Shown here: positions 1 through 64,000 of the stretch, one piece after another
How the letters are laid out: each line of letters begins with the position of its first letter
Position numbering within the stretch: position 1 is the first letter of the stretch
Assembly: GCF_002214585.1 (NCBI RefSeq)
Contig: NZ_CP014862.1
Coordinates: 1,426,001-1,490,000 of the forward strand
Direction of reading: 5' to 3'
DNA: 64,000 bases
From: Thermococcus profundus
GTDB taxonomy: Archaea; Methanobacteriota_B; Thermococci; Thermococcales; Thermococcaceae
Notes under the pieces: model-generated
What the model saw: the letters and a program-made list of their open reading frames with translations, nothing else
Database searches by the model: none
Told to the model about the DNA's origin: nothing
Program-made: the position numbers and the translations under genes

Positions 1-1
1 T

Positions 2-76
2 CCCTTTGAGGGCAAGAAGTGGGTCAAGCTGGGCGACATCGCCAGCGAAACCCTCGAAAAGCTCTCCGGTGTTTAG
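2..76 (+). CDS. C-terminal end of an unidentified protein (5' end outside window)
   Basis: An open frame enters from the left edge and ends at a TAG at 74-76. It encodes 24 residues (ending KLSGV) with no stop before it. The next gene begins two bases after this stop, so the two are probably co-transcribed. The fragment is too short to identify; the coding call rests on the frame and the tight spacing only. Confidence 0.5.
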   Translation, partial: PFEGKKWVKLGDIASETLEKLSGV

Positions 77-78
77 CG

Positions 79-315
79 ATGCTTAACCTTCTGATATTTT
101 TACTCCTTCTAGTACTCGTCGGATACGCGGTAGTGAAGCTGACCTTCATGATCCTCAAATGGCTGGCGGTGAACACGCTAACCGGCCTTCTGCTCATAGG
201 GATCCTCAACTACCTCCACATCACCCACGTTCAGGTCAACCTTTTGAACATCCTCATAATCGCCGTCGGCGGAATCCCGGGCGTCTTTATAGTCATCCTG
301 CTTTCCCTTCTCTAG
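79..315 (+). CDS. small BofA-like integral membrane protein
   Basis: A 78-residue, very hydrophobic protein with two to three membrane segments (about residues 2-20, 25-45 and 57-77). The C-terminal stretch NILIIAVGGIPGVFIVILL matches the pattern of the pro-sigmaK processing inhibitor BofA family, which is common as a small orphan gene in Thermococcales. Archaea have no sigmaK, so the cellular role is unknown and the name is only a family label. The ATG at 79 is chosen because it follows the upstream stop by two bases; a longer frame would overlap the preceding gene. Probably the last gene of the operon that enters from the left. Confidence 0.7.
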   Translation: MLNLLIFLLLLVLVGYAVVKLTFMILKWLAVNTLTGLLLIGILNYLHITHVQVNLLNILIIAVGGIPGVFIVILLSLL

Positions 316-323
316 CTCCAAAC

Positions 324-333
324 CTTTATAAAT
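324..333 (+). promoter_or_regulatory. TATA box for aRF1
   Basis: The sequence CTTTATAAAT lies 47 bases before the aRF1 start, preceded by purine/cytosine bases that could act as a BRE. Transcription would begin near position 355, giving a leader of about 25 bases that contains the GGTGAT ribosome site at 369-374. Confidence 0.6.
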
Positions 334-379
334 CCCCTTTTCGTGCCTATCTCAGCGAGAGAAGTTAGGGGTGATGTTC

Positions 380-1627
380 ATGTCTCACAAGTCAGCAGAA
401 ATGTACGAGCTCAAGAAAAAGGTCGAGGAGCTGAAGGGCTATCGAGGTCGTGCAACCGAGCTTGTGAGCCTCTACATCCCGGACGGCTACGACATCAACA
501 AGGTCATGCAGCAGCTTCGAGAGGAGTACGGGACGGCGCAGAACATCAAGAGCAAGTCCACGCGAAAGAACGTTTTGGGTGCTCTAGAAAGGGCCATGCA
601 GCACCTCAAACTCTACAGACAGACCCCAAAGAACGGTCTGGCCCTCTTCGTTGGAAACGTCAGCGAGCAGGAGGGTGTGAGCGATATAAGGCTCTGGGCT
701 ATAGTCCCGCCGGAGCCGCTTAAGGTTCGCCTCTACCGATGCGACCAGACATTCGTCACCGAGCCCCTCGAGGAGATGCTTCGAGTTAAGGACGCCTACG
801 GCCTGATAACAGTAGAGAAGAACGACGCCACCATAGGACTCCTCCGAGGGAAGAGAATAGAACTCATAGACGAGCTCCACTCCACCGTTCCAGGTAAGAC
901 AAGGGCCGGTGGTCAGTCTGCGAGACGTTACGAGCGCATTAGGGAGCAGGAGACCCACGAGTTCATGAAGAGGATAGCCGAACACGCGAACAACGCTTTC
1001 CTCCCGCTCCTTGAGAAGGGAGAACTCAGGGGCATAATCATCGGCGGTCCCGGGCCAACAAAAGAAGAGTTCGTCGAGAAGGGCTACCTCCACCACGAGC
1101 TCCAGAAGAAGATAATCGGCGTCGTCGATATAAGCTACAGCGGCGAGTACGGCCTCAAGGAGCTGGTGGAGAAGGCGAGCGACATACTCAAGGATCACGA
1201 GGCCATCAAGGAGCGCCACCTCATCCAGGAGTTCTTCAGGCACCTCGTTAAAGACACCGGAATGATAACCTACGGTGAGAAAGAAGTTAGAAACGCCCTC
1301 GAGCTCGGGGCGGTTGATACCCTTCTCATCAGCGAGGGCTACGACAGGGTTCGCGTAAGAGCGAAATGCAACAACTGCGGTTGGGAAGAGGTAAAGACCA
1401 TGAGCGAGCAGGAGTTCCACATTTACAAGAAGAGGCTTACGCACTGCCCGAAGTGCGGCAGCCAGAACATCAGCTTCGAGAAGTGGGACGTGGCAGAGGA
1501 GCTCATAAAGATGGCAGAGGAAGCCGGTTCAAACGTCGAGATAATATCCCTCGACACGGAAGAGGGCCAGCAGTTCTACAAGGCCTTTGGAGGAATAGCC
1601 GCCTTCCTGAGGTACAAGATAAGGTGA
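380..1627 (+). CDS. prf1: peptide chain release factor aRF1
   Basis: A 415-residue archaeal class I release factor that reads all three stop codons and triggers peptidyl-tRNA hydrolysis. The N-terminal stop-codon domain carries [15 protein letters not shown] (NIKS motif, about residues 55-58). The middle domain carries the catalytic GGQ in [16 protein letters not shown] (about residues 175-185). The C-terminal domain has a zinc-ribbon-like pair of Cys motifs (CNNCGW and CPKCGS). The frame could open at GTG 371 or ATG 374, but those bases form the GGTGAT ribosome site, so ATG 380 ([14 protein letters not shown]) is the likely start. It has its own promoter at 324-333. Very sure of the family. 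Confidence 0.98.
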
Positions 1628-1638
1628 CGCCTTTCGTT

Positions 1639-1902
1639 TTATTTATACGCGTCTTCCCTCTTCTTCAACCGGTGTATTAAAATCAGACGCTTATTCCAGT
1701 TTACAGAGTATACGACGCGGTACTCGCCCAATCTAGCCCTGTAAATGTCCAGGTCACCAGTTCCCTTGAGCTTTGCGATGTCGAACCTATCCCTCGGAAC
1801 TGCCTCATATCTCAAGGCATCCCTGAGTTCCAAAAATTTCCGACGGTAGGACGTGGGAAGTGATCTTAAAGCCTTAACAACATCTTTTTTGACCTTTGAC
1901 AT
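1639..1902 (-). CDS. relE: RelE-type mRNA interferase toxin
   Basis: An 87-residue RelE/ParE-fold protein. The blocks VVKALRSLP, KLKGTGDLDIYRARLGEYRVVYSV and the basic C-terminal tail match the archaeal aRelE group, whose toxins cut mRNA in the ribosomal A site. It follows the RelB-type antitoxin gene by six bases on the same strand, the usual antitoxin-first order. The frame opens at TTG 1905, but ATG 1902 is the more likely start. The last residues are LKKREDAYK; the related Pyrococcus toxin, as I recall it, has a second arginine where this has Asp, so activity may be altered. It is convergent with aRF1, 11 bases away. Confidence 0.88.
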   Translation of the reverse strand: MSKVKKDVVKALRSLPTSYRRKFLELRDALRYEAVPRDRFDIAKLKGTGDLDIYRARLGEYRVVYSVNWNKRLILIHRLKKREDAYK

Positions 1903-1908
1903 CAAACG

Positions 1909-2127
1909 TCATTCGCCGTCCTCCAGAAGGGCATCGAGTTCGTCAGCGTCGACCCACTCCTCCTCGTTGAATTCCCGTGCCTCTACCTCGATTTCTTCCA
2001 GTTCTTTTCCAGAGAGCTCATCCTTGACAATGGGAACCAAAAGATCCTCTAATCGTTGAATTTCCCTCTTGAGGCGCTCAAGCTCACTAAGGACGTAGTC
2101 AATGCTCACTTTCTCAGCGTTCTCCAT
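1909..2127 (-). CDS. relB: RelB-type antitoxin
   Basis: A 72-residue acidic protein. Residues 8-35 are an amphipathic helix with heptad leucines (VLSELERLKREIQRLEDLL), followed by an acidic tail ending WVDADELDALLEDGE. This is the pattern of archaeal aRelB, which wraps around aRelE as an extended chain and has no classic DNA-binding domain. The ATG at 2127 is preceded by GGTGAG. It lies directly upstream of relE and would be co-transcribed with it. Confidence 0.85.
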   Translation of the reverse strand: MENAEKVSIDYVLSELERLKREIQRLEDLLVPIVKDELSGKELEEIEVEAREFNEEEWVDADELDALLEDGE

Positions 2128-2189
2128 CTTCTCACCATGTCAAAATTTGGAAATGGCCTATTTGTAGTTTTCGATTACTGGTCTAGCAT

Positions 2190-3071
2190 TCAGCCCAGCA
2201 CCTCCTCAATGAGTCTCCTTATCTCCTCTTTCGTTTCTTCTCCATCTACAACGTAGGGGGGCCTGAGGACGGGCTTTATTGAAAAGCCCCTTATGCTCAT
2301 GGCGAGCTTTATGGCGGAGCCGAAGGAGGAGGCCAGGTCGTAGACCTTTGAAAGCTTCGCGAGCTTCTTCGCGTACTCAAAGGCCTCCTCAAAGCGCTTC
2401 TCGTTGAAGGCCCTGTAGAGGCGGACGTGGAGCTCAGGGGCAAAGTTAGCGCACGCCATTATTCCGCCGTCGCCGCCGAGGATCAGCGTGTTGAGGAAGT
2501 GCTGGTCGAGGCCGGTAAAGACTTTGAAGTCCTTTCTTTCGCCCTTGATCTCAAGAACAACGTCTCTGACGTGGTTTATGCTGTCTATCGTCTCTTTCAC
2601 ACCTGCGATGTTTGGATACTCCAGAGCCAGGTTCCTTATGAGGGAGACGCTCAGCGGGTTTGCGCATGAGGGGATGTTGTAGAGTATAATAGGAATATCG
2701 GTTTTCTCGGCCACCATCGAGTAGTGCTTGAAGAGGGCCTCCTCTTTGAGCGGGCAGTAATAGGGCGGTGCTATGACCGCGTAGTCCGCTCCGATGTCCT
2801 GGGCGTGCTTTGTGAGTTCGATCACTTCGAACGTGTTCGATGAGGCGGTGCCGACGAGGTAGAAAGTGGAGCTTACAAGCTCACGGCCTTTTTCGGCCAA
2901 AAACTTTCTCTCCTCTTTGCTGAGGCTCGTGAACTCTCCGGTCGTCGCGTTTATGAATATTCCGTGGACTCCGACCTTTTGAAGGTAGTCGACGTGCTCT
3001 TCAAGGGCTGGCAGGTCTATCGAGTAGTCCTCGTTGAAAGGAGTTACGAGAGGCACAATTACACCGCGCAT
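2190..3071 (-). CDS. DapA/NAL-family class I aldolase (dihydrodipicolinate synthase-like)
   Basis: A 293-residue (beta/alpha)8 aldolase of the DapA/N-acetylneuraminate lyase/KDG aldolase superfamily. Visible features are NATTGE (pyruvate-binding loop, about residues 41-46), YNIP (catalytic tyrosine near residue 131) and GVKETIDS (Schiff-base lysine near residue 159). These establish a pyruvate-dependent aldolase but not the substrate. No lysine-biosynthesis gene is adjacent, so a KDG- or hydroxy-acid aldolase role is as likely as 4-hydroxy-tetrahydrodipicolinate synthase. The ATG at 3071 is preceded by GGTGAT. It is transcribed divergently from the AAA ATPase; the 112-base gap holds that gene's palindromes. 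Confidence 0.85.
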   Translation of the reverse strand: MRGVIVPLVTPFNEDYSIDLPALEEHVDYLQKVGVHGIFINATTGEFTSLSKEERKFLAEKGRELVSSTFYLVGTASSNTFEVIELTKHAQDIGADYAVIAPPYYCPLKEEALFKHYSMVAEKTDIPIILYNIPSCANPLSVSLIRNLALEYPNIAGVKETIDSINHVRDVVLEIKGERKDFKVFTGLDQHFLNTLILGGDGGIMACANFAPELHVRLYRAFNEKRFEEAFEYAKKLAKLSKVYDLASSFGSAIKLAMSIRGFSIKPVLRPPYVVDGEETKEEIRRLIEEVLG

Positions 3072-3145
3072 GAAATCACCAGTGGGAATACGTCAAAGGA
3101 GTATTTTAGGGTTAGGATGGGAAAATACCTTACAGAAAACCTTAA

Positions 3146-3180
3146 GTATCGGTACCGATACTTGGTATCGGGGGCGATAC
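3146..3180. promoter_or_regulatory. two tandem GTATCG-N4-CGATAC palindromes (putative operator)
   Basis: Two copies of GTATCG-N4-CGATAC sit at 3146-3161 (spacer GTAC, extending to a perfect 20-bp palindrome at 3144-3163) and 3165-3180 (spacer GGGG). Their centres are 19 bp apart, roughly two helical turns. The second copy ends 3 bases before the ATPase start codon at 3184, and the first overlaps a possible TATA element (CTTAAGTAT, 3141-3149). This placement suits a repressor site. The binding protein is unknown; the C-terminal winged helix of the ATPase itself is one candidate. Confidence 0.6.
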
Positions 3181-3183
3181 TTA

Positions 3184-4260
3184 ATGCTGTTTGATCCAAG
3201 GCCGAAAGAGAGGCGGGAGGAAATCTTTGATAGGGAGAAGGAACTGGAGAAAATACTCAACGGAATGAATGAGTATCCGATAAGCCTCATCATTGGAATC
3301 AGACGTGTGGGGAAAAGTTCCCTGTTAAAAGTTGCCCTGAACGAGTATTCTGGTGTTGGAATCTACATAGACACCCGTCGCCTCTATTCCTCCGGTAGCG
3401 GCAGCATAAGCTCAGCCACGCTCGTTGACGAGATAACTAGGATACTCCTCGGGAAGGGCAGGGTTGGTTTCCTTAGGGGCATCAAGGTTGAGGGGGTAAG
3501 CTTTGCCGGTCTCCACTTAAAACCCCGCGAATCAAGCTGGATTGACGTTCTGGACGGGCTTGAGCAGCTTGGGAGAAAAACTGGAGAGAAAGTGGTTATC
3601 GCCTTTGATGAGGCCCAGTACCTCCGCTTTTTTGGCTCTAGAGGGGGTAAAGACTTCCTCGCTGGAGTGGCTTATGCATACGATTCGCTTCCAAACGTTA
3701 GCTTTATATTCACGGGTTCCGAGGTGGGGCTCCTCCACGACTTCGTTGGAATCGACGACTATTCCAGCCCCCTCTACGGCAGAATATCAGAGGAAGTTGA
3801 GATAAAACCGTTCTCCAGGGAGCTCTCAGAGGAGTTCCTGAGGAGGGGATTCGAGGAGGTTGGACTTAAAGTCCCTGAAGAAGAGATAATACTGGCAGTA
3901 GACAGCCTCGATGGTATCCCAGGATGGCTTGTGGAATTCGGCTTCAATTACTGGAAGAAGGGGAGCTTCAAGGCGGCTATGGAAGCGACCATGAATAGGG
4001 CAAAGGCAATGATAAAGGAGGAACTCTTTGAGCTGGAGAAGCGCTCTCCCCGCTACGCTTTGATTCTAAAGGCAATCTCAATTGGGCTTTCAAGGTGGTC
4101 TCAGATAAAAGACTACGTGGAAGCTAAAGGCGGTCCCGTGACCAATGCGCGCCTCAACAGCCTTCTCGTGAACCTGGAGAAAATGGGCTGGATAAAGAAG
4201 GAGAAAGGCCGCTACCTGATGGTAGACCCCGTTGTGGAAAAAGTGGTTAGAGAGGACTGA
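3184..4260 (+). CDS. archaeal AAA ATPase (ATPase_2 family) with C-terminal winged helix
   Basis: A 358-residue STAND/AAA-like ATPase of the ATPase_2 family that is multiplied in Thermococcales genomes. Walker A is GIRRVGKSSLLK (about residues 36-47), Walker B is VVIAFDEAQYL (about residues 138-148), and FIFTGSEVG resembles the sensor segment. The last 85 residues form a winged-helix-like domain (RWSQIKDYVEAKG and LEKMGWIKKEKGRYLMVDP). The function of the family is not established; links to mobile elements and toxin-antitoxin genes are suspected. The frame is open from 3034, but ATG 3184 follows the operator-like palindromes and a weak ribosome site (GGGGGCGAT). It ends one base before the argS stop on the other strand. 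Confidence 0.88.
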   Translation: MLFDPRPKERREEIFDREKELEKILNGMNEYPISLIIGIRRVGKSSLLKVALNEYSGVGIYIDTRRLYSSGSGSISSATLVDEITRILLGKGRVGFLRGIKVEGVSFAGLHLKPRESSWIDVLDGLEQLGRKTGEKVVIAFDEAQYLRFFGSRGGKDFLAGVAYAYDSLPNVSFIFTGSEVGLLHDFVGIDDYSSPLYGRISEEVEIKPFSRELSEEFLRRGFEEVGLKVPEEEIILAVDSLDGIPGWLVEFGFNYWKKGSFKAAMEATMNRAKAMIKEELFELEKRSPRYALILKAISIGLSRWSQIKDYVEAKGGPVTNARLNSLLVNLEKMGWIKKEKGRYLMVDPVVEKVVRED

Positions 4261-6189
<1,929 letters not shown>

Positions 6190-6261
6190 TTACACCACCG
6201 CTCCCACTTGGGCCCAACCTTTAAAAACTTCTCCCGCGGATTTACTATGGAGGTGAGTGGG

Positions 6262-6540
6262 ATGAAACACCACGTCGGCGAGCACAAGGCTAGGAAGGGC
6301 CTCATAAGGATCGAATTTGATGAGGAGAACGGCGTTGCGGAGCACGTTAAGATCACCGGCGACTTCTTCATGCATCCCGAGGAGGCCGTCCACGATCTAG
6401 AGGAGAAGCTAGAGGGACACAGAATTGAAGAGCTTGAGGCCGTTATGGACGAGTTCTTTGCAATGAGGATGGACGTTGAAATGCCCTACGTGAACGTCGA
6501 GGACTTCAAGATAGCCCTCAAAAAGGCATTAGAAGGGTGA
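6262..6540 (+). CDS. lipoate-protein ligase C-terminal-domain protein (LplB-like)
   Basis: A 92-residue protein matching the stand-alone lipoate-protein ligase accessory domain. The pattern includes KARKGLIRIEFDEENGVAEHVKITGDFFMHPEEAV followed by a helical segment ending LKKALEG. In Thermoplasma the equivalent LplB is required with LplA for lipoylation, so this may be one half of a bipartite ligase; no catalytic domain is adjacent. ATG 6262 is chosen over in-frame ATG 6247 because GGAGGTGA (6249-6256) is a strong ribosome site with five bases of spacing. The SpoIIM-like gene follows within six bases. Confidence 0.75.
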   Translation: MKHHVGEHKARKGLIRIEFDEENGVAEHVKITGDFFMHPEEAVHDLEEKLEGHRIEELEAVMDEFFAMRMDVEMPYVNVEDFKIALKKALEG

Positions 6541-6545
6541 AAACA

Positions 6546-7112
6546 GTGATATTCACGTCACCCGACGCCAGGGAGAGGGCAAAGGAGCATTTCATACTTT
6601 TAACCGCCGGTTTTACCGCCGCCGCTATCCTCGGGGCGGTTGTGGCCCTGGCAATGCCCGAAATGTCCCTTAGAATCTTTAGGGACATAGGGAGGTCAAT
6701 AGCGAACAAAGTGAGAGCAGACAGTCCGCTTCACACGTTCGCGTCAATCTACATAAACAACCTAAGCGTTGCAACCTCAGCCTACGCCCTGGGCATCATC
6801 TTTGGAATCGTGCCGTGGATCGTCATTTTGACGAACGGCTTCATCCTCGGGCTTGTGCTGGCAATTGTAATCTCAAACGACTTCCTGAGTCCGACACAGG
6901 CGGTCCTTGCCATCCTGCCCCACGGAATACTGGAGATACCAGCTATAATACTCTCCGCCACAGCCGGGATAATGCTCTACAGGGGGACCCTAAAGAAAGA
7001 GGGGAGGGACGTGGTTTACTCATCCCTCAGGGTGTACGCACTCTCGGCGGTGATGCTGCTCTTCGCGGCCTTCGTAGAGGCGTACGTAACGCCGGCGGTG
7101 GCGGGCGTCTGA
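6546..7112 (+). CDS. SpoIIM/DUF95-family membrane protein
   Basis: A 188-residue protein with about five membrane helices. The conserved core IYINNLSVATSAYALGIIFG, then VILTNGFILGLVL and LPHGILEIPAI, matches the stage II sporulation protein M (DUF95) family. Archaeal members are not sporulation proteins; roles in membrane organisation or transport have been suggested but none is proven. GTG 6546 is preferred because GGGTGA (6535-6540) lies five bases before it; GTG 6537 is also in frame. Translation is likely coupled to the upstream gene. Confidence 0.8.
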   Translation: MIFTSPDARERAKEHFILLTAGFTAAAILGAVVALAMPEMSLRIFRDIGRSIANKVRADSPLHTFASIYINNLSVATSAYALGIIFGIVPWIVILTNGFILGLVLAIVISNDFLSPTQAVLAILPHGILEIPAIILSATAGIMLYRGTLKKEGRDVVYSSLRVYALSAVMLLFAAFVEAYVTPAVAGV

Positions 7113-7120
7113 ACTCGAAC

Positions 7121-8380
7121 TCACACTGGCGTTCCTATGTAGATCCCGTGCCTCGTCCTGACTATCTTTACTTTTACCCTATCTCCAACCTTAGCGTCGG
7201 TGTTTATGACCTCTATTAGCCTGTTCCTGGCCTTCGCTATCATCTCACCCTTTATCCTTCCGGGCAGAACGATCTCCGCCTTCACGACCTCCCCGGGCCT
7301 GAAGGCCAGGGGGATGAACTCGCGCTTCTCCATACCGAAGTGCTTGGGCTTCAAAACTAGGGGCCTCATACCGGTTTTCTCCTCCAGCGAGCGGAGCCAG
7401 GCATAGAACTCCTTGAACGGGATCACACGGGCTATAGTAGGATTCCTGCCGAACTTGTAAGGGACGTAGTTCTGGAAGCCGAGGGCAGGCCAGCGTTTTC
7501 CAGCGCCGATCTTCCTCGCGAACTCTATGAAAGCCTCCGCCTCGTCGTCGTTTACCCCGAAGATTATGACGGGAGCTATAAGGACGTCTATCCCAGCGTT
7601 TACCAGGGCTTCAGCCATCTCCAAGACGTGCTCCAAATCGTAGTCCTTTCTTCCCATCAGCATCTTCGCCTTGTCAGGATCAAGGGAGTGCACCGAGAGG
7701 TTCACCCTATCCAAACCAGCCTCGGCCAGCTCCTCTACCAGCCTGTCGGTCAACAGCGTTCCGTTGCTCTGCATGGAAATTACTGAGACGTTGGGATGCT
7801 CTTTCAAAGCCTGCACTAACTCGACTCGGAAAGGGTATATGAGAGGCTCGCCCTGACCGTCAAGATGAGCCTCAAGTCCCTTCCCCTTTATTCTGGCGAC
7901 TTCGTCGAACCACTTCACCAGGTAGTCTATATCAACGACGTAGTCGAGCTTTCTCGTTCTGGAATACGGTCCCTCGTCGACGGAGCAGAACACGCAGCTT
8001 AAGTTGCAACCGCTCACTCCCCTGACCTGAATGAGGTTGGTGCCCCTGTCGATCAGGCCAAATGCGTTGTAGCCGAGGAGGGGAATATCAAGCCCCTCGT
8101 GGATGTAGAGAATTTTCCTGCCGGTGTAGCGGTTTCTGAGCCTAGCCCCAAGGTTGTTCTGTATGTAAATGGCGAGGAAGGGCTCGATCTTCTCGTAGTC
8201 GGTGTCCACCACGAGGGATCCGTCCCTAACTCCGATTTCGGGGCTCACCCTAAACTTCCGTCGGATGGCCCTCTCGATCTCGCCCTTCTCAAAGTCAGCG
8301 TAGAGGGTGTCGCGCCAGATCAGCCTTACTAAATCGCCGTGATCCTCGAACCGCGAATTGGGAAACCTGACCTCTATCAT
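7121..8380 (-). CDS. radical SAM protein with C-terminal TRAM domain
   Basis: A 419-residue radical SAM enzyme. An N-terminal region of about 110 residues precedes the cluster motif CNLSCVFC (CX3CX2C), followed by GLEAHLDGQGEPLIYP (the GGE-like SAM segment) and a SAM barrel to about residue 340. The last 60 residues (KAEIVLPGRIKGEMIAKARNRLIEV) form a TRAM-type RNA-binding barrel. TRAM plus radical SAM suggests RNA modification, but the MiaB-type N-terminal cluster domain is missing, so it is not a standard methylthiotransferase. The open frame extends to 8470; ATG 8380 (MIEVRFPNSR) is preferred although no strong ribosome site is visible. Substrate unknown. Confidence 0.8.
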   Translation of the reverse strand: MIEVRFPNSRFEDHGDLVRLIWRDTLYADFEKGEIERAIRRKFRVSPEIGVRDGSLVVDTDYEKIEPFLAIYIQNNLGARLRNRYTGRKILYIHEGLDIPLLGYNAFGLIDRGTNLIQVRGVSGCNLSCVFCSVDEGPYSRTRKLDYVVDIDYLVKWFDEVARIKGKGLEAHLDGQGEPLIYPFRVELVQALKEHPNVSVISMQSNGTLLTDRLVEELAEAGLDRVNLSVHSLDPDKAKMLMGRKDYDLEHVLEMAEALVNAGIDVLIAPVIIFGVNDDEAEAFIEFARKIGAGKRWPALGFQNYVPYKFGRNPTIARVIPFKEFYAWLRSLEEKTGMRPLVLKPKHFGMEKREFIPLAFRPGEVVKAEIVLPGRIKGEMIAKARNRLIEVINTDAKVGDRVKVKIVRTRHGIYIGTPV

Positions 8381-8539
8381 GCCCGTGGCTTGGAGCGACC
8401 TCTTAAAAACCGCACGATGGACAAAAAATCCATCCGAAACGCTTTTAAATATGGCCAGGACTGGACCCATGCGGACATGGAAACATTTTAATATCAGTGA
8501 TGCAAAAAGGTTAGTGATGAACTACAATGGGTGATGAGG

Positions 8540-9040
8540 ATGTGGGGAAAGATCGAGCATTACTTTGATGAGTATCCAGTGAGGAAGGTTATAGCGAAAA
8601 CCCTGCTCAAGTACGGCCTCAGGGTCTCCGATGACCTGAAGATAAAGGCAGGCGACATCGAGGTCCCCTACACGAAGATCGCAAAGGCCCTGGACGTTGA
8701 CAGAAGGGTGGTCAAGGAGACCGTCGGGATGATACTCAAGATACCCGAGCTCAAGGAGATATACACCAACCTCGAGCCGACGGTTCACATGAAGTACGTT
8801 GGAAGGCACGTTGGCTACGGCGTCATCGAGATTGAACCCGAGCCGAGGGCCGTTGGAATACTGGCAAAGATAGCTCAGAAGATCGCGGACAGGGGAATAA
8901 ACATCGTCCAGGTTGTCGCAGAGGATCCGGAGCTCTATCCAGAGGCTACCCTCACGATAATCACCGAGAAGCCGATACCGGGGGATCTCATAAACGAGCT
9001 CTCAAAGCTTGAGGGAGTCAAGAGGATTTCAATCTACTGA
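8540..9040 (+). CDS. ACT-domain amino-acid metabolism regulator
   Basis: A 166-residue protein. Residues 1-85 form a helix-turn-helix-like region (VPYTKIAKALDVDRRVVKETVGMIL), and residues 90-166 form an ACT ligand-binding domain (VIEIEPEPRAVGILAKIAQKIADRGINIVQVVAEDP). This matches a predicted archaeal regulator of amino-acid metabolism (COG2150-like). ACT domains usually bind amino acids, so it probably senses one; target genes are unknown. ATG 8540 is chosen because GGTGAT (8530-8535) sits four bases upstream; GTG 8531 and ATG 8534 are in frame but overlap that site. Confidence 0.82.
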   Translation: MWGKIEHYFDEYPVRKVIAKTLLKYGLRVSDDLKIKAGDIEVPYTKIAKALDVDRRVVKETVGMILKIPELKEIYTNLEPTVHMKYVGRHVGYGVIEIEPEPRAVGILAKIAQKIADRGINIVQVVAEDPELYPEATLTIITEKPIPGDLINELSKLEGVKRISIY

Positions 9041-9210
9041 GCCCTCTTCTCCGTTTACCCACTGTTTTTGCAGTCTGTTCTTTCCACGGAGTACAAGGGG
9101 TCGCCACCAACAGGCGTGAATGTCCGCAGGGAAATTTCTGGCTTCAATTATTCATTGCGCCATAAAGAACCCTTCCCAACATCAAAGAACAAATCTGATA
9201 CCTCTATTTT

Positions 9211-9270
9211 AACCAAGGGTTTTAAACCTTAGTTCTTCGTAGGTAACGTTTATAAGCAATTGTTTTGAAC
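9211..9270. promoter_or_regulatory. mbx promoter with two SurR-type motifs
   Basis: Positions 9211-9227 read AAC-N5-GTT-N3-AAC, an exact match in reverse orientation to the extended SurR consensus GTT-N3-AAC-N5-GTT as I recall it. A second core motif, GTTTTGAAC, lies at 9262-9270. The TATA box TTTATAAG at 9249-9256 falls between the two. SurR is the thiol-switch regulator of hydrogen and sulfur metabolism in Thermococcales and is known to act on mbx. A site just downstream of TATA fits repression when sulfur is absent. The rest of the 290-base gap (9041-9210) shows no gene. Confidence 0.7.
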
Positions 9271-9330
9271 CAGAGATTAGCTTCATTTAACCTGTTCAAA
9301 TGTGTCCACCAACCGTTGGAGGTTGATGAT

Positions 9331-9861
9331 ATGGAAGAAGCAAGCAAAATAAGCAGGTATCTGTACACGGTGATCATACTGTTCTTGATATGGCTGTTCC
9401 TAACGGCCAGCACTGACGCTCAGGAACTCGAAATGGGGCTGGTGCTCTCCCTCATAATAGGGGCCCTCACATATCCGATATTCACCACAAGGGGACTAGC
9501 GAACCTTCATCCCAAGAGGGTTGCCTACGCAGTGGCATACGCGCCGTACTTCCTCTGGGCCATGATCATGGCGAACCTCGACGTTGCTTACAGGGTTCTC
9601 CACCCTGCAAGGCCGATAAGACCCGGCATCGTCCACTGCAAGACCGTTCTTAAGACCAACCCCGGCAAGCTCGCCCTTGCGAACTCAATAACCCTGACAC
9701 CGGGAACCATAACCCTCGACGTTGACGATGACGACTACTTTATCCACTGGATATGGGTTCCGGACGAAGCTCTGACCGAGAACGAGGAGGAGCACGTTAA
9801 GGCTGCCTCCAGAAACATAACCGAACCCTTTGAAAAGTTTCTGAAGGTGATCTTCGGATGA
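9331..9861 (+). CDS. mbxA: MbxA, MnhE/MrpE-like subunit
   Basis: A 176-residue membrane protein of the Na+/H+ antiporter MrpE family. Three N-terminal helices (about residues 9-27, 33-50 and 68-87) are followed by a soluble domain with the family stretch LANSITLTPGTITLDVDDD. It is the first gene of the 13-gene mbx operon and forms part of the Mrp-like ion-translocating arm of the complex. ATG 9331 follows the ribosome site GGAGGTTGAT; the frame is open further upstream but that region is promoter. It overlaps mbxB by four bases. Confidence 0.92.
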   Translation: MEEASKISRYLYTVIILFLIWLFLTASTDAQELEMGLVLSLIIGALTYPIFTTRGLANLHPKRVAYAVAYAPYFLWAMIMANLDVAYRVLHPARPIRPGIVHCKTVLKTNPGKLALANSITLTPGTITLDVDDDDYFIHWIWVPDEALTENEEEHVKAASRNITEPFEKFLKVIFG

Positions 9862-10112
9862 TAGGGGTAAACATCTACCTAGCTCTGATAGCGATAGCAA
9901 CTTTCCTCAGCATGTACAGGGTATTCAGGGGGCCGACGACGGTTGACAGACTCGTCGCTGTTGATATCATGACCACCATCACGGCGGGGCTCATGGTGCT
10001 CTTTGCGCTCTACTACAAGCGCATGATATTCCTCGACGTGGCCCTCGTCTACGCGGTGCTCGCCTTCGGCGGAGTTATAGCCTTTGCAAGGTACCTGGAG
10101 GGAGGCCTATGA
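9858..10112 (+). CDS. mbxB: MbxB, MnhF/MrpF-like subunit
   Basis: An 84-residue protein with three membrane helices and the MrpF pattern FRGPTTVDRLVAVDIMTT followed by DVALVYAVLAFGGVIAFARYL. It belongs to the membrane arm of the sulfane reductase. The start overlaps the mbxA stop (ATGA) and its own end overlaps mbxC, so the genes are translationally coupled. Confidence 0.92.
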   Translation: MIGVNIYLALIAIATFLSMYRVFRGPTTVDRLVAVDIMTTITAGLMVLFALYYKRMIFLDVALVYAVLAFGGVIAFARYLEGGL

Positions 10113-10525
10113 ACGCGCTCGCCGCTCTCGGTGAAATCCTCGTCTTCATAGGGACGTTCTTCTACTTCCTCTCAGCACTCGGTCTCATCAGGATGCCCGA
10201 CGTTTACAACAGGATGCAGACGTCCACAAAGAGCGCGACCCTGGGTTCTCTCGGCGTCATGATCGGCGTCGGGATCTGGGCCCTCGGTGAGGACTTCGGA
10301 AGCGTTGCCTGGCTCACAAAGACGATAGTAATCTCGGTCTTCCTCCTGCTCACCAACCCGATAAGCGCCCACACCCTCATAAGGGCAGCGTACAAGAGCG
10401 GCATTCCCCTCTGGGAGGGCAGCGTGATGGACAAGTACCGCGAGCACATAGAGGCTAAGGCCAAAGAGGCAGAGACCGTTGGAGCTCCCGAGAGTGAAAC
10501 TCCGGAGGAGGGTGGTGAGGAATGA
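10109..10525 (+). CDS. mbxC: MbxC, MnhG/MrpG-like subunit
   Basis: A 138-residue protein with three membrane helices. The family motif GLIRMPDVYNRMQTSTKSATLG (split here: RMPDVYNRMQ then TSTKSATLG) is clear at about residues 28-47. A charged, Glu-rich tail of about 35 residues extends past the usual MrpG length and should lie in the cytoplasm. Membrane-arm subunit of Mbx; overlaps both neighbours by four bases. Confidence 0.92.
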   Translation: MNALAALGEILVFIGTFFYFLSALGLIRMPDVYNRMQTSTKSATLGSLGVMIGVGIWALGEDFGSVAWLTKTIVISVFLLLTNPISAHTLIRAAYKSGIPLWEGSVMDKYREHIEAKAKEAETVGAPESETPEEGGEE

Positions 10526-10806
10526 ACTGTATAACCTGTATCGAGTACATAGTAGTGACCCTTATGGTAATCTCAGCAATACTAGCCGTCGAGTGGAGGG
10601 ATCTGCTCGCGGCAGTCGTTGGAATGGCGGCAGTTAGCCTCTTCGCCTCACTGCTGTTCTTCATGCTCCAGGCCCCGGACGTCGCGATGACCGAGGCGGC
10701 GATAGGTGCGGCACTCAGCGGAGCGGTGTTCATCTTCGCCATCAAGAGAACCCAGCGCTTTGAGACCGAAGAGGAGGAGAAGCCCGGCTGGTGGGTGAGG
10801 TGGTGA
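10522..10806 (+). CDS. mbxD: MbxD, DUF4040/MrpA C-terminal-like subunit
   Basis: A 94-residue protein with three helices resembling the DUF4040 segment at the C-terminus of MrpA: AVEWRDLLAAVVGMAAVSLFA and APDVAMTEAAIGAALSGAVF. In Mbh and Mbx this segment is a separate gene. The conserved acidic residues in DVAMTEA are thought to lie on the ion path. It starts at ATG 10522, overlapping mbxC by four bases. Confidence 0.9.
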   Translation: MNCITCIEYIVVTLMVISAILAVEWRDLLAAVVGMAAVSLFASLLFFMLQAPDVAMTEAAIGAALSGAVFIFAIKRTQRFETEEEEKPGWWVRW

Positions 10807-10808
10807 AA

Positions 10809-11516
10809 ATGCTCAAGCGTTCTCTTGCGATAATCACCATCCTGATAATAGGCTACTGGCTGGCCCAGAGCCTCGCTGGAGTCCCCTTCGGGGAGGACAA
10901 GATGCTCGTTGGACAGTATTACCTTGACCACGTCAAGGATCAGACTGGTGCAGTAAACGCCGTAACTGCAATAGTCGTCAACTACCGTGGTTTCGATACC
11001 CTCGGTGAGGTCACAGTCCTGTTCATCGCCTCAACCGGAGTTGGAGCGCTCCTCTGGAGAAAGAGAAAGAAGAGGACTGCAAAGACCGAGGGTTCAGTTG
11101 TCCTGACGACTGGAAGCGAACTCCTGTTCCCGTTCGTGGTTCTGTTCGGTTCATACATATTCATCCACGGACACCTGACACCGGGAGGAGGTTTCCCGGG
11201 TGGGGCAACGATAGCCACCGCGTTCCTCCTGCTCTACATGGCCTTCGTCTCCTACGAGATCCCGCACAAGGCCTTTGAGAAGACAGAGGGATTAGCGGGA
11301 ATGGGCTACGTTCTCGTCGGCCTCACAGGCCTTGCCATAGGGGGATACTTCCTCTTCGACTGGATATGGCAGACCTGGCAGTGGGGCACCGGCAACATAG
11401 GCAGGCTCTTCAGCGGAGGGTTCATACCGATCATCTACACCCTGATCGGCATCAAGGTCGGCACGGAGCTCAGCGGAATCATCGACAACATGCTCAAGGA
11501 GGAGGTGAGAGAATGA
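10809..11516 (+). CDS. MbxE/F, MrpA-tail plus MrpB-like subunit
   Basis: A 235-residue membrane protein combining two parts that are separate genes in the hydrogenase Mbh. Residues 1-90 resemble the last part of MrpA (MbhE-like; VVNYRGFDTLGEVTVLFIASTG, here as YRGFDTLGE and VLFIAS). Residues 95-235 resemble MrpB (FIHGHLTPGGGFPGGA, then GGFIPIIYTLIGIKVG). Such a fusion is expected in mbx operons. GTG codons at 10791, 10800 and 10803 are in frame, but ATG 10809 follows the GAGGTGGTGA ribosome site and the mbxD stop. Confidence 0.88.
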   Translation: MLKRSLAIITILIIGYWLAQSLAGVPFGEDKMLVGQYYLDHVKDQTGAVNAVTAIVVNYRGFDTLGEVTVLFIASTGVGALLWRKRKKRTAKTEGSVVLTTGSELLFPFVVLFGSYIFIHGHLTPGGGFPGGATIATAFLLLYMAFVSYEIPHKAFEKTEGLAGMGYVLVGLTGLAIGGYFLFDWIWQTWQWGTGNIGRLFSGGFIPIIYTLIGIKVGTELSGIIDNMLKEEVRE

Positions 11517-11869
11517 ACGTTCCCGACATAAGCGTCTACTACTTCGGAGCGATCTCCCTCATCCTCATCGGCCTCTACGCGGTGCTCGTGAAGAAGAACC
11601 TGCTGAAGATGCTCGTGGGGCTCAGCATAATGGAGACCGGTGTCAACCTCCTCCTGATCAGCGTTGGGTACGTCTCAGGAAAGAGCGCCCCGATACTGAG
11701 TGAGGGGATAGGCCCAAAGGGAGCCGTCGACCCGATTCCCCAGGCACTTGTCCTCACGGCAATAGTCATCGGTGTCGCCACGACCGCTATGGCCCTTAGT
11801 GCTGCTATAATCCTTTACGAGAGGTACGGTACGCTTAACGTTGAGGAGATAAGGAGGTTGAGAGGATGA
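11513..11869 (+). CDS. mbxG: MbxG, MnhC/NuoK-like subunit
   Basis: A 118-residue, three-helix protein of the MrpC/NuoK family. The motif LLKMLVGLSIMETGVNLLLI contains the conserved glutamate used in ion transfer. ATG 11513 overlaps the preceding stop and follows GGAGGTGAG. A longer reading from 11366 lies inside the previous gene and is discarded. Confidence 0.92.
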   Translation: MNVPDISVYYFGAISLILIGLYAVLVKKNLLKMLVGLSIMETGVNLLLISVGYVSGKSAPILSEGIGPKGAVDPIPQALVLTAIVIGVATTAMALSAAIILYERYGTLNVEEIRRLRG

Positions 11870-13353
11870 ACGGGCAGTACGCTTCACTCCTCATCGCGTT
11901 GCCCCTGATCAGTGCCTTCTTCGTCCCGCTGATCAAGGGACTTGGAAACAAGGCCGTAAAATACTACCTGATACTGATAACCGCCATTCAGGCTGGAATA
12001 GCGGGATGGGTATTCAGCGAGGTCTACAGAACTGGAGAGCCGATAATAGTCATGGCCGGCGGCTGGAGGCCACCGGTTGGAATCAACCTCTACATCGGCC
12101 ACTTCGCGGCCCTCTTCGTGCTCATAGTTGCAATAGTCAGCTTCTTCATGGCAATCTTCAGCCTGAAGGCGGTTGAGACCGAGCCGATAGACAAGTACGC
12201 CATGCTCTTCCTGCTCCTCATGCTTGGAGCGACTGGTATGATAGCGACGGGCGATATCTTCAACCTCTTCGTCTTCATGGAGATAACATCCATAACCGCC
12301 TACGCCCTCACAGCCTACAACAAGACGGGAGAGGCTGCCGAGGCTTCACTCAAGTACATGATACTTGGGGGAATCGGCTCAAGCTTCTTCCTTATCGGCA
12401 TAGCCCTCATCTACGGAGCGACCGGAACCCTCAACATGGCCCACCTGGCGATCCTCGCGGGCGGCATCGATGCCAAGGTCGCTGAGGCTGGACTTGCGCT
12501 CCTCATATTCGGCCTTGCGGTCGAGGCAGAGCTCTTCCCGCTCAATGCGTGGGCGCCGGATGCATACCAGGCCGCACCGCATCCGATAACCGCCATGTTC
12601 TCGGCCTTCGTCGTCAAAGCTGGTATCTACGCGGCCGCCAGGCTCCTCTACATAATGCAGGGCGCAAGCGGCTGGAGCTCCGTCCTCAAGTTGGTCGTAA
12701 CGATGGCCGCCCTGACGGTGTTCGTTGCCGAGTTCGCGGCCCTGAGACAGAAGGACGTCAAGAGGATGATCGCTTACTCATCCATAAGCCAGATAGGCAT
12801 GATAGCCTTCGCCCTGGCCCTTGGAACGCAGGCAGGCGTTGAGGCTGGAGTTTTCCACATGGTCAACCACGCCATAGTAAAAGCACTCCTGTTCCTCGCC
12901 GTCGGCTACGTTGGGATAGCCCTCGGGGGAACTAGGATTGAGAACTTCGCTGGTCTCGGCAAGAGGATGCCGCTGACTGCCTTAGCCGTGACGGTGGGTT
13001 CCCTATCAGCCATCGGACTGCCGATGTTCAACATCTTCTGGAGCAAGCTCAGGATCCTCCTGGCGGGTGTGGACGCGGGCTACACCTGGGGCGTGGCACT
13101 GATCCTCGGCGCCAGCGTCGTGGAGGCAGTCTATTACCTCAGGCTCATCCACACCATTTGGTTCACCGGGGAAGGCGAAAGGATCCGCGAAAACCTCGCC
13201 ATAGGCACCATAGCGGTCTTCCTAGTACTGCTGATCATCTTCATAGGAATCTACCCGAACTACTTCTGGACAGTGTCCCAGAAGGCTGGTGAGGATATAT
13301 TCAACGTCGTTCAGTACGTTAAGAACGTTCCTCTAATGGGGGTGGGACCATGA
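11866..13353 (+). CDS. mbxH: MbxH, first MrpD/NuoN-like antiporter subunit
   Basis: A 495-residue protein with about 14 membrane helices of the proton_antipo_M (MrpD/NuoN) family. Conserved elements include FVFMEITSITAYALTAY (key glutamate of helix 5), AEASLKYMILGGIGSSFFL, the lysine-bearing FSAFVVKAGIYAAARLL, and RQKDVKRMIAYSSISQIGMI. It is one of two antiporter-like subunits in the complex; having two in tandem separates mbx from the hydrogenase operon mbh. Confidence 0.95.
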   Translation: MNGQYASLLIALPLISAFFVPLIKGLGNKAVKYYLILITAIQAGIAGWVFSEVYRTGEPIIVMAGGWRPPVGINLYIGHFAALFVLIVAIVSFFMAIFSLKAVETEPIDKYAMLFLLLMLGATGMIATGDIFNLFVFMEITSITAYALTAYNKTGEAAEASLKYMILGGIGSSFFLIGIALIYGATGTLNMAHLAILAGGIDAKVAEAGLALLIFGLAVEAELFPLNAWAPDAYQAAPHPITAMFSAFVVKAGIYAAARLLYIMQGASGWSSVLKLVVTMAALTVFVAEFAALRQKDVKRMIAYSSISQIGMIAFALALGTQAGVEAGVFHMVNHAIVKALLFLAVGYVGIALGGTRIENFAGLGKRMPLTALAVTVGSLSAIGLPMFNIFWSKLRILLAGVDAGYTWGVALILGASVVEAVYYLRLIHTIWFTGEGERIRENLAIGTIAVFLVLLIIFIGIYPNYFWTVSQKAGEDIFNVVQYVKNVPLMGVGP

Positions 13354-15212
13354 GCTTCATACCCGCTGACTACGTTATACCTCTCCTGCTACTCGTTCCG
13401 GCGGTAAGCGGAGTGCTGGCATGGATATTTGACACAAAGGGAATACGGGAGATACTGGGGCTTATAGGGGGCCTCACACCTCTGGTCATCATAGCGGCCA
13501 CCTACGGCGACGTCACCGGTGAGCCCATAAACTACTCAATCAACGCTGGAGTCTTCACCCTCAACTTCCAGCTCAGCACAATGACCTGGTACTTCGCGGC
13601 GGTAGCGGCTGTCGTGGCCGCGGCAATGGTTTTCGGGCTGGTCTCAACTACTAAGAGCGGCTACGAGTGGATGTTCTCCCTCCTCAGCGTCACGGGCCTG
13701 CTGGGAGTATTCACCTCCCACGACTTTGCGGGCTTCTTCCTGTTCTGGGAGATAATGACCTTCGCCAGCTTCATGATGGTGCTCCGCTACAACAGGCACG
13801 CCTCCCTGAAGTACTTCGTGCTCAGCGTCATTGGAGCCTACTCGATGCTCCTCGCCATCGCAATAATCTACGCAAAGACCGGTGCCCTCGACTTCAGTGA
13901 CGTTGCGAGGGCAATGGGACTCTCGGCGTACGGGATGGTGGACTTCGGAAGGACCGACACGATCCTCGTGTATGCACTGTTCCTCGTGGCCTTCGGCGTC
14001 AAGGCCGGAACCTGGCCCCTCCACGTCTGGGCTCCGGAGGCCTACAGCGAGACCAACCAGAGCTACACCAGCTTCTTCAGCGGCGCCCTGAGCAAGGCCG
14101 GAATCTTCGGTTTCGTACTGGTCTACGCACTGATGGCAGGGAAGCTCTACGTTGAGCTCGGATCCTTCCACGGGCACCCGACCTTCACCTACATCTTCGC
14201 GTGGCTCGGAGCGATAACCGTGGTGGTTGCCAGCTTCCTAGCCGTCCTTCAGGAAGATATAAGGAAGCTCCTCGCCTACTCATCCGTCGGTCAGGTCGGC
14301 TACATACTCCTGGCCATCGGAGTCGGCAGCGGACTCGGCTTCGCGGGTGCGTTCTTCCACGTCCTCAGCCACGCCCTATTCAAGGGTCTCTTCTGGCTAG
14401 TCACCGCGGCCTTGATACTCAGGACCGGCAAGACGAGGTTTGAGGACTTTGGAGGGCTGGCCGAGAAGATGCCCATCACCTTTGCCATGGGACTCATAGC
14501 CGTCCTCAGCCTCGCTGGAATACCGCCGATGGCGGGCTTCGCGAGCAAGTGGCTCATCTATGAGGCGGCGATACAGGAGCACATGCCCCTCGTTGCTGGA
14601 GCGATCTTCCTCGGAAGCGCCCTGGCATTCGCGTACGTCGTCAGGTTCCTCTACGCGATCTGGTTCGGCCAGAGGCCGAGCGACCTCGACGATGTCCAGG
14701 AGGCACCACTCCCGCTCCTCATTGGCATGGGCATCCTCGGGCTCCTCAACGTGGTCTTCGGCATAGCCCCAGGACTCGTGGTGGACTTCCTCAACAAGTT
14801 CGTTAACACGGGCGTCGTTGTCGAGAGCTACTACTCGATCAGCACTGCAACCGGAACCTACAACGCCCTGAGCGTCGCCCTGATCCTCGTCGTCGGCATC
14901 GCCATAGCCGGGCTGATCTACATTTACGGCGCAAACGCCCGGAAGATACCCGTCACGAACACCTACCAGTCCGGTAACCCGGTTACGGAGGAGTTCAATC
15001 TCAGCATAAGGAGGAACTTCTACAGGCCGCTGGCGGAGGCCCTTGAGTTCTGGCTCAGGTACAGCTTCGACAGGTTCTACGAGAGGCTCTCAGGCATCTT
15101 CGAGGACTTCGCGGACTGGCTGAGGGAAGGCTTCTACAATGGAAACATCCAGTCCTACTCATGGTACTTGGCAGTGGTGCTTCTCATACTCGCGCTGTGG
15201 GGGGTGTTGTGA
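13350..15212 (+). CDS. mbxH': MbxH', second, longer antiporter-like subunit
   Basis: A 620-residue paralogue of MbxH with the same core (FFLFWEIMTFASFMMVLRYN, SFFSGALSKAGIFGFVLVY, EDIRKLLAYSSVGQVGYI). It carries an extra C-terminal extension of about 120 residues with an amphipathic stretch (FYRPLAEALEFWLRYSFDRF) and a last helix (SWYLAVVLLILALWGVL). The extension recalls the lateral helix of NuoL-like subunits. This duplicated antiporter module is the structural hallmark of Mbx and probably allows pumping of additional ions. Confidence 0.95.
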   Translation: MSFIPADYVIPLLLLVPAVSGVLAWIFDTKGIREILGLIGGLTPLVIIAATYGDVTGEPINYSINAGVFTLNFQLSTMTWYFAAVAAVVAAAMVFGLVSTTKSGYEWMFSLLSVTGLLGVFTSHDFAGFFLFWEIMTFASFMMVLRYNRHASLKYFVLSVIGAYSMLLAIAIIYAKTGALDFSDVARAMGLSAYGMVDFGRTDTILVYALFLVAFGVKAGTWPLHVWAPEAYSETNQSYTSFFSGALSKAGIFGFVLVYALMAGKLYVELGSFHGHPTFTYIFAWLGAITVVVASFLAVLQEDIRKLLAYSSVGQVGYILLAIGVGSGLGFAGAFFHVLSHALFKGLFWLVTAALILRTGKTRFEDFGGLAEKMPITFAMGLIAVLSLAGIPPMAGFASKWLIYEAAIQEHMPLVAGAIFLGSALAFAYVVRFLYAIWFGQRPSDLDDVQEAPLPLLIGMGILGLLNVVFGIAPGLVVDFLNKFVNTGVVVESYYSISTATGTYNALSVALILVVGIAIAGLIYIYGANARKIPVTNTYQSGNPVTEEFNLSIRRNFYRPLAEALEFWLRYSFDRFYERLSGIFEDFADWLREGFYNGNIQSYSWYLAVVLLILALWGVL

Positions 15213-16106
15213 ATGATAGACTGGAAGCTTATCCTTGAGGCCATTGGGATACTCATCTACGCGACCTTCATGGGCTTCATCTTCATGGGCATAGAGAGGA
15301 AGGCCATGGCTAGGATACAGAGGAGAATCGGCCCGCCGATCTACCAGCCTATAATCGACACACTCAAACTCCTGGGCAAGAAGGAGAGCGTCAGCCACGG
15401 CTTCATCTACGACTTCGGACCGATCTTTGCCCTGGGGGCAACGATAACCGCCCTCCTCTTCCTTCCCGTCGCCAACTTTCAGCTCTTCAGCAGCAACGCG
15501 GACCTCATCGTAGTTGCCTACCTCCTGGAGGTTCCAATGCTGGGAATAATGCTCGGTGCGATGAGCTCAGGCAACCCGTACTCAGCCGTCGGTGTCCAGC
15601 GTGGGCTTTTGACCATGGTGGCCATGCAGCTTCCCTACGGCCTCGCGTTGATAGCAATAGTCCAGCACTTCGAAACATTCAAACTGAGTGAGATCGTCGC
15701 CCTCCAGAGCTTAAACGGGTGGAGCATACTGGTTCCGGCACTCCTGCTGGCCATGATAGTCTTCGACATAGTCTTCCAGGCGATGCTCGGTCTGGAGCCC
15801 TTCGACATAATCACCGCCCCGGCAGAAATTTCAATGGGTCCGATGGTCGAGTACGGAGGCAAGCACGCCGCGATACTTTTCACCCAGCACGCAGTACAGC
15901 TCTTCGCTGAAACGACGTTCTTTACCATACTGTTCCTGGGCGGTGCCAGCAACCTGCTAGAACTCCTCATCAAGCAGATAGCGGTGCTCTTCATAGCCAT
16001 CTTCGTGGCCAGCATCTACCCGAGGTTCACAATTGACCAGGCGGCCAAGTTCTTCTGGAAGTGGCCGACGATAATCGGAATAATAGCCGTCCTCCTGACG
16101 ATGTGA
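15213..16106 (+). CDS. mbxM: MbxM, NuoH-like membrane anchor subunit
   Basis: A 297-residue, eight-helix protein of the NuoH/HyfC family that links the hydrophilic redox arm to the membrane arm. Family signatures are GIERKAMARIQRRIGPP and LEPFDIITAPAEISMGP followed by VEYGGKHAA. In mbh the equivalent gene lies near the operon end; here it follows H', which is the mbx gene order. ATG 15213 directly follows the upstream stop. Confidence 0.95.
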   Translation: MIDWKLILEAIGILIYATFMGFIFMGIERKAMARIQRRIGPPIYQPIIDTLKLLGKKESVSHGFIYDFGPIFALGATITALLFLPVANFQLFSSNADLIVVAYLLEVPMLGIMLGAMSSGNPYSAVGVQRGLLTMVAMQLPYGLALIAIVQHFETFKLSEIVALQSLNGWSILVPALLLAMIVFDIVFQAMLGLEPFDIITAPAEISMGPMVEYGGKHAAILFTQHAVQLFAETTFFTILFLGGASNLLELLIKQIAVLFIAIFVASIYPRFTIDQAAKFFWKWPTIIGIIAVLLTM

Positions 16107-16116
16107 GGTGATGGTA

Positions 16117-16707
16117 ATGAGCGAGATGCAGAACGGTGATGTGGTGCACTACGAACTGAAGGAGTTCCAGCTCTTCGAGCCCCTCTTCAGGTGGGCCAGG
16201 AAGAAGAGCCTCTGGATAGTGGCGTTCTGTACGGGATGCGGCGGTATAGAGATGCCGCCGCTCGCCACTGCCAGGTACGATTTCGAGCGCTTCGGAATAA
16301 TGCCCAACCCCGCCCCAAGGATGGGCGACCTCTTCCTCATCACTGGATACGTTACTCCAAAGACGCTCAAGAGGATAATCATAACCTACGAGATGATGCA
16401 GGATCCCAAGTACGTCCTCGCCCACGGCTCCTGCCCGATAAACGGTGGGGTCTACTGGGACTCCTACAACGTCGTCAAACAGCTCGACAAGTACATACCG
16501 GTTGACGTGGCCATAGCCGGCTGCATGCCGAGGGCGGAGGCAGTCATGGACGGGATCATGACCATCATGAAGAAGATCGAAGATGGAACCGCCGACGGCT
16601 GGAAGCGCTATAGGGAGAACTACGAATACTACAGGAAGAACCAGGACGAACTCTTCGGGGAAGGCTGGCGCGAGAAGGACGCTAGGAGGTGGCTCGCATG
16701 GATATGA
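16117..16707 (+). CDS. mbxJ: MbxJ, NuoB-like [4Fe-4S] small subunit
   Basis: A 196-residue NuoB/small hydrogenase subunit protein that carries one [4Fe-4S] cluster. The four cysteines are visible in CTGCGGIEMPP (two), HGSCPINGG and AGCMPRAEAVMDG. It passes electrons between the cluster chain of MbxN and the MbxL site. ATG 16117 is preferred because GGTGAT lies four bases upstream; GTG 16108 and ATG 16111 are also in frame. It overlaps mbxK by ten bases. Confidence 0.95.
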   Translation: MSEMQNGDVVHYELKEFQLFEPLFRWARKKSLWIVAFCTGCGGIEMPPLATARYDFERFGIMPNPAPRMGDLFLITGYVTPKTLKRIIITYEMMQDPKYVLAHGSCPINGGVYWDSYNVVKQLDKYIPVDVAIAGCMPRAEAVMDGIMTIMKKIEDGTADGWKRYRENYEYYRKNQDELFGEGWREKDARRWLAWI

Positions 16708-17285
16708 AAGAGAAGCCCAAGGTCGAGGAGAAAGTCCAGGGGGAGACAACCGTGGAGGAGAAGCCGACCCTGCCCGACACCAAAGAGGGAAAGCTCGTGA
16801 AGGCGCTCATTGAAAAAGCCCCATACGCGGAGGGGGAGGTTATACGCGAGAGACGCATCAAGTTCACAGTCCCAGTTGAGAGGATACACGAGTTCCTTGA
16901 GTTAGCGAGCGAGAAGTTCGAGATGCTCATGCAGATAAGCGTTGTCGACTGGCTCAAGGAGGGACAGTTCGAGGTAACCTATCAGCTCTGGAGCGTGAGC
17001 GAGAGCGTTCATGCCTTTGTAAAGGTGAGGATACCAAGGGATGACGCCAAGCTCCCAACGGTCATGGACATCTGGCCGGTGGCGGAGACCTACGAGAGGG
17101 AAGCGCACGAGTTCTTCGGAATAGTCTTCGAGGGCAACCCGAGGCTCGGACCCTTCATACTCGAGCCGAGGGAGTACGAGAAGCACCCACTCAGGAAGGA
17201 CTTCAACACGCTCTCCTACGTCAAGACCATCTACGGTGAGGACTTCGACCGCTATGATGAGAGCAAGACGAACTACGTGATATGA
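16698..17285 (+). CDS. mbxK: MbxK, NuoC-like subunit
   Basis: A 195-residue protein of the respiratory-chain 30-kDa (NuoC) family. A charged N-terminal extension of about 40 residues precedes the fold, with the signature VAETYEREAHEFFGIVFEGNP followed by PLRKDF. Structural subunit of the hydrophilic arm. ATG 16698 follows GGAGGTGG with five bases of spacing; GTG 16689 is in frame but overlaps that site. Confidence 0.93.
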   Translation: MDMKEKPKVEEKVQGETTVEEKPTLPDTKEGKLVKALIEKAPYAEGEVIRERRIKFTVPVERIHEFLELASEKFEMLMQISVVDWLKEGQFEVTYQLWSVSESVHAFVKVRIPRDDAKLPTVMDIWPVAETYEREAHEFFGIVFEGNPRLGPFILEPREYEKHPLRKDFNTLSYVKTIYGEDFDRYDESKTNYVI

Positions 17286-17295
17286 GGTGATGATC

Positions 17296-18480
17296 ATGAC
17301 GAATCCTGAAGTTCCGAAGGAGTTGAGGGAAGAGGCGAAGCAGCACGATATGTACCTCCACCCCATAGACAAGGACACCTACGAGCTGTTCTTCGGCCCA
17401 CAGCACATGGCCACCGAGAACTTCAGCATAATCCTGAAGATGGACGGCAACAGGATAGAAAAGGCGATAGTCAACCCTGGCTTCCTCCACAGGGGTTTCG
17501 AGAAGCTCGCCGAGCACAGGCCTTACTTCAGCAACATCGCGTTGATCCTGCGTATCTGTGTCCCTGAGAGCGACGTCCCCGAGAACATCTACTCCATGGC
17601 CGTCGACGAGATAGTTGGCTGGGAGGTTCCAGACAGGGCCCAGTGGATAAGGACGGTCGTCCTCGAGATGGCAAGGATGGCAGCGTGGATGTTCTGGATA
17701 ATGGGCTTTGGGAACGAGATAGGCCTCTACACAGCCGGCCAGTGGGCGGCAGCTTACCGTGAGAGGTTCATGCGTCTCTACGAGGAGCTCACCGGGGGAA
17801 GGGTTTACCACATCTACACTGTGCCTGGAGGGGTCAGGAGAGACATACCTGGCGACAGATGGCTCCGTCAGCTCAGGGACACCGTCGAATACATCAAGGG
17901 CAAGATGAAGGACTTCGATGAGATACTCTTCGACAACTACATTATGTTCGAGAGGACTGAGGGAGTAGGTGTCATGGACAAGAAGTTCGCCCTTAAACAC
18001 GCTGTAACCGGGCCAAACCTCAGGGCAACGGGCGTTCCCTACGACGTCAGGAAGGACGACCCGTACCTCTACTACCCGGAGCTCGAGTTCGAGGTTCCGA
18101 TCCTCAAAGAGGGCGACAGCCTCGCGAGAACCCTCGTCAGAAGATACGAAATGGAGCAGGACCTTTACATACTCGAACAGCTCCTCGACATGGGGCCGCC
18201 GAGCGGGCCCTACATGGTTCAGGATCCAAGGCTCAAGGCACTTCCGAGGTTCAAACCGCCTAAAGGAGAGGCCTATGCCCACGTGGAAAGCACCAAGGGT
18301 GACTTCGGGGTTTTCGTCGTCAGCGATGGAACCCACAAGCCTTACAGAGCCCACTTCCGCGGTCCAAGCCAGAGCCACGGCGTAACAGTGCTTGAGAAGC
18401 TCCTTGAGGGAGCGCGCCTTGCCGACGTCCCTGTCATATTGAAGACCCTGGACAACTGCCCGCCGGACATAGACAGGTGA
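17296..18480 (+). CDS. mbxL: MbxL, NuoD/hydrogenase large-subunit homologue lacking the Ni site
   Basis: A 394-residue homologue of the [NiFe] hydrogenase large subunit. Hydrogenases bind nickel through two CxxC motifs, one near each end. Here each motif keeps a single cysteine, in RICVPESD (Cys88) and DNCPPDIDR (Cys388, at the very C-terminus). No protease-cleaved extension follows. This loss agrees with membrane-bound sulfane reductase, which reduces polysulfide rather than protons. ATG 17296 follows GGTGAT; GTG 17287 is in frame. The stop overlaps the start region of mbxN. Confidence 0.95.
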   Translation: MTNPEVPKELREEAKQHDMYLHPIDKDTYELFFGPQHMATENFSIILKMDGNRIEKAIVNPGFLHRGFEKLAEHRPYFSNIALILRICVPESDVPENIYSMAVDEIVGWEVPDRAQWIRTVVLEMARMAAWMFWIMGFGNEIGLYTAGQWAAAYRERFMRLYEELTGGRVYHIYTVPGGVRRDIPGDRWLRQLRDTVEYIKGKMKDFDEILFDNYIMFERTEGVGVMDKKFALKHAVTGPNLRATGVPYDVRKDDPYLYYPELEFEVPILKEGDSLARTLVRRYEMEQDLYILEQLLDMGPPSGPYMVQDPRLKALPRFKPPKGEAYAHVESTKGDFGVFVVSDGTHKPYRAHFRGPSQSHGVTVLEKLLEGARLADVPVILKTLDNCPPDIDR

Positions 18481-18485
18481 TGAAG

Positions 18486-19163
18486 ATGGAGAGCGTTGAG
18501 AAGCCGAGGGTTAGGGTTGTGGGCGAGGAGAAGGTCAAGCTCAAGAAGTCATTCGTCAAGCCCTGGATGGGCATCAAGTACCTCTTCAAGAAGCCCGTAA
18601 CGATAAAGATACCCTATGAGAAGATAGAGCCGGCTCCGAAGTACAGGGGCTTCCACACCCTCGATTGGAAGAAGTGCATAGGTTGCAACTTCTGCGGCCA
18701 GATATGCCCGGCCAGGGCAATAGAGATGACGTGGATAGAGGTGGACGGCAAGGTCGAGAAGAGGCCGCACCCGAAGGTGGACTACGGCAGGTGTACATTC
18801 TGCCAGTTCTGCGTTGACGTCTGCCCGACGGGTGCGCTGGGACACGTTGAGAACTACTACCTAACAACGGCCGGTCTTGAAGAGGATCTCCAGCTCTACG
18901 ACTGGGTTCCCATCGATCCGAAGAAGGTGCGGGAGCTCAATGAGAAGTTCAACGACTACCGCTTCCCTGTTGAGAGAATCAAGTTCAACAAGGAGACGAA
19001 GGAGGTTACCTACTACCTCAGGGACGGCACAGAGTTCAAATTCAAGATACTCGGCTACGGCCTCAAGCCCCCAGCGGCCGCCAAGCCAAAGCCCGCCGCC
19101 AAACCTGCGGAAAAGCCCGCAGAGAAAAAGGAAGAGCCCAAGTCCAAGGAAAAGAAGGAGTGA
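18486..19163 (+). CDS. mbxN: MbxN, NuoI-like 2x[4Fe-4S] ferredoxin subunit
   Basis: A 225-residue protein with two [4Fe-4S] motifs, CIGCNFCGQICP (about residues 61-72) and CTFCQFCVDVCP (about residues 101-112). It is the expected entry point for electrons from reduced ferredoxin. The last 40 residues are rich in Ala, Pro, Lys and Glu, a low-complexity tail also seen on MbxK's N-terminus. ATG 18486 follows AGGTGAT; GTG 18477 and ATG 18480 are in frame. Last gene of the operon. Confidence 0.94.
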   Translation: MESVEKPRVRVVGEEKVKLKKSFVKPWMGIKYLFKKPVTIKIPYEKIEPAPKYRGFHTLDWKKCIGCNFCGQICPARAIEMTWIEVDGKVEKRPHPKVDYGRCTFCQFCVDVCPTGALGHVENYYLTTAGLEEDLQLYDWVPIDPKKVRELNEKFNDYRFPVERIKFNKETKEVTYYLRDGTEFKFKILGYGLKPPAAAKPKPAAKPAEKPAEKKEEPKSKEKKE

Positions 19164-19186
19164 ACTTTTCTTTTCCTTTAATTTAG
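19164..19186 (+). terminator. T-rich terminator of the mbx operon
   Basis: Directly after the mbxN stop the + strand reads CTTTTCTTTTCCTTTAATTT, a pyrimidine tract typical of archaeal intrinsic termination. No hairpin precedes it. Confidence 0.45.
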
Positions 19187-19278
19187 CATCTCAAAGGGGA
19201 CCCGTTCTCAGCAACCATGACGGTTTTGACCTTTTTGTGACCGCAGGGCGAAGTCCAAGAATTAAAAATGTGAGAAGT

Positions 19279-20580
19279 TCAGAGTATTCTCTCCAGAACC
19301 ATCGCCGTTATGGCCCCTACCGCCATCCCTGACTCGAGGATGCTGGCTATCAGCTCGGGGAAGTGGGCCAGGAACTCCGGCGGGAGCTGGGGTGCGCCGA
19401 GGCCCGCTATGAGCGCCGCCGCAAGGATCAGTGTGTTCCTGTCGCTGAACTCCACCTTCTCCTTTATCAGCCTCAAACCTGTAACGCTTATCATGCCGTA
19501 GAGCGCTAGGGTGAGTCCGCCGAGAACCGGCGCAGGCATCGAGGCGAGTATTCCGGCGAACTTCGGGAGAAGGGAGAGGAACATCAGGATCACAGCACCA
19601 ACCTGAACCACGTGCCTGCTGCCGACCTTTGTGAGAGCCACAACCCCTATGTTCTCGGAGTAGCTCGTCGTCCCGCAGGCTCCAAGAAGGCCAGCTATCG
19701 AGCACGCCAGCCCCTCGCTCCCTATGCCCCTGGTTATGTGCTTCCCAGTTATATCGGAGCCGGTTACCGTCGCTATAGCGTGGTAGTCGCCGACGCTCTC
19801 GATTATGCTCACCATGAACGCGAATAGGAGAATCACTATGGCGCTCGTGTCAAACACCGGCCGGCCCCAGGGAAAGAGGGTCGGGACGCTCAGAACGGGC
19901 AGGCTCTTCACGAGCCCGAAGTCTGTAAGCCCGAGTGGGATGCTAACGAGGTATCCAACCGCCGCGCCGACAACCACTGGCATCGCCTTCAGGCTCCCCT
20001 TGGCCTTTAGGGCAACGAAGACCGTCGTGAGGAACGTTACCAGGGCCACCAGGCTGGCTTTGACGAGGGTGGAACCGGAGGGGTCAGCGTAGAAGTTGAA
20101 GAAGTTCTTCACGGCGACGTTGGCCAGGCTGAAGCCTATAAGGGTTATCGTAACGCCCGTAACGAGCGGCGTGAAAAGCTTCCTGACCTTCCCTATTATC
20201 CCGAGCCAGCCTATCGCCGCCTCGATTAGGCCTCCAACTATCAGTGCACCCTGAACCGCGGCCATCCCTAGGGAAGAGCCTATCGCTATTAGTCCGGGTA
20301 TGAAGGCGAAGCTCGACCCCTGGACTATCGGGTAGCGGGAACCTATCGTGGTCTGGAGCAGTGTCGCTATGCCCATCGCCAGCAGAACCGCCTGTATCAT
20401 GAGCGCTATCTGGTCGCCGCTCATGCCGATGGCACCGCCGACGACGAGCGGCACCGTGACGGTCGCACCGAACATTGCAAGAACGTGCTGAAGGCCGAAA
20501 ACCAAAGCCTTCGCGGGCTCAACTTTTTCCTCAACTCCAATCTTCAAAACCGGCTTCTCGATTGTCTCAACTTTTTCCAT
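19279..20580 (-). CDS. NCS2-family nucleobase (uracil/xanthine-type) permease
   Basis: A 433-residue transporter with about 12-14 membrane helices. The NCS2 signatures are QGSSFAFIPGLIAIGSSLG (near residue 85) and the SIIESVGDYHA loop (near residue 255), followed by CGTTSYSENIGVVALTKVGSR, split as TSYSENIGVV and TKVGSR. It imports a purine or pyrimidine base by ion symport; which one cannot be read from the sequence. It is convergent with mbx. A TATA-like TTTTTAAAC lies about 30 bases upstream on the minus strand. Confidence 0.88.
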   Translation of the reverse strand: MEKVETIEKPVLKIGVEEKVEPAKALVFGLQHVLAMFGATVTVPLVVGGAIGMSGDQIALMIQAVLLAMGIATLLQTTIGSRYPIVQGSSFAFIPGLIAIGSSLGMAAVQGALIVGGLIEAAIGWLGIIGKVRKLFTPLVTGVTITLIGFSLANVAVKNFFNFYADPSGSTLVKASLVALVTFLTTVFVALKAKGSLKAMPVVVGAAVGYLVSIPLGLTDFGLVKSLPVLSVPTLFPWGRPVFDTSAIVILLFAFMVSIIESVGDYHAIATVTGSDITGKHITRGIGSEGLACSIAGLLGACGTTSYSENIGVVALTKVGSRHVVQVGAVILMFLSLLPKFAGILASMPAPVLGGLTLALYGMISVTGLRLIKEKVEFSDRNTLILAAALIAGLGAPQLPPEFLAHFPELIASILESGMAVGAITAMVLERIL

Positions 20581-20674
20581 TAAAGCCCGCTCAACCTGTG
20601 TAGGAGTTTGTTTAAAAAGTTTTCGGGAGGCGCAGAAATAAACAAGGATTTGTCAAAAATTCAAAAACTCCCGA

Positions 20675-22018
20675 CTACCAGCCCTGCACTTTCGTCAGAA
20701 CGCTGTCCGGCACCTTCCCCTCTTCGACGTCGGCGATTGCCCGCTCGAGCCTGTTGAGGCCCTCGTCGAGGAGCTCCTCTTCTATCGTGAGCGGCGGCTG
20801 TATGCGGAGCACGTTTCCCTGGAGGAATGCGAGAATAAGACCCAGCTCGTAGGCGCGCCATACCACCTTCCTCGCCTCATCATAGGCCCTCTCCTTTGTT
20901 TCCCTGTCCTTCACGAGGTCGACGCCGAGCATTAAACCCAGGCCGCGGACGTCTCCTATGAGTTCGTGTTCCTCTTTCATCTTCTCCAGACGCTTCTTTG
21001 TGTATTTCCCAAGCTTCTCGGCCCTCGTTAATAAGCCTCTCTCCTCTATCTCCTCGATTACCTCCAGGGCGGCCCTGCTGGCGACGGGATTCCCACTGAG
21101 CGTGAACGCGTGGCCCAGAGGAGGGAGGGAATCCATTATCTCGGCCCTCCCGATTACCGCGCTTATCGGCAGTCCCCCGCCGAGGGGCTTTGCGAGGGTG
21201 ATTATGTCCGGCTCAACGCCGAAGTGCTCTATAGCGAACCACTTCCCGGTCCGTCCCAAGCCGCTCTGGACTTCGTCGACTACGAGGAGGATCCCGTGTT
21301 CATCGAGGATCTTCTTGACCTTCCTGAAGTAATCCTCCGGCGGAACCACCATACCGGCATCGCCCTGTATGGGCTCAGCAAAGAGTGCGGCAACCCCCTC
21401 GGCATGGACCTCCCCCTCGAATTTTTCCTTCAAGTACTCCACGCACTCCATCCTGCATGTCTTCGGGGTTTTCCCGAAGGGGCAACGGTAGCAGTTCGGA
21501 TAGGGGATGTAGTGGATTCCGCTGAGCTCCCCAACTTTCGAACGCACCTCAAAATCGAGACCCGTTACGCTCATGGCACCATAGGTGGAACCGTAGTAGC
21601 TCCTCAAATAGCTGAGGACTGTTCTCCTTCCAGTATAGGCTCTCGCGAACTTTATCGCACCGTCGTTTGCATCGCTACCACTCAGCCCAAAGGAGACCTT
21701 CGGCCCTCTCACCGGCACTATTTCCGCCAGCTTCTCCGCCAGGAGGAGCGGCTCCACGGGAAAGCCGTAGATGAAAGTGAAGTGCAGCAGCCGGTCGGTC
21801 TGCTCCTTAACGGCCCGGACGACCCTGGGGTTGTTGTGGCCGACGTTCTGGACGGCCGCATCGCTAAGGAAATCTATGTACTCCCTACCCTCAATGTCCC
21901 ACACCTTGGCGTTCTCAGCCCTGACTCCCACGAGGGGGGTGTACGTAACCCGGGATGCCCTTGGGAAAACCCGGGAGTACCTCTCAACGACCTCCTCTTT
22001 GGTTCTGGGTATGCCCAT
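20675..22018 (-). CDS. class III PLP-dependent aminotransferase or amino-acid racemase
   Basis: A 447-residue fold-type I PLP enzyme of the ornithine/GABA aminotransferase family. [15 protein letters not shown] binds the cofactor phosphate, [13 protein letters not shown] contains the Asp that pairs with the pyridine nitrogen, and [12 protein letters not shown] carries the Schiff-base lysine. In Thermococcales this family includes ornithine aminotransferase and several racemases, so the substrate is open. An unusual Cys cluster ([18 protein letters not shown]) lies near residues 176-193. It is transcribed divergently from an Lrp regulator, which probably controls it. Confidence 0.85.
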
Positions 22019-22062
22019 GATCCCACCGTACTGCTATACGCGTTTGGAACTAATAGGTATTT

Positions 22063-22101
22063 CGCCAAAATTTTGCTGATTACGCAAAAATATTTAAATA
22101 T
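22063..22101. promoter_or_regulatory. divergent promoter with putative Lrp operator
   Basis: CGCCAAAA (22063-22070), TTTTGC (22071-22076) and GCAAAA (22084-22089) form overlapping inverted repeats: CAAAATTTTG is a perfect 10-bp palindrome and TTTTGC-N7-GCAAAA a second one. The element ends just before the TATA box TATTTAAA (22091-22098) of the Lrp gene. Its position between divergent genes suits autoregulation by the adjacent Lrp protein. Confidence 0.45.
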
Positions 22102-22135
22102 AAAAGAACGAAACTGAAAAATTGAGGGGATAAAA

Positions 22136-22597
22136 ATGCGCGAAAATGATGAACTTGACAACCTGGACAGACTCATACTCCGGATCCTTCAGGATGACGG
22201 AAGGGCCAGCTACTCGGAGATAGCAAGGAGACTCAAGGTGCCCGAATCGACGGTCAGACTGAGGGTAAAACGGCTGGTGGAAAGGGGAGTCATAAGGCGG
22301 TTCTCCGCGCTGATCAATCCATTTAAAGCTGGATATTCAATAGTAGCGTTCATAGCCGTGGATGCAGAGCCGAGCAGGGTGAAGAAAGTGGCGGAAGAGC
22401 TGAGCGAACTGCCAGAGGTGGACGTCCTGGGCATAGCCACCGGTGCCCACGACATCCTGATGCAGGTAACCGTGAGAGACCTCAAGGAACTTGAAAACTT
22501 CCTCATAGAGAAGCTGGGCCGGATCGAAGGCATAAGAAGTACCGAAACTTCGATCCTGACGAGCGTGAGGAAGTGGGGTTACGCCAGGGTTTTTTGA
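22136..22597 (+). CDS. Lrp/AsnC-family transcriptional regulator
   Basis: A 153-residue feast/famine regulator. An N-terminal helix-turn-helix (LDNLDRLILRILQDDGR, ASYSEIARRLKVPESTVR) is followed by a RAM ligand-binding domain (AFIAVDAEPSRVKKVAEEL, GAHDILMQVTVRDLKEL). It likely binds an amino acid and controls itself and the divergent aminotransferase. ATG 22136 is preceded by GAGGGGA. The C-terminal ETSILTSVRKWGYARVF is typical of the family. Confidence 0.92.
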   Translation: MRENDELDNLDRLILRILQDDGRASYSEIARRLKVPESTVRLRVKRLVERGVIRRFSALINPFKAGYSIVAFIAVDAEPSRVKKVAEELSELPEVDVLGIATGAHDILMQVTVRDLKELENFLIEKLGRIEGIRSTETSILTSVRKWGYARVF

Positions 22598-22610
22598 GAA
22601 AAAAGAAACT

Positions 22611-24389
22611 TCAGCCGAGGACAACCTGGAGAACCGCTTCCTCCCCCGGCTTCAGCTCCTCAACTTCCCACACGACCTTGGAGCCCTCAATCATGGCCTT
22701 CCCCTTCGTCGCCCTGACTTCAACGGCGTTCATTCCCCTCTCCCACCTGAAGCCCCTGAGGGAAACGAGGCGGGGTGCCCTGAGCTTGACGAAGTAGTAC
22801 CTCCCGAGCTCCTCCTCAATGACGTGCGGCCTCATGAAGGCCAGATAGGAACTTCCTCCCCCTATCGCTATGGATAGAACGAGTACGAGTACCTCCCATG
22901 CTGAGGGGCCTTTCCTCGACTCCCCAACCGGACTTGCCTCGGCCGTTGATGTAGTGGAGGTCGTTTCCTCCGGAGCAGTGGTCGTCGTGGGGGATGTCGT
23001 GCTGTGGGCCTCTGGGAGGGTAAGCGTTCTGTTGTCTCCAATATATCCCCGAGCTTTCGCGCTTATTGAGACCGTCCCGTGGCCGAGTTTACTCAGAGGA
23101 ATGAGGAGAGTGCCGTTCTCATCCGTCACAAAAGTAAGCTCCCCTGAAGCCGTTGCAATGCTGACGGTTGTGTTGGGAACCGGGTTCCCGTTGGAGTCCT
23201 TAACTACTATGGACAGCCTATCCCCCCGAATCTCGGGGATGACGAAGAGCTTCCCCACCTGGATGAAGGTTTTTTCAATTCCCTCCCCAAGGTGAAGCAC
23301 GATCTCGTACACACCCGGCTGGTTTACTGGGAAGTGGATCACGCCGTTGTGATCCGTTGTGGCATTCTGACCGTTGATTTCGACGAGTATTCCAGATGCA
23401 GGGGTTCCGTTCTCATAGAGAACCCTGACGTTTATCCTTCCATCGCCGTACCAGAGCTCGTATTTGTAGTGCCACTCAACCTTCACGGTCTCTTCCTTCG
23501 TAATCCCGTCCAGGTTGAGCCGGACGGTGTAGAGTCCCTGCCTCTCCGGCACGAAGACGGCCTTTCCGTCTTCATCAGTAAACAGCGTCGTCCCGTTTAT
23601 CTGAACCTCAACACCCTTCGCGGGAGTTCCGTTGGCAAAGTACACCCCTACGAGGATTTTTCCGTTCTTAAACTCCACAGAATAAGTGTAGTGCCTCGGC
23701 AGAACCTGGAAATCTCTGGTGAGGTTCCTCACGACTCCCGAGAGATTGGCAGAGACGAAAAGGGTGTAGTTCCCAATTTTAGCCTCGGGGATTATGAGCT
23801 TGTGGGTCCACGTTTCCTCCGGCTGAAGCCCAATTTCAGTCTGGTACTTCATGACAGCCTCTCCGTCCCTCATAATCATCGCCGTGATGGGCCCTGCGAT
23901 CATATCGTTGGAGTAAGAGGTGGCCGAGACGTGTATGGAGATATCGGACCCATACGTGTAGGGGCCATTGGCATCGGTTGAGAGGGAGTACTGCACAAGC
24001 TTTTCAACCATTATCGTGATGTTCCGCCCCACTGAGAAGTTGCCCCACGTTCCAACGAGTTCTGCAGTGTAGTTCCCGGAAGGGAGAAACGGAACTTTAA
24101 GACTCAGATCAGCGACCGTGCTCTCAAAGGGACCGATGGAGAGAGTCCGGTTGACCACGTAACTGCCGGCGTGGGTTTCCCACACAACCGAGAGTGTGAG
24201 GTTGGTGAGGCTCTCGCCGCGGAGGTTGGCAACCCTCACGGGAATACTCACGAGGCTTCCCGGAAGGACGCTCACGACGTCCTTTACCGGGGCCATCTCA
24301 AAAGGCGGCGACTGTGCGGCCTCTCCGAAGGGTATAGGGAGAACCGAAGCCACGAGCAGGACGGCAAGGATGAGTCTAACTCCCCTCAC
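22611..24389 (-). CDS. membrane-anchored surface protein with Ig-like repeats
   Basis: A 592-residue protein. Residues 1-25 are a signal peptide (LILAVLLVASVLPIPFGEA). About 420 residues follow with repeated carboxypeptidase-regulatory/Big-type beta-sandwich motifs (GTPAKGVEVQINGT, GTPASGILVEINGQ, GNPVPNTTVSIATA) and many N-glycosylation sites. Then comes a Thr/Ser-rich linker, a membrane helix (WEVLVLVLSIAIGGGSSYLAF), and an 80-residue C-terminal domain that should face the cytoplasm. Function unknown; adhesion or envelope structure is a guess. The start is GTG 24389, inside the end of hjc (14-base overlap). Confidence 0.8.
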   Translation of the reverse strand: MRGVRLILAVLLVASVLPIPFGEAAQSPPFEMAPVKDVVSVLPGSLVSIPVRVANLRGESLTNLTLSVVWETHAGSYVVNRTLSIGPFESTVADLSLKVPFLPSGNYTAELVGTWGNFSVGRNITIMVEKLVQYSLSTDANGPYTYGSDISIHVSATSYSNDMIAGPITAMIMRDGEAVMKYQTEIGLQPEETWTHKLIIPEAKIGNYTLFVSANLSGVVRNLTRDFQVLPRHYTYSVEFKNGKILVGVYFANGTPAKGVEVQINGTTLFTDEDGKAVFVPERQGLYTVRLNLDGITKEETVKVEWHYKYELWYGDGRINVRVLYENGTPASGILVEINGQNATTDHNGVIHFPVNQPGVYEIVLHLGEGIEKTFIQVGKLFVIPEIRGDRLSIVVKDSNGNPVPNTTVSIATASGELTFVTDENGTLLIPLSKLGHGTVSISAKARGYIGDNRTLTLPEAHSTTSPTTTTAPEETTSTTSTAEASPVGESRKGPSAWEVLVLVLSIAIGGGSSYLAFMRPHVIEEELGRYYFVKLRAPRLVSLRGFRWERGMNAVEVRATKGKAMIEGSKVVWEVEELKPGEEAVLQVVLG

Positions 24390-24777
24390 TCTTCAGCACC
24401 CCCAGAAGGGTTTTCTGAATTCCGAGAGCCTCATCGAGGGTCATGCCCCCATCCGAGTAGCTCACTCTATAGGTCTTCCCGGCCTTCACGAGCCTATCTG
24501 GCTCAAAAAACCTCCACTCCCGGTTTACGAACTTTACAGCGAGAAAAGCCCTGCCTCCAAACTTCTTTGAGAAAGCGCTCAGCTTCTCGATATCCTCCTC
24601 ACTCAGGTAGAGCCTGTCCGAATGCGTGCTCTTCACCTCTATGCAGAGGTAGAGCTTTCCGTTGCCCGCTACTATGTCCACCTTCTTACTCCCCGCTGAG
24701 CGGATCACCGCAAAGCCCCTCTCCTCAAGCCTGTGGATAAGCTCCCTCTCCGCGCTGGCACCCCTTCTGTATTTCAT
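24376..24777 (-). CDS. hjc: archaeal Holliday junction resolvase Hjc
   Basis: A 133-residue structure-specific nuclease that resolves four-way DNA junctions. Catalytic residues line up with Pyrococcus Hjc: Glu10 (SAEREL), Asp34 (KKVDIVAG), Glu47 and Lys49 (CIEVKS). The basic N-terminus (MKYRRG) and the motif SAGSKKVD are family signatures. ATG 24777 is preferred over in-frame GTG 24783. Its 3' end overlaps the downstream surface-protein gene. The TATA element TTATATAG at 24810-24817, read on the minus strand, serves it. Confidence 0.95.
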   Translation of the reverse strand: MKYRRGASAERELIHRLEERGFAVIRSAGSKKVDIVAGNGKLYLCIEVKSTHSDRLYLSEEDIEKLSAFSKKFGGRAFLAVKFVNREWRFFEPDRLVKAGKTYRVSYSDGGMTLDEALGIQKTLLGVLKSEGS

Positions 24778-24832
24778 GGCCACAACCCGTTATACTCTGG
24801 GGCGGGAGCTTATATAGTTGTTCCCAGGTTAT

Positions 24833-24840
24833 CTTTATAA
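24833..24840 (+). promoter_or_regulatory. TATA box for the gamma carbonic anhydrase gene
   Basis: CTTTATAA lies 35 bases before the start codon at 24875, placing the transcription start near 24862, directly before the GGAGGTGG ribosome site. It faces the hjc promoter in a 97-base divergent gap. Confidence 0.6.
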
Positions 24841-24874
24841 ACCACCCCTCAAACCCTCTCTGGAGGTGGTTTGG

Positions 24875-25396
24875 ATGCCTATTTACGCGCTGGGTGAGAA
24901 GAAGCCCAAAATTCACGAGACGGCTTTCATCGACGAGAGTGCCTCGGTAATCGGCGACGTCGTCCTTGAGGAGAAGACGAGCGTCTGGCCCTCCGCCGTT
25001 CTCCGCGGGGATATAGAGCAGATCTACATCGGCTGCTGTTCCAACGTCCAGGACAACGTCAGCATACACACTTCCCACGGCCTCCCAACAAAGGTTGGGA
25101 AGTACGTGACCATCGGCCACAACGCCGTAGTCCACGGGGCCACCATAGACGACTACGTCATAATCGGAATGGGCGCGGTGATCCTCGACGGTGCCAAGAT
25201 AGGGAAGCATGTGATAATCGGTGCAGGGGCTCTGGTTCCCCCCAACAAGGAGATTCCAGACTACAGCCTCGTTGTCGGCGTCCCCGGAAAGGTCGTTAGA
25301 CAGCTCAGCGAGGAAGAGGTAGAGTGGACGAAGAAGAACGCGGAGATATACATGGAGCTGGCAAAACTCCATCTTGAGAAGAGGAAGAGACTGTAA
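24875..25396 (+). CDS. gamma-class carbonic anhydrase-like hexapeptide protein
   Basis: A 173-residue left-handed beta-helix protein made of hexapeptide repeats (VIGDVVLEEKTSVWPSAVL and onward). The metal-site histidines are visible in NVSIHTSHG and TIGHNAVVHGA, as in Cam/Cap-type gamma carbonic anhydrases, and a Pyrococcus homologue (Cap) is known. The acidic loop needed for high activity in Methanosarcina Cam is absent, so in vivo activity is uncertain. ATG 24875 follows GGAGGTGG. It is followed ten bases later by the cis-prenyltransferase gene, probably in one transcript. Confidence 0.88.
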   Translation: MPIYALGEKKPKIHETAFIDESASVIGDVVLEEKTSVWPSAVLRGDIEQIYIGCCSNVQDNVSIHTSHGLPTKVGKYVTIGHNAVVHGATIDDYVIIGMGAVILDGAKIGKHVIIGAGALVPPNKEIPDYSLVVGVPGKVVRQLSEEEVEWTKKNAEIYMELAKLHLEKRKRL

Positions 25397-25406
25397 GGGG
25401 TTGGAG

Positions 25407-26201
25407 ATGTTCTACCGTCTGATCTCAAAGGTTCCCCCCCTTATTTTTAAACCGGTTTATGACCTCTACGAGTCGTACCTACTGGAGAAGGTCAAATCCG
25501 GAAACATACCGAGGCACGTGGCCATAATCATGGACGGAAACCGGCGGTGGGCAAAGAAGCTTGAGAAGCCTCCCTGGTACGGTCACCTCTTCGGGTCCAA
25601 CAAGCTTGAAGAGATTCTCGAATGGTGCCGTGAACTGGGGATAAGAACGCTTACTGCCTACGCTTTCTCAACGGAGAACTTCAAGCGCTCTCCAGAGGAG
25701 GTAAACGCTCTCATGAACCTCTTCGAGAAAAAGTTCAGGGAGCTGGTCAGCGACGAGAGGGTTCACAAGTACGGCATCAGGGTAAACGTCATCGGGAGAA
25801 AGGAGCTCCTCCCTGAGAACGTTAGGGAGGCCGCTGAAGAGGCCGAGAGAGCCACCAAAAAGTACAGCAACTACACCCTGAACCTGGCCATAGCCTACGG
25901 CGGAAGGAGCGAGATAACCGATGCAGTCAGGGAGATAGTTCAGGATGCCCTTAGGGGACGGATAAAGCCGGAGGAGATAGATGAGGATCTGATAAAGCGC
26001 TACCTGTACCACCCGAACATGCCCGATCCTGACATAGTAATAAGAACCGGTGGCGAGATAAGGATAAGCAACTTCCTGCTGTACCAGATAGCCTACAGCG
26101 AGCTCTTCTTCGTCGACGTCTATTTCCCTGAATTCAGGAAGATAGACTTCCTGAGGATAATAAGGGAGTACCAGAAGAGGCAGAGAAGGTTTGGAAGGTA
26201 A
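25407..26201 (+). CDS. uppS: cis-prenyltransferase (UppS/DHDDS family)
   Basis: A 264-residue Z-type prenyl diphosphate synthase. Family regions are clear: IIMDGNRRWA with the catalytic Asp (near residue 42), HLFGSNKLEEILEWC, AYAFSTENFKRSPEEV, and PDIVIRTGGEIRISNFLLYQ near the C-terminus. In archaea it makes long polyprenyl phosphates (dolichol-type) for N-glycosylation, consistent with the glycosylated surface proteins in this window. ATG 25407 follows GGGTTGGAG. Co-transcribed with the upstream carbonic-anhydrase-like gene. Confidence 0.94.
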   Translation: MFYRLISKVPPLIFKPVYDLYESYLLEKVKSGNIPRHVAIIMDGNRRWAKKLEKPPWYGHLFGSNKLEEILEWCRELGIRTLTAYAFSTENFKRSPEEVNALMNLFEKKFRELVSDERVHKYGIRVNVIGRKELLPENVREAAEEAERATKKYSNYTLNLAIAYGGRSEITDAVREIVQDALRGRIKPEEIDEDLIKRYLYHPNMPDPDIVIRTGGEIRISNFLLYQIAYSELFFVDVYFPEFRKIDFLRIIREYQKRQRRFGR

Positions 26202-26261
26202 GCGCAGGGCTAGGGGAGAGCTTGTAATCGTTAGGCTGTGGATTATAATCCGGTGGTCACC

Positions 26262-26993
26262 ATGAAAGGCATAAAAACGGTAGCCCTTGTCTCCGCAGTC
26301 GTGATCTTCATCGCCACAGCGGCCACTTGGGCGTTTACCCACGACGTCAACAGCACACTCATTGTTCTGACCCTCGCCTCTACAATAGCGACGGTAATGA
26401 TGGCGGTTACAATCTACGAGCTGGATATAGCGATAAAGGAGCTCAATTTCGAGGCAGTTTCCGCAACCTACGGCATGATGGACGAATCGCTAAAGGACAA
26501 GCTTCGCAAAATCCGCTCATGGTGGGACCAGGAGAACGGAAAGATGTGCCTTCCAGTGGAGGAGTTCATGAAGGACAATGAAAAAAGGAAAATCGTAGGC
26601 GAAGCAAGCAAAATCCTGAATCGCGTGGGATATTTTGTTTACAGAGAGTTCGTGGGGGATTGGTTCATCCAGGAGCAGTATGGGGGGTTAATATTGGATT
26701 CCTTCCTGGCAATGAGGCCCTACCTCAAGGCCCTCCGTGACGAAGCCGAGTGCAGGGAGGGCGAAGGAAGTGAAAATGAAAAGTGCACCAATGGGCCGTG
26801 GTTCATACGGCGCTTCTATCTGCTCCTGGTTGTGATAAGCTACGTCTATCTCTGCGAGAATTTCCCGGAGCAGTGCCGCGGAATCTTTGAAAAATACGGA
26901 ATGAACGTAGAAAAGCCAGTCCCAAAAGGATGGCTGCATCGGGAAATACGGGAATGGCTCAGAAGAAAGGGATACTGGGAGTACCTTGCATGA
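26262..26993 (+). CDS. uncharacterised protein with two N-terminal membrane helices
   Basis: A 243-residue protein. Two helices (about residues 5-25 and 32-54) are followed by a soluble, mostly helical domain with several tryptophans and cysteines (SWWDQENGKMC, DEAECREG, CTNGPWFIRRFYLLL, LCENFPEQCRGIFEKYG). It is similar in layout to DUF4760-type proteins, but I do not recognise the family firmly. ATG 26262 follows GGTGGTCACC. It ends exactly one base before the convergent tgtA stop. Its promoter is unclear: GGATTATAATCC at 26240-26251 lies too close to the start to act as TATA. Confidence 0.65.
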   Translation: MKGIKTVALVSAVVIFIATAATWAFTHDVNSTLIVLTLASTIATVMMAVTIYELDIAIKELNFEAVSATYGMMDESLKDKLRKIRSWWDQENGKMCLPVEEFMKDNEKRKIVGEASKILNRVGYFVYREFVGDWFIQEQYGGLILDSFLAMRPYLKALRDEAECREGEGSENEKCTNGPWFIRRFYLLLVVISYVYLCENFPEQCRGIFEKYGMNVEKPVPKGWLHREIREWLRRKGYWEYLA

Positions 26994-28736
26994 CTACTTC
27001 TCCACTCCCCTTCTAACCTTCACGGCAAGCCCCTGCTGAAATACCCTCAGCTCTTCGCCGTTCAGGAGCGTCTGGCCCGTCGCCAGGAGTTCATCGTTCT
27101 TGTTGACGACCAGAACCTCGTCGTAGGGCCTAATGTTTGGATCCGCATCAACGACGAACTTGGCGAAGACGTTCTTTCCCTTCCTGGCGAATGGCTCCGC
27201 GTCTTCATCGACCACAACGCGCATCCTCGGGAACGGGAGGACTTCATGGAGCCTCCTGGCCCCTTCAATGCCGAGCGTCAGCAGGCCGTCTTCTGCTCTA
27301 AACGTGGCGAGGTGCTTGCCTCTGGCTTTTATCTGCCGTGGCATCCCGGTCTTTCTGGAAAGTTCTACGAAGGCATCCTTGAACGCCTCACCTGCCCCCT
27401 CTCCAAACTGGTACTCGGCTATCGCCATTACGTAGTTCCTCGCCTCTTCCTTTGATGGCCTTTCTATGGTAAAGTCTTCCTCGCCCTCACTCTGGGCGAA
27501 GGGATAGCTCAAGCCTAGGTACTTAGGTATTTCCCCGAATATTGGGTGATTAATCGTTTCAGGGAACTTGACCTTAACTCGTCCGGCCCTCTCCCTCGCC
27601 CTCACTGCCGTTGGCCACTTCAAAGCCTCTTCGCTCACCTTGAAGAAGGCGCTAGCTTTGGTTACAGGCTCGTTCTTCTCAAGGTACTCCCTGTACTCCA
27701 GCAGCCTCTTGTATGCCGCGTAGAGCTTCGGATGACCCCTCGCGCGCTCGTCAACCAGCTCCCACAACGTTCCCTCCTTTATCGCCTGCTTCACCCTGTT
27801 GAGTTCTTCCTTAATCACCCAGAGGTTGTGCAGAGCTAGAAGCCTTGTTCGCTCTTCCTTCGGCATCTCGCGGAGCTCCTGCGGTGTGTAGCGGGAGCAG
27901 ACGGGACAGGAGCACGGGAAGTACTCAAGCTCCTCCAGCCTCTTTGTCCCTTCTGGAGTTAGATAGCGGTCGTCCTTGGCGTAGAGGGCGTAGCTGGCCG
28001 AATCGAAGAGGTCTATACCCATCGCGACGGCCAAGGCGAAGATCATCGGATGGCCGGCGCCGAAGAGGTGAACCGGCCTGTCTGGCCTGAGGCCCTGCTT
28101 TGAAGCGATTACAACGTCCACCAAATCCTTGTAACGGTAGCCCTCCATAAGGGGGACCACAGCGCCGATCGGGTGTATCTCGAAGTTCATCTTGCTAAGT
28201 TCTCTCGCGGCGTACGTCCTGAGGTCTGGATAGGTCGACCCCTGAACCGCGGCGTTCATGGCTATCTCCTTGATCCCCTCCGCTTCCTTTGCCCTCTCCA
28301 GCGTTATCCTGAGGTCTTCCTCCGCCTTCTCCCTCGGAGTGTCCGGCGGCGTTGGGATGTCAAGGAAGGTGCCGATATCGACGCCGATATCGTGCTGGAA
28401 CCTCACTATCTCGCCGTTGGTGACCTCGACACCCCCGTAGCGCATGAGCTGGAAGGAGCCGGAGTCGACCTCGATTATCCCGTCGTAGTCGAGTAGTTTA
28501 TGAATCCCCTCTTCCAGCGCCCTCTCCCTGAGTTCGGGGGTTTTGTAGATGATGTAGGAGTTGGTTATGACCATCCCAAAGCCCATCTCTTTGAGCTCTT
28601 TCGGAGCTACGATGAGCTGTTTGGGGTTTATTACCGGCATTATGGCGGGGGTTTCTATGGTCTTCCCGTTTACGGTCAGCTTCCCAATCCTTCCCGCGGC
28701 GTCTCGCGCCTTAACCTCGAATCTGAAATCAGCCAT
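26994..28736 (-). CDS. tgtA: archaeosine tRNA-guanine transglycosylase (ArcTGT)
   Basis: A 580-residue enzyme that swaps guanine 15 of the tRNA D-loop for preQ0, the first step of archaeosine synthesis. The catalytic barrel holds VDSGSFQLMRYGG (catalytic Asp), HLFGAGHPMIFALAVAMG and the zinc site CSCPVC (near residue 280) with the later His of LLALHN. The C-terminal third ends in a PUA RNA-binding domain (YDEVLVVNKNDELLATGQTLL, split after NKNDE). Full length for Thermococcales. ATG 28736 (MADFRFEV) follows GGGGGTGAG; an upstream open frame is not used. Confidence 0.96.
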   Translation of the reverse strand: MADFRFEVKARDAAGRIGKLTVNGKTIETPAIMPVINPKQLIVAPKELKEMGFGMVITNSYIIYKTPELRERALEEGIHKLLDYDGIIEVDSGSFQLMRYGGVEVTNGEIVRFQHDIGVDIGTFLDIPTPPDTPREKAEEDLRITLERAKEAEGIKEIAMNAAVQGSTYPDLRTYAARELSKMNFEIHPIGAVVPLMEGYRYKDLVDVVIASKQGLRPDRPVHLFGAGHPMIFALAVAMGIDLFDSASYALYAKDDRYLTPEGTKRLEELEYFPCSCPVCSRYTPQELREMPKEERTRLLALHNLWVIKEELNRVKQAIKEGTLWELVDERARGHPKLYAAYKRLLEYREYLEKNEPVTKASAFFKVSEEALKWPTAVRARERAGRVKVKFPETINHPIFGEIPKYLGLSYPFAQSEGEEDFTIERPSKEEARNYVMAIAEYQFGEGAGEAFKDAFVELSRKTGMPRQIKARGKHLATFRAEDGLLTLGIEGARRLHEVLPFPRMRVVVDEDAEPFARKGKNVFAKFVVDADPNIRPYDEVLVVNKNDELLATGQTLLNGEELRVFQQGLAVKVRRGVEK

Positions 28737-28777
28737 TTTCTCACCCCCTCTAATTTGGTGGAGCCCTTTAAAAAGCT

Positions 28778-29692
28778 TCAAAGGATTGCGAACAGCTTGA
28801 CGAGCAGAAAAGCTAAAAGCCCTGCCCCAAGGGGAGCCGTTATCCATCCTCTAAGAATCCCTTTCAGGGCCTTTTTGTTGACCGGACCACCCTTGTAGAG
28901 ACTCACACCCGATATGGCGCCCACTATGGCCTGACCTGAGCTTACGGGAATCCCAAAGAGGTTGGCAATTGTAACTGCTAGGGCCGCTCCCATCTGGGCC
29001 GAGAAGCCGGATGTCGGACCGAGGGGAGCTAGATCCTTCCCAACGGTCATCATAACCTCGTAGCTGAACGTCAGCGCACCCAGCCCAAGGGCTAGAGCCA
29101 GAAGGATCCTCGCAGATGACCCGCCGTCCGCGAGGCCTATCACGTTGGCCAGCTCGTTGGTCCCGAGGTTGAATGAGGCATAGGCGGCCGCTATGAAAGC
29201 GAGCCACTTCTGTGTCAGCTCCAGAGTCCCGAGGTGTTTGATCCTGTTGAGAATCATCTTGTAGAGCGCATATATGGCTATGGAGAGGGCCCCCGCCAGA
29301 GCCGGCGAGATCACCCAAGTCAGGACGATTTTACCAACTACATACCAGTTAACGGGGAGATCCGATGCGAGTGAAGCTCCAACGAGAGCCCCTATTATCG
29401 CCTGAGTGGTAGAGATGGGGTTCCCCCAGAGGCTTGCGAGGGTGACCGCGGAGGCAGCGCTGAAGAGGACCAGTCCTAGGGATAACCAGCCCATACCCCC
29501 GGCTAACCCGCTCACCGTGTTGGAAACCCCGGAACCGCCCAGTATGGCGCCCATGGTTACGAACACGGCTATTATAAGCACAGCCCTTTTGAAGCCGATT
29601 ATTCCGGAGCCCACGGCGGTTCCGACTGCCTTTGCACTGTCGTTTGCCCCTATCGCCCACGCCATAAAGAGGGCAGTCGCTGTCACCAGCAT
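28778..29692 (-). CDS. pitA: PiT-family inorganic phosphate transporter
   Basis: A 304-residue membrane protein with about 9-10 helices. Both inverted PiT signatures are present: AIGANDSAKAVGTAVGSG near the N-terminus and LGTNELANVIG in the middle. It is shorter than bacterial Pit proteins because the central cytoplasmic loop is reduced. The DUF47/PhoU-like partner often found beside such genes is absent. ATG 29692 is chosen for the AGTGAT-N4-ATG arrangement; GTG 29701 is in frame. A tandem 9-bp repeat lies just upstream. Confidence 0.9.
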   Translation of the reverse strand: MLVTATALFMAWAIGANDSAKAVGTAVGSGIIGFKRAVLIIAVFVTMGAILGGSGVSNTVSGLAGGMGWLSLGLVLFSAASAVTLASLWGNPISTTQAIIGALVGASLASDLPVNWYVVGKIVLTWVISPALAGALSIAIYALYKMILNRIKHLGTLELTQKWLAFIAAAYASFNLGTNELANVIGLADGGSSARILLALALGLGALTFSYEVMMTVGKDLAPLGPTSGFSAQMGAALAVTIANLFGIPVSSGQAIVGAISGVSLYKGGPVNKKALKGILRGWITAPLGAGLLAFLLVKLFAIL

Positions 29693-29721
29693 CGCTATCA
29701 CTATATTCTACCTGCTGACCA

Positions 29722-29764
29722 ATAGTCTATATAGTCTATGTAGCACTGCTGTGATCATTTAAAA
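29722..29764 (-). promoter_or_regulatory. pitA promoter with tandem ATAGTCTAT repeats
   Basis: TTTTAAAT (29757-29764, minus strand) is the likely TATA box of the PiT gene. Two adjoining copies of ATAGTCTAT (29722-29730 and 29731-29739), each a 9-bp palindrome around a central base, lie where the transcription start is expected. A repressor bound there would block initiation. The binding protein is unknown. Confidence 0.5.
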
Positions 29765-29895
29765 GGGTTGCGGTGGACCCTTGGGGATGATAACCCAGCT
29801 TCAAAAGGGGAGTTCATTCGGGGAAAGCAAAAATACGCGCTCAATCGAGGGCGAATTAATACATGCACCCCTATCCGCACATATTTTCTTCGATA

Positions 29896-29903
29896 GTTTT
29901 AAA
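29896..29903 (+). promoter_or_regulatory. TATA box for the PQQ-like surface protein gene
   Basis: GTTTTAAA lies 33 bases before ATG 29936, giving a predicted start near 29925 and a very short leader. The 234-base gap 29702-29935 holds this promoter and the oppositely oriented pitA promoter, and no gene. Confidence 0.45.
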
Positions 29904-29935
29904 TTCCCTACGTACGATTTCTTGCGGTGGTCAAA

Positions 29936-32143
29936 ATGATCAGGAAGGAAAAAATCTACGGTCTAGTAATTTTTACGATCCTGATTTTAGAGCTATCAAC
30001 GATTCCGTACTCCCTAGCCTACGGAGATAAACTCTGGGAAGGAACCCTCAGCGAGGTGAAGATTAATGTAGGCCAAGCCTCCATCCCCCAGAACTGGATA
30101 ACCTACGCGGCGGGCAATGAATTCTTTGTGATAGGCGTCGATAACACTGTCTTCCTTTATTCGATCAACGGTACTCTTCTGTGGAAGAACAGCTTCGATT
30201 CCCTCAATTCAACGGGCGTTATAACCTCCATCGCCGTTCAAGGTAATACCATAGCACTGTCGGTGGACTCTGGTGCTTATGGCCGCGGAAGTCTGCTCTA
30301 CCTTCTAAACGCCACTTCCGGTTCAGTTATCTGGGAGAGGAAAACGGCACCCGCAGGATCGTCATACTATTCTGACGTCAGGTACTTCCCCAACTTAATA
30401 ACAGTGAGCGTGAGCGAGTGGGAAATGCTCCCCAATGGATTCAGAGAGTACGTTCTAGCGTACGATCCAAATGGAAACCTTCTCTGGAACTTCACAGTCC
30501 CAAAGGGGAACTTCCCGGTGGTTTCAGTGGCGGACGTAGAGGCAGATGACAAAAACGTTTTTCTGCTTGCCAGCTACGTATCTTCATTAGAACCCCCCGT
30601 TGAATTTAACAACCGCTCGTCAACACTGTTTGTGCTGGCTCGCGATTCTGGGGAATTGGTGAGGAGAATAGATTTCGACAATTGGCACGCCAGTGATTTA
30701 AGCCTCACCAAAAACGCTATCGTGGTGGCACTGTATCAACTCGTGAACGGAACAAGCATTAAGGGGATCTCCGATTTGGTGGGGCTCTCGTACACCGGAA
30801 ACATGCTCTGGAACATTACTCTCCCAGGCTTGGTTGCGCTCGATTCCTCCCCGTACGATGACTACATTGCAGTTACCCTAAACAACGTTACCATTAACTT
30901 CTTCCCATACTCGAATATAACATCGAAAGGAAGCTATCTCCTACTGATAAAGGACAATGGAACGATAATCGGGTGCGATTTTCCCCATGAGGACTACAAC
31001 GGAACCAGATACCCACATATCGAGAGTGCCCCTGTTCTGCTCCCAAATACGGGTATGATTTTTACAGCAGAATACCTCACGCGTGGTAAAAGTCTCATGC
31101 ACCATAATGTTTGGACAAGGGATTGTCCCTCTGAATGTAAACAATTCTTAGACAAAAAATGTAGTGGATATGGTTTTGGATTTGGAGGAAGTGGTTCAAT
31201 TTCAGGGGGACCATTCTTCGCCCCAGGAGAAAACATTCCAATGTTCAAACCCCTGCTAAGCCCAAACAAAGAGTACCTTCTCTATCTAACAAGAGACGGG
31301 GACAGGATTCACGCACTACTATTGAAGACACATGGAATAATTTCGCTAAACGTGCCCCAGTTCTCGGGTCTGAAGGTTAGAATACCTGGAAGTATAATAT
31401 TTGATTGGGATCTTCATTCACCAGTCTCTTACTGGAGTCTGCCCTGGGGCAATTACACCCTCGAACTCCTCAATGGAACGGAAGTTGTGTATTCAACCAC
31501 GTTTACACTGAAACCCGACTCTTACACTGAAATCTTCGTTCCATTTGGAAAGCCATTGAAGGAGATACCGCATAAAACTGAATCAGTATCACTGAACGAA
31601 ACCAAGGTCACCTTCAACGCAACCACGGAGATATACCGGATTGAGGAAGGAGGAAAACCGGCTTACTACATCAACCACAGGGTAAATGTCCTGAAGGTGG
31701 AAGGAGACGTTGAGGCGCTCAGAATCATCTTCAACGTGAGCAAGGAGATAGCCCACGACGTCAGCAAGATGAGGCTTCCACCTTCGGCAATAATAATCCA
31801 GAGGGAGCCCGTTATAGCATTCGACATAAAGGATCCCAAGGAAGGGAAGGAGTACTCCAAGGGATTCGAGGTTCTCACCAACGCCACCCCCGAGGAAGTG
31901 GCCAAGGGGATCATAGTTGAGCACACGGTGATCACCGGAAGCGAGAAAAAAGCCGGACTTTCCCTCGAAGGGGTTAGTCCGCATTCAAACACCACTTCAA
32001 CTACAACCACCACAACTACTGAAGAGAACAAGGGGGGCACCACTCAGAAAGCCAGTAACAGCAGAACTCCCTACATCCTCGTAGGGCTGGTAGGTCTCGG
32101 TGCCCTTGGAGTGTGGCTTTACAGAGGGAAGGGGAAAAAGTGA
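29936..32143 (+). CDS. secreted PQQ-like beta-propeller surface protein
   Basis: A 735-residue exported protein. Residues 1-28 form a signal peptide (GLVIFTILILELSTIPYSLA). The first half carries PQQ/pyrrolo-quinoline-like propeller blades with GTLLWKNSF, SGSVIWERKT, NGNLLWNFTVP and GNMLWNITLP, plus many N-glycosylation sites. A loop near residue 400 has three cysteines (DCPSECKQFLDKKC). A beta-sandwich region, Thr-rich linker and membrane anchor (YILVGLVGLGALGVWLYRGKGKK) follow. Ligand and role are unknown. ATG 29936 is preferred over in-frame GTG 29927. The next gene starts nine bases later, suggesting a functional pair. Confidence 0.8.
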   Translation: MIRKEKIYGLVIFTILILELSTIPYSLAYGDKLWEGTLSEVKINVGQASIPQNWITYAAGNEFFVIGVDNTVFLYSINGTLLWKNSFDSLNSTGVITSIAVQGNTIALSVDSGAYGRGSLLYLLNATSGSVIWERKTAPAGSSYYSDVRYFPNLITVSVSEWEMLPNGFREYVLAYDPNGNLLWNFTVPKGNFPVVSVADVEADDKNVFLLASYVSSLEPPVEFNNRSSTLFVLARDSGELVRRIDFDNWHASDLSLTKNAIVVALYQLVNGTSIKGISDLVGLSYTGNMLWNITLPGLVALDSSPYDDYIAVTLNNVTINFFPYSNITSKGSYLLLIKDNGTIIGCDFPHEDYNGTRYPHIESAPVLLPNTGMIFTAEYLTRGKSLMHHNVWTRDCPSECKQFLDKKCSGYGFGFGGSGSISGGPFFAPGENIPMFKPLLSPNKEYLLYLTRDGDRIHALLLKTHGIISLNVPQFSGLKVRIPGSIIFDWDLHSPVSYWSLPWGNYTLELLNGTEVVYSTTFTLKPDSYTEIFVPFGKPLKEIPHKTESVSLNETKVTFNATTEIYRIEEGGKPAYYINHRVNVLKVEGDVEALRIIFNVSKEIAHDVSKMRLPPSAIIIQREPVIAFDIKDPKEGKEYSKGFEVLTNATPEEVAKGIIVEHTVITGSEKKAGLSLEGVSPHSNTTSTTTTTTTEENKGGTTQKASNSRTPYILVGLVGLGALGVWLYRGKGKK

Positions 32144-32152
32144 GGGAAGGCC

Positions 32153-34024
32153 ATGGGCATACCCCTTCTTAACTTCGGCGAAAGGGAGGCGGTGGATGCA
32201 TCACTCATCGCCCAGGCCATTGGCTTCGCCCTCTACATTCTTTCGTTTTTCGGGTTCCAGATCACCTCACTCTACGTGGATATAGCCCTGCGCATAACTG
32301 GACTCTTCCTCGTGTACTCCCTCCTTTCCGAGTTCCTCGGAGATGAAATGAAGATCAAAATAAACCTCCTCCCGCTCTACGTTATAATGCTCTTGACCCA
32401 GATAAACCCGATACTCCGCTCGTACTTTCCGCAGGAGGTTCTGATCAGATACGCCGGGATACTCAACGATACCGTCCTCGTGGCGGTCTTCGTTCTCCTT
32501 CCCCTGTACCTGTACCTCTCGGGCCTCTGCCTTAATGGAGGAGTGAAGGTGTTTCTCTTCACAGTCATAGTGGCCTACCCAGTTGCCCAACTCTACGACC
32601 TATTTGTGAGCAACATCGTTTCCTTCCTAGCAGTTGTATACTTGGCGTATGCTCTCCTTCTACACGTCCCCCGAGGGAAGAAGAGCCCCTGGACGGCCCT
32701 CAAACAGACAATCCAGTTCGATGACCTATTCGTGGATGTTTTTCTGGACGTTGCCTCAAGGATGGACAGGAAGTTCTTCCTGGTGTACTCACTCCTCCTC
32801 TTCTACCTAACAGCGGACATGATCCTCTACGTTTTTCCGGCAATAACTGGCTATGGAAGACAGGACTGGTACATGAGAATGCTCGATCTGAGCTATCCCC
32901 GGATTGAAAACGCTCCTTGGACCCTCTTCTCCACTGTCGCACTCCTCATCATCCTCGCATATCCCCTCCTCCCAGATAGAATCGGTAAAAGAACCGAAAC
33001 GATGATACTGACATCACCCCTAGCGGTGCTTTTCCTCCTCTTCCCGCCCATAGACGTTAGAACCCTAATAAACCCGAACGCATACGGGGTAGTTCTTGAG
33101 ATTAAAAGCCCAGCATTTCACCCTGCCCTTTTTACAGGAGCGGTGCTGTTTATGTGGGTGTTTCTGGCCCTCATAGGGCCCAAGGCCGGGGATGGAGTCC
33201 TCAAGCTGGTGGCTCTTTCATTCATGCTCCGCTACACCGCGGGCTACACCCTGTCAACCTTTTTGCACATTTGGACATGGTACATGCACAAACCCCTCTA
33301 CGCACTGCTGGCAGGAATACTGGGAATTTCATACGCCGCCATTGGAGTCTACACCCTCGGGAGAACAGTCAGGGAGATCTTGCTGAACTCAAAGAGCACC
33401 AGGGTCATGCTCCTCCCGCTGGGGGTCATCTTCTTCGCAACATACCCAGGGAGCGTTTATTCCCGGATCTTTGCGTACCTTCTGATAGGCACACCCCTTC
33501 TCTCGGTTGTCTGGCAGGGAGAGGATTTCGACCTCAATGCATACATCGGAATGTGGACGGCCGCCCTATACGCCGTCTCGGTGATACTGCTTCAAAGCCC
33601 AGCGGTTCTCGCCCTTACAGTAGTGTCGTCGTTGATTTATTTCAGAACGGGCCCCCTGAGAGAGATCGCACTGTCAAACAGCAAGCCCCCTGTATCTGCG
33701 GTCCTCTTAATAGCTGGTATCCTGGGGGCCTACCCCCTCAGGCTCAACCCCGCAGACACCCTACCAATAATCATGATCGGAGGCGCCTTCGTGGAAAACA
33801 TGGTCATAAAGCCCTCCCTGGTGCGGGAGTTGGAACCCCTGGAGCGGGTGGCGTGGGGAGCGTTGTTGGCTATCGCATACTCGGCGGCTTTAGGTTCCTC
33901 CGTAACCGCGGGGGCGGTGCTTTTCGTGTATTTCCTTCTGGAGTCATACTATATGTCCAGGAAAAGAGGATGGGAGCAGGCATTTGGAGCCCGGCTTCTC
34001 ATGGGGATAGCGGCTCTAGCATGA
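32153..34024 (+). CDS. uncharacterised polytopic membrane protein
   Basis: A 623-residue protein made almost wholly of membrane helices (roughly 16-18), with short charged loops such as VPRGKKSPWTALKQ and LPDRIGKRTE. No transporter or enzyme signature is recognisable. Its start nine bases after the PQQ-like surface protein gene indicates co-transcription, so the two products may act together at the membrane. ATG 32153 follows AGGGAAGGCC. It is convergent with hmgA, whose stop is 19 bases away. Confidence 0.7.
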   Translation: MGIPLLNFGEREAVDASLIAQAIGFALYILSFFGFQITSLYVDIALRITGLFLVYSLLSEFLGDEMKIKINLLPLYVIMLLTQINPILRSYFPQEVLIRYAGILNDTVLVAVFVLLPLYLYLSGLCLNGGVKVFLFTVIVAYPVAQLYDLFVSNIVSFLAVVYLAYALLLHVPRGKKSPWTALKQTIQFDDLFVDVFLDVASRMDRKFFLVYSLLLFYLTADMILYVFPAITGYGRQDWYMRMLDLSYPRIENAPWTLFSTVALLIILAYPLLPDRIGKRTETMILTSPLAVLFLLFPPIDVRTLINPNAYGVVLEIKSPAFHPALFTGAVLFMWVFLALIGPKAGDGVLKLVALSFMLRYTAGYTLSTFLHIWTWYMHKPLYALLAGILGISYAAIGVYTLGRTVREILLNSKSTRVMLLPLGVIFFATYPGSVYSRIFAYLLIGTPLLSVVWQGEDFDLNAYIGMWTAALYAVSVILLQSPAVLALTVVSSLIYFRTGPLREIALSNSKPPVSAVLLIAGILGAYPLRLNPADTLPIIMIGGAFVENMVIKPSLVRELEPLERVAWGALLAIAYSAALGSSVTAGAVLFVYFLLESYYMSRKRGWEQAFGARLLMGIAALA

Positions 34025-34043
34025 GGATAAGAAGAGAGGGGAA

Positions 34044-35276
34044 TCAGCGCCCAAGCTCCTTGTGGGCCTTCGCCAAATGCTTCGCCGCTATCGCCGCAAG
34101 GAGTGAGAGCTCGCCCGCCAAAACTGCCCCGGCAACTATCTCGGCGAACTTCTTGGCGTTAGTTCCCGGAGGATCCCCACCGCCGGCAACGCCCATAATC
34201 GAGAGCGCTTCCCTCTGTGTTGGAACCCTCGTTCCTCCTCCGACGGTTCCGATCTCAAGGCTCGGCATTGTTATGCTTATGTAGAGGTCTCCCTCAGGTG
34301 TGACTTCTGCTAAGGTTATGCCATGGGAGCCCTCGGTTATCTGCGCTTCGTCCTGGCCGGTTGCGAGGAATATAGCCCCAACTATGTTTCCAAAGTGGGC
34401 GTTAAAGCCGTAGGAACCGGCCTGCGCTGAACCGACGAGGTTCTTGCGGTAGTTCACCTCAGCTATGAGTTCAGGCGTTGTTTTCAACTTTTTCTCGACG
34501 ATCTCCCTTGGAATCACTGCCTCAGCTATGACGGTTTTGCCCCTCCCCAAAAGGAAGTTTGCAGCGTTTGGCTTCTTGTCAACGCACAGGTTGCCGGAGA
34601 GGGCCAGATACTTCACATCGGGGAACTCCTCCTCGATTGCCTTCATGATCTCCTCGCTCGAGATGGTTACCATGTTCATTCCCATAGCGTCGCCGGTCTC
34701 GAATTCAAAGCGGAGGTAGAGGTTGTTGCCGACGATGAAGGGCTTAACCCCCCTAAGCTTTCCGTGCCTGGTGACCTTACTCACGGCCTTCTCCTGAAGG
34801 TAGTCGAGGTTGTTCTTCACCCACTCTGCAACCTCCCTTGCCCTTCTAGCGTCGGGACACTTGAGGAGTGGTGCCCTCGTCATCTTGTCGTCTATGAGCG
34901 TGGTTTTAACGCCCCCAGCGGCAGTTAGAGCGGAGCAACCGCGGTTGACGCTTGCAACCAGTGCACCCTCCGTTGTGGCGAGCGGAACGTAGAACTCTCC
35001 TTTGGCGTATTCTCCGTTTATCCTAAGCGGCCCGGCAACTCCCATCGGTATCTGGACGACGCCTATCATGTTTTCGATGTTCTTGCCAATGAGTTTGTTC
35101 GGGTCTACCGAGTAGTGCCCGATGTTCTCGAGGCTTATTCCGAACTTCTTCTCGAGGGCCTTTCTCCTTATTTCAGTGGCGAGCTTTTTGTCGCCGTCCG
35201 TGTACTTCTCGACCTGGTGGAGCTTTATCTCCCCATTCGCTACCTTCTCGACCAGTTCCTCGAAACTCATCTCCAT
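34044..35276 (-). CDS. hmgA: HMG-CoA reductase, class I
   Basis: A 410-residue NADPH-dependent reductase that makes mevalonate for archaeal isoprenoid lipids. Signatures are EGALVASVNRGCSAL (substrate glutamate), TGDAMGMNMVTIS (cofactor site), the GAGGGDPPG-like GVAGGGDPPGTNAKKFA, and the C-terminal catalytic His in KHLAKAHKELGR. ATG 35276 follows GGGGGTG; the frame stays open upstream inside the ATPase gene. It starts 17 bases after the MinD/ParA-like ATPase gene on the same strand, so both are likely in one operon. Confidence 0.97.
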   Translation of the reverse strand: MEMSFEELVEKVANGEIKLHQVEKYTDGDKKLATEIRRKALEKKFGISLENIGHYSVDPNKLIGKNIENMIGVVQIPMGVAGPLRINGEYAKGEFYVPLATTEGALVASVNRGCSALTAAGGVKTTLIDDKMTRAPLLKCPDARRAREVAEWVKNNLDYLQEKAVSKVTRHGKLRGVKPFIVGNNLYLRFEFETGDAMGMNMVTISSEEIMKAIEEEFPDVKYLALSGNLCVDKKPNAANFLLGRGKTVIAEAVIPREIVEKKLKTTPELIAEVNYRKNLVGSAQAGSYGFNAHFGNIVGAIFLATGQDEAQITEGSHGITLAEVTPEGDLYISITMPSLEIGTVGGGTRVPTQREALSIMGVAGGGDPPGTNAKKFAEIVAGAVLAGELSLLAAIAAKHLAKAHKELGR

Positions 35277-35292
35277 GGAAACACCCCCAAAA

Positions 35293-36036
35293 TCAGCCGA
35301 AGATCCAGCTCTCAAGCACCTCCCCGGCCTCAGCGAAGGCCAGAGCTGCATCACTCTTGGGCCTGTAAACGAGAACCGGAATACCAACGTTTATTGATTC
35401 AGGAACGGCCTCGTCAAAGGGCACCCACCCCAGAACTGGAACACCGACATCGTTTTCAATAACGTCGATTATCTTATCCACCACGTCGGCCGATTCCCTG
35501 ACCTTGTTGAGAACAACGCCTATTTTAAGCCCGTATTCCTCTCCCAGGGCTTTGAGTTTGTTAACCTCGTTCTCAACCATCGTCTCAAAGGAGTATATAG
35601 GAGATCTCTCGATCTCGACTACTATAATCTGGTAATCTGCAACTTCGAAGGTGGGGAGGGTATCGAAGGGAACGCCCGTAGGGGAATCAACGAACACAAC
35701 GCCGAACTTGTACTTAATCCTCTCAACGAGATCCCTAAGGCCCTGAGGGGAGATGCCGATAACATCGTGGAGATTCGAGCTTCCGGGCATCACATAGACC
35801 CCGGTCTCTTTGTGTTTGTAGATGGCCCACTCGGGATCCAGGCTGGGATCCCGCAGTATTGAGTGAACGGTGTACTTGACGTTGTCTATTCCAAAATGGA
35901 AGCCGAGGTTGGGGAGGTAGAGATCTCCATCGATCGCCAGAACTCGGTATTCCCCTCGGGCGAGATAGGCGCTCAAATTGGCGGTGGTCGTCGTCTTTCC
36001 TGCTCCGCCCCTGCCCGTCATTACTATTACTGCCAT
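35293..36036 (-). CDS. ParA/MinD-superfamily ATPase
   Basis: A 247-residue deviant-Walker P-loop ATPase. The P-loop reads TGRGGAGKTTTTANLS (residues 7-22), with Arg where MinD/ParA proteins have the signature Lys (KGGxGK). Switch segments IDGDLYLPNLG and VFVDSPTGVPFD are clear. There is no obvious C-terminal membrane-targeting helix. Such orphan MinD homologues in archaea have varied or unknown roles. ATG 36036 follows GGTGGAGGG; the frame extends to ATG 36093 without a ribosome site. It lies directly upstream of hmgA. Confidence 0.85.
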   Translation of the reverse strand: MAVIVMTGRGGAGKTTTTANLSAYLARGEYRVLAIDGDLYLPNLGFHFGIDNVKYTVHSILRDPSLDPEWAIYKHKETGVYVMPGSSNLHDVIGISPQGLRDLVERIKYKFGVVFVDSPTGVPFDTLPTFEVADYQIIVVEIERSPIYSFETMVENEVNKLKALGEEYGLKIGVVLNKVRESADVVDKIIDVIENDVGVPVLGWVPFDEAVPESINVGIPVLVYRPKSDAALAFAEAGEVLESWIFG

Positions 36037-36162
36037 CTCTTTCCCTCCACCCTCTAAGTTCTCGAAATTCTGTTTTATTAACTTTTCCACCATTTGGGCG
36101 GAAGTTGGGGCCAGCGCGGGGATGTAAAAACAAAGAAAACCGAAGGAATACCAAGAACTGAC

Positions 36163-36387
36163 TCATCCGACCACTTCGGCAAAGGCAAAGCGCTCTTTCA
36201 CGTTCTTTATCTCGATCTCAACCTCATCCCCAACCTCTGTTCTGGGAACAAATACAACAAAGCCCCTGATCCTGGCAATCCCATCTCCGCCCCTTCCAAG
36301 GGACTCAATCCTTACCCTGTAGTGCTCCCCCCGCTTGACTGGGGGCTTCCTGCTCTGAAATCCGTTCCTCTCCAATTCAGACACCAC
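36163..36387 (-). CDS. small TRAM-domain RNA-binding protein
   Basis: A 74-residue protein consisting of one TRAM barrel (RGEHYRVRIESLGRGGDGIARIRGFVVFVP, split here as YRVRIESLGRGGDGIARI and GFVVFVPRTEVGDEVEIEI). Stand-alone archaeal TRAM proteins act as RNA chaperones, with cold-response roles in methanogens. The start is GTG, at 36387 or 36384, close behind a GGGTGG site; no ATG is available. It is divergent from tdh, and the shared 212-base gap contains a long inverted repeat. Confidence 0.82.
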   Translation of the reverse strand: MVSELERNGFQSRKPPVKRGEHYRVRIESLGRGGDGIARIRGFVVFVPRTEVGDEVEIEIKNVKERFAFAEVVG

Positions 36388-36473
36388 CCAAGCGATGTCT
36401 ATTCGACTGCGTTGGTACTGTATTTAACCTCTATGTCAGATCGTAGAAAGGCAAACCTTAATCTTAAGATAAT

Positions 36474-36503
36474 TTCAAACCTAAATCAGGATTTAGGTTT
36501 GAA
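36474..36503. repeat. perfect 14-bp inverted repeat between TRAM gene and tdh
   Basis: Left arm TTCAAACCTAAATC (36474-36487) and right arm GATTTAGGTTTGAA (36490-36503) are exact reverse complements with a two-base centre (AG). Past one mismatch, two further pairs extend the symmetry. It lies about 50 bp from both predicted TATA boxes (around 36425, minus strand, and 36554-36560, plus strand), in the middle of the divergent gap. It could be a regulator site or a remnant of a small element. Confidence 0.65.
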
Positions 36504-36553
36504 TTTCGATAAAAATCCTGCCCCATGATCGTTGTAGTCCATCCGTAAAAAAG

Positions 36554-36560
36554 TTTATAT
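36554..36560 (+). promoter_or_regulatory. TATA box for threonine dehydrogenase
   Basis: TTTATAT at 36554-36560, preceded by an A-rich BRE-like run, lies 43 bases before ATG 36600. Initiation would fall near 36582, leaving a leader that contains GGAGATGAG at 36588-36596. Confidence 0.55.
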
Positions 36561-36599
36561 CCGCGACATATATATGCACCAGTGTAGGAGATGAGAGCC

Positions 36600-37652
36600 A
36601 TGACCGAAAAGATGCAGGCTATTATGAAGACCAAGCCGGCCTACGGGGCTGAGCTCGTTGAGGTGGACGTTCCAAAACCCGGCCCGGGTGAAGTTCTGAT
36701 AAAAGTTCTCGCAACCAGCATCTGCGGAACGGATTTGCACATCTACGAGTGGAACGAGTGGGCTCAGTCAAGGATTAAGCCGCCCCAGATAATGGGCCAT
36801 GAGGTGGCTGGAGAAGTCATCGAAGTCGGTCCCGGCGTTGAAGACCTCCAGGTTGGGGATTACATAAGCGCAGAGACTCACATCGTCTGCGGCAAGTGCT
36901 ACGCGTGCAAGCACAACCGCTACCACGTCTGCCAGAACACCAAGATATTCGGCGTCGACATGGACGGTGTTTTTGCCCACTATGCAATAGTCCCGGCTAA
37001 AAACGCATGGAAGAACCCGAAGAATATGAAGCCCGAGCACGCGGCCCTTCAGGAGCCCCTTGGAAATGCGGTTGATACCGTTCTCGCAGGCCCGATTGCT
37101 GGAAGGAGCACGCTCATAACCGGAGCCGGTCCGCTTGGACTGCTCGGTATAGCCGTTGCCAAGGCGAGCGGCGCTTACCCCGTCATCGTCTCCGAGCCGA
37201 GCGATTTCAGGAGAGAACTTGCCAAGAAGGTCGGCGCTGACTACGTCGTCAATCCATTCGAGGAGGATCCAGTCAAGTTCGTCATGGACATAACCGACGG
37301 GGCTGGAGTTGAGGTCTTCCTCGAGTTCAGCGGCGCTCCCAAAGCTCTTGAACAGGGTCTCAGGGCGGTAACTCCAGGAGGACGCGTTTCGCTCCTCGGT
37401 CTCTTCCCGAGGGAAGTGACGATAGACTTCAACAACCTCATAATCTTCAAGGCCCTGGAAGTGCACGGCATAACCGGAAGGCACCTCTGGGAAACATGGT
37501 ACACAGTTTCAAGCCTCATCCAGAGCGGCAAGCTCAACCTCGATGCTGTGATAACTCACAAATATAAAGGCTTCGACAAATATGAGGAAGCCTTCGAGCT
37601 TATGCGCGCAGGAAAAACCGGAAAGGTTGTTTTCTTCCCGCACAAGGGATGA
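36600..37652 (+). CDS. tdh: L-threonine 3-dehydrogenase
   Basis: A 350-residue zinc-dependent medium-chain dehydrogenase that oxidises L-threonine to 2-amino-3-oxobutyrate with NAD+. The catalytic zinc site includes [16 protein letters not shown] and MGHEVAGEV; the structural zinc cysteines are in [15 protein letters not shown]; the NAD-binding glycines are in [10 protein letters not shown]. It closely resembles the characterised Pyrococcus enzymes. ATG 36600 ([13 protein letters not shown]) matches their N-terminus; ATG 36591 is in frame but overlaps the ribosome site. It probably works in threonine catabolism. Confidence 0.96.
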
Positions 37653-37741
37653 AGCCCTTTTGTTTCTTCCAACATTTTAGAGCAGAACAACTTCAGGAAG
37701 CGTTAAATATCACTTCTTCAAAACTACCCCACGGTGGGAAA

Positions 37742-37993
37742 ATGGGAAAGAAAGTTGTTGTCGAGCTTCCCGGAATAGTTAAGCTCCCCGATGAGGAAGT
37801 TGAGAGGAGGGTCAAGGTAGAGCTGGCCATAAGGCTCTACGAGAAAGGCATCCTCTCTTTTGGCCAGGCGAGAAGGTTAGCCGGGTTGAGCAAGTGGGAG
37901 TTCATAGAGCTCCTCGCTAATGAAGGTAGCGGAATACACTACGACAAGGAAGAGCTTGAGAACGACCTAAAGGTCATGGAGGAAATCGCATGA
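37742..37993 (+). CDS. UPF0175-family antitoxin
   Basis: An 83-residue protein with an N-terminal strand and a helix-turn-helix-like region (LAIRLYEKGILSFGQARRLAGLSKWEFIELLA) typical of UPF0175. These small proteins precede DUF3368 PIN-like toxins. It overlaps the downstream toxin gene by four bases (ATGA), a classic coupling. ATG 37742 follows GGTGGG. The pair probably autoregulates through the antitoxin's DNA-binding domain. Confidence 0.88.
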   Translation: MGKKVVVELPGIVKLPDEEVERRVKVELAIRLYEKGILSFGQARRLAGLSKWEFIELLANEGSGIHYDKEELENDLKVMEEIA

Positions 37994-38475
37994 AGGTCAC
38001 GGTCAACTCTTCTCCTCTGATATTCCTCGCCAAACTTGGACTGCTTGACTTATTGGATAGGCTGTTCGATGAGGTTTATATCACAGAAGCCGTTTATGAA
38101 GAAACTGTAATTGAAGGTTCAGACCATGACGAGTCATCCCTCATTGCTCGGGCTAAGTTCCTGAGAAAAGTCAAGGTAAACGACCAGAGGCTTGTGAGAT
38201 TCCTCCTTGAGATGATAGACTATGGAGAAGCGGAGACCATAGCGCTTGCGCTTGAGAAAGACCTCGACCTCGTTGTTCTCGATGACAAGGACGCAAGGAA
38301 AGCCGCAAGGGGTTTCGGACTGAGGGTCACGGGGACTTTGGGAATTCTCCTCATTGCAAAGAGGAGGGGGCTAATTGAGAACATAAAACCACACATAGAG
38401 ACCCTCAGAAAGAACGGCTTCAGGATTTCCGATGAGATAGTGGAAAGAATTTTAAAAGAGGCAGGGGAGATTTAG
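37990..38475 (+). CDS. DUF3368 PIN-like toxin
   Basis: A 161-residue PIN-fold nuclease-like protein. Conserved acidic residues appear in VTVNSSPLIFLAKLG (Asn/Ser in place of the usual first Asp), DYGEAETIALALEKD and LVVLDDKDARKAA. The family is the usual partner of UPF0175 antitoxins and is predicted to cut RNA. The altered first position is normal for DUF3368. Its 3' end overlaps the degraded membrane-protein gene on the other strand. Confidence 0.87.
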   Translation: MKVTVNSSPLIFLAKLGLLDLLDRLFDEVYITEAVYEETVIEGSDHDESSLIARAKFLRKVKVNDQRLVRFLLEMIDYGEAETIALALEKDLDLVVLDDKDARKAARGFGLRVTGTLGILLIAKRRGLIENIKPHIETLRKNGFRISDEIVERILKEAGEI

Positions 38476-38867
38476 ATTCACGTTTCTTTTGCTTTCTTCA
38501 TTCCAATCTCCACACCCTTGGCGATGGCTTTCCTGGAGGAGTAGTTCCTTGTATCTTTCTCGGTATGCACGCCATTTGTAAAGGCCATAAACAGTGAATC
38601 CGAATGTGATTAGACTAAAGCATAATTGCGAGAGCTGGCCCGAAATTTGCACCGTTACTATTCTCTGAACTTGGGATTAGTAGAGGAGCAGTTAGGGAGA
38701 GTACAATAACCGAGAGGACTGCCAAGCCCAATCCATGATTCATACCATCCTTAGCACAGCTTTTAGTTCTGCACTCCTCGGGATCTGGATCTAATCTCAT
38801 AAAATCCATAAGCACGAAGCATCCCATATATAGTGAGGTATCCTATAACGACCCCAAGAATGCCCAT
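38452..38867 (-). pseudogene. degraded small membrane protein gene (two frameshifts)
   Basis: Three consecutive reading frames together give one plausible three-helix protein. Frame 1, from ATG 38867, encodes MGILGVVIGYLTIYGMLRAY. After a one-base shift near 38790, frame 2 encodes RLDPDPEEC and NHGLGLAVLSVIVLSLTAPLLI. After another near 38617, frame 3 encodes FSLITFGFTVYGLYKWRAYRERYK. Both shifts are of the same kind (one extra base). A TATA-like GTTTATCC lies upstream on the minus strand. It is either a decaying gene or affected by sequencing errors; no complete frame exists. Confidence 0.5.
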
Positions 38868-39058
38868 ACACCCATTTCCCTCCTGCCGGAGGGTATAATA
38901 CTGGGGGATAAACAAACTCTAGGGGCTAACATATCAAAGCTATTGATAATGGAATTCGTTGTTTCAACAAAAATGAGAAACATTATTAACCTCCCCACTA
39001 ATAAGGGTTGTAAGCGCACCCAAATACTTGAGAGAACTAGACATGGAGGTGGCTTATG

Positions 39059-39724
39059 ATGGGTAAAGAGCTCGTGTTAGGAATCTTTTTTATGGCAATC
39101 CTAATAACAGTCGCAGTTTTTCAGAGCGGTGCAGTAACATCGAATACCGAGGAAAAGCACGCCCTATGCTCCGAAGGAAGACTCCATCTTTTCCTCGATG
39201 TTTACTACCCTGGAGAGCTCAGGGCAGCCGGCTATGAACTCAAAGACGATAAGATAGTGTTGCGCTTTCATTCAATAACTTCTGGTGGTCTAAGGATGAA
39301 CCCCACCAACTTCACAATCCCATGCATCCCTAAGAACCTGAGTCCAAACATCTTTGAGATAAACGTCGACGGAGATACCTTTTATCCATCGTGTCAGGGA
39401 GTCCTAACAACGCCTATTTCATCCAAAACGGCCAACTCGGAGAGGAGCGTTTACTACCTTACAAGTCCCTACAACCTGAGCGAAATAGCCTTAATTGAAC
39501 TGCCAGAAAAGTATTCTCTCGAAAGCCTTAAGCTGGAAAACGAAACCCTCATGATCGAAGTTTCTCCCGATGGAGACACCGGCAGTATCATCGTTAAGTC
39601 AGAACTTCTGGGAAAAAGAAGCTGGATGAGAATAATCTACTCCGACGGAAGCAAAACCTGGACGGGGCGGAAGTCAACACTGGGCGACGGAGAGTGTCCG
39701 ATCTGGATATCCCCAACGTCTTAA
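39059..39724 (+). CDS. exported protein with four cysteines, function unknown
   Basis: A 221-residue protein. Residues 1-22 form a hydrophobic signal or anchor (ELVLGIFFMAILITVAVFQSG). The mature part is mostly beta-strand with four cysteines (HALCSEG, TIPCIPKN, YPSCQGV, DGECPIW) that could form two disulfides, and a few N-glycosylation sites. No family is recognised. ATG 39059 fits the GGAGGTGG ribosome site best; ATG 39056 is also possible. The 190-base upstream gap shows only AT-rich promoter-like sequence. Confidence 0.65.
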   Translation: MGKELVLGIFFMAILITVAVFQSGAVTSNTEEKHALCSEGRLHLFLDVYYPGELRAAGYELKDDKIVLRFHSITSGGLRMNPTNFTIPCIPKNLSPNIFEINVDGDTFYPSCQGVLTTPISSKTANSERSVYYLTSPYNLSEIALIELPEKYSLESLKLENETLMIEVSPDGDTGSIIVKSELLGKRSWMRIIYSDGSKTWTGRKSTLGDGECPIWISPTS

Positions 39725-39816
39725 ACCAGTTCCTGTTGTTTCCTTGATCACTTTAATTTTCTACCAACCGCAATTCTCTTAAGTTATCTCAACCACTTCC
39801 AGCGGGAGGTGGCACT

Positions 39817-41322
39817 ATGGAACTGAGCTACCAAGAAAAACTCACTCTCATAAAACTCAGCGAGACCAAAAAGGTCAAATTCGAAGAACTCGTTGAAAAA
39901 ACCGGCCTTGACCAGGTAGCGGTTATGCGCTCAGTCCTCGGCCTCCAGGCAAAGGGACTTGCGAAGCTCCACGAGAGGAGCGAAAAAGTCGTTAAGATAA
40001 CCGAGACCGGAAAGGAATACGCTCAGATCAGCCTTCCGGAGTGGAGAGCGCTAAAGCTTCTCCGCGAGAGGGGAAAGGTTACCCTCGACGACCTCAAAGA
40101 TGTCCTTGGCGAGGACGAGCTGAAGCCGATAGTTGGTCTCCTCAGGAAAGAAGGCTGGGCAACCGTCAGGAAGGAGGATGGAAAGCTCGTCCTCGAAATA
40201 ACTGACAATGGAAGGGAAGCCGGCGAGAGGCCCATCGACAGGGCCCTCAAGATCCTCGCGGAGAAGGAAACCGTCTCGCTGAGCGAGATTGAGGGTCTCG
40301 TCTCCGTCAAGGAGCTCAAGAGGAGGAAAATAGCCGAGGAAGACACTGTCACCGAGAGGGAGGTTGAGATAACCCCCGCTGGAGAGGAGCTCGTTAGCAA
40401 AGGTCTCGAGCTTAAGAGGGAGGTCTCCCTCCTCACGCCGGAACTCATAAAGTCTGGAAAATGGAAGGAAGTCGAGTTCAGGAAGTTCGACATCAAGGCA
40501 CCGGTAAAGAGGTTCTACCCGGGCAAGAAGCAACCCTACAGGGCTTTCCTCGACAAGATAAGGAGAAGGCTCATCGAGATGGGCTTCATTGAGATGGTCT
40601 CGGAGAGCATGATAGAGACCCAGTTCTGGAACTTCGATGCCCTCTTCCAGCCGCAAAACCATCCGGCGAGGGAGTGGACCGACACCTATCAGCTCAAGTA
40701 TCCGAAGAGTGGGCACCTTCCGGCTGAGGAGCTCGTTGCCAGGGTGAAGGCGGCCCACGAGCACGGAGGCGATACAGGTTCGAGGGGCTGGGGCTATGTA
40801 TGGTCGCCAGAGAGGGCGATGCTACTCATGCCAAGAGCCCACGGAACCGCTCTAGATGCCAGACAGCTAGCGAAGGGCGTTGAGATTCCGGGTAAATACT
40901 TCACGATACAGCGCGTTTTCAGGCCCGACGTCCTCGACAGGACTCACCTCATCGAGTTCAACCAGATAGACGGCTTCGTCGTTGGGGAAGAGCTCAACTT
41001 CAGGCACCTCCTCGGAATACTCAAGCGCTTCGCCGTCGAGATAGCCGGAGCGAAGAAGGTGAAGTTCCTGCCGGATTACTACCCGTTCACCGAGCCGAGC
41101 GTCCAGATGAGCGCCTACCACCCAGAGCTAGGCTGGGTCGAGTTCGGGGGAGCGGGAATATTCAGGGAGGAGATGACGAAGGCTCTTGGAATAGATGCAC
41201 CCGTTATAGCCTGGGGAATAGGAATCGACAGGCTGGCGATGTTCAAGCTCGGGATCGATGATATCCGCTACCTCTTCAGCTACGACCTGAGGTGGCTGAG
41301 GGAAGCGAGGCTGGTGTGGTGA
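39817..41322 (+). CDS. pheS: phenylalanyl-tRNA synthetase alpha subunit
   Basis: A 501-residue archaeal/eukaryotic-type PheS. The N-terminal 200 residues hold winged-helix modules ([23 protein letters not shown] and similar) that contact tRNA. The class II catalytic core follows: motif 1 near [25 protein letters not shown] (here split [14 protein letters not shown]), motif 2 at [19 protein letters not shown] and motif 3 at [19 protein letters not shown]. It partners PheT, but three small genes lie between them. ATG 39817 follows GGGAGGTGG. Confidence 0.97.
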
Positions 41323-41335
41323 GGTGGGTTGAGCT

Positions 41336-41572
41336 ATGAGCGAGGAGATGATTGTGAGGTATGACCCAAACGTTGACATCCTGTACATCCAGCTCTCGCC
41401 AAAGAAGCCCGTGGACGCGGACATGAAAGGAGACTTTGTTATAGACCTCGACGAAAACGGTGAGGTCATTGGCATTGAGATATGGCGCGCGAGAGAGCTT
41501 ATCCTTCCAGAGTTCTTCAAGTTCATTGAAACTGTCAAAAAAGAAGGAAAACCCGTTGAAAGCCAGGGGTGA
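41336..41572 (+). CDS. DUF2283-domain small protein
   Basis: A 78-residue protein matching DUF2283, with VRYDPNVDILYIQLSPKKP and VIDLDENGEVIGIEIWRARE. Such proteins are often found beside toxin-antitoxin genes, and some are thought to be antitoxin-like. It begins 13 bases after pheS and its stop overlaps the next gene's ribosome site, so it is read from the pheS transcript. ATG 41336 follows GAGGTGGG. Confidence 0.82.
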   Translation: MSEEMIVRYDPNVDILYIQLSPKKPVDADMKGDFVIDLDENGEVIGIEIWRARELILPEFFKFIETVKKEGKPVESQG

Positions 41573-41577
41573 TGACC

Positions 41578-41790
41578 GTGCCCAAAATCGTTGTTCAGAT
41601 TCCGGAGGGTGTGAGAAAAGAATTTGTGGAGATCCAGGTTAAGCGAGCTATTGCGGCCGAGAGGGCGAGGATAGAGTTTATTGAAGACATCGCGCAGAGG
41701 CTTGGGATAAACGAGAAGGACATCGATGAGATAGAGAAAGCGAGGGATGAGGCTTGGCAGGAGTTCAAGAAAGAATTGGGGCTGGAGTGA
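41578..41790 (+). CDS. VapB-like antitoxin (putative)
   Basis: A 70-residue protein starting MPKIVVQIPEGVRKEFVEIQ, followed by helices with many charged residues (IEFIEDIAQRLGINEKDIDE). The short N-terminal strand resembles ribbon-helix-helix or AbrB antitoxins. It directly precedes and overlaps a PIN-domain gene by four bases. GTG 41578 is preferred because GGTGAT lies four bases upstream; ATG 41572 and GTG 41569 are also in frame. The antitoxin role is inferred from context. Confidence 0.72.
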   Translation: MPKIVVQIPEGVRKEFVEIQVKRAIAAERARIEFIEDIAQRLGINEKDIDEIEKARDEAWQEFKKELGLE

Positions 41791-42197
41791 TCGTTGATAC
41801 CAACGTCATAATATCAGCCCTCATTCCCAAAAACTCGAAGCTTAGGGAGTTCTTGCTCACGACCGAAATACCACTCCATGCCCCGGATTATATGCTAATG
41901 GAGCTTGAGAAGTACTGGGGTATCATCGAGAAAAAAGCAAAAAAGAGGGGGATAACTGAGCCCGAACTAGCCCACTTCAGGGAAGAGCTTCTGGGAAGGA
42001 TTATTTTTCATCCGCTTTCCGAGTACCGTGGTTTTATAAACAAGGCCTACAGAATATGCAGGGAGTTTGACGAGAAGGATACCCCTTTCGTTGCACTCGC
42101 CCTCTCACTGAGGCTTCCGATAGTAACCGACGATAAAGGTTTGCTAGCCCACGCTGGCGAGTATGATGTAATTCCTTTGAATGACGTGTTGAGGTGA
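41787..42197 (+). CDS. PIN-domain ribonuclease toxin (putative)
   Basis: A 136-residue PIN protein with the acidic active-site residues in MIVDTNVIISAL, LMELEKYW, EFDEKDTPFVALA and IVTDDKGLL. It belongs to the PIN group often annotated as putative toxins (COG1569-like). GTG 41787 overlaps the antitoxin stop (GTGA); the longer reading from 41754 lies inside that gene. Its stop lies in the pheT ribosome site, so toxin and PheT translation may be coupled. Confidence 0.82.
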   Translation: MIVDTNVIISALIPKNSKLREFLLTTEIPLHAPDYMLMELEKYWGIIEKKAKKRGITEPELAHFREELLGRIIFHPLSEYRGFINKAYRICREFDEKDTPFVALALSLRLPIVTDDKGLLAHAGEYDVIPLNDVLR

Positions 42198-42202
42198 TGC
42201 TC

Positions 42203-43909
42203 ATGCCGAAGTTCGATGTTTCAAAGCGCGACCTCGAAGGGCTCGTCGGGAAGGAGTTCAGCGTCGAAGAGTGGGAAGACCTCTTCCTATACGCCAAATG
42301 CGAGCTCGATGACATGTGGGAGGAGAACGGTGAAATCTACTTCAAGGCGGACTCGAAGGACACGAACAGGCCCGACCTCTGGAGTGCTGAAGGAATAGCG
42401 AGGCAGATACGCTTTGCCCTCGGCTTCCAGAAGGGCCTGCCGAAGTACGAAGTCGAGAAGAGCGACGTTGTAGTTTACGTTGACGAGAAGCTGAAGGGCA
42501 TCCGCCCCTACGGTGTCTACGCCATCGTCGAGGGCCTGAACATAGATGAGGAAGCTCTCAAACAGATGATAAACCTTCAGGAGAAGGTTGCCCTCACCTT
42601 CGGGAGGAGGAGAAGGGAGGTAGCGATAGGCATCTTCGACTTCGACAAGGTAAAGCCGCCGGTGTACTACAGAGCGGCCGAGAAGACGGAAAAGTTTGTC
42701 CCGCTCGGCTACGACGAGGAGATGACGCTCGAGGAGATCCTTGAAAAGCACGAGAAGGGGAAGGAGTACGGGCACCTGATAAAGGACAAGCCATTCTATC
42801 CTCTCCTCGTGGACAGCGAGGGGAAAGTCCTCTCCATGCCGCCGATAATCAACTCGGAGATAACAGGAAGGGTAACCACCGAGACCAAAAACGTCTTCGT
42901 TGACATAACAGGATGGGAGTTGAATAAAGTCATGCTCGCCCTTAACGTCGTAGTTACTGCTCTTGCGGAGCGCGGCGGGAAGATACGGAGCGTCAAGGTG
43001 ATTTACCCGGACTTCGAAATAGAGACGCCAGACTTAACGCCGAAGGAGTTCGAGGTCGAGCTCGACTACATCAGGAAGCTGGCCGGCCTCGACCTGAGCG
43101 ACGAAGAGATCAAGGACCTCCTAGAGAGGATGATGTACGAGGTCGAGCTTAAAGACGGAAGGGCTAAGCTCCGCTATCCAGCGTTCCGCGATGATATAAT
43201 GCACGCAAGGGACGTCCTTGAGGATGTGCTCATAGCCTACGGCTACAACAAGATCGAACCGGAGGAGCCGAAGCTCGCTGTCCAAGGAAGGGGAGACAAG
43301 TTCGTTGAGTTCGAGGATGCCGTTAGGGAGCTCATGGTCGGCTTTGGTTTACAGGAGGTCATGACCTTCAACCTGACGAACAGGGAGGCTCAGTACAACA
43401 GGATGAACCTTGAATTCGGAAAGGACTACTTCAAAAACCCGCCCGCTGAATTGGTGGAGATAGAGAACCCGATAAGCCCCAAGTGGTCGGCTCTGAGGAA
43501 CTGGCTCACACCCAGTTTACTCGACTTCCTGAGCCAGAACACCCACGAGGAGTATCCTCAAAAGTTGTTCGAAGTCGGGAAAGCCACACTCATAGACGAG
43601 AGCAGAGAAACCAAGACGGTCAGCGAGAGCAAGCTGGCCGTTGCCTTAGCTCATCCGCGCGTGACCTTTACAGAGGCTAAGGAAATCCTCGATTCGGTAA
43701 TGCGCCACCTCGGCTTTGAGTACGAGCTTGAAGAAGTAGAACACCCGAGCTTCATTCCAGGTAGGGCCGGCAGAATCATCGTGAACGGAGAAACGATAGG
43801 GATCATAGGGGAGATACACCCAGAGGTGCTGGAAAAATGGGGAATAGAGATGCCAGTCGCAGTGTTTGAGACATTTTTGGCTCCCCTCTACAAGGAGCCG
43901 TACCTCTAA
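42203..43909 (+). CDS. pheT: phenylalanyl-tRNA synthetase beta subunit
   Basis: A 568-residue archaeal-type PheT. Recognisable parts are the B3/B4 editing domain (RPYGVYAIVEGLNIDEEAL, FGRRRREVAIGIFDFDKVK), the B5 domain (ELDYIRKLAGLDLSDEEIKD) and the catalytic-like domain (VENPISPKWSALR-type IENPISPKWSALRNWLTPSL). ATG 42203 follows GGTGAT by four bases; GTG 42194 and ATG 42197 are in frame. It is separated from pheS by the DUF2283/antitoxin/PIN cassette. Confidence 0.96.
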   Translation: MPKFDVSKRDLEGLVGKEFSVEEWEDLFLYAKCELDDMWEENGEIYFKADSKDTNRPDLWSAEGIARQIRFALGFQKGLPKYEVEKSDVVVYVDEKLKGIRPYGVYAIVEGLNIDEEALKQMINLQEKVALTFGRRRREVAIGIFDFDKVKPPVYYRAAEKTEKFVPLGYDEEMTLEEILEKHEKGKEYGHLIKDKPFYPLLVDSEGKVLSMPPIINSEITGRVTTETKNVFVDITGWELNKVMLALNVVVTALAERGGKIRSVKVIYPDFEIETPDLTPKEFEVELDYIRKLAGLDLSDEEIKDLLERMMYEVELKDGRAKLRYPAFRDDIMHARDVLEDVLIAYGYNKIEPEEPKLAVQGRGDKFVEFEDAVRELMVGFGLQEVMTFNLTNREAQYNRMNLEFGKDYFKNPPAELVEIENPISPKWSALRNWLTPSLLDFLSQNTHEEYPQKLFEVGKATLIDESRETKTVSESKLAVALAHPRVTFTEAKEILDSVMRHLGFEYELEEVEHPSFIPGRAGRIIVNGETIGIIGEIHPEVLEKWGIEMPVAVFETFLAPLYKEPYL

Positions 43910-44180
43910 GGCTGTTCTTCTTCCTTTGCAATTTTATCTAAAAGCGTCTTCATAATCTCGAAGTTTGTCAAGTTTATCATGAGCTCAGTATCAAATACGA
44001 TCCCCATTTTCACCACCATAATCGTTAACGCCAAGGTAGTTATCAAGTTTTTCCCAGGATACTTGGACAGATGTCAAATATTGTAGATAAACTCCGGGAA
44101 ATCTGAATGATTGACAATTAATCTCAAGATCATTGAAGTTCTGTTCATGGCGAGTATCTCGTCGAAGGATGGAGATGCTC
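43906..44180 (-). pseudogene. gene remnant with an internal stop
   Basis: The 368-base gap between pheT and thyX holds one minus-strand frame that reads as protein apart from an in-frame TGA near 44074. Upstream part: FDEILAMNRTSMILRLIVNH and DFPEFIYNI. Downstream part: HLSKYPGKNLITTLALTIMV and FDTELMINLTNFEIMKTLLD, ending KEEEQP at a stop (43906-43908) that overlaps the end of pheT. A 33-residue peptide could still be made from ATG 44007, which has GGTGGT upstream. No family is recognised; it looks like the decayed end of a larger gene. Confidence 0.38.
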
Positions 44181-44277
44181 AACTAGATGGGAGAGGCAGG
44201 ACAGCACAGTCTCACCTCATCTCCAAAAACAACACCCACTACGTCCAAACACAAATCCAAAAAAGTTGTTTGGATAA

Positions 44278-45024
44278 TCACCGAGAAAAACTCCTGAAAA
44301 GTGCCTCCCATTTCTCCTTGGTCCTCTTCCAGCATCCGGGGGGCATAAGCTCGCCCTCGGGGCAGTAGCCGATCTGGATGCACCTCGGCCCGAGCTTCGC
44401 CCACTTTATTATCGGCCTCAGCTCATCGTTCTTCGCGATCTCTTCTAGCATTTTCCAGGCTACTTCCCTTATCTCCCACTGAGCCCTCTCGCATGCCCTC
44501 AGCCCCAAGAAGTGCTTCAGCTCGCGGAGGTTCATTGTAACGACTATCTTCGTCCTGACTGCCTGTGGGAGGATGAAGCGCGCGTCCTCCTGGTGCTGGC
44601 CGCGCTCAATGCTCTTTTTGTACAGCTCGATGGACTTTTTCATGAACTCCTTCCACTCCCCAAGTAGCTCTGGATCCTTTTTTATCTCCTCGGGGATAAC
44701 AAAGGTCTCTTCAATGTCTTTCGGGTTTAAAATTATATACCTCTGTGACTGTTGGGTATAAGAAGCAAGTCTATGTCTAACAAGTTGATGCGAACAAACA
44801 CGAGAACAGCCTTCTATGGCAAAAGTGAGCGTCGCATGCTCAAGAATTGACTCGTGCCCGTAGCCAAGAACCCTCGGAAGGTGCATTTCGACGTCGTTCT
44901 CGGTCATCCTCTCAAAGGCTTCCGTTTCCCATTCTTCCCAGTAGCTTATAAGGGCCGCCCATGTGACAGTCTCAAGTGGGTTCTTTGTATAATTGACAAG
45001 GGTCACCCTGATTCCATCGCCCAT
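44278..45024 (-). CDS. thyX: flavin-dependent thymidylate synthase ThyX
   Basis: A 248-residue FAD enzyme that methylates dUMP to dTMP. The ThyX motif RHRLASYTQQSQR (RHR-X7-S type) is near residue 79, and the flavin and dUMP-binding segments LRELKHFLGLRACERAQWEIRE (split after LGLR) follow. ATG 45024 (MGDGIRVTLVN) follows GGTGGC by four bases; an upstream ATG at 45033 lacks a site. It provides de novo thymidylate in an organism with no ThyA in this window. Confidence 0.95.
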   Translation of the reverse strand: MGDGIRVTLVNYTKNPLETVTWAALISYWEEWETEAFERMTENDVEMHLPRVLGYGHESILEHATLTFAIEGCSRVCSHQLVRHRLASYTQQSQRYIILNPKDIEETFVIPEEIKKDPELLGEWKEFMKKSIELYKKSIERGQHQEDARFILPQAVRTKIVVTMNLRELKHFLGLRACERAQWEIREVAWKMLEEIAKNDELRPIIKWAKLGPRCIQIGYCPEGELMPPGCWKRTKEKWEALFRSFSR

Positions 45025-45116
45025 GGATGCCACCGAAAACAGAATGAACCTTCCCTTATTAGTTTTTTGAGGACAAAATTTTCATCAGAAAATCAAAGGA
45101 CAAAAAGGGAAGAAGT

Positions 45117-45617
45117 TCAAAAGACGACCTCTTCCTCTGCTGGTGTCTGACCTTTCTTTCCAGGGAGTTCGTCCGGCAGGGAGAAGAATGCAACCGTCTC
45201 GAGAATCGCTGCTACAAATATCAACAGGATACCGATCACGATTATCATTAAGACGGCTCCTATTATGTAGAGCAGGGCAGCGGTCTTGAACATGGCCACG
45301 CCTGTTTCCTCCGCTATCATGTCGTAGCTCTGCTTCATGAAGTACACGGACACTATCATAAGGATCGCCGCGAGCACACCCATAAGCCCAAATCCTGCAA
45401 TGCTTCCGGACAACAAGCCTGGCAGGGGCAGGAGGAGGCCAATCACTGCCAGAATAGCGGCCCACAGGTACTTGTTGTAGATCTCCTCGTTGCCGGTTGC
45501 TTCTGATATCTTCTTAATGCCTATCAGCTTCAGTATAAAGCCGATGAAGCCCAGGCCAAAGATTGTCAGTATAGACCCGATTCCGCCCCAGGTTTTTGCA
45601 TCTTTCAACTCAGACAT
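45117..45617 (-). CDS. DUF996-family membrane protein
   Basis: A 166-residue protein with about four helices (GGIGSILTIFGLGFIGFIL and onward, to ALLYIIGAVLMIIVIGILLI). The N-terminal SELKDAKTWGGIGSIL and the spacing match DUF996, a Thermococcales/methanogen family of unknown role. A charged tail (LPGKKGQTPAEEEVVF) ends the protein. ATG 45617 follows GGTGAT; ATG 45632 is less likely. Confidence 0.8.
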   Translation of the reverse strand: MSELKDAKTWGGIGSILTIFGLGFIGFILKLIGIKKISEATGNEEIYNKYLWAAILAVIGLLLPLPGLLSGSIAGFGLMGVLAAILMIVSVYFMKQSYDMIAEETGVAMFKTAALLYIIGAVLMIIVIGILLIFVAAILETVAFFSLPDELPGKKGQTPAEEEVVF

Positions 45618-45849
45618 GGGATCACCCCACATTATTTGTAATCCTAATTTTAAAAAAGTTTCCTTTCTATGACATTAAAAATTAAATCTGCAAACTCCGG
45701 AAAATACATTAGAATGCAGGTGTATTCAGCATTGAACGTTGCATTTAGAAAGAAAAACAAGATGGAACTCAAAGACTTTTCACTTCCACCCAATTCTATC
45801 CGACGAAAGGGTTATTAGTGAGGGCATCGAGGATTTTTCGGTGATGCGC

Positions 45850-46797
45850 ATGGTGGTTAGCCTTGCAGGAAGGGATGTTCTCTGCCTCCAGGACTTCACG
45901 AGGGAGGAGCTTGAGACGATTCTCAAAACAGCTGAGATGATGAAGATCTGGAACAAGATCGGAAAGCCGCACCGCGTTCTCGAGGGCAAGACTCTAGCTA
46001 TGATATTCCAGAAGCCCTCAACTAGAACCAGGATCTCCTTCGAGGTCGGTATCTACCAGCTCGGCGGCTACGGCCTCTACCTCAACGCCCAGGACCTCCA
46101 GCTCCGCAGGGGAGAGACGATAGCCGACACCGCAAGGGTTCTCAGCAGGTACGTTGATGGGATCATGGCGAGGGTCTACGCCCACAAGGACGTTGAGGAT
46201 CTGGCAAAATACGCAAGCGTTCCAGTGATAAACGGTCTCTCTGACTTCTCACACCCATGCCAGGCCCTAGCTGATTATCAGACCATCCTTGAGAAGAAGG
46301 GGAGAATAGCTGGCCTTAAGATCGTCTACGTTGGAGACGGCAACAACGTCGCCCACTCCCTCATGATAGCCGGAACCAAGCTCGGTGCCAACGTGGTCGT
46401 TGCCACCCCAGAAGGTTATGAGCCGGACAAGAAAGTTATCAAGTGGGCAGAGCAGAACGCCGCCGAGAGCGGTGGAAGCTTTGAGCTCCTCCACGATCCG
46501 ATCAAGGCTGTTAAAGACGCCGACGTCATCTACACTGACGTCTGGGCGAGCATGGGGCAGGAAGCCGAGGCAGAGGAGAGGAGGAAGATATTCCAGCCCT
46601 TCCAGGTCAACAAAGACCTCGTCAAGCACGCGAAGCCTGACTACATCTTCATGCACTGCCTCCCGGCCCACAGAGGCGAGGAGGTTACGGACGACGTCGT
46701 TGACAGCCCGAACAGCGTCGTCTTCGATGAAGCGGAGAACAGGCTCCACGCCCAGAAGGCAGTCATGGCCCTCGTCATGGGCGGGATTAAGGTCTGA
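45850..46797 (+). CDS. argF: ornithine carbamoyltransferase
   Basis: A 315-residue enzyme that forms citrulline from ornithine and carbamoyl phosphate, very like the Pyrococcus OTC. Motifs are FQKPSTRTRISFEVG (STRTR carbamoyl-phosphate site), DFSHPCQALADYQT (HPCQ) and FMHCLPAHRGEEV (HCLP). ATG 45850 (MVVSLAGRD) follows GGTGAT by four bases; the frame is open further upstream. The 232-base gap before it is AT-rich and holds no gene, only a possible TATA (GTTATTAG) near 45808. Confidence 0.96.
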   Translation: MVVSLAGRDVLCLQDFTREELETILKTAEMMKIWNKIGKPHRVLEGKTLAMIFQKPSTRTRISFEVGIYQLGGYGLYLNAQDLQLRRGETIADTARVLSRYVDGIMARVYAHKDVEDLAKYASVPVINGLSDFSHPCQALADYQTILEKKGRIAGLKIVYVGDGNNVAHSLMIAGTKLGANVVVATPEGYEPDKKVIKWAEQNAAESGGSFELLHDPIKAVKDADVIYTDVWASMGQEAEAEERRKIFQPFQVNKDLVKHAKPDYIFMHCLPAHRGEEVTDDVVDSPNSVVFDEAENRLHAQKAVMALVMGGIKV

Positions 46798-46818
46798 GGA
46801 TTTTTCTTCATTTTTTGC
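46798..46818 (+). terminator. T-rich terminator of argF
   Basis: The stop codon is followed by GGATTTTTCTTCATTTTTTG, two runs of T on the + strand typical of archaeal termination. Confidence 0.45.
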
Positions 46819-46896
46819 CATCCCTGTGATAGATCCTAAATTTTTGGCCTCCTAAAACTTGTTGGTCATGGAATGATCACGAAGACCGATGAACAT

Positions 46897-47870
46897 CTAA
46901 TCCCTAGGCGTGAAGATTACGATGTACTTGTTGGGTCCAGGACCTCTCCCTCCAACTAGGTATATCTTCTCTCCGTCCCAGGCTCCAGGAGCCTGCCCAA
47001 TGGGATACGGGAGGGTGCCGACTTTTGTTATGGAGTTATCCTCCGGGACGAAGAGGTAGATGGCACGGCTGAAGTTGGAGCTGTCGTAAAAGCCGCCGAA
47101 GATGTATATCCCCTGTCAGTTGCCACCGCCGTTCTGGCCCAGTATTTGTCGGGAAGCCTAACTGGAGCCCAGAGGAAGCTTTTTGAGGATGGATCGAAGA
47201 CCGCTATCCTATCGCCGTGTACGAGGTATCCCTTCCCTTTGTACCACACAGCCGCATACATTGAGGTTCCCGGAAAGACGAACCCCTCCGGGAAATCGAG
47301 ATCGAGGCGCTGGAATATCTTTGCATAGGGGTCAAACGAATAGACGGAGAGGTTTCCACCCAGGAATCTGACGAAGAGATACGCCTTTGAACCATCCCAG
47401 AGAAGGGAGAGCTGGTCGTAGTCCCTAAAGGGCATCTCAACGAATTTCCTCATGGTCCCGTTCTCAGGGTTGTACGCGTAAACGATGGGAATCTGAGTAA
47501 TGTTGCCGGGATTGTATCCCCCAAAGAGTAACACCTCATTGTTTATCCACAAGGCGGGGACATCGGTCACGAAGGGAGCATCGAGCTTACCCAGCAGTTC
47601 GGCCTTTCCGTTCTTCACCCGATACACTCTATTCTCGGCTCGCTCCCCCTTAACCAAAACCTTAACGCTTGCTATGAAGGTTGAGTTGTCCACCTTCACG
47701 AAAAACCCGTTTCCAAGTCCTGCGAGAACTTCATGGTCGATTTCCACGAGCTCAATATCGCCGGCAATGCGGGTGCTCCCTGAATTGGATCCAAGGGCGC
47801 TCCATGTCCAATATCCAGCTATCCCCGCCACCACGAGAAAAAGGACGGCTAAGAGCAAGCTATGTCTCAT
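46897..47870 (-). pseudogene. kelch-like exported protein gene with one frameshift
   Basis: From ATG 47870 (GGTGAG four bases upstream) the frame encodes a signal anchor (SLLLAVLFLVVAGIAGYW) and beta-propeller-like repeats (NNEVLLFGGYNPGN, DGSKAYLFVRFLGG, YKGKGYLVHGDRIAVFDP). It loses sense after KYWARTAVATDRG. In the next frame the protein resumes as GIYIFGGFYDSSNFSRAIYL and EKIYLVGGRGPGPNKYIV, ending at TAG 46897-46899. Adding one base to the C-run at 47110-47113 restores a continuous protein of about 324 residues. It is either a real mutation, slippage-controlled, or a sequencing error. Confidence 0.75.
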
Positions 47871-48017
47871 GTCACTCACCGCCATGATGATGTACTAATT
47901 TTTGGTGACATACTATTTTAATTTTTCGATGTTAGGTTAATTTCCACACTCTCAAGTTGATTAAAAGACCGCATTTTATGCCCAAGAACCTTTTAAACCC
48001 CTTTCCCAACTTCCAAC

Positions 48018-48947
48018 ATGCTCGAAAGGTTGTTTTCCCTCGGCTACTCAAGGACATTCGCTGAAAGGTATTACCAGCTCTGGGGCGAGAGGGCCTTAGC
48101 GATAGCAGAGGCCATGGAAAAACCTCTGCCGAGATGCTTCCGCGTTAACACCCTCAGGATAGAGATTCCAAAACTCACGAAGCTCCTCAACAAGAAGGGC
48201 TTTCAGTTTAAACGAGTTACCTGGGCGAGGGAGGGCTTCTGCCTCACGAGGGAGCCGTTCTCGATAACCTCAACACCCGAATATCTTTCCGGCCTTCTCT
48301 ACATCCAGGAGGCGAGCTCGATGTATCCCCCCGTTGCCCTAGAGCCTAAACCTGGAGAGACCGTCGCCGACATGGCCGCCGCCCCCGGGGGAAAGACCTC
48401 CTACATGGCACAGCTGATGGAGAACGAGGGGATAATCTACGCCTTCGACGTTGGAGAAGAAAGGCTTAAGGAGACGAGGCTCAACCTTTCGAGGCTGGGA
48501 ATTACAAACACTATCCTCCTCCACAGCTCTTCCCTCCACATAGACGAGCTCGGCGTTGAGTTCGACAAAATCCTCCTCGATGCGCCCTGCACGGGCTCCG
48601 GAACGATACACAAGAACCCGGAGAGGAAATCCAACAGAACGATGGATGACGTTAAGTTCTGCCAGGGTCTTCAGATGAGGCTCCTCGAGAAGGGCCTGAG
48701 CGTCCTTAAAGAGGGGGGGATTCTAGTTTATTCAACCTGCTCCCTAGAGCCGGAGGAGAACGAGTTCGTTATCCAGTGGGTCTTAGACAACTTCGACGTT
48801 GAGCTTCTTCCGTTGAGATACGGCGAGCCAGCTTTGACGAACCCCTTCGGAGTTGAGCTGAGCGAAGAGATAAGAAAGGCGAGGAGATTTTATCCGGACA
48901 AACACGGGACGAGCGGCTTCTTTGTTGCAAAAATAAAGAAGCGTTAA
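48018..48947 (+). CDS. RNA m5C methyltransferase (NOL1/NOP2/Sun family)
   Basis: A 309-residue SAM-dependent RNA cytosine-C5 methyltransferase. After an N-terminal RNA-binding part, SAM-binding AAAPGGKTSYMAQLM, catalytic DAPCTGSGTIHKNP and the second cysteine in YSTCSLEPEENEFV are present. The substrate may be tRNA or rRNA; in Thermococcales several paralogues exist, so no gene symbol is given. ATG 48018 is 20 bases after a T-rich promoter region. It overlaps the convergent downstream gene by four bases. Confidence 0.93.
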   Translation: MLERLFSLGYSRTFAERYYQLWGERALAIAEAMEKPLPRCFRVNTLRIEIPKLTKLLNKKGFQFKRVTWAREGFCLTREPFSITSTPEYLSGLLYIQEASSMYPPVALEPKPGETVADMAAAPGGKTSYMAQLMENEGIIYAFDVGEERLKETRLNLSRLGITNTILLHSSSLHIDELGVEFDKILLDAPCTGSGTIHKNPERKSNRTMDDVKFCQGLQMRLLEKGLSVLKEGGILVYSTCSLEPEENEFVIQWVLDNFDVELLPLRYGEPALTNPFGVELSEEIRKARRFYPDKHGTSGFFVAKIKKR

Positions 48948-49918
48948 TCCTTTGACTTATCCACAAGCTTCTTATCAAGCTCTTTGAGCCTCTTTAATAC
49001 GTCTTCGCTTAGATGCTTCTCCAGCTCCTCACGGGCAGCCTTGGCTAGGTCGAACTTTGAGTCGTACTTTCCAAGGGAAGTCCAGTGCATCTTCTTCCCT
49101 TCCAGGAAGACGTCTATGTCGCAGAGCCTCTTGTAACCGGCGTACTCGATGCCCTTAAGGAGGAACTTTACCCTTTCGGGCTTCTCCCATGTCAGGAGCT
49201 TGAGCTTGTAGACCGGAACGCGCATGAAGGGCCTTGGATAATCCCAGTCCCATCCTTCCCCAACGATGAAGCCCAAGTCGAGGTCTTCAATGACCATCAT
49301 GAGCCGCTCTATGTTCTCCTCGTACCGTCTCTCCGTGTCGTATATCTTGATCGTCAGCTCGTTCCACTCCGGCATCAGCCTCAGCAGGAGAAGGGGGACG
49401 TCGATGCTCAACTCTCTGTAAACCCGAAGAAAGTTCCTCCTTATGAGGACGGCGCCCTCTATCTCCTCCGGGCCGATCGACGAGCTGAGCTTTTTGGTAG
49501 TGATCCCTATTATGGTGTCATTGGCCTCACCCTCGTCAAGGGCGGTTTTTATATCCATGACGTCACCGCCGTATTTCTCGGCTATGAGTTTCAGGGCTTC
49601 GTCCACCTTTTGAGGCACCCTGAGGAAGATCAGCGTACTCTCAACATGAACCTTTTCAATTGGAAGATTCCTGTTTATTATCTGGCTCAGAACGAGCGGG
49701 GCGTGGGATTTCACCAAAAACCCGGTCTTCGGCGGCAGGGTCTCCTTCTGCCATTCGTCGGTAACAAAGAGGACGGTCTCAAACTCGCTGCTTTTCCGTA
49801 TGGCCTCCTCAGTGCTGATCTCCTCAACCCCAAAGGCCTCCTTCAAAGCTTCTTTAACGGCCTCCGCGTGTGCGGTTCTCAGGAACACTATCGACGGACC
49901 AAAACGGGCAACCTTCAT
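48944..49918 (-). CDS. uncharacterised 324-residue archaeal protein
   Basis: No recognised family. Residues 1-70 look like a small alpha/beta domain (VARFGPSIVFLRTAHAEAV). The middle (LKLIAEKYGGDVMDIKTALD, GAVLIRRNFLRVYRELSIDV) is mixed alpha/beta, and the C-terminus is charged and helical (EELEKHLSEDVLKRLKELDK). No membrane segment or cysteine pattern stands out. ATG 49918 (MKVARFGPS) overlaps the stop of the phosphoesterase gene by one base, so the two are translationally coupled and may share a pathway. Confidence 0.75.
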   Translation of the reverse strand: MKVARFGPSIVFLRTAHAEAVKEALKEAFGVEEISTEEAIRKSSEFETVLFVTDEWQKETLPPKTGFLVKSHAPLVLSQIINRNLPIEKVHVESTLIFLRVPQKVDEALKLIAEKYGGDVMDIKTALDEGEANDTIIGITTKKLSSSIGPEEIEGAVLIRRNFLRVYRELSIDVPLLLLRLMPEWNELTIKIYDTERRYEENIERLMMVIEDLDLGFIVGEGWDWDYPRPFMRVPVYKLKLLTWEKPERVKFLLKGIEYAGYKRLCDIDVFLEGKKMHWTSLGKYDSKFDLAKAAREELEKHLSEDVLKRLKELDKKLVDKSKD

Positions 49919-50505
49919 CACAGACCCCTCCACATCTTGTATCCCCGGCAGGTATCGGTTCCTGGGGGGTATTTTATTCTGTACGTTCTCCCGCTTGGGA
50001 GAAGGACGAAATTAACCCCCAGAACGCCATTCAAACCTTTCTCAATGAGCTTGAAGTTGTGACCGTAGAGCCGAAAATCCACGGGGGAACCGAGGACTTC
50101 CTCGGGCCTGTGGCCCAGGGCAAACCTCACCCCCTCGATCTCCACTACGGTTCCAGGGTCAACAACGGCATCGCCGAAGAATTCCCTTATCACCTCAACG
50201 TCGTCCTCGTTGCCCGGCACAATGTAGAGCTCCGCCCCGCTCCCCTTGAGTATTGATGCAAGCTTTCTAATGGCACCCCTGTATCGAGGAAGCAACTCAG
50301 GCCTCCTCTCAAGCTTAAGGTTGTCGGCCAAATCTCCAGTGTGGATTATGTAGTCCGGACTGATCTTCTCTATCAGCCTTTGAACAAAGGGATAAACGGA
50401 TTCGGGAGTGTCGCTTACGTGCATTACCGTTACCTCTCCCGAACTGGAAATTTCAGCGGGAACATCCCTCCTGAACTGGAGTTTCTTGAGGATGTTAAGT
50501 ACCAT
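49918..50505 (-). CDS. calcineurin-like metallophosphoesterase (YfcE/MJ0936 type)
   Basis: A 195-residue phosphodiesterase-like protein. The metal-binding motifs are HVSDTPES (D, with the usual His replaced later), HTGDLADN (GD), VPGNEDD (GNxD/E in place of GNHD), and FALGHRPEE and LYGHNF (GH). Substrate unknown; relatives hydrolyse cyclic or bis(p-nitrophenyl) phosphodiesters. Residues 1-25 form an extra basic segment. It is first in a two-gene unit with the unknown 324-residue protein. Confidence 0.87.
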   Translation of the reverse strand: MVLNILKKLQFRRDVPAEISSSGEVTVMHVSDTPESVYPFVQRLIEKISPDYIIHTGDLADNLKLERRPELLPRYRGAIRKLASILKGSGAELYIVPGNEDDVEVIREFFGDAVVDPGTVVEIEGVRFALGHRPEEVLGSPVDFRLYGHNFKLIEKGLNGVLGVNFVLLPSGRTYRIKYPPGTDTCRGYKMWRGL

Positions 50506-50598
50506 ATGGGGAGTTGGGCATTGGCCTATATTAGCCTACCGCAGGATAAGTTTTAAAAAATCGCTATCCCTCAAAAATCCTCGAAGGGGGTGAGGATC

Positions 50599-50859
50599 AT
50601 GAGGAGGGCTATAGTCCTCTCCTACGCCGGTAGCCACGAGCACCAGCACAACCACCACATGATCCTCAAGCCCCTTGGAGTGGAGGACAGGGCAGGAGCG
50701 AGCGCCCTCATTGGGAGAAAAGTCGTCTGGAGGACCCCCACGGGGCGGAAGATGATAGGAAAGATACTCCGGGCTCACGGCAACAGGGGAGAAGTAAAGG
50801 CTTACTTTAACCCCGGTCTCCCGGGACAGGCCATCGGGGACTACGTCGAAATCCTTTAA
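50599..50859 (+). CDS. rpl35ae: ribosomal protein L35Ae (eL33)
   Basis: An 86-residue large-subunit ribosomal protein with the archaeal/eukaryotic pattern [32 protein letters not shown]-type [20 protein letters not shown] and [24 protein letters not shown] 50599 follows GGTGAG by four bases; GTG 50590 is in frame within that site. trm1 follows after 34 bases. Confidence 0.95.
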
Positions 50860-50893
50860 ACGCTTCCCACCTTTTCTTTCTCAGGTGAGAAAA

Positions 50894-52036
50894 GTGGAGT
50901 TTATCGAGATCAAAGAGGGCCTGGCTAGGATACTCGTTCCAAAGGCCGAGAGAATATACGATGCACCAGTGTTTTACAATCCCGTTATGGCCCTGAACCG
51001 GGACATAAGCGTTCTCGTCCTCAAGATTCTACAGCCTGAAAAGGTACTTGACGCCCTATCTGCGACGGGGATAAGGGGCATCAGGTACGCCCTTGAGACC
51101 CCAGCTCAGGAGATCTGGCTCAACGACATAAGCGACGAGGCCTACGGCTTGATAAAGGAGAACCTGAAAAAGAACCTCGAAGGGGAGCTCTATGAGGAGG
51201 GAGATAGAGCCTATTTCTGGGGCGAAAAGCTCGCCGTTGCAAACAAAGGCGACGCCAACAGGTTGATGGCAGAGAACTTCCGCTACTTCGACTTCCTGGA
51301 TCTGGACCCCTTCGGCTCCCCCATAGAGTTTCTGGATGCCGCCCTCAGGTCGGTGAAGAGAAAGGGAGTCCTTGGGATAACCGCCACTGACACTGGAGTT
51401 CTCTGCGGGGCCTACAGGCAGGCATGCAGGAGGAAGTACCTGGCCGAGCCCATAAGGGGGGAGCTGTGCCACGAAGCGGGGTTAAGGATACTGATCGGGG
51501 CTGTGGTCAGATACGCCGCCAAATACGATCTGGGGGTTGAAGTTCTTCTCGCATACTACCGCGACCACTACTTCAGAGCATTCCTCCGGCTGAGAAGCGG
51601 AGCGAGAAAGGCCGATGGGAGCCTCAACCAGCTTGGATACCTGTGGCAGAGGGAGAACGGCGAGTTCTTCTATGAAACAGCTTTCCTCCCGCAAAACAGA
51701 GGTAAGGTCTACGGCCCCATGTGGCTGGGACCCCTAAAGGATCAGGGCTTTGTGGAGGATGTTTTAAAAGGGGCAGGAGAAAGCGAGCTTGCGCATAAAA
51801 AAACACTCAAGTTCCTAGAAGTTCTAAGAGAAGAGCTGGACGTTCCGTTCCACTACGATACGCATGCCATAGCCAGAAGAAACGGGCTTGAGCTAAGGAA
51901 GGTCAAGGCCGTCGTTGAAGAGCTTAAGAACAGGGGGTACGCGGCCACCAGAACCCACTTTTCGCCGACCGCGGTAAAAACCGATGCTCCGTTCAACGCA
52001 GTGTTGGAGGCGCTCAAAGGCTCATCCGGAGGATGA
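50894..52036 (+). CDS. trm1: tRNA (guanine26-N2)-dimethyltransferase Trm1
   Basis: A 380-residue SAM-dependent enzyme that forms m2,2G26 in tRNA. The SAM site [17 protein letters not shown], the catalytic [19 protein letters not shown] and the [11 protein letters not shown] block are diagnostic. A C-terminal winged-helix-like part ([20 protein letters not shown]) is normal. GTG 50894 ([13 protein letters not shown]) is preferred because GGTGAG lies four bases upstream; GTG 50885 overlaps that site. Confidence 0.95.
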
Positions 52037-52053
52037 CATTTCACAAACGCAAC

Positions 52054-52063
52054 CTATAAATAT
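52054..52063 (+). promoter_or_regulatory. TATA box of a probably leaderless gene
   Basis: CTATAAATAT lies only 21 bases before ATG 52085. With the usual 25-base distance from TATA centre, transcription would start at or next to the start codon. No Shine-Dalgarno sequence is present. Confidence 0.6.
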
Positions 52064-52084
52064 TCCCAGGATGTTATTCCTCTG

Positions 52085-52717
52085 ATGACACTGGTGTTCC
52101 ACACTCCAGACCAATCAGAGGAGGTCAAACCGTTCGAAGGGTTCCCCCTTGGAATAAGGCAGGGTAGTTCGTCGGCCGTGCTGTTCTCCGATGAGCTTTC
52201 TGAGGTCTTTCTGGTGACATACCTTGAGGCGGCTCTCCTCGAAGGGGGGAGTGTCTACCACGTCCAGGTGGGTGGGGGCTTTACTCCAAGCACTCTCAGG
52301 AGGATAAAAGAGGACATCAGTGGATTCCACTTTGGAAAAACTTACAGGCTGTCTTCGGTAGTGGAAGCCCTGAAAACTATGGAACCTGGCTCTTCTCTTG
52401 TCGTCTCGGGTTTTCCCCTGCTGAGGGACAGGAGCACTGATGGACTCCTGGAACTACTCGAGATCGCGGGAGAAAAGGACGTAACCCTAATCCTTACCCA
52501 CACCCCGATAGTCCTCAACGAGCTGGACCTCCCCGGGGAGTTCTCATCCCACTACCTTCTACCAGAGCTCTTTGACTACCTCTTCGTGGCTAGAATGAGC
52601 TCCTACCGCGGTCATTACCGGCTTAACGTGTCCCTCCTCCGTGCCCCAGCGGATTTTGTTGGGAACCTGGGGGAGCACTCAATACCCGTGGACAGCGAAA
52701 TAAAAGCACTGCTATAA
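52085..52717 (+). CDS. uncharacterised RecA-fold-like protein
   Basis: A 210-residue soluble protein with an alternating alpha/beta pattern resembling the archaeal RecA/RadA-like (KaiC-related) fold: VYHVQVGGGFTPSTLRRI, GSSLVVSGFPLLRD, DVTLILTHTPIVLNEL. The Walker A lysine is missing (QGSSSAVLFSD occupies that place), so ATP binding is doubtful. Function unknown. Predicted leaderless. It is convergent with, and overlaps by six bases, the MobA-like gene. Confidence 0.65.
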   Translation: MTLVFHTPDQSEEVKPFEGFPLGIRQGSSSAVLFSDELSEVFLVTYLEAALLEGGSVYHVQVGGGFTPSTLRRIKEDISGFHFGKTYRLSSVVEALKTMEPGSSLVVSGFPLLRDRSTDGLLELLEIAGEKDVTLILTHTPIVLNELDLPGEFSSHYLLPELFDYLFVARMSSYRGHYRLNVSLLRAPADFVGNLGEHSIPVDSEIKALL

Positions 52718-53311
52718 CTGGCCGAGAGCCTTAAGCGTCTCCTCTGCAAACCGGGCATCGTTTCCGTTCTTGACCCTAAAGAAGCTCAGCGTTACCTTTG
52801 GGTTTCTCCTTGACAGTTCTTCTATAGACAGCGGCTGATAATCGAGGAACTCAACCACTTTGCTCAGACTCCGGTATCCTTCGCCCAGAGCCGCTTCAAT
52901 GGCATCTAACAAGGCCTCAGAATCGTAGATGGCATGGGTAACCCCCGTGCTCCCATCCCTCCAGACGGGAATTAATGCGTCAGGCTCCATCTCATAAAAC
53001 AGACCAACCATATAATCCACGAAGAACGGCATTACCAGGGGCATGTTGCCCTCAAGGAGAAAGAGCTCTTCAACCCCCCTCAGGGGATTTAAGAGGGCTT
53101 CCATTTTATTTCTTCCGGAAGCCGGGAGGGGTTTGGAGACATGAAGCGAATAGGTCTTGAGTTTGTCCTTCCGAACGAGCGTGACGATGTCATCTATTCT
53201 CTTCGTTAGAAGAAGCCTTCTCTCGGTTAACCTGATAACCGGCTCATCTCCAACGGGAATCGTGTAGTTCTCATTCGGCTTCTCAGGATAAGCTAAGATA
53301 AAGGCCTTCAT
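52712..53311 (-). CDS. MobA-like nucleotidyltransferase-fold protein (degenerate)
   Basis: A 199-residue protein resembling the MobA/NTP_transf_3 group. The fold-like segments LFLLEGNMPLVMPFFVDYMV, ALIPVWRDGSTGVTHAIYDS and LLDAIEAALGEGYRSL are present. The usual nucleotide loop (LAGGxSxRMG) is replaced by FILAYPEKPNENYTIPVG, so catalytic activity is doubtful. It may have a divergent role in cofactor metabolism. ATG 53311 is used; an ATG three codons earlier is possible. Confidence 0.65.
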   Translation of the reverse strand: MKAFILAYPEKPNENYTIPVGDEPVIRLTERRLLLTKRIDDIVTLVRKDKLKTYSLHVSKPLPASGRNKMEALLNPLRGVEELFLLEGNMPLVMPFFVDYMVGLFYEMEPDALIPVWRDGSTGVTHAIYDSEALLDAIEAALGEGYRSLSKVVEFLDYQPLSIEELSRRNPKVTLSFFRVKNGNDARFAEETLKALGQL

Positions 53312-53376
53312 GAACCGCAAACCGAAACGGGACTTAAAAAAGTTAACTCAAAAACGATAAAGAAAAGGGGAAGGGA

Positions 53377-56367
53377 TCACTTCCTCCTCCTGAGGAGGAG
53401 CGGTATTATTGCCAGGCCGACGAGAGCGGCCGGACCGCAGATTCCTCCACCACCCTGCTTGCTGGTAGTGGTGGTCTTGCTCGGTGAGGACGTGGTCGTA
53501 GTTGTCGTAGTAGTTGTTGTGGTTGTGCTCGTCTGGATTTTCTCGAGCTTGACGTTCTTGGTGACTTCCTTGCCTGCCTCGATAGTCACGGTGAACTTCT
53601 GCTCCTTGTACCCATCCTTCTTGACGGTGACCTCGTGGTCTCCAACGGACAGGGTGTACTTCTCAAGTGGTGTGGTGCCGACTTCCTGGCCATCGATGAT
53701 GACGGTGGCACCGCTCGGATCAGAGGTCAGGGTCAAGGTTCCGGTAAGCGGCACAAGCTCAACCGGCACTGAAAGCTCCTTGTTCTCAAGGATCGAGACG
53801 TTGAAGCTCTCCTCACGGTAGCCCTCCTTCTTGACTGTGACCTCGTGGGTTCCAACGGGCACCCTGTACTTCTCAAGCGGAGTGGTTCCAACCTCTTGGC
53901 CATCAATGTAAACCGTGGCACCGTCAGGTGTGCTTGTGATTGTGAGGAGGCCTGTCTTTGGAACGAGGTCAACGTGGAATGAGAGCTCCTTGTTCTCAAG
54001 GATCGAGACGTTGAGGGACTCCTCGTAGTAGCCTTTCTTGACTATCGTGACCTCGTGAAGCCCTATGGGCACCCTGTACTTCTCAAGCGGAGTGGTTCCA
54101 ACCTCCTGACCGTCAACGAGAACTGTGGCCCCGCTCGGGTTCGAGGTGATTGTGAGCATTCCAGTCCTCGGAATGAGCTCAATCGGTACTGAGAGCTCCT
54201 GACCGACAACTATTGAAATGTTGAGAGCCTCGTCAAGGTATTTGTCCTTGCTGACCCTGAGTTCGTGGAGGCCCGCCGGAAGGACGTAGTGCTGGATCGG
54301 GGTGGTTCCGATCTCCTTACCGTCGATATAAACTGTGGCACCGTCCGGCTCTGAGGTCACGGTGAGGAAGCCGTAGTTGTCGCTCACGGGAACCATGTCA
54401 ACGGTGGCTAGTGATACCGGCTCGAAGTCCTCGGTGTACTTGTAGGACGAAAGCTGCTTCTCCTGCGGGAGAACGGTGCTGAACCAGTCAGGGACTAGGA
54501 GGTCCATGACGCGTGGGGCGACACCGGCGGCAATGGCACCAGCGTCTCCACCGCCAATCCTCCACTCCTCAGCCTCAACGTTAACGTCCCTCCAAGTATC
54601 AACACCAAACCCATCCTGACTACCAACAAGCACAGCGTAGAAAGTGTCGGGGGTTATCCTGAGGTACTTCCTCGGCACTGTGACTATGACAGTGTTGGTT
54701 GAAAGGTCGGCGGTAGCCTTTATCGGGATGGTGGTCATGTTCGGGAGAACCAGGTCGCTGCCCCAACCGTGGACCCTGAGAGCGACGTCCCAAGGCCTGT
54801 TGAACTTGACGTTTGCTCCTGGGCCGTTGTCGGCGAGCTTGATGGCTGAAGTGTTCCCACCGTCCTTGAAGTCAAAGTAAGCCTCGATTATCTGCAGGCT
54901 GAATCCGTTCGGAGCACTCCACGGGTTACCGCCAAGGTTCTTGAAGTGGAAGTAGAGAACATAATCGCTGGACGTCTCGTAAACGGTGAAGCCCGTAAGG
55001 TCGAAGAGGCCGGTCTGGTTGAAGACCGGGTTGGTCGGGTAAGTGTAGGTGCCCGGACCGTGGTCATCACCCACCGGATCGGAAACGCTGAAGACCTTCT
55101 TCATCTCGGAGAGCTGGGTGAACTGGGCTGAGGTGTCAACGAACTCCGCAGAAGTATCGCTGACGGTAGCGTTGGTGTCGACCAGCTCAAGTGAGGTGTC
55201 AGTGACGGTGAGGTTTGCGTCCTCAACGGTGATGCTAACATCCTTGGCCATCGAGTCGAGGACTCCCGAGGTCGGGCCCTTAAATACGAACGCGTTGTCA
55301 TTGAGCTCTCCCCCTGCGTAGACGACATTGCCCTTCACAATGACCGCGTTGAGGGCGTCGGCGGCATCCCCACCGTAGGTAACTGCCTTGACGACGTCAC
55401 CGTCCTGGGTGAGCTTAATCACAACTGCATCGTCGCCCATGGTACCGACCGCGATTATGAAGCCGCGGGTGCTGTACATGTTCTTGATGAAGACGCCCCT
55501 GTAGAGCTTCTGCCACTTCAGGTTGCCGTAGTAGTCGAACTTCACGAGGACGGTTCCCTCGTCGGTAAGCACCGAAGTAACGGTTCCCTTGTAGACTGGG
55601 ACTATAGCGGTGGCCTTCTCGTCTCCAGGCCCGCCGATTGCCTTCTGCCAGTAGGCCTTGCTTCCGTCTCCCTTGAACTTGACTATCCAAGCGTCGTTCT
55701 TCGAGATGCCGGCACCGTTAGCCCAGCCAACGGCGTAGTAGTACTTGTAGTCCTTGAGGACGTTGGTGAAGCCGTAGTTGCCCTCACCCTGGAGAACCTT
55801 CTGCCAGGAGATGTTACCGTCCCCGGTAAAGGCCCCTATCCACGGCTGGCCGTTGTAGCAGCCAACAAAGGCGTAACCTGAGACGGCAAAGGCCATCTGG
55901 TTTCCGTCGCCTCCTATGGCCTTCTGCCAGACGACGTTCCCGTCGCCGTCGAACTTAACTATCCAGGCGTCGTTCTCGGGAATTCCCGCACCGTTAGCCC
56001 AGCCAACGGCGATGTACCCGTCACCTGAGGCCCTGATATCATTGAAACCGTAGTTGCCGGTTGCGGCCTTCTGCCAAGCTATGCTGCCGTCATCGTTGAG
56101 CTTTACCAGCCATGCGTCAGAGTGGTCAACTCCTGCACCGTTGAGCCATCCAACAAAAACCAGCCCCGAATCACCGTAAGCGAGTGAAACAACGCTGCTC
56201 TTCTCTGCCTGGTACAAGCCTGCCCAGAAAATATTGTCGGACTCAGAAGCACTGGCGAACCCAACACTGGCACCGAGCCAGGGTATGCTCCCAAGCAACA
56301 GGAATATCAATGGAAGCACTTGCAGCTTCCGGTTCTTCACTTCTTTAAATCCGTTTTTGGATTTCAC
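53377..56367 (-). CDS. giant PEGA-repeat surface protein with CGP-CTERM anchor
   Basis: A 996-residue exported protein. Residues 1-42 are a signal peptide (LPLIFLLLGSIPWLGASVGFA). Residues 50-370 hold SBBP-like propeller repeats (GYIAVGWANGAGIPENDAWI, VVWQKAIGG). A glucodextranase-like binding domain follows (VSDPVGDDHGPGTYTYPTNP). Four PEGA domains (residues about 660-945; SEPDGATVYIDGKEIGTTPI and variants) precede a Thr run. The end, GGGICGPAALVGLAIIPLLL plus RRRK, is the Thermococcales CGP-CTERM signal, implying processing and lipid attachment at Cys. GTG 56367 follows GAGGTGAA. Confidence 0.93.
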   Translation of the reverse strand: MKSKNGFKEVKNRKLQVLPLIFLLLGSIPWLGASVGFASASESDNIFWAGLYQAEKSSVVSLAYGDSGLVFVGWLNGAGVDHSDAWLVKLNDDGSIAWQKAATGNYGFNDIRASGDGYIAVGWANGAGIPENDAWIVKFDGDGNVVWQKAIGGDGNQMAFAVSGYAFVGCYNGQPWIGAFTGDGNISWQKVLQGEGNYGFTNVLKDYKYYYAVGWANGAGISKNDAWIVKFKGDGSKAYWQKAIGGPGDEKATAIVPVYKGTVTSVLTDEGTVLVKFDYYGNLKWQKLYRGVFIKNMYSTRGFIIAVGTMGDDAVVIKLTQDGDVVKAVTYGGDAADALNAVIVKGNVVYAGGELNDNAFVFKGPTSGVLDSMAKDVSITVEDANLTVTDTSLELVDTNATVSDTSAEFVDTSAQFTQLSEMKKVFSVSDPVGDDHGPGTYTYPTNPVFNQTGLFDLTGFTVYETSSDYVLYFHFKNLGGNPWSAPNGFSLQIIEAYFDFKDGGNTSAIKLADNGPGANVKFNRPWDVALRVHGWGSDLVLPNMTTIPIKATADLSTNTVIVTVPRKYLRITPDTFYAVLVGSQDGFGVDTWRDVNVEAEEWRIGGGDAGAIAAGVAPRVMDLLVPDWFSTVLPQEKQLSSYKYTEDFEPVSLATVDMVPVSDNYGFLTVTSEPDGATVYIDGKEIGTTPIQHYVLPAGLHELRVSKDKYLDEALNISIVVGQELSVPIELIPRTGMLTITSNPSGATVLVDGQEVGTTPLEKYRVPIGLHEVTIVKKGYYEESLNVSILENKELSFHVDLVPKTGLLTITSTPDGATVYIDGQEVGTTPLEKYRVPVGTHEVTVKKEGYREESFNVSILENKELSVPVELVPLTGTLTLTSDPSGATVIIDGQEVGTTPLEKYTLSVGDHEVTVKKDGYKEQKFTVTIEAGKEVTKNVKLEKIQTSTTTTTTTTTTTTSSPSKTTTTSKQGGGGICGPAALVGLAIIPLLLRRRK

Positions 56368-56597
56368 GAACCTTCACCTCCCGCGATGGGGTTCAATACT
56401 CTTACTGCGCTCATGTTTTTAACTTTATTGCCCATCGGCCGTTTATGGGCAGAGGTAATTTGGGATGGGTTCCTAATAAAACTAACGTCTAAAAGAGGTT
56501 TTAATCCCAGGTAAAAGGAAGTTTACAACCTCGGGACAACCTGAATCGGCCCACAACTTCTTAAAGCCATGCTTCCCAAATTGAGCGGGGGTCGATG

Positions 56598-57791
56598 ATG
56601 GAGATTGGAGTCGTTGGAAAACCAAACGTGGGGAAGTCAACGTTCTTTTCAGCGGCCACCCTCGTGGACGTTGAGGTGGCGAACTATCCGTTCACGACGA
56701 TAGAAGCCAACGTAGGAGTAACCTACGCAAGGGCGGAGCATCCCTGCAGGGAACTAAGCTGCACACCTAATCCACAGAACTACGAGTACAGAAACGGGAT
56801 AGCGTTAATCCCCGTCAAAATGATAGACGTGGCAGGCCTAGTTCCCGGTGCCCACGAGGGCAGAGGACTTGGCAATAAGTTCCTCGATGACCTCAGAATG
56901 GCCTCTGCCCTGATCCACGTTATAGATGCCACAGGAAAAACGGACGCCGAAGGACAGCCCACGGATCACCACGATCCAGTTGAGGACATTGAGTTCCTCG
57001 AGAGGGAGATCGATTTCTGGATATATGGAATACTGAAGAAGAACTGGGAAAAATTCGCCAAGAGGATAAAACTTCAGCACATAAAGCTCGAAGAGGCGAT
57101 AGCCAGCCACCTGTCGGGAATAGGAGTTAAAGAGGAGGACGTATGGGAGGCGGTACACAAACTCGGCCTCAACAGTGATCCTACCAAGTGGAGCGATGAT
57201 GACCTTCTCGGCTTCGTTCACGAGCTCAGAAAGGTCAACAAACCGATAATAATCGCCGCCAACAAGGCAGACGCGGCAAGTGAAGAAGATCTAAAGCGGC
57301 TCATCAGCGAGGGAGAAAAGAGGGGGTACATGGTCATCCCCACCAGTGCCGCCGCGGAGCTGACCCTGAGGAAGGCGGCAAAGGCAGGTTTCATAGAGTA
57401 CATACCTGGATCGAGCGACTTTAGGGTCGTCAAGGAAATGAACCCGAAGCAGGAGAGGGCACTTCAGATAATAAAGGAGAAGGTTCTGGATCGCTTCGGC
57501 TCCACCGGGGTGCAGAAGGTCATTGACACCGCCGTGTTTAAACTGCTCAACCTGATCCCCGTTTATCCAGTTGAAGACGAGCACAAGCTCACGGATCAGT
57601 TCGGGAACGTTCTGCCGCACGTGCATCTCCTTCCTCGGGGTTCAACACCTCGCGATCTGGCCTACAAAGTGCACACTGATCTCGGAAAGACTTTTCTCTA
57701 CGCGGTCAACGCCAGAACCCACAGGCGCGTCGGAGACGACTACGAACTTCAGTTCAACGATATAATAAAGATAGTTGCAACGGCGAGGTGA
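56598..57791 (+). CDS. ychF: YchF/OLA1-family GTP/ATP-binding protein
   Basis: A 397-residue Obg-related P-loop NTPase. The G1 motif is [17 protein letters not shown]3 is [16 protein letters not shown] and the G4-like segment is IIAANKAD (NKxD). A coiled-coil insert and a C-terminal TGS domain ([19 protein letters not shown], split after STPRD) complete the family layout. YchF proteins bind ribosomes and often prefer ATP. ATG 56598 is preferred to ATG 56595 for GGGGTC spacing. Confidence 0.94.
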
Positions 57792-57803
57792 CCTCCAACC
57801 GTT

Positions 57804-58307
57804 TCATTTTTCCTTCAGGAGCTCCTGGTAGAGCCTCGGTTCGACGTCTTTCTCGGCTAAACCCAGTCTTTTGGCGACTTCCCATATCCTCTCCTTTGCG
57901 TAGACAACGTCATCGGACAGGATCTCTATGTCAAGGAAGCTTCCGAGCCCCTCAACGTCGCTCAGCTCAAAGGTCACATCCCCTAGTTTGTAGACCAGGC
58001 GGCGTTTTTTCACAAGGACGTCCTCTTTAAACCCGAGGCGCCTGAGGATCTCAACCGCGGTCTTGAAATCCGAGACCTCAACCTCAAGCTCATCGAACTC
58101 TTCGTTCTTCCCTGGATCCTGTATGTATTTGTAGGTTATGTAAGCCCTGCCAAGGTTCCGGATCCACCTAACCCTAAGGAGCTCCGGGTGGGGGAGGGAA
58201 AAGTAGAGATCCTCCTGAAGTTCTTCTCCTTTGAACTCGGCCCCAAGATCTTCTATCTTCCCTTTCATATCATCAAAGCTAACCCTAAACTTGACCTCGA
58301 CCTCCAT
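57804..58307 (-). CDS. CYTH-domain protein (class IV adenylate cyclase/ThTPase-like)
   Basis: A 167-residue CYTH tunnel-fold protein. The ExExK signature is EVEVKFRV at the N-terminus, with further acidic and basic pairs in LLRVRWIRN, DELEVEVSD and FLDIEILSD. Family members hydrolyse triphosphates or make cAMP; activity cannot be assigned. It ends 13 bases from the convergent ychF. ATG 58307 follows GGTTTAGAT. Confidence 0.87.
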   Translation of the reverse strand: MEVEVKFRVSFDDMKGKIEDLGAEFKGEELQEDLYFSLPHPELLRVRWIRNLGRAYITYKYIQDPGKNEEFDELEVEVSDFKTAVEILRRLGFKEDVLVKKRRLVYKLGDVTFELSDVEGLGSFLDIEILSDDVVYAKERIWEVAKRLGLAEKDVEPRLYQELLKEK

Positions 58308-58347
58308 CTAAACCACCGAACTAAAAGGCGTTTAAAAGAGAGAAAAC

Positions 58348-58827
58348 TCAGACATCGACGAGGAAGCCTATAAGCTCCTCACCTTTCTTTATGTCGTCAA
58401 TGAAGTACACGTGGACACCCTTCAATGTCGGAAGGGTTTTGATGTTCTCATCTATGAAAGCCTCAAGGCTCTCCTCGTTTTCGCCCCCAATGAGGGCCAT
58501 AACCGTGTCCTTCCCGCTTTTGGCAACGAAGAGGACGTTCGAGAGCATGGCCAGAGTCCTCATAATGTGGTTAACGTACCGCTCAAGGAAGTCCTCGATT
58601 ATAGGGGTCTCAGCCTGGAGCACAACGAGGGCAACTTTCTTGGGCTGAAGGGCCTCACCGAGGAGTATAGTGTAGTGATCTATGGCACCCTTCTCAAGGA
58701 GCTTCTTGATTCTAAAGTGTATGGTTGACTCGGGACGGTTGAGCTTCTCGGCTATTTCCGAGATAGTCAGTCTAGCGTCTTTTTTCAGGAGTCGGAGGAT
58801 TGATCTGTCAAGATCGTCAAGTTGCAT
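58348..58827 (-). CDS. Lrp/AsnC-family transcriptional regulator
   Basis: A 159-residue regulator with an N-terminal helix-turn-helix (LDDLDRSILRLLKKDARLTI, SEIAEKLNRPESTIHFRIKK) and a divergent C-terminal RAM-like domain (LVVLQAETPIIEDFLERYV, DTVMALIGGENEESLEAFID). Its start is five bases after the ubiX stop, so both lie on one transcript. ATG 58827 or 58830 are both possible; the first fits the GGAGTGA site better. Confidence 0.9.
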   Translation of the reverse strand: MQLDDLDRSILRLLKKDARLTISEIAEKLNRPESTIHFRIKKLLEKGAIDHYTILLGEALQPKKVALVVLQAETPIIEDFLERYVNHIMRTLAMLSNVLFVAKSGKDTVMALIGGENEESLEAFIDENIKTLPTLKGVHVYFIDDIKKGEELIGFLVDV

Positions 58828-58831
58828 CATT

Positions 58832-59362
58832 TCACTCCCCCCATCTCGGATAGTTTTCCTCTATCCCTAACTGGTCTAGTATCCTCCAGATTATAAAGTT
58901 TACGATATCTTCCAAAGTTTTGGGATGGTTATAAAATCCTGGAGAGGCTGGCATAACAACGGCCCCGGCCCTGGCCGCCCTCAGCATGTTCTCTAGGTGA
59001 ATCACACTCAGGGGAGTTTCCCGTATCAAAAGGACGAGCTTCCTCCGTTCCTTCAGGGCGACGTCCGCTGCCCGCGTTATCAGGTTGTCGGTAATTCCAT
59101 TGGCTATAGATGCTAAGGTCTTCATCGAGCAGGGCGCTACCACCATTGCATCGAACCTGTAAGATCCCGATGCCACTGGGGCAAACAGATCGTCCTCGGA
59201 GTAGTCCGGGGTTAAATCGACGCCGAGCTCGTGTTTTGTCACTGCGATGCCCGTTTTCGAGGCCAGCAAGATTACATCGTGACCCATGGACCGAAGCTTA
59301 TCGGCTAGCCTAACACCGTAAACACTGCCGCTCGCACCGGTAATCGCGACTACAATGCGCAT
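58832..59362 (-). CDS. ubiX: UbiX-type flavin prenyltransferase
   Basis: A 176-residue flavoprotein that adds a dimethylallyl group to FMN to make prenylated FMN for UbiD-type decarboxylases. The FMN site [18 protein letters not shown], the central [20 protein letters not shown] and the PETPLS-like [20 protein letters not shown] block are typical. In archaea it supports the decarboxylation step of the modified mevalonate pathway, which links it to hmgA and uppS in this window. ATG 59362 follows GTGAT by four bases; the frame extends upstream. Confidence 0.93.
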
Positions 59363-59488
59363 GCCCATCACTACCCCTACCGGTGATGCACGCCGACCCT
59401 TATTAAGTTTACCTAACTTTTGGAGGTAGCGCAACAGAAGGAAAAAGATTTTAATGGCCCCCTCACGATTAGTTAATGGTTTGGAAAA

Positions 59489-60298
59489 ATGACAATGGTT
59501 GACGTGCTGAGTACCGCGGCAGTTGAAGTGGCGAGGAGGATAAGGGCCAGGGTGTTAGTTTTTCTCACGGAGCCACCAAAGGAGACGGAGGAAGAACTGC
59601 TGTCAGGGACTGACCTAACCCTCGTGGTCGTTGGCCCGGTTTTTGACGTAAAAAACCCCAGACTGATGCGCCTCTCAATCCCACCCAACCTTGATCTGGA
59701 GAGCACTTTGAACCTCGTATCCGCGTTTCTGATGGAACAGCAGTTGGTAAAGGAAGGGGAGTCCTTCGTATACGTGGCCTCAGATGCCCTTGGGGTGAAG
59801 ACGGTTAAGAAAAATCTGTTCGCAATGAACGGATTTTTCTCCCAAGCCCAATCAGTGGTCCAGAGACTGCTTGAGATAGCCATAGAACTAAGCATCGAAG
59901 GACGTGAAGGGCACCCGATAGGAACTCTCTTCGTCGTGGGAGACGTCAAAAACGTCATAAAACACTCTCACAGTATGCTCCCCAACCCCTTCAGAGGCCA
60001 CAAAATAAACGTGCTCGACAGGAACAGCAAGGAGATAATCAAAGAGTTCGCCCAGCTTGATGGGGCGTTTATAATCAGCTCAAGGGGCAGAATAGTATCC
60101 GCGGGAGTTTATCTGGAAGTGGATCCCCGCGGATTGAACCTAAGGCTCCCCCCCGGTCTGGGTACGAGGCACATAGCCGCGGCGGGGATAACAAAGCTCA
60201 CGAAGGCCACCGCCATAAGCCTCTCCGAGAGCGGAACGATAAGGATATTCAAAAACGGGATGATGCTCCTCGAGTACAACCCGAGGATGAAGTACTGA
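59489..60298 (+). CDS. DisA_N-domain diadenylate cyclase (c-di-AMP synthase, archaeal type)
   Basis: A 269-residue protein. The N-terminal half (residues 1-150) is an alpha/beta domain with [14 protein letters not shown] and a conserved helical part. Residues 155-265 form the DAC domain: [21 protein letters not shown] (DGA motif, Asp191) and [20 protein letters not shown] with [12 protein letters not shown]. Bacterial enzymes have RHR where this has RHI, so the third phosphate contact is changed. It probably makes c-di-AMP, a turgor and potassium signal. A TATA-like GATTTTAATG lies about 40 bases upstream. No partner gene is adjacent. Confidence 0.85.
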
Positions 60299-60373
60299 AT
60301 AACACCAGCGCGACAAGTGACTGCCAGACACCTCCAACTAAAACGGAAGAACAGTGGGAAAATAAAAAGATCT

Positions 60374-61615
60374 TCAGAACAGCCACTGGTTCTCTATGCA
60401 CTCATCACACGGAGGCTTTTCTCCCGCTATCGACTTGAACTTCTTGTAGATGCACTCCGGCAGGCCCAGCGGACAGCGGTCCGGGTATTGACCGGGTCTG
60501 ACCTTGGTAGGATCGAGCTTTATCTTAATGAACGCCTCGTACTCCTCGACCTTCTTCCAGGGGAGCACCTTCGCACCGTAGATCACGAGGTTGTCGTAGA
60601 TCTTCGCATAGTCCCCCACGACTGCGTTCTCCTTGAGGATGACGTTCCTGCCGACGACGACACCTTCCCCAAGGATGCTGTCCTTTATCTCCGCCTCGGC
60701 CTTGACGATGTCGCTTCCGATAAGAATGGCCCTCTTGAAGTAGGCCTTGTCCTCGACTATCGTGTTGGGCCCGATGTAGGTGTAGGACTTTATCTTAACG
60801 CCGTGTCCGATCTTGGCACCCTCATCGATGTAGACCGGACCCTGAATTTCAACGTCTTCAGGAACCTCCGCAGTTTCCTTTATGACCATGTAGCCGTTTT
60901 CTTTGGCTATCTCGTCCATGGCTATCTGGTGGGCGTAGAATAGGTCATCGGGGGTCCCGAGATCGACCCAGTAGTTCTCACGGGGCATCTTGTAGGCGTA
61001 GACCTCTCCCCTGCCAACGAACTTTGGAAGGATCTCCCTCTCGAAGTAGACTTCCCTGTTCTTGGGTATCTCCTCTAGAACCTTCTTGTTGACCACATAG
61101 ATTCCCGCATCTACAAGGTTGGTCTTCGGCCTGTGGGGCTTTTCTTCAAAGTGGATAACCTTTCCATCCCCGTCTGTCTCGACCACACCGTAGCGCTCCG
61201 GGTCGTAGACCTTCGTAACGGCGACGGTCACAAGGCCGTCGTTCTTCCTGTGGGCATCTATGAGCTCCTCAAAGTTAAAGTTCGTGAAAACGTCGCCGTA
61301 AATGACTAGAAAGTCCTCATCAACGTAGTTCTCAACGTTCTTGAGCGCCCCGCCAGTTTCGAGCGGCATCGGGTCGTTAACGAAGCGGATGTCCTTTGGA
61401 TAGTCCGCCATTTTCTCCTCGATGAACTCCCTTATTTCGCCCCTCATGTAGTGAACGGAGAGGATGATCTCATCAACCTCATTGATCTTCCCGAGGCTTT
61501 CGAGAAGGTACTGAAGATTGGGTTTGCCAAGGACTGGGACCATCGGTTTGGGCCTGGTGGAAGAGATCGGCCTGAGCCTGGTACCAAAACCTCCCGCGAG
61601 AATGACGGCCTTCAT
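60374..61615 (-). CDS. sugar-1-phosphate nucleotidyltransferase with C-terminal cysteine tail
   Basis: A 413-residue enzyme. The N-terminal nucleotidyltransferase domain has ILAGGFGTRLRPISSTRPKP (signature loop), LVIYGDVFTNFNFEEL and EEKPHRPKTNLVDAGIYVV. A left-handed beta-helix follows (residues about 255-370; GPVYIDEGAKIGHGVKIKSY). It makes an NDP-sugar (mannose-1-P guanylyl- or glucose-1-P-type) for glycans. The last 40 residues add five cysteines (CPLGLPEC, CDEC and one before), unusual for the family. ATG 61615 follows GGTGAT. It sits 34 bases downstream of a 26-bp palindrome. Confidence 0.92.
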   Translation of the reverse strand: MKAVILAGGFGTRLRPISSTRPKPMVPVLGKPNLQYLLESLGKINEVDEIILSVHYMRGEIREFIEEKMADYPKDIRFVNDPMPLETGGALKNVENYVDEDFLVIYGDVFTNFNFEELIDAHRKNDGLVTVAVTKVYDPERYGVVETDGDGKVIHFEEKPHRPKTNLVDAGIYVVNKKVLEEIPKNREVYFEREILPKFVGRGEVYAYKMPRENYWVDLGTPDDLFYAHQIAMDEIAKENGYMVIKETAEVPEDVEIQGPVYIDEGAKIGHGVKIKSYTYIGPNTIVEDKAYFKRAILIGSDIVKAEAEIKDSILGEGVVVGRNVILKENAVVGDYAKIYDNLVIYGAKVLPWKKVEEYEAFIKIKLDPTKVRPGQYPDRCPLGLPECIYKKFKSIAGEKPPCDECIENQWLF

Positions 61616-61648
61616 GGTATCACCAATGCTATCTCTGAACGCGGGCTT

Positions 61649-61674
61649 ATATATTTTACGGCCGTAAAATATAT
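61649..61674. promoter_or_regulatory. perfect 26-bp palindrome over the nucleotidyltransferase promoter
   Basis: ATATATTTTACGG (61649-61661) and CCGTAAAATATAT (61662-61674) are exact reverse complements with no spacer. The minus-strand half gives the TATA box AAAATATATAAG of the nucleotidyltransferase gene, so a protein bound here would block TBP. The plus-strand half is an equally good TATA element facing the FeoC-like gene. It may act as operator, as a two-way promoter, or both. Confidence 0.65.
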
Positions 61675-61696
61675 CCCCCTGAGTGAGTACAGCGGC

Positions 61697-61963
61697 TCAC
61701 TTCTTGAGAGTGAACGCCTTCTCCGTTAAACTGAAAGCCCTGTTTCCCGTTGGCCTCAGACATGAGCCGTGACAGATCCTCTTCAGGGGACAGGTCTCGC
61801 AGGAACTTGAACCGAACTCGACCCTCTCAACGTATCCAAGGCTCTCAAGAATTCTGATTATGTCCTCAACTTCCTCACGCGAAATTCCCAGTCTCTCCGC
61901 GATCTCCCTCTCATCCCACACGCCGCTTTTTATCAGATCAAGAACCTCCTCCATCCTTCCCAT
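61697..61963 (-). CDS. FeoC-like winged-helix protein with cysteine cluster
   Basis: An 88-residue protein. Residues 1-48 form a helix-turn-helix (VWDEREIAERLGISREEVED) and the remainder holds CETCPLKRICHGSC (four cysteines, CX2CX5CX3C), suited to an Fe-S cluster. Size, layout and its place just after feoB match FeoC, the small Fe-S regulator of ferrous iron uptake. It follows feoB by 71 bases. ATG 61963 has GGTGGTAGT upstream. The metal-sensing role is inferred. Confidence 0.75.
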   Translation of the reverse strand: MGRMEEVLDLIKSGVWDEREIAERLGISREEVEDIIRILESLGYVERVEFGSSSCETCPLKRICHGSCLRPTGNRAFSLTEKAFTLKK

Positions 61964-62034
61964 ACTACCACCCCATTATCCAGTTCAATCCAAAAATTCA
62001 AATTCAAGAGCAGGGATTAAATGAAAATCAAAAA

Positions 62035-64000
62035 CTAAATACCCAGTGCCAGCCCCATGTGCCATATCAGTATCCCAGCTAGGGAAGCCACCGTTATCAT
62101 GTACACTGTGGTGAACAGCGCCCACTTCCAGTTGCTCTCTGCCTTTATCGCACCTATCGTGGCTATGCACGGTATATAGAGGGTCGTAACGACGGCCAGC
62201 ACGTAGGCCTGAAGGGGGGTCATCACGTGCCTCATCGCCTCCCTCAGCATGGCCTCTCCACCGCTTACCCCGTATATCACCGAATAGGTGGATATCACGT
62301 TCTCCTTCGCTATGATGCCGAAGAGCAGACTCACGGCCGCCTTCCAGTCAAGACCCATGAGCCTCATGTATGGTTCAAAGATCTGGCCAAGCCTCTCCGC
62401 GTAGCTCCTTCCCGTTCCGATCTCCACAGGGTAGTTGCTTAGGTACCAGATGACTATTGCACCGACCAGGATGACGGTTCCCGCCTTTTTCACAAACTCC
62501 TTGCTCCTCTCCCAGGAGTGGAGTATCACAGTCTTCCAGCTCGGGATGAGGTACTCGGGCAGTTCAATGACGAAGGGACTCTCCTCCCCTCTAACGACGA
62601 AATGGCTTATGAGCCACGCCGAAAGCAGGGCAACCGTTATGGCTATCAGATAAACACTTAAAGCCACGAGGGCGTGGTTGGAGCTGAAGAAAGTTCCAGC
62701 AAGGAAACTTATCACGCTCAAACGGGCCGAACATGGTATAAATGGGTTAACGAACATAGCAACCAGTCTGTCCCGCTCATCGTCTAGGGTTCTCGTCGCC
62801 ATCACCGCGGGAACGTTGCATCCAAGTCCCAGTATAAGCGGGATCACCGCCTTTCCTGGAAGGCCGAACTTCCTCATTATACCCTCCATAAGCACCGCTA
62901 CCCTAGCCATGTATCCTATGTCCTCAAGTATCGAGAGGGCAAAGAACAGGAGGAAGACGAGGGGGAAGAAGCTCAGGACAGCACCAACACCGCCGATTAT
63001 ACCGTCAACTAAGAGGCCTCTCAGAGTCTCGTTGGCTATCTGAGGTACCAGCCACTGGCCGAAGGAATCAAAGAGGTCACCCAGCCACCCCTGGAGGGGA
63101 AGGCCGAGGGCAAAGACGAACTTGAATACAGCATAAAACACCGCCGCAAGGACTACGAACCCGTAAACCGGATGGATCAGTACCCTGTCCAGCTGGTCCG
63201 TCAGGCTCTCCCCCTCTTTGGCGGTATAATGCATGAACTCATGGGTGAGTCCATCTATGAACTCGTACTTCTGGCTGGCTATGATGAGATCCATCGCCCG
63301 TCCATAGCGCTCCTCGGCCTCTCCTATGTGCGTCATTATCTCCTTCAGCTTTTCCTCGCCGATGTACCTCAGAACGAGCTTCATAACCTCGTCGTCGCGC
63401 TGGAGGAGCTTTATTGCCAGCCAGCGTAGAGGATAGCGGCTCTCAAGCTCGGTCCCCCTGAGGCACTGCGTTATGTGCTCTATCTCCCTCTCAACCTCGG
63501 GATCGTACTCCGGAAGTACCGGTTCCGTCTTTATGAGGCCGTGCGCCATCTCGTATATCCTCTTCTTCAGCTCGTCGACTCCAATGCCCTCCTTGGCGCT
63601 CATGGCCACAACCGGGACGCCGAGGGCCTTCGACATCTTCGCTGGGTCTATTCGTATCCCCTTCTTCTCGGCCAGATCTATCTTGTTCAGGGCGATGATC
63701 ACGTTCTTCAGGCCCATTTCAAGAATCTCCATCGTCAGGAGGAGGTTTCTCAGAACTGAGGTAGCGTCGACAACGTTCACAACAACATCCGGATTTCCGT
63801 TGAGAAGGAAGTTCCTGGCAACGAGTTCATCTATCGAGTGGGCGGTGAGGGAGTACGTGCCCGGGAGATCCACGACGAGGAACTTCTCGCCGTTGTACTC
63901 AAAAACGCCCTCCTTCTTCTCAACCGTAACACCGGGCCAGTTGCCTACGTGCTGCCTCATTCCGGTTAGATCGTTGAAAACCGTGGTTTTGCCGACGTTG
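62035..64000 (-). CDS. feoB: ferrous iron transporter FeoB (5' end beyond the window)
   Basis: A partial gene of at least 655 codons that continues past the right edge. The G domain shows the end of G1 (NVGKTTVFNDLTG), G3 VVDLPGTYSL and G4 ALNKIDLAEK, followed by a GDI-like helical part. The membrane domain has the FeoB gate motifs GLGCNVPAVMATRTLDDERD and NPFIPCSARLSVISFLAGTF, with about eight helices. It imports Fe2+ across the membrane, driven or gated by GTP. No feoA is seen in the window; it may lie just upstream. The ATG 63960 reading is internal, since G1 lies before it. Confidence 0.96.
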   Translation of the reverse strand, partial: NVGKTTVFNDLTGMRQHVGNWPGVTVEKKEGVFEYNGEKFLVVDLPGTYSLTAHSIDELVARNFLLNGNPDVVVNVVDATSVLRNLLLTMEILEMGLKNVIIALNKIDLAEKKGIRIDPAKMSKALGVPVVAMSAKEGIGVDELKKRIYEMAHGLIKTEPVLPEYDPEVEREIEHITQCLRGTELESRYPLRWLAIKLLQRDDEVMKLVLRYIGEEKLKEIMTHIGEAEERYGRAMDLIIASQKYEFIDGLTHEFMHYTAKEGESLTDQLDRVLIHPVYGFVVLAAVFYAVFKFVFALGLPLQGWLGDLFDSFGQWLVPQIANETLRGLLVDGIIGGVGAVLSFFPLVFLLFFALSILEDIGYMARVAVLMEGIMRKFGLPGKAVIPLILGLGCNVPAVMATRTLDDERDRLVAMFVNPFIPCSARLSVISFLAGTFFSSNHALVALSVYLIAITVALLSAWLISHFVVRGEESPFVIELPEYLIPSWKTVILHSWERSKEFVKKAGTVILVGAIVIWYLSNYPVEIGTGRSYAERLGQIFEPYMRLMGLDWKAAVSLLFGIIAKENVISTYSVIYGVSGGEAMLREAMRHVMTPLQAYVLAVVTTLYIPCIATIGAIKAESNWKWALFTTVYMITVASLAGILIWHMGLALGI

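Follow-up and report, generated by a model that had tools for sequence, protein, structure and literature searches.

Locus organization and the paired palindromes

The window, i.e., the whole stretch of 64,000 nucleotides of Thermococcus profundus DNA analysed here, carries on its forward strand an ATPase_2 gene (PF01637) with a C-terminal winged helix (PF21100) at 3184-4260, coding for 358 amino acids and without an operon partner. Both Pfam profiles exceed their curated cut-offs (PF01637: 83.7 bits vs 33.2; PF21100: 51 bits vs 27), and the Walker A (GxxxxGKSS), Walker B (DEAQ) and sensor (TGSE) motifs are intact and conserved across the alignment. The winged-helix domain occupies residues 285-344 (4036-4215, +), the stretch covered by the Pfam MCM_C match, and the AlphaFold2 model (mean pLDDT 90) places the recognition helix at residues 321-333 (4144-4182, +), starting with residue 321, an asparagine that co-variation marks as the specificity position. 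PADLOC returned only weak partial matches to the candidate families PDC-S27 and PDC-S01. Relatives of the ATPase were not found in the viral and phage collections searched, and the plasmid collection yielded one weak match only (25% identity, within a 2.1 Mb record); on these grounds we rejected a viral, phage or plasmid origin as well as an iteron-type replication initiator. Within the genus, the locus order is aRF1, DHDPS, the array with its ATPase, and argS. A RelE/ParE-like toxin gene (PF05016) beside a DUF5646 gene (1639-2127, −), likely a toxin-antitoxin pair, is present in some orthologous loci and missing from others.

Immediately upstream of the ATPase gene, positions 3145-3181 (+) read AGTATCG-GTAC-CGATACT-T-GGTATCG-GGGG-CGATACT, a layout of 7-N4-7, one base, and 7-N4-7. 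The two palindromes that the initial annotation had described before the ATPase start were recovered as the cores GTATCGGTACCGATAC (3146-3161, +) and GTATCGGGGGCGATAC (3165-3180, +), with centres 19 bp apart and the ATG at 3184. Both dyads are one base longer than these cores, giving two putative operator sites of 18 bp at 3145-3162 and 3164-3181 (+), divided by the single base 3163. Site 1 (AGTATCG-GTAC-CGATACT) is a perfect palindrome over 20 bp (3144-3163), its position and geometry being shared with orthologues and paralogues, and site 2 (GGTATCG-GGGG-CGATACT) matches at six of seven pairs, the outermost being G-T. Tandem-array scoring gave 26/28 at 3145, and the runner-up within the 64-kb window reached 18.

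The palindromes had also been placed between the TATA box and the start codon; they do precede the ATG, but the first half-site shares bases with the TATA-like box (3140-3147). This box belongs to a candidate BRE/TATA-like element, GAAAA-CCTTAAGT (3135-3147, +), recognized by inspection and by comparison with aligned relatives that have a clearer TATA (CTTTATAAG, CCTTATAAC) in this register. A probable Shine-Dalgarno sequence, GGGGGCGAT (3170-3178, +), lies inside site 2, judging from its spacing to the ATG and from relatives in which this position reads GGAGG or GGTGG. In Thermococcaceae, the site 2 spacer is nearly always GGGG, GAGG or GTGG and sits about 8 bases 5' of the start codon, consistent with a Shine-Dalgarno sequence embedded in the operator; this may account for the lower symmetry of site 2 compared with site 1.

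Distribution of the palindromes

Pattern searches, on which our claim of exclusivity within this genome (2.04 Mb) is based, recovered no exact match besides the two window palindromes. Imperfect matches comprised one site with a single mismatch and 42 sites with two; together with the exact pair this makes 45, versus 111 for the reversed control. Since imperfect sites are rarer than the control, the genome holds no scattered regulon, and we rejected that candidate for lack of enrichment. Across 94 genomes of the family, we found 75 exact matches versus 19 for the reversed pattern, distributed over 46 genomes and usually occurring as the 19-bp pair. With a single exception (G036:C1:1262332), these matches lie in front of this ATPase, in front of one of its broken copies, or at the locus that it has vacated. 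Random occurrence, which the initial annotation had considered, is thus clearly not what the genome-wide search shows: the motif is non-random and tied to the ATPase_2 gene. Sister genera carry the same array with an ATPase 51-56% identical, at other loci. In one genome (G063, L050:5964-6036), a row of four operator palindromes with a 19-bp period stands 5' of a group A2 ATPase.

The ATPase group itself is represented by 0 to 19 copies per genome. Frameshifted or internally deleted copies are common (L259, L261, L275, L286, L295, L312, L313, L068, L020), showing that the ATPase family gains and loses genes rapidly.

Private half-sites and their co-variation with the recognition helix

We took 60 further paralogue regions for operator comparison. 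Paralogues are 41-60% identical and have, in the interval from TATA to start codon, the 7-N4-7 / 1 bp / 7-N4-7 array; nearly all of the 60 regions have it in the same place and register, with a half-site that differs by group (AGTATCG, AGTAAYG/GGTAAYG, ACTTAYG, ACTTGCA/ACTTGTG, ACTTACC, and a shorter CACCAGT-T-ACTGGTG). The operator layout is therefore a property of the whole ATPase family, extending beyond the single window gene. The second ATPase copy of the same genome has an operator of the short type (CACCAGT-A-ACTGGTG) and a helix starting with LDDKNF. As the short operator of this group consists of the inner dyad alone, the inner pair may represent the core contact.

The half-site follows the start of the recognition helix: TNA is paired with AGTATCG, PNS/PKS with GTAAYG or GTTCC, PEP/PDP with ACTTAYG, NDA with ACTTACC, NDS with ACTTGCA, DDK with ACTGGTG, and SKS with GTTCT. 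At the level of single positions, asparagine or lysine at residue 321 goes with G at half-site base 2 (69:0) and aspartate or glutamate with C (62:0), i.e., 131 genes with no exceptions; one gene has serine at residue 321, paired with C. The association holds after deduplication at 70% identity (Fisher p = 2e-9), and an unbiased scan of 358 positions in 37 deduplicated genes ranked residue 321 as the top predictor of base 2 (95% leave-one-out, 0.97 bits). Contacts of D/E with C and of N/K/R with G make chemical sense as direct base reading.

We rejected simple shared ancestry as the explanation of this co-variation because the ATPase domain groups operator-sharing genes no closer and because the two traits repeatedly change together on the tree. 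Specifically, the ATPase-domain distance between A1 and A2 equals that between A1 and B (0.47), whereas operator distance is 0.08 for A1-A2 vs 0.31 for A1-B, and recognition-helix distance 0.26 vs 0.54. A partial Mantel test of operator against recognition-helix distance, given ATPase-domain distance, was significant (r = 0.36, p = 0.0005). On a tree built from the ATPase domain only, residue 321 and base 2 each change about 8 times, and the independent pairs of changes on well-supported branches are concordant in 5 of 5 cases; with five pairs the sign test gives p = 0.06, so that the phylogenetic test alone is suggestive, not conclusive. Overall, there are strong grounds to infer that the ATPase contacts its operator through its own winged helix.

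Relatives beyond Thermococcales and orphan arrays

A GTDB scan recovered ATPase relatives in Desulfurococcales, Pyrodictiaceae, Sulfolobales, Thermoplasmata, Hadesarchaea and Bathyarchaeota, and in Thermotogota and Caldisericota MAGs, with host labels being uncertain for short MAG contigs. Among the upstream regions from outside Thermococcales, 25 of 36 had an array score of at least 0.7, versus 0.9% of dinucleotide shuffles, with array periods of 18-20 bp; no clear array was visible in the members that diverge most (e.g., L222, L228, L247). The same pairings of helix and half-site recur across phyla, namely TNA with AGTATC in Thermococcus and Desulfurococcales, DDK with ACTGGTG in Thermococcus and Pyrodictiaceae, and SKS with GTTCT in Thermotogales and crenarchaea. 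The ATPase and operator of a contig labelled Methanoculleus (L196) are nearly the same as those of one labelled Thermotogales (L195), the former probably being a mis-binned metagenome contig.

Orphan arrays without a matching ATPase occur at conserved places (e.g., G038 and G040 for group C, G000 for group B). The group C orphan array, GGTTCTG-GGGG-CGTAAGT-A-ACTTACG-GGGG-CATAAGT, is near-invariant in 13 Thermococcus species while its surrounding sequence is unalignable (at about position 1501 in L262, L263, L269, L271-L274, L276, L278-L280, L282 and L284); all 13 copies lie 3' of the same gene, a place that the ATPase occupies in other species. Group B operators without an ATPase share a junction (G000:C1:1957689, in L298 and L316; L291-L293, L296, L297, L301, L303, L304, L308), and the genome of the window itself has one leftover group B operator and no group B ATPase. 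Moreover, a matching dyad is also found at the stop codon in 8 of 86 genes (L103, L122, L123, L132, L134, L137, L138, L141), and direct repeats flank the gene in some. In four genomes (G027, G066, G067 and G068; L063, L053, L054 and L055), the GGGG and GTAC sites of the leftover group A array run in the opposite order with respect to the genes next to them, a pattern resembling an inversion of the array. The persistence of some operators after loss of the ATPase and the conservation of the group C orphans above that of their flanks go beyond simple autoregulation. Together, the orphan arrays, stop-codon dyads and reversed arrays point tentatively to recombination at the arrays or to a second function.

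A model of autorepression and its alternatives

With the array, its position, exclusivity, spread and co-variation all demonstrated computationally, we propose that the palindromes are very probably the ATPase gene's own operator, to which the ATPase would bind and thereby repress its own promoter with a private specificity. The array spans from the TATA-like box to just 5' of the start codon, placing specific sites over the gene's own core promoter with few or none elsewhere. ATPase dimers would occupy the four half-sites, which alternate in orientation, by means of their C-terminal winged helices, with residue 321 as the first of the recognition helix. Once bound, they would cover TATA, start site and Shine-Dalgarno, excluding TBP/TFB and the polymerase and blocking transcription, which would amount to negative autoregulation; repression as such is inferred from the position of the array. 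The gene would constitute a self-contained negative feedback unit. ATP state or a ligand would presumably shift oligomerization, as in ORC and STAND proteins, which have the nearest folds after the ATPase family itself, and so relieve repression; the nature of the inducer and any part played by ATP are guesses. Half-site and recognition helix have diverged jointly among paralogues and distant relatives while the layout was kept, which would keep paralogues from cross-regulation. Self-repression through the C-terminal winged helix, raised as a possibility in the initial annotation, therefore finds support at the level of sequence in the tie between motif and gene, the private half-sites of each paralogue group and the residue co-variation.

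Other explanations for the array need to be weighed against autorepression. A separate conserved transcription factor might bind the array, the ATPase gene being merely its target; arrays that outlast their matching ATPase (G038, G040, G000), with nearly invariant group C orphans, would be expected from such a factor. We nevertheless consider it very unlikely, since the half-site varies with the ATPase group and tracks the ATPase's own recognition helix, with residue 321 ranked first, and since the factor would need matching to every paralogue in every phylum, while the syntenic locus has no linked regulator gene. It is also highly improbable that the arrays are primarily recombination or attachment sites of a mobile cassette formed by the ATPase and serve as operators only secondarily. 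A 3' array is missing from most genes, no linked recombinase was seen, the viral, phage and plasmid collections hold no relatives beyond the one weak match, and the array keeps a fixed position with respect to TATA and start codon, as suits a promoter element; these points outweigh the stop-codon dyads (8 of 86 genes) and occasional direct repeats, the single array retained at vacated loci, and the copy number of 0 to 19 per genome with many copies broken.

Paired arms that covary in all groups, together with a site 2 spacer (GGGG, GAGG or GTGG) that suits a Shine-Dalgarno sequence, are compatible with hairpins in a 5' leader RNA that control translation, the Shine-Dalgarno being in the loop of site 2. 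This we regard as extremely unlikely, given that site 1 overlaps the TATA-like box and hence lies upstream of the expected transcription start, that a stem of 6-7 bp would be weak at growth temperature, and that hairpins leave the co-variation with a DNA-binding helix unexplained. An Rfam search gave no match, and a known RNA element was rejected on that basis.

Extending autorepression to the whole family, we tentatively raise the possibility, doubtful at present, that these ATPases are self-contained switches across archaea and some thermophilic bacteria. Each gene would have a private operator over its start, in some cases with another at the stop, and its product would read them with its own winged helix by a simple amino-acid-to-base code. 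The arrays would then double as sites of gene loss and gain, and orphan arrays would keep a function of their own.

Relationship to known systems

Archaeal Orc1/Cdc6 proteins, which likewise combine an AAA+ ATPase with a winged helix, are the best fold matches after the ATPase's own family (e.g., 1W5T, 2QBY), and in both cases the winged helix would engage repeated DNA sites, which are origin sites there and predicted targets here. However, identity to the window ATPase is only about 14-19%, no Orc/Cdc6 profile is among its Pfam matches, and its putative sites, located in its own promoter instead of an origin, vary by paralogue; we therefore rejected an Orc1/Cdc6 initiator identity, the resemblance being at the fold level only. 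The fold matches also include CED-4; STAND NTPases, CED-4-like ATPases and MalT-type regulators would share with the window ATPase the coupling of an ATP switch to an effector domain. MalT-type ATPase-HTH regulators activate other genes, whereas for the window ATPase the sole site found is its own promoter. Winged-helix proteins that regulate themselves have precedents, such as Stf76 of pSSVx, which binds two sites in its own promoter (PMC4027180). Stf76, however, is a 76-aa protein of a single plasmid-virus (PMC4027180), in contrast to an ATPase family that spans phyla with diversified putative operators. A whole ATPase family with diversified private operators appears undescribed: we found no description of the operators or of the recognition rule in the open-access full-text literature (subscription journals not covered), nor a function for ATPase_2.

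ATPase_2 proteins abound in archaea, a single genome having as many as 19 copies of this group, and two of their structures have been solved. A private operator per gene would provide the first concrete activity proposed for ATPase_2, namely sequence-specific self-regulation. With the rule linking residue 321 and base 2, targets can be predicted from sequence; it may also offer naturally orthogonal, probably heat-stable repressor-operator pairs, and it serves as a signature to find and group family members in archaea and bacteria.

The two structures, PABY2304 of Pyrococcus abyssi (PDB 2QEN) and SSO1545 of Sulfolobus (PDB 2FNA), are the nearest solved ones; both are Walker-type ATPases of the same family and domain layout as the window ATPase, and the records consulted attach no DNA target or function to either structure. 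The product of one group C gene in our set (L115) equals the 2QEN protein except for one residue, and this gene has an array of its own, ACTTATGCCCCCGTAAGTCACTTATGGTGGCGTAAGT, which reads ACTTATG-CCCC-CGTAAGT-C-ACTTATG-GTGG-CGTAAGT.
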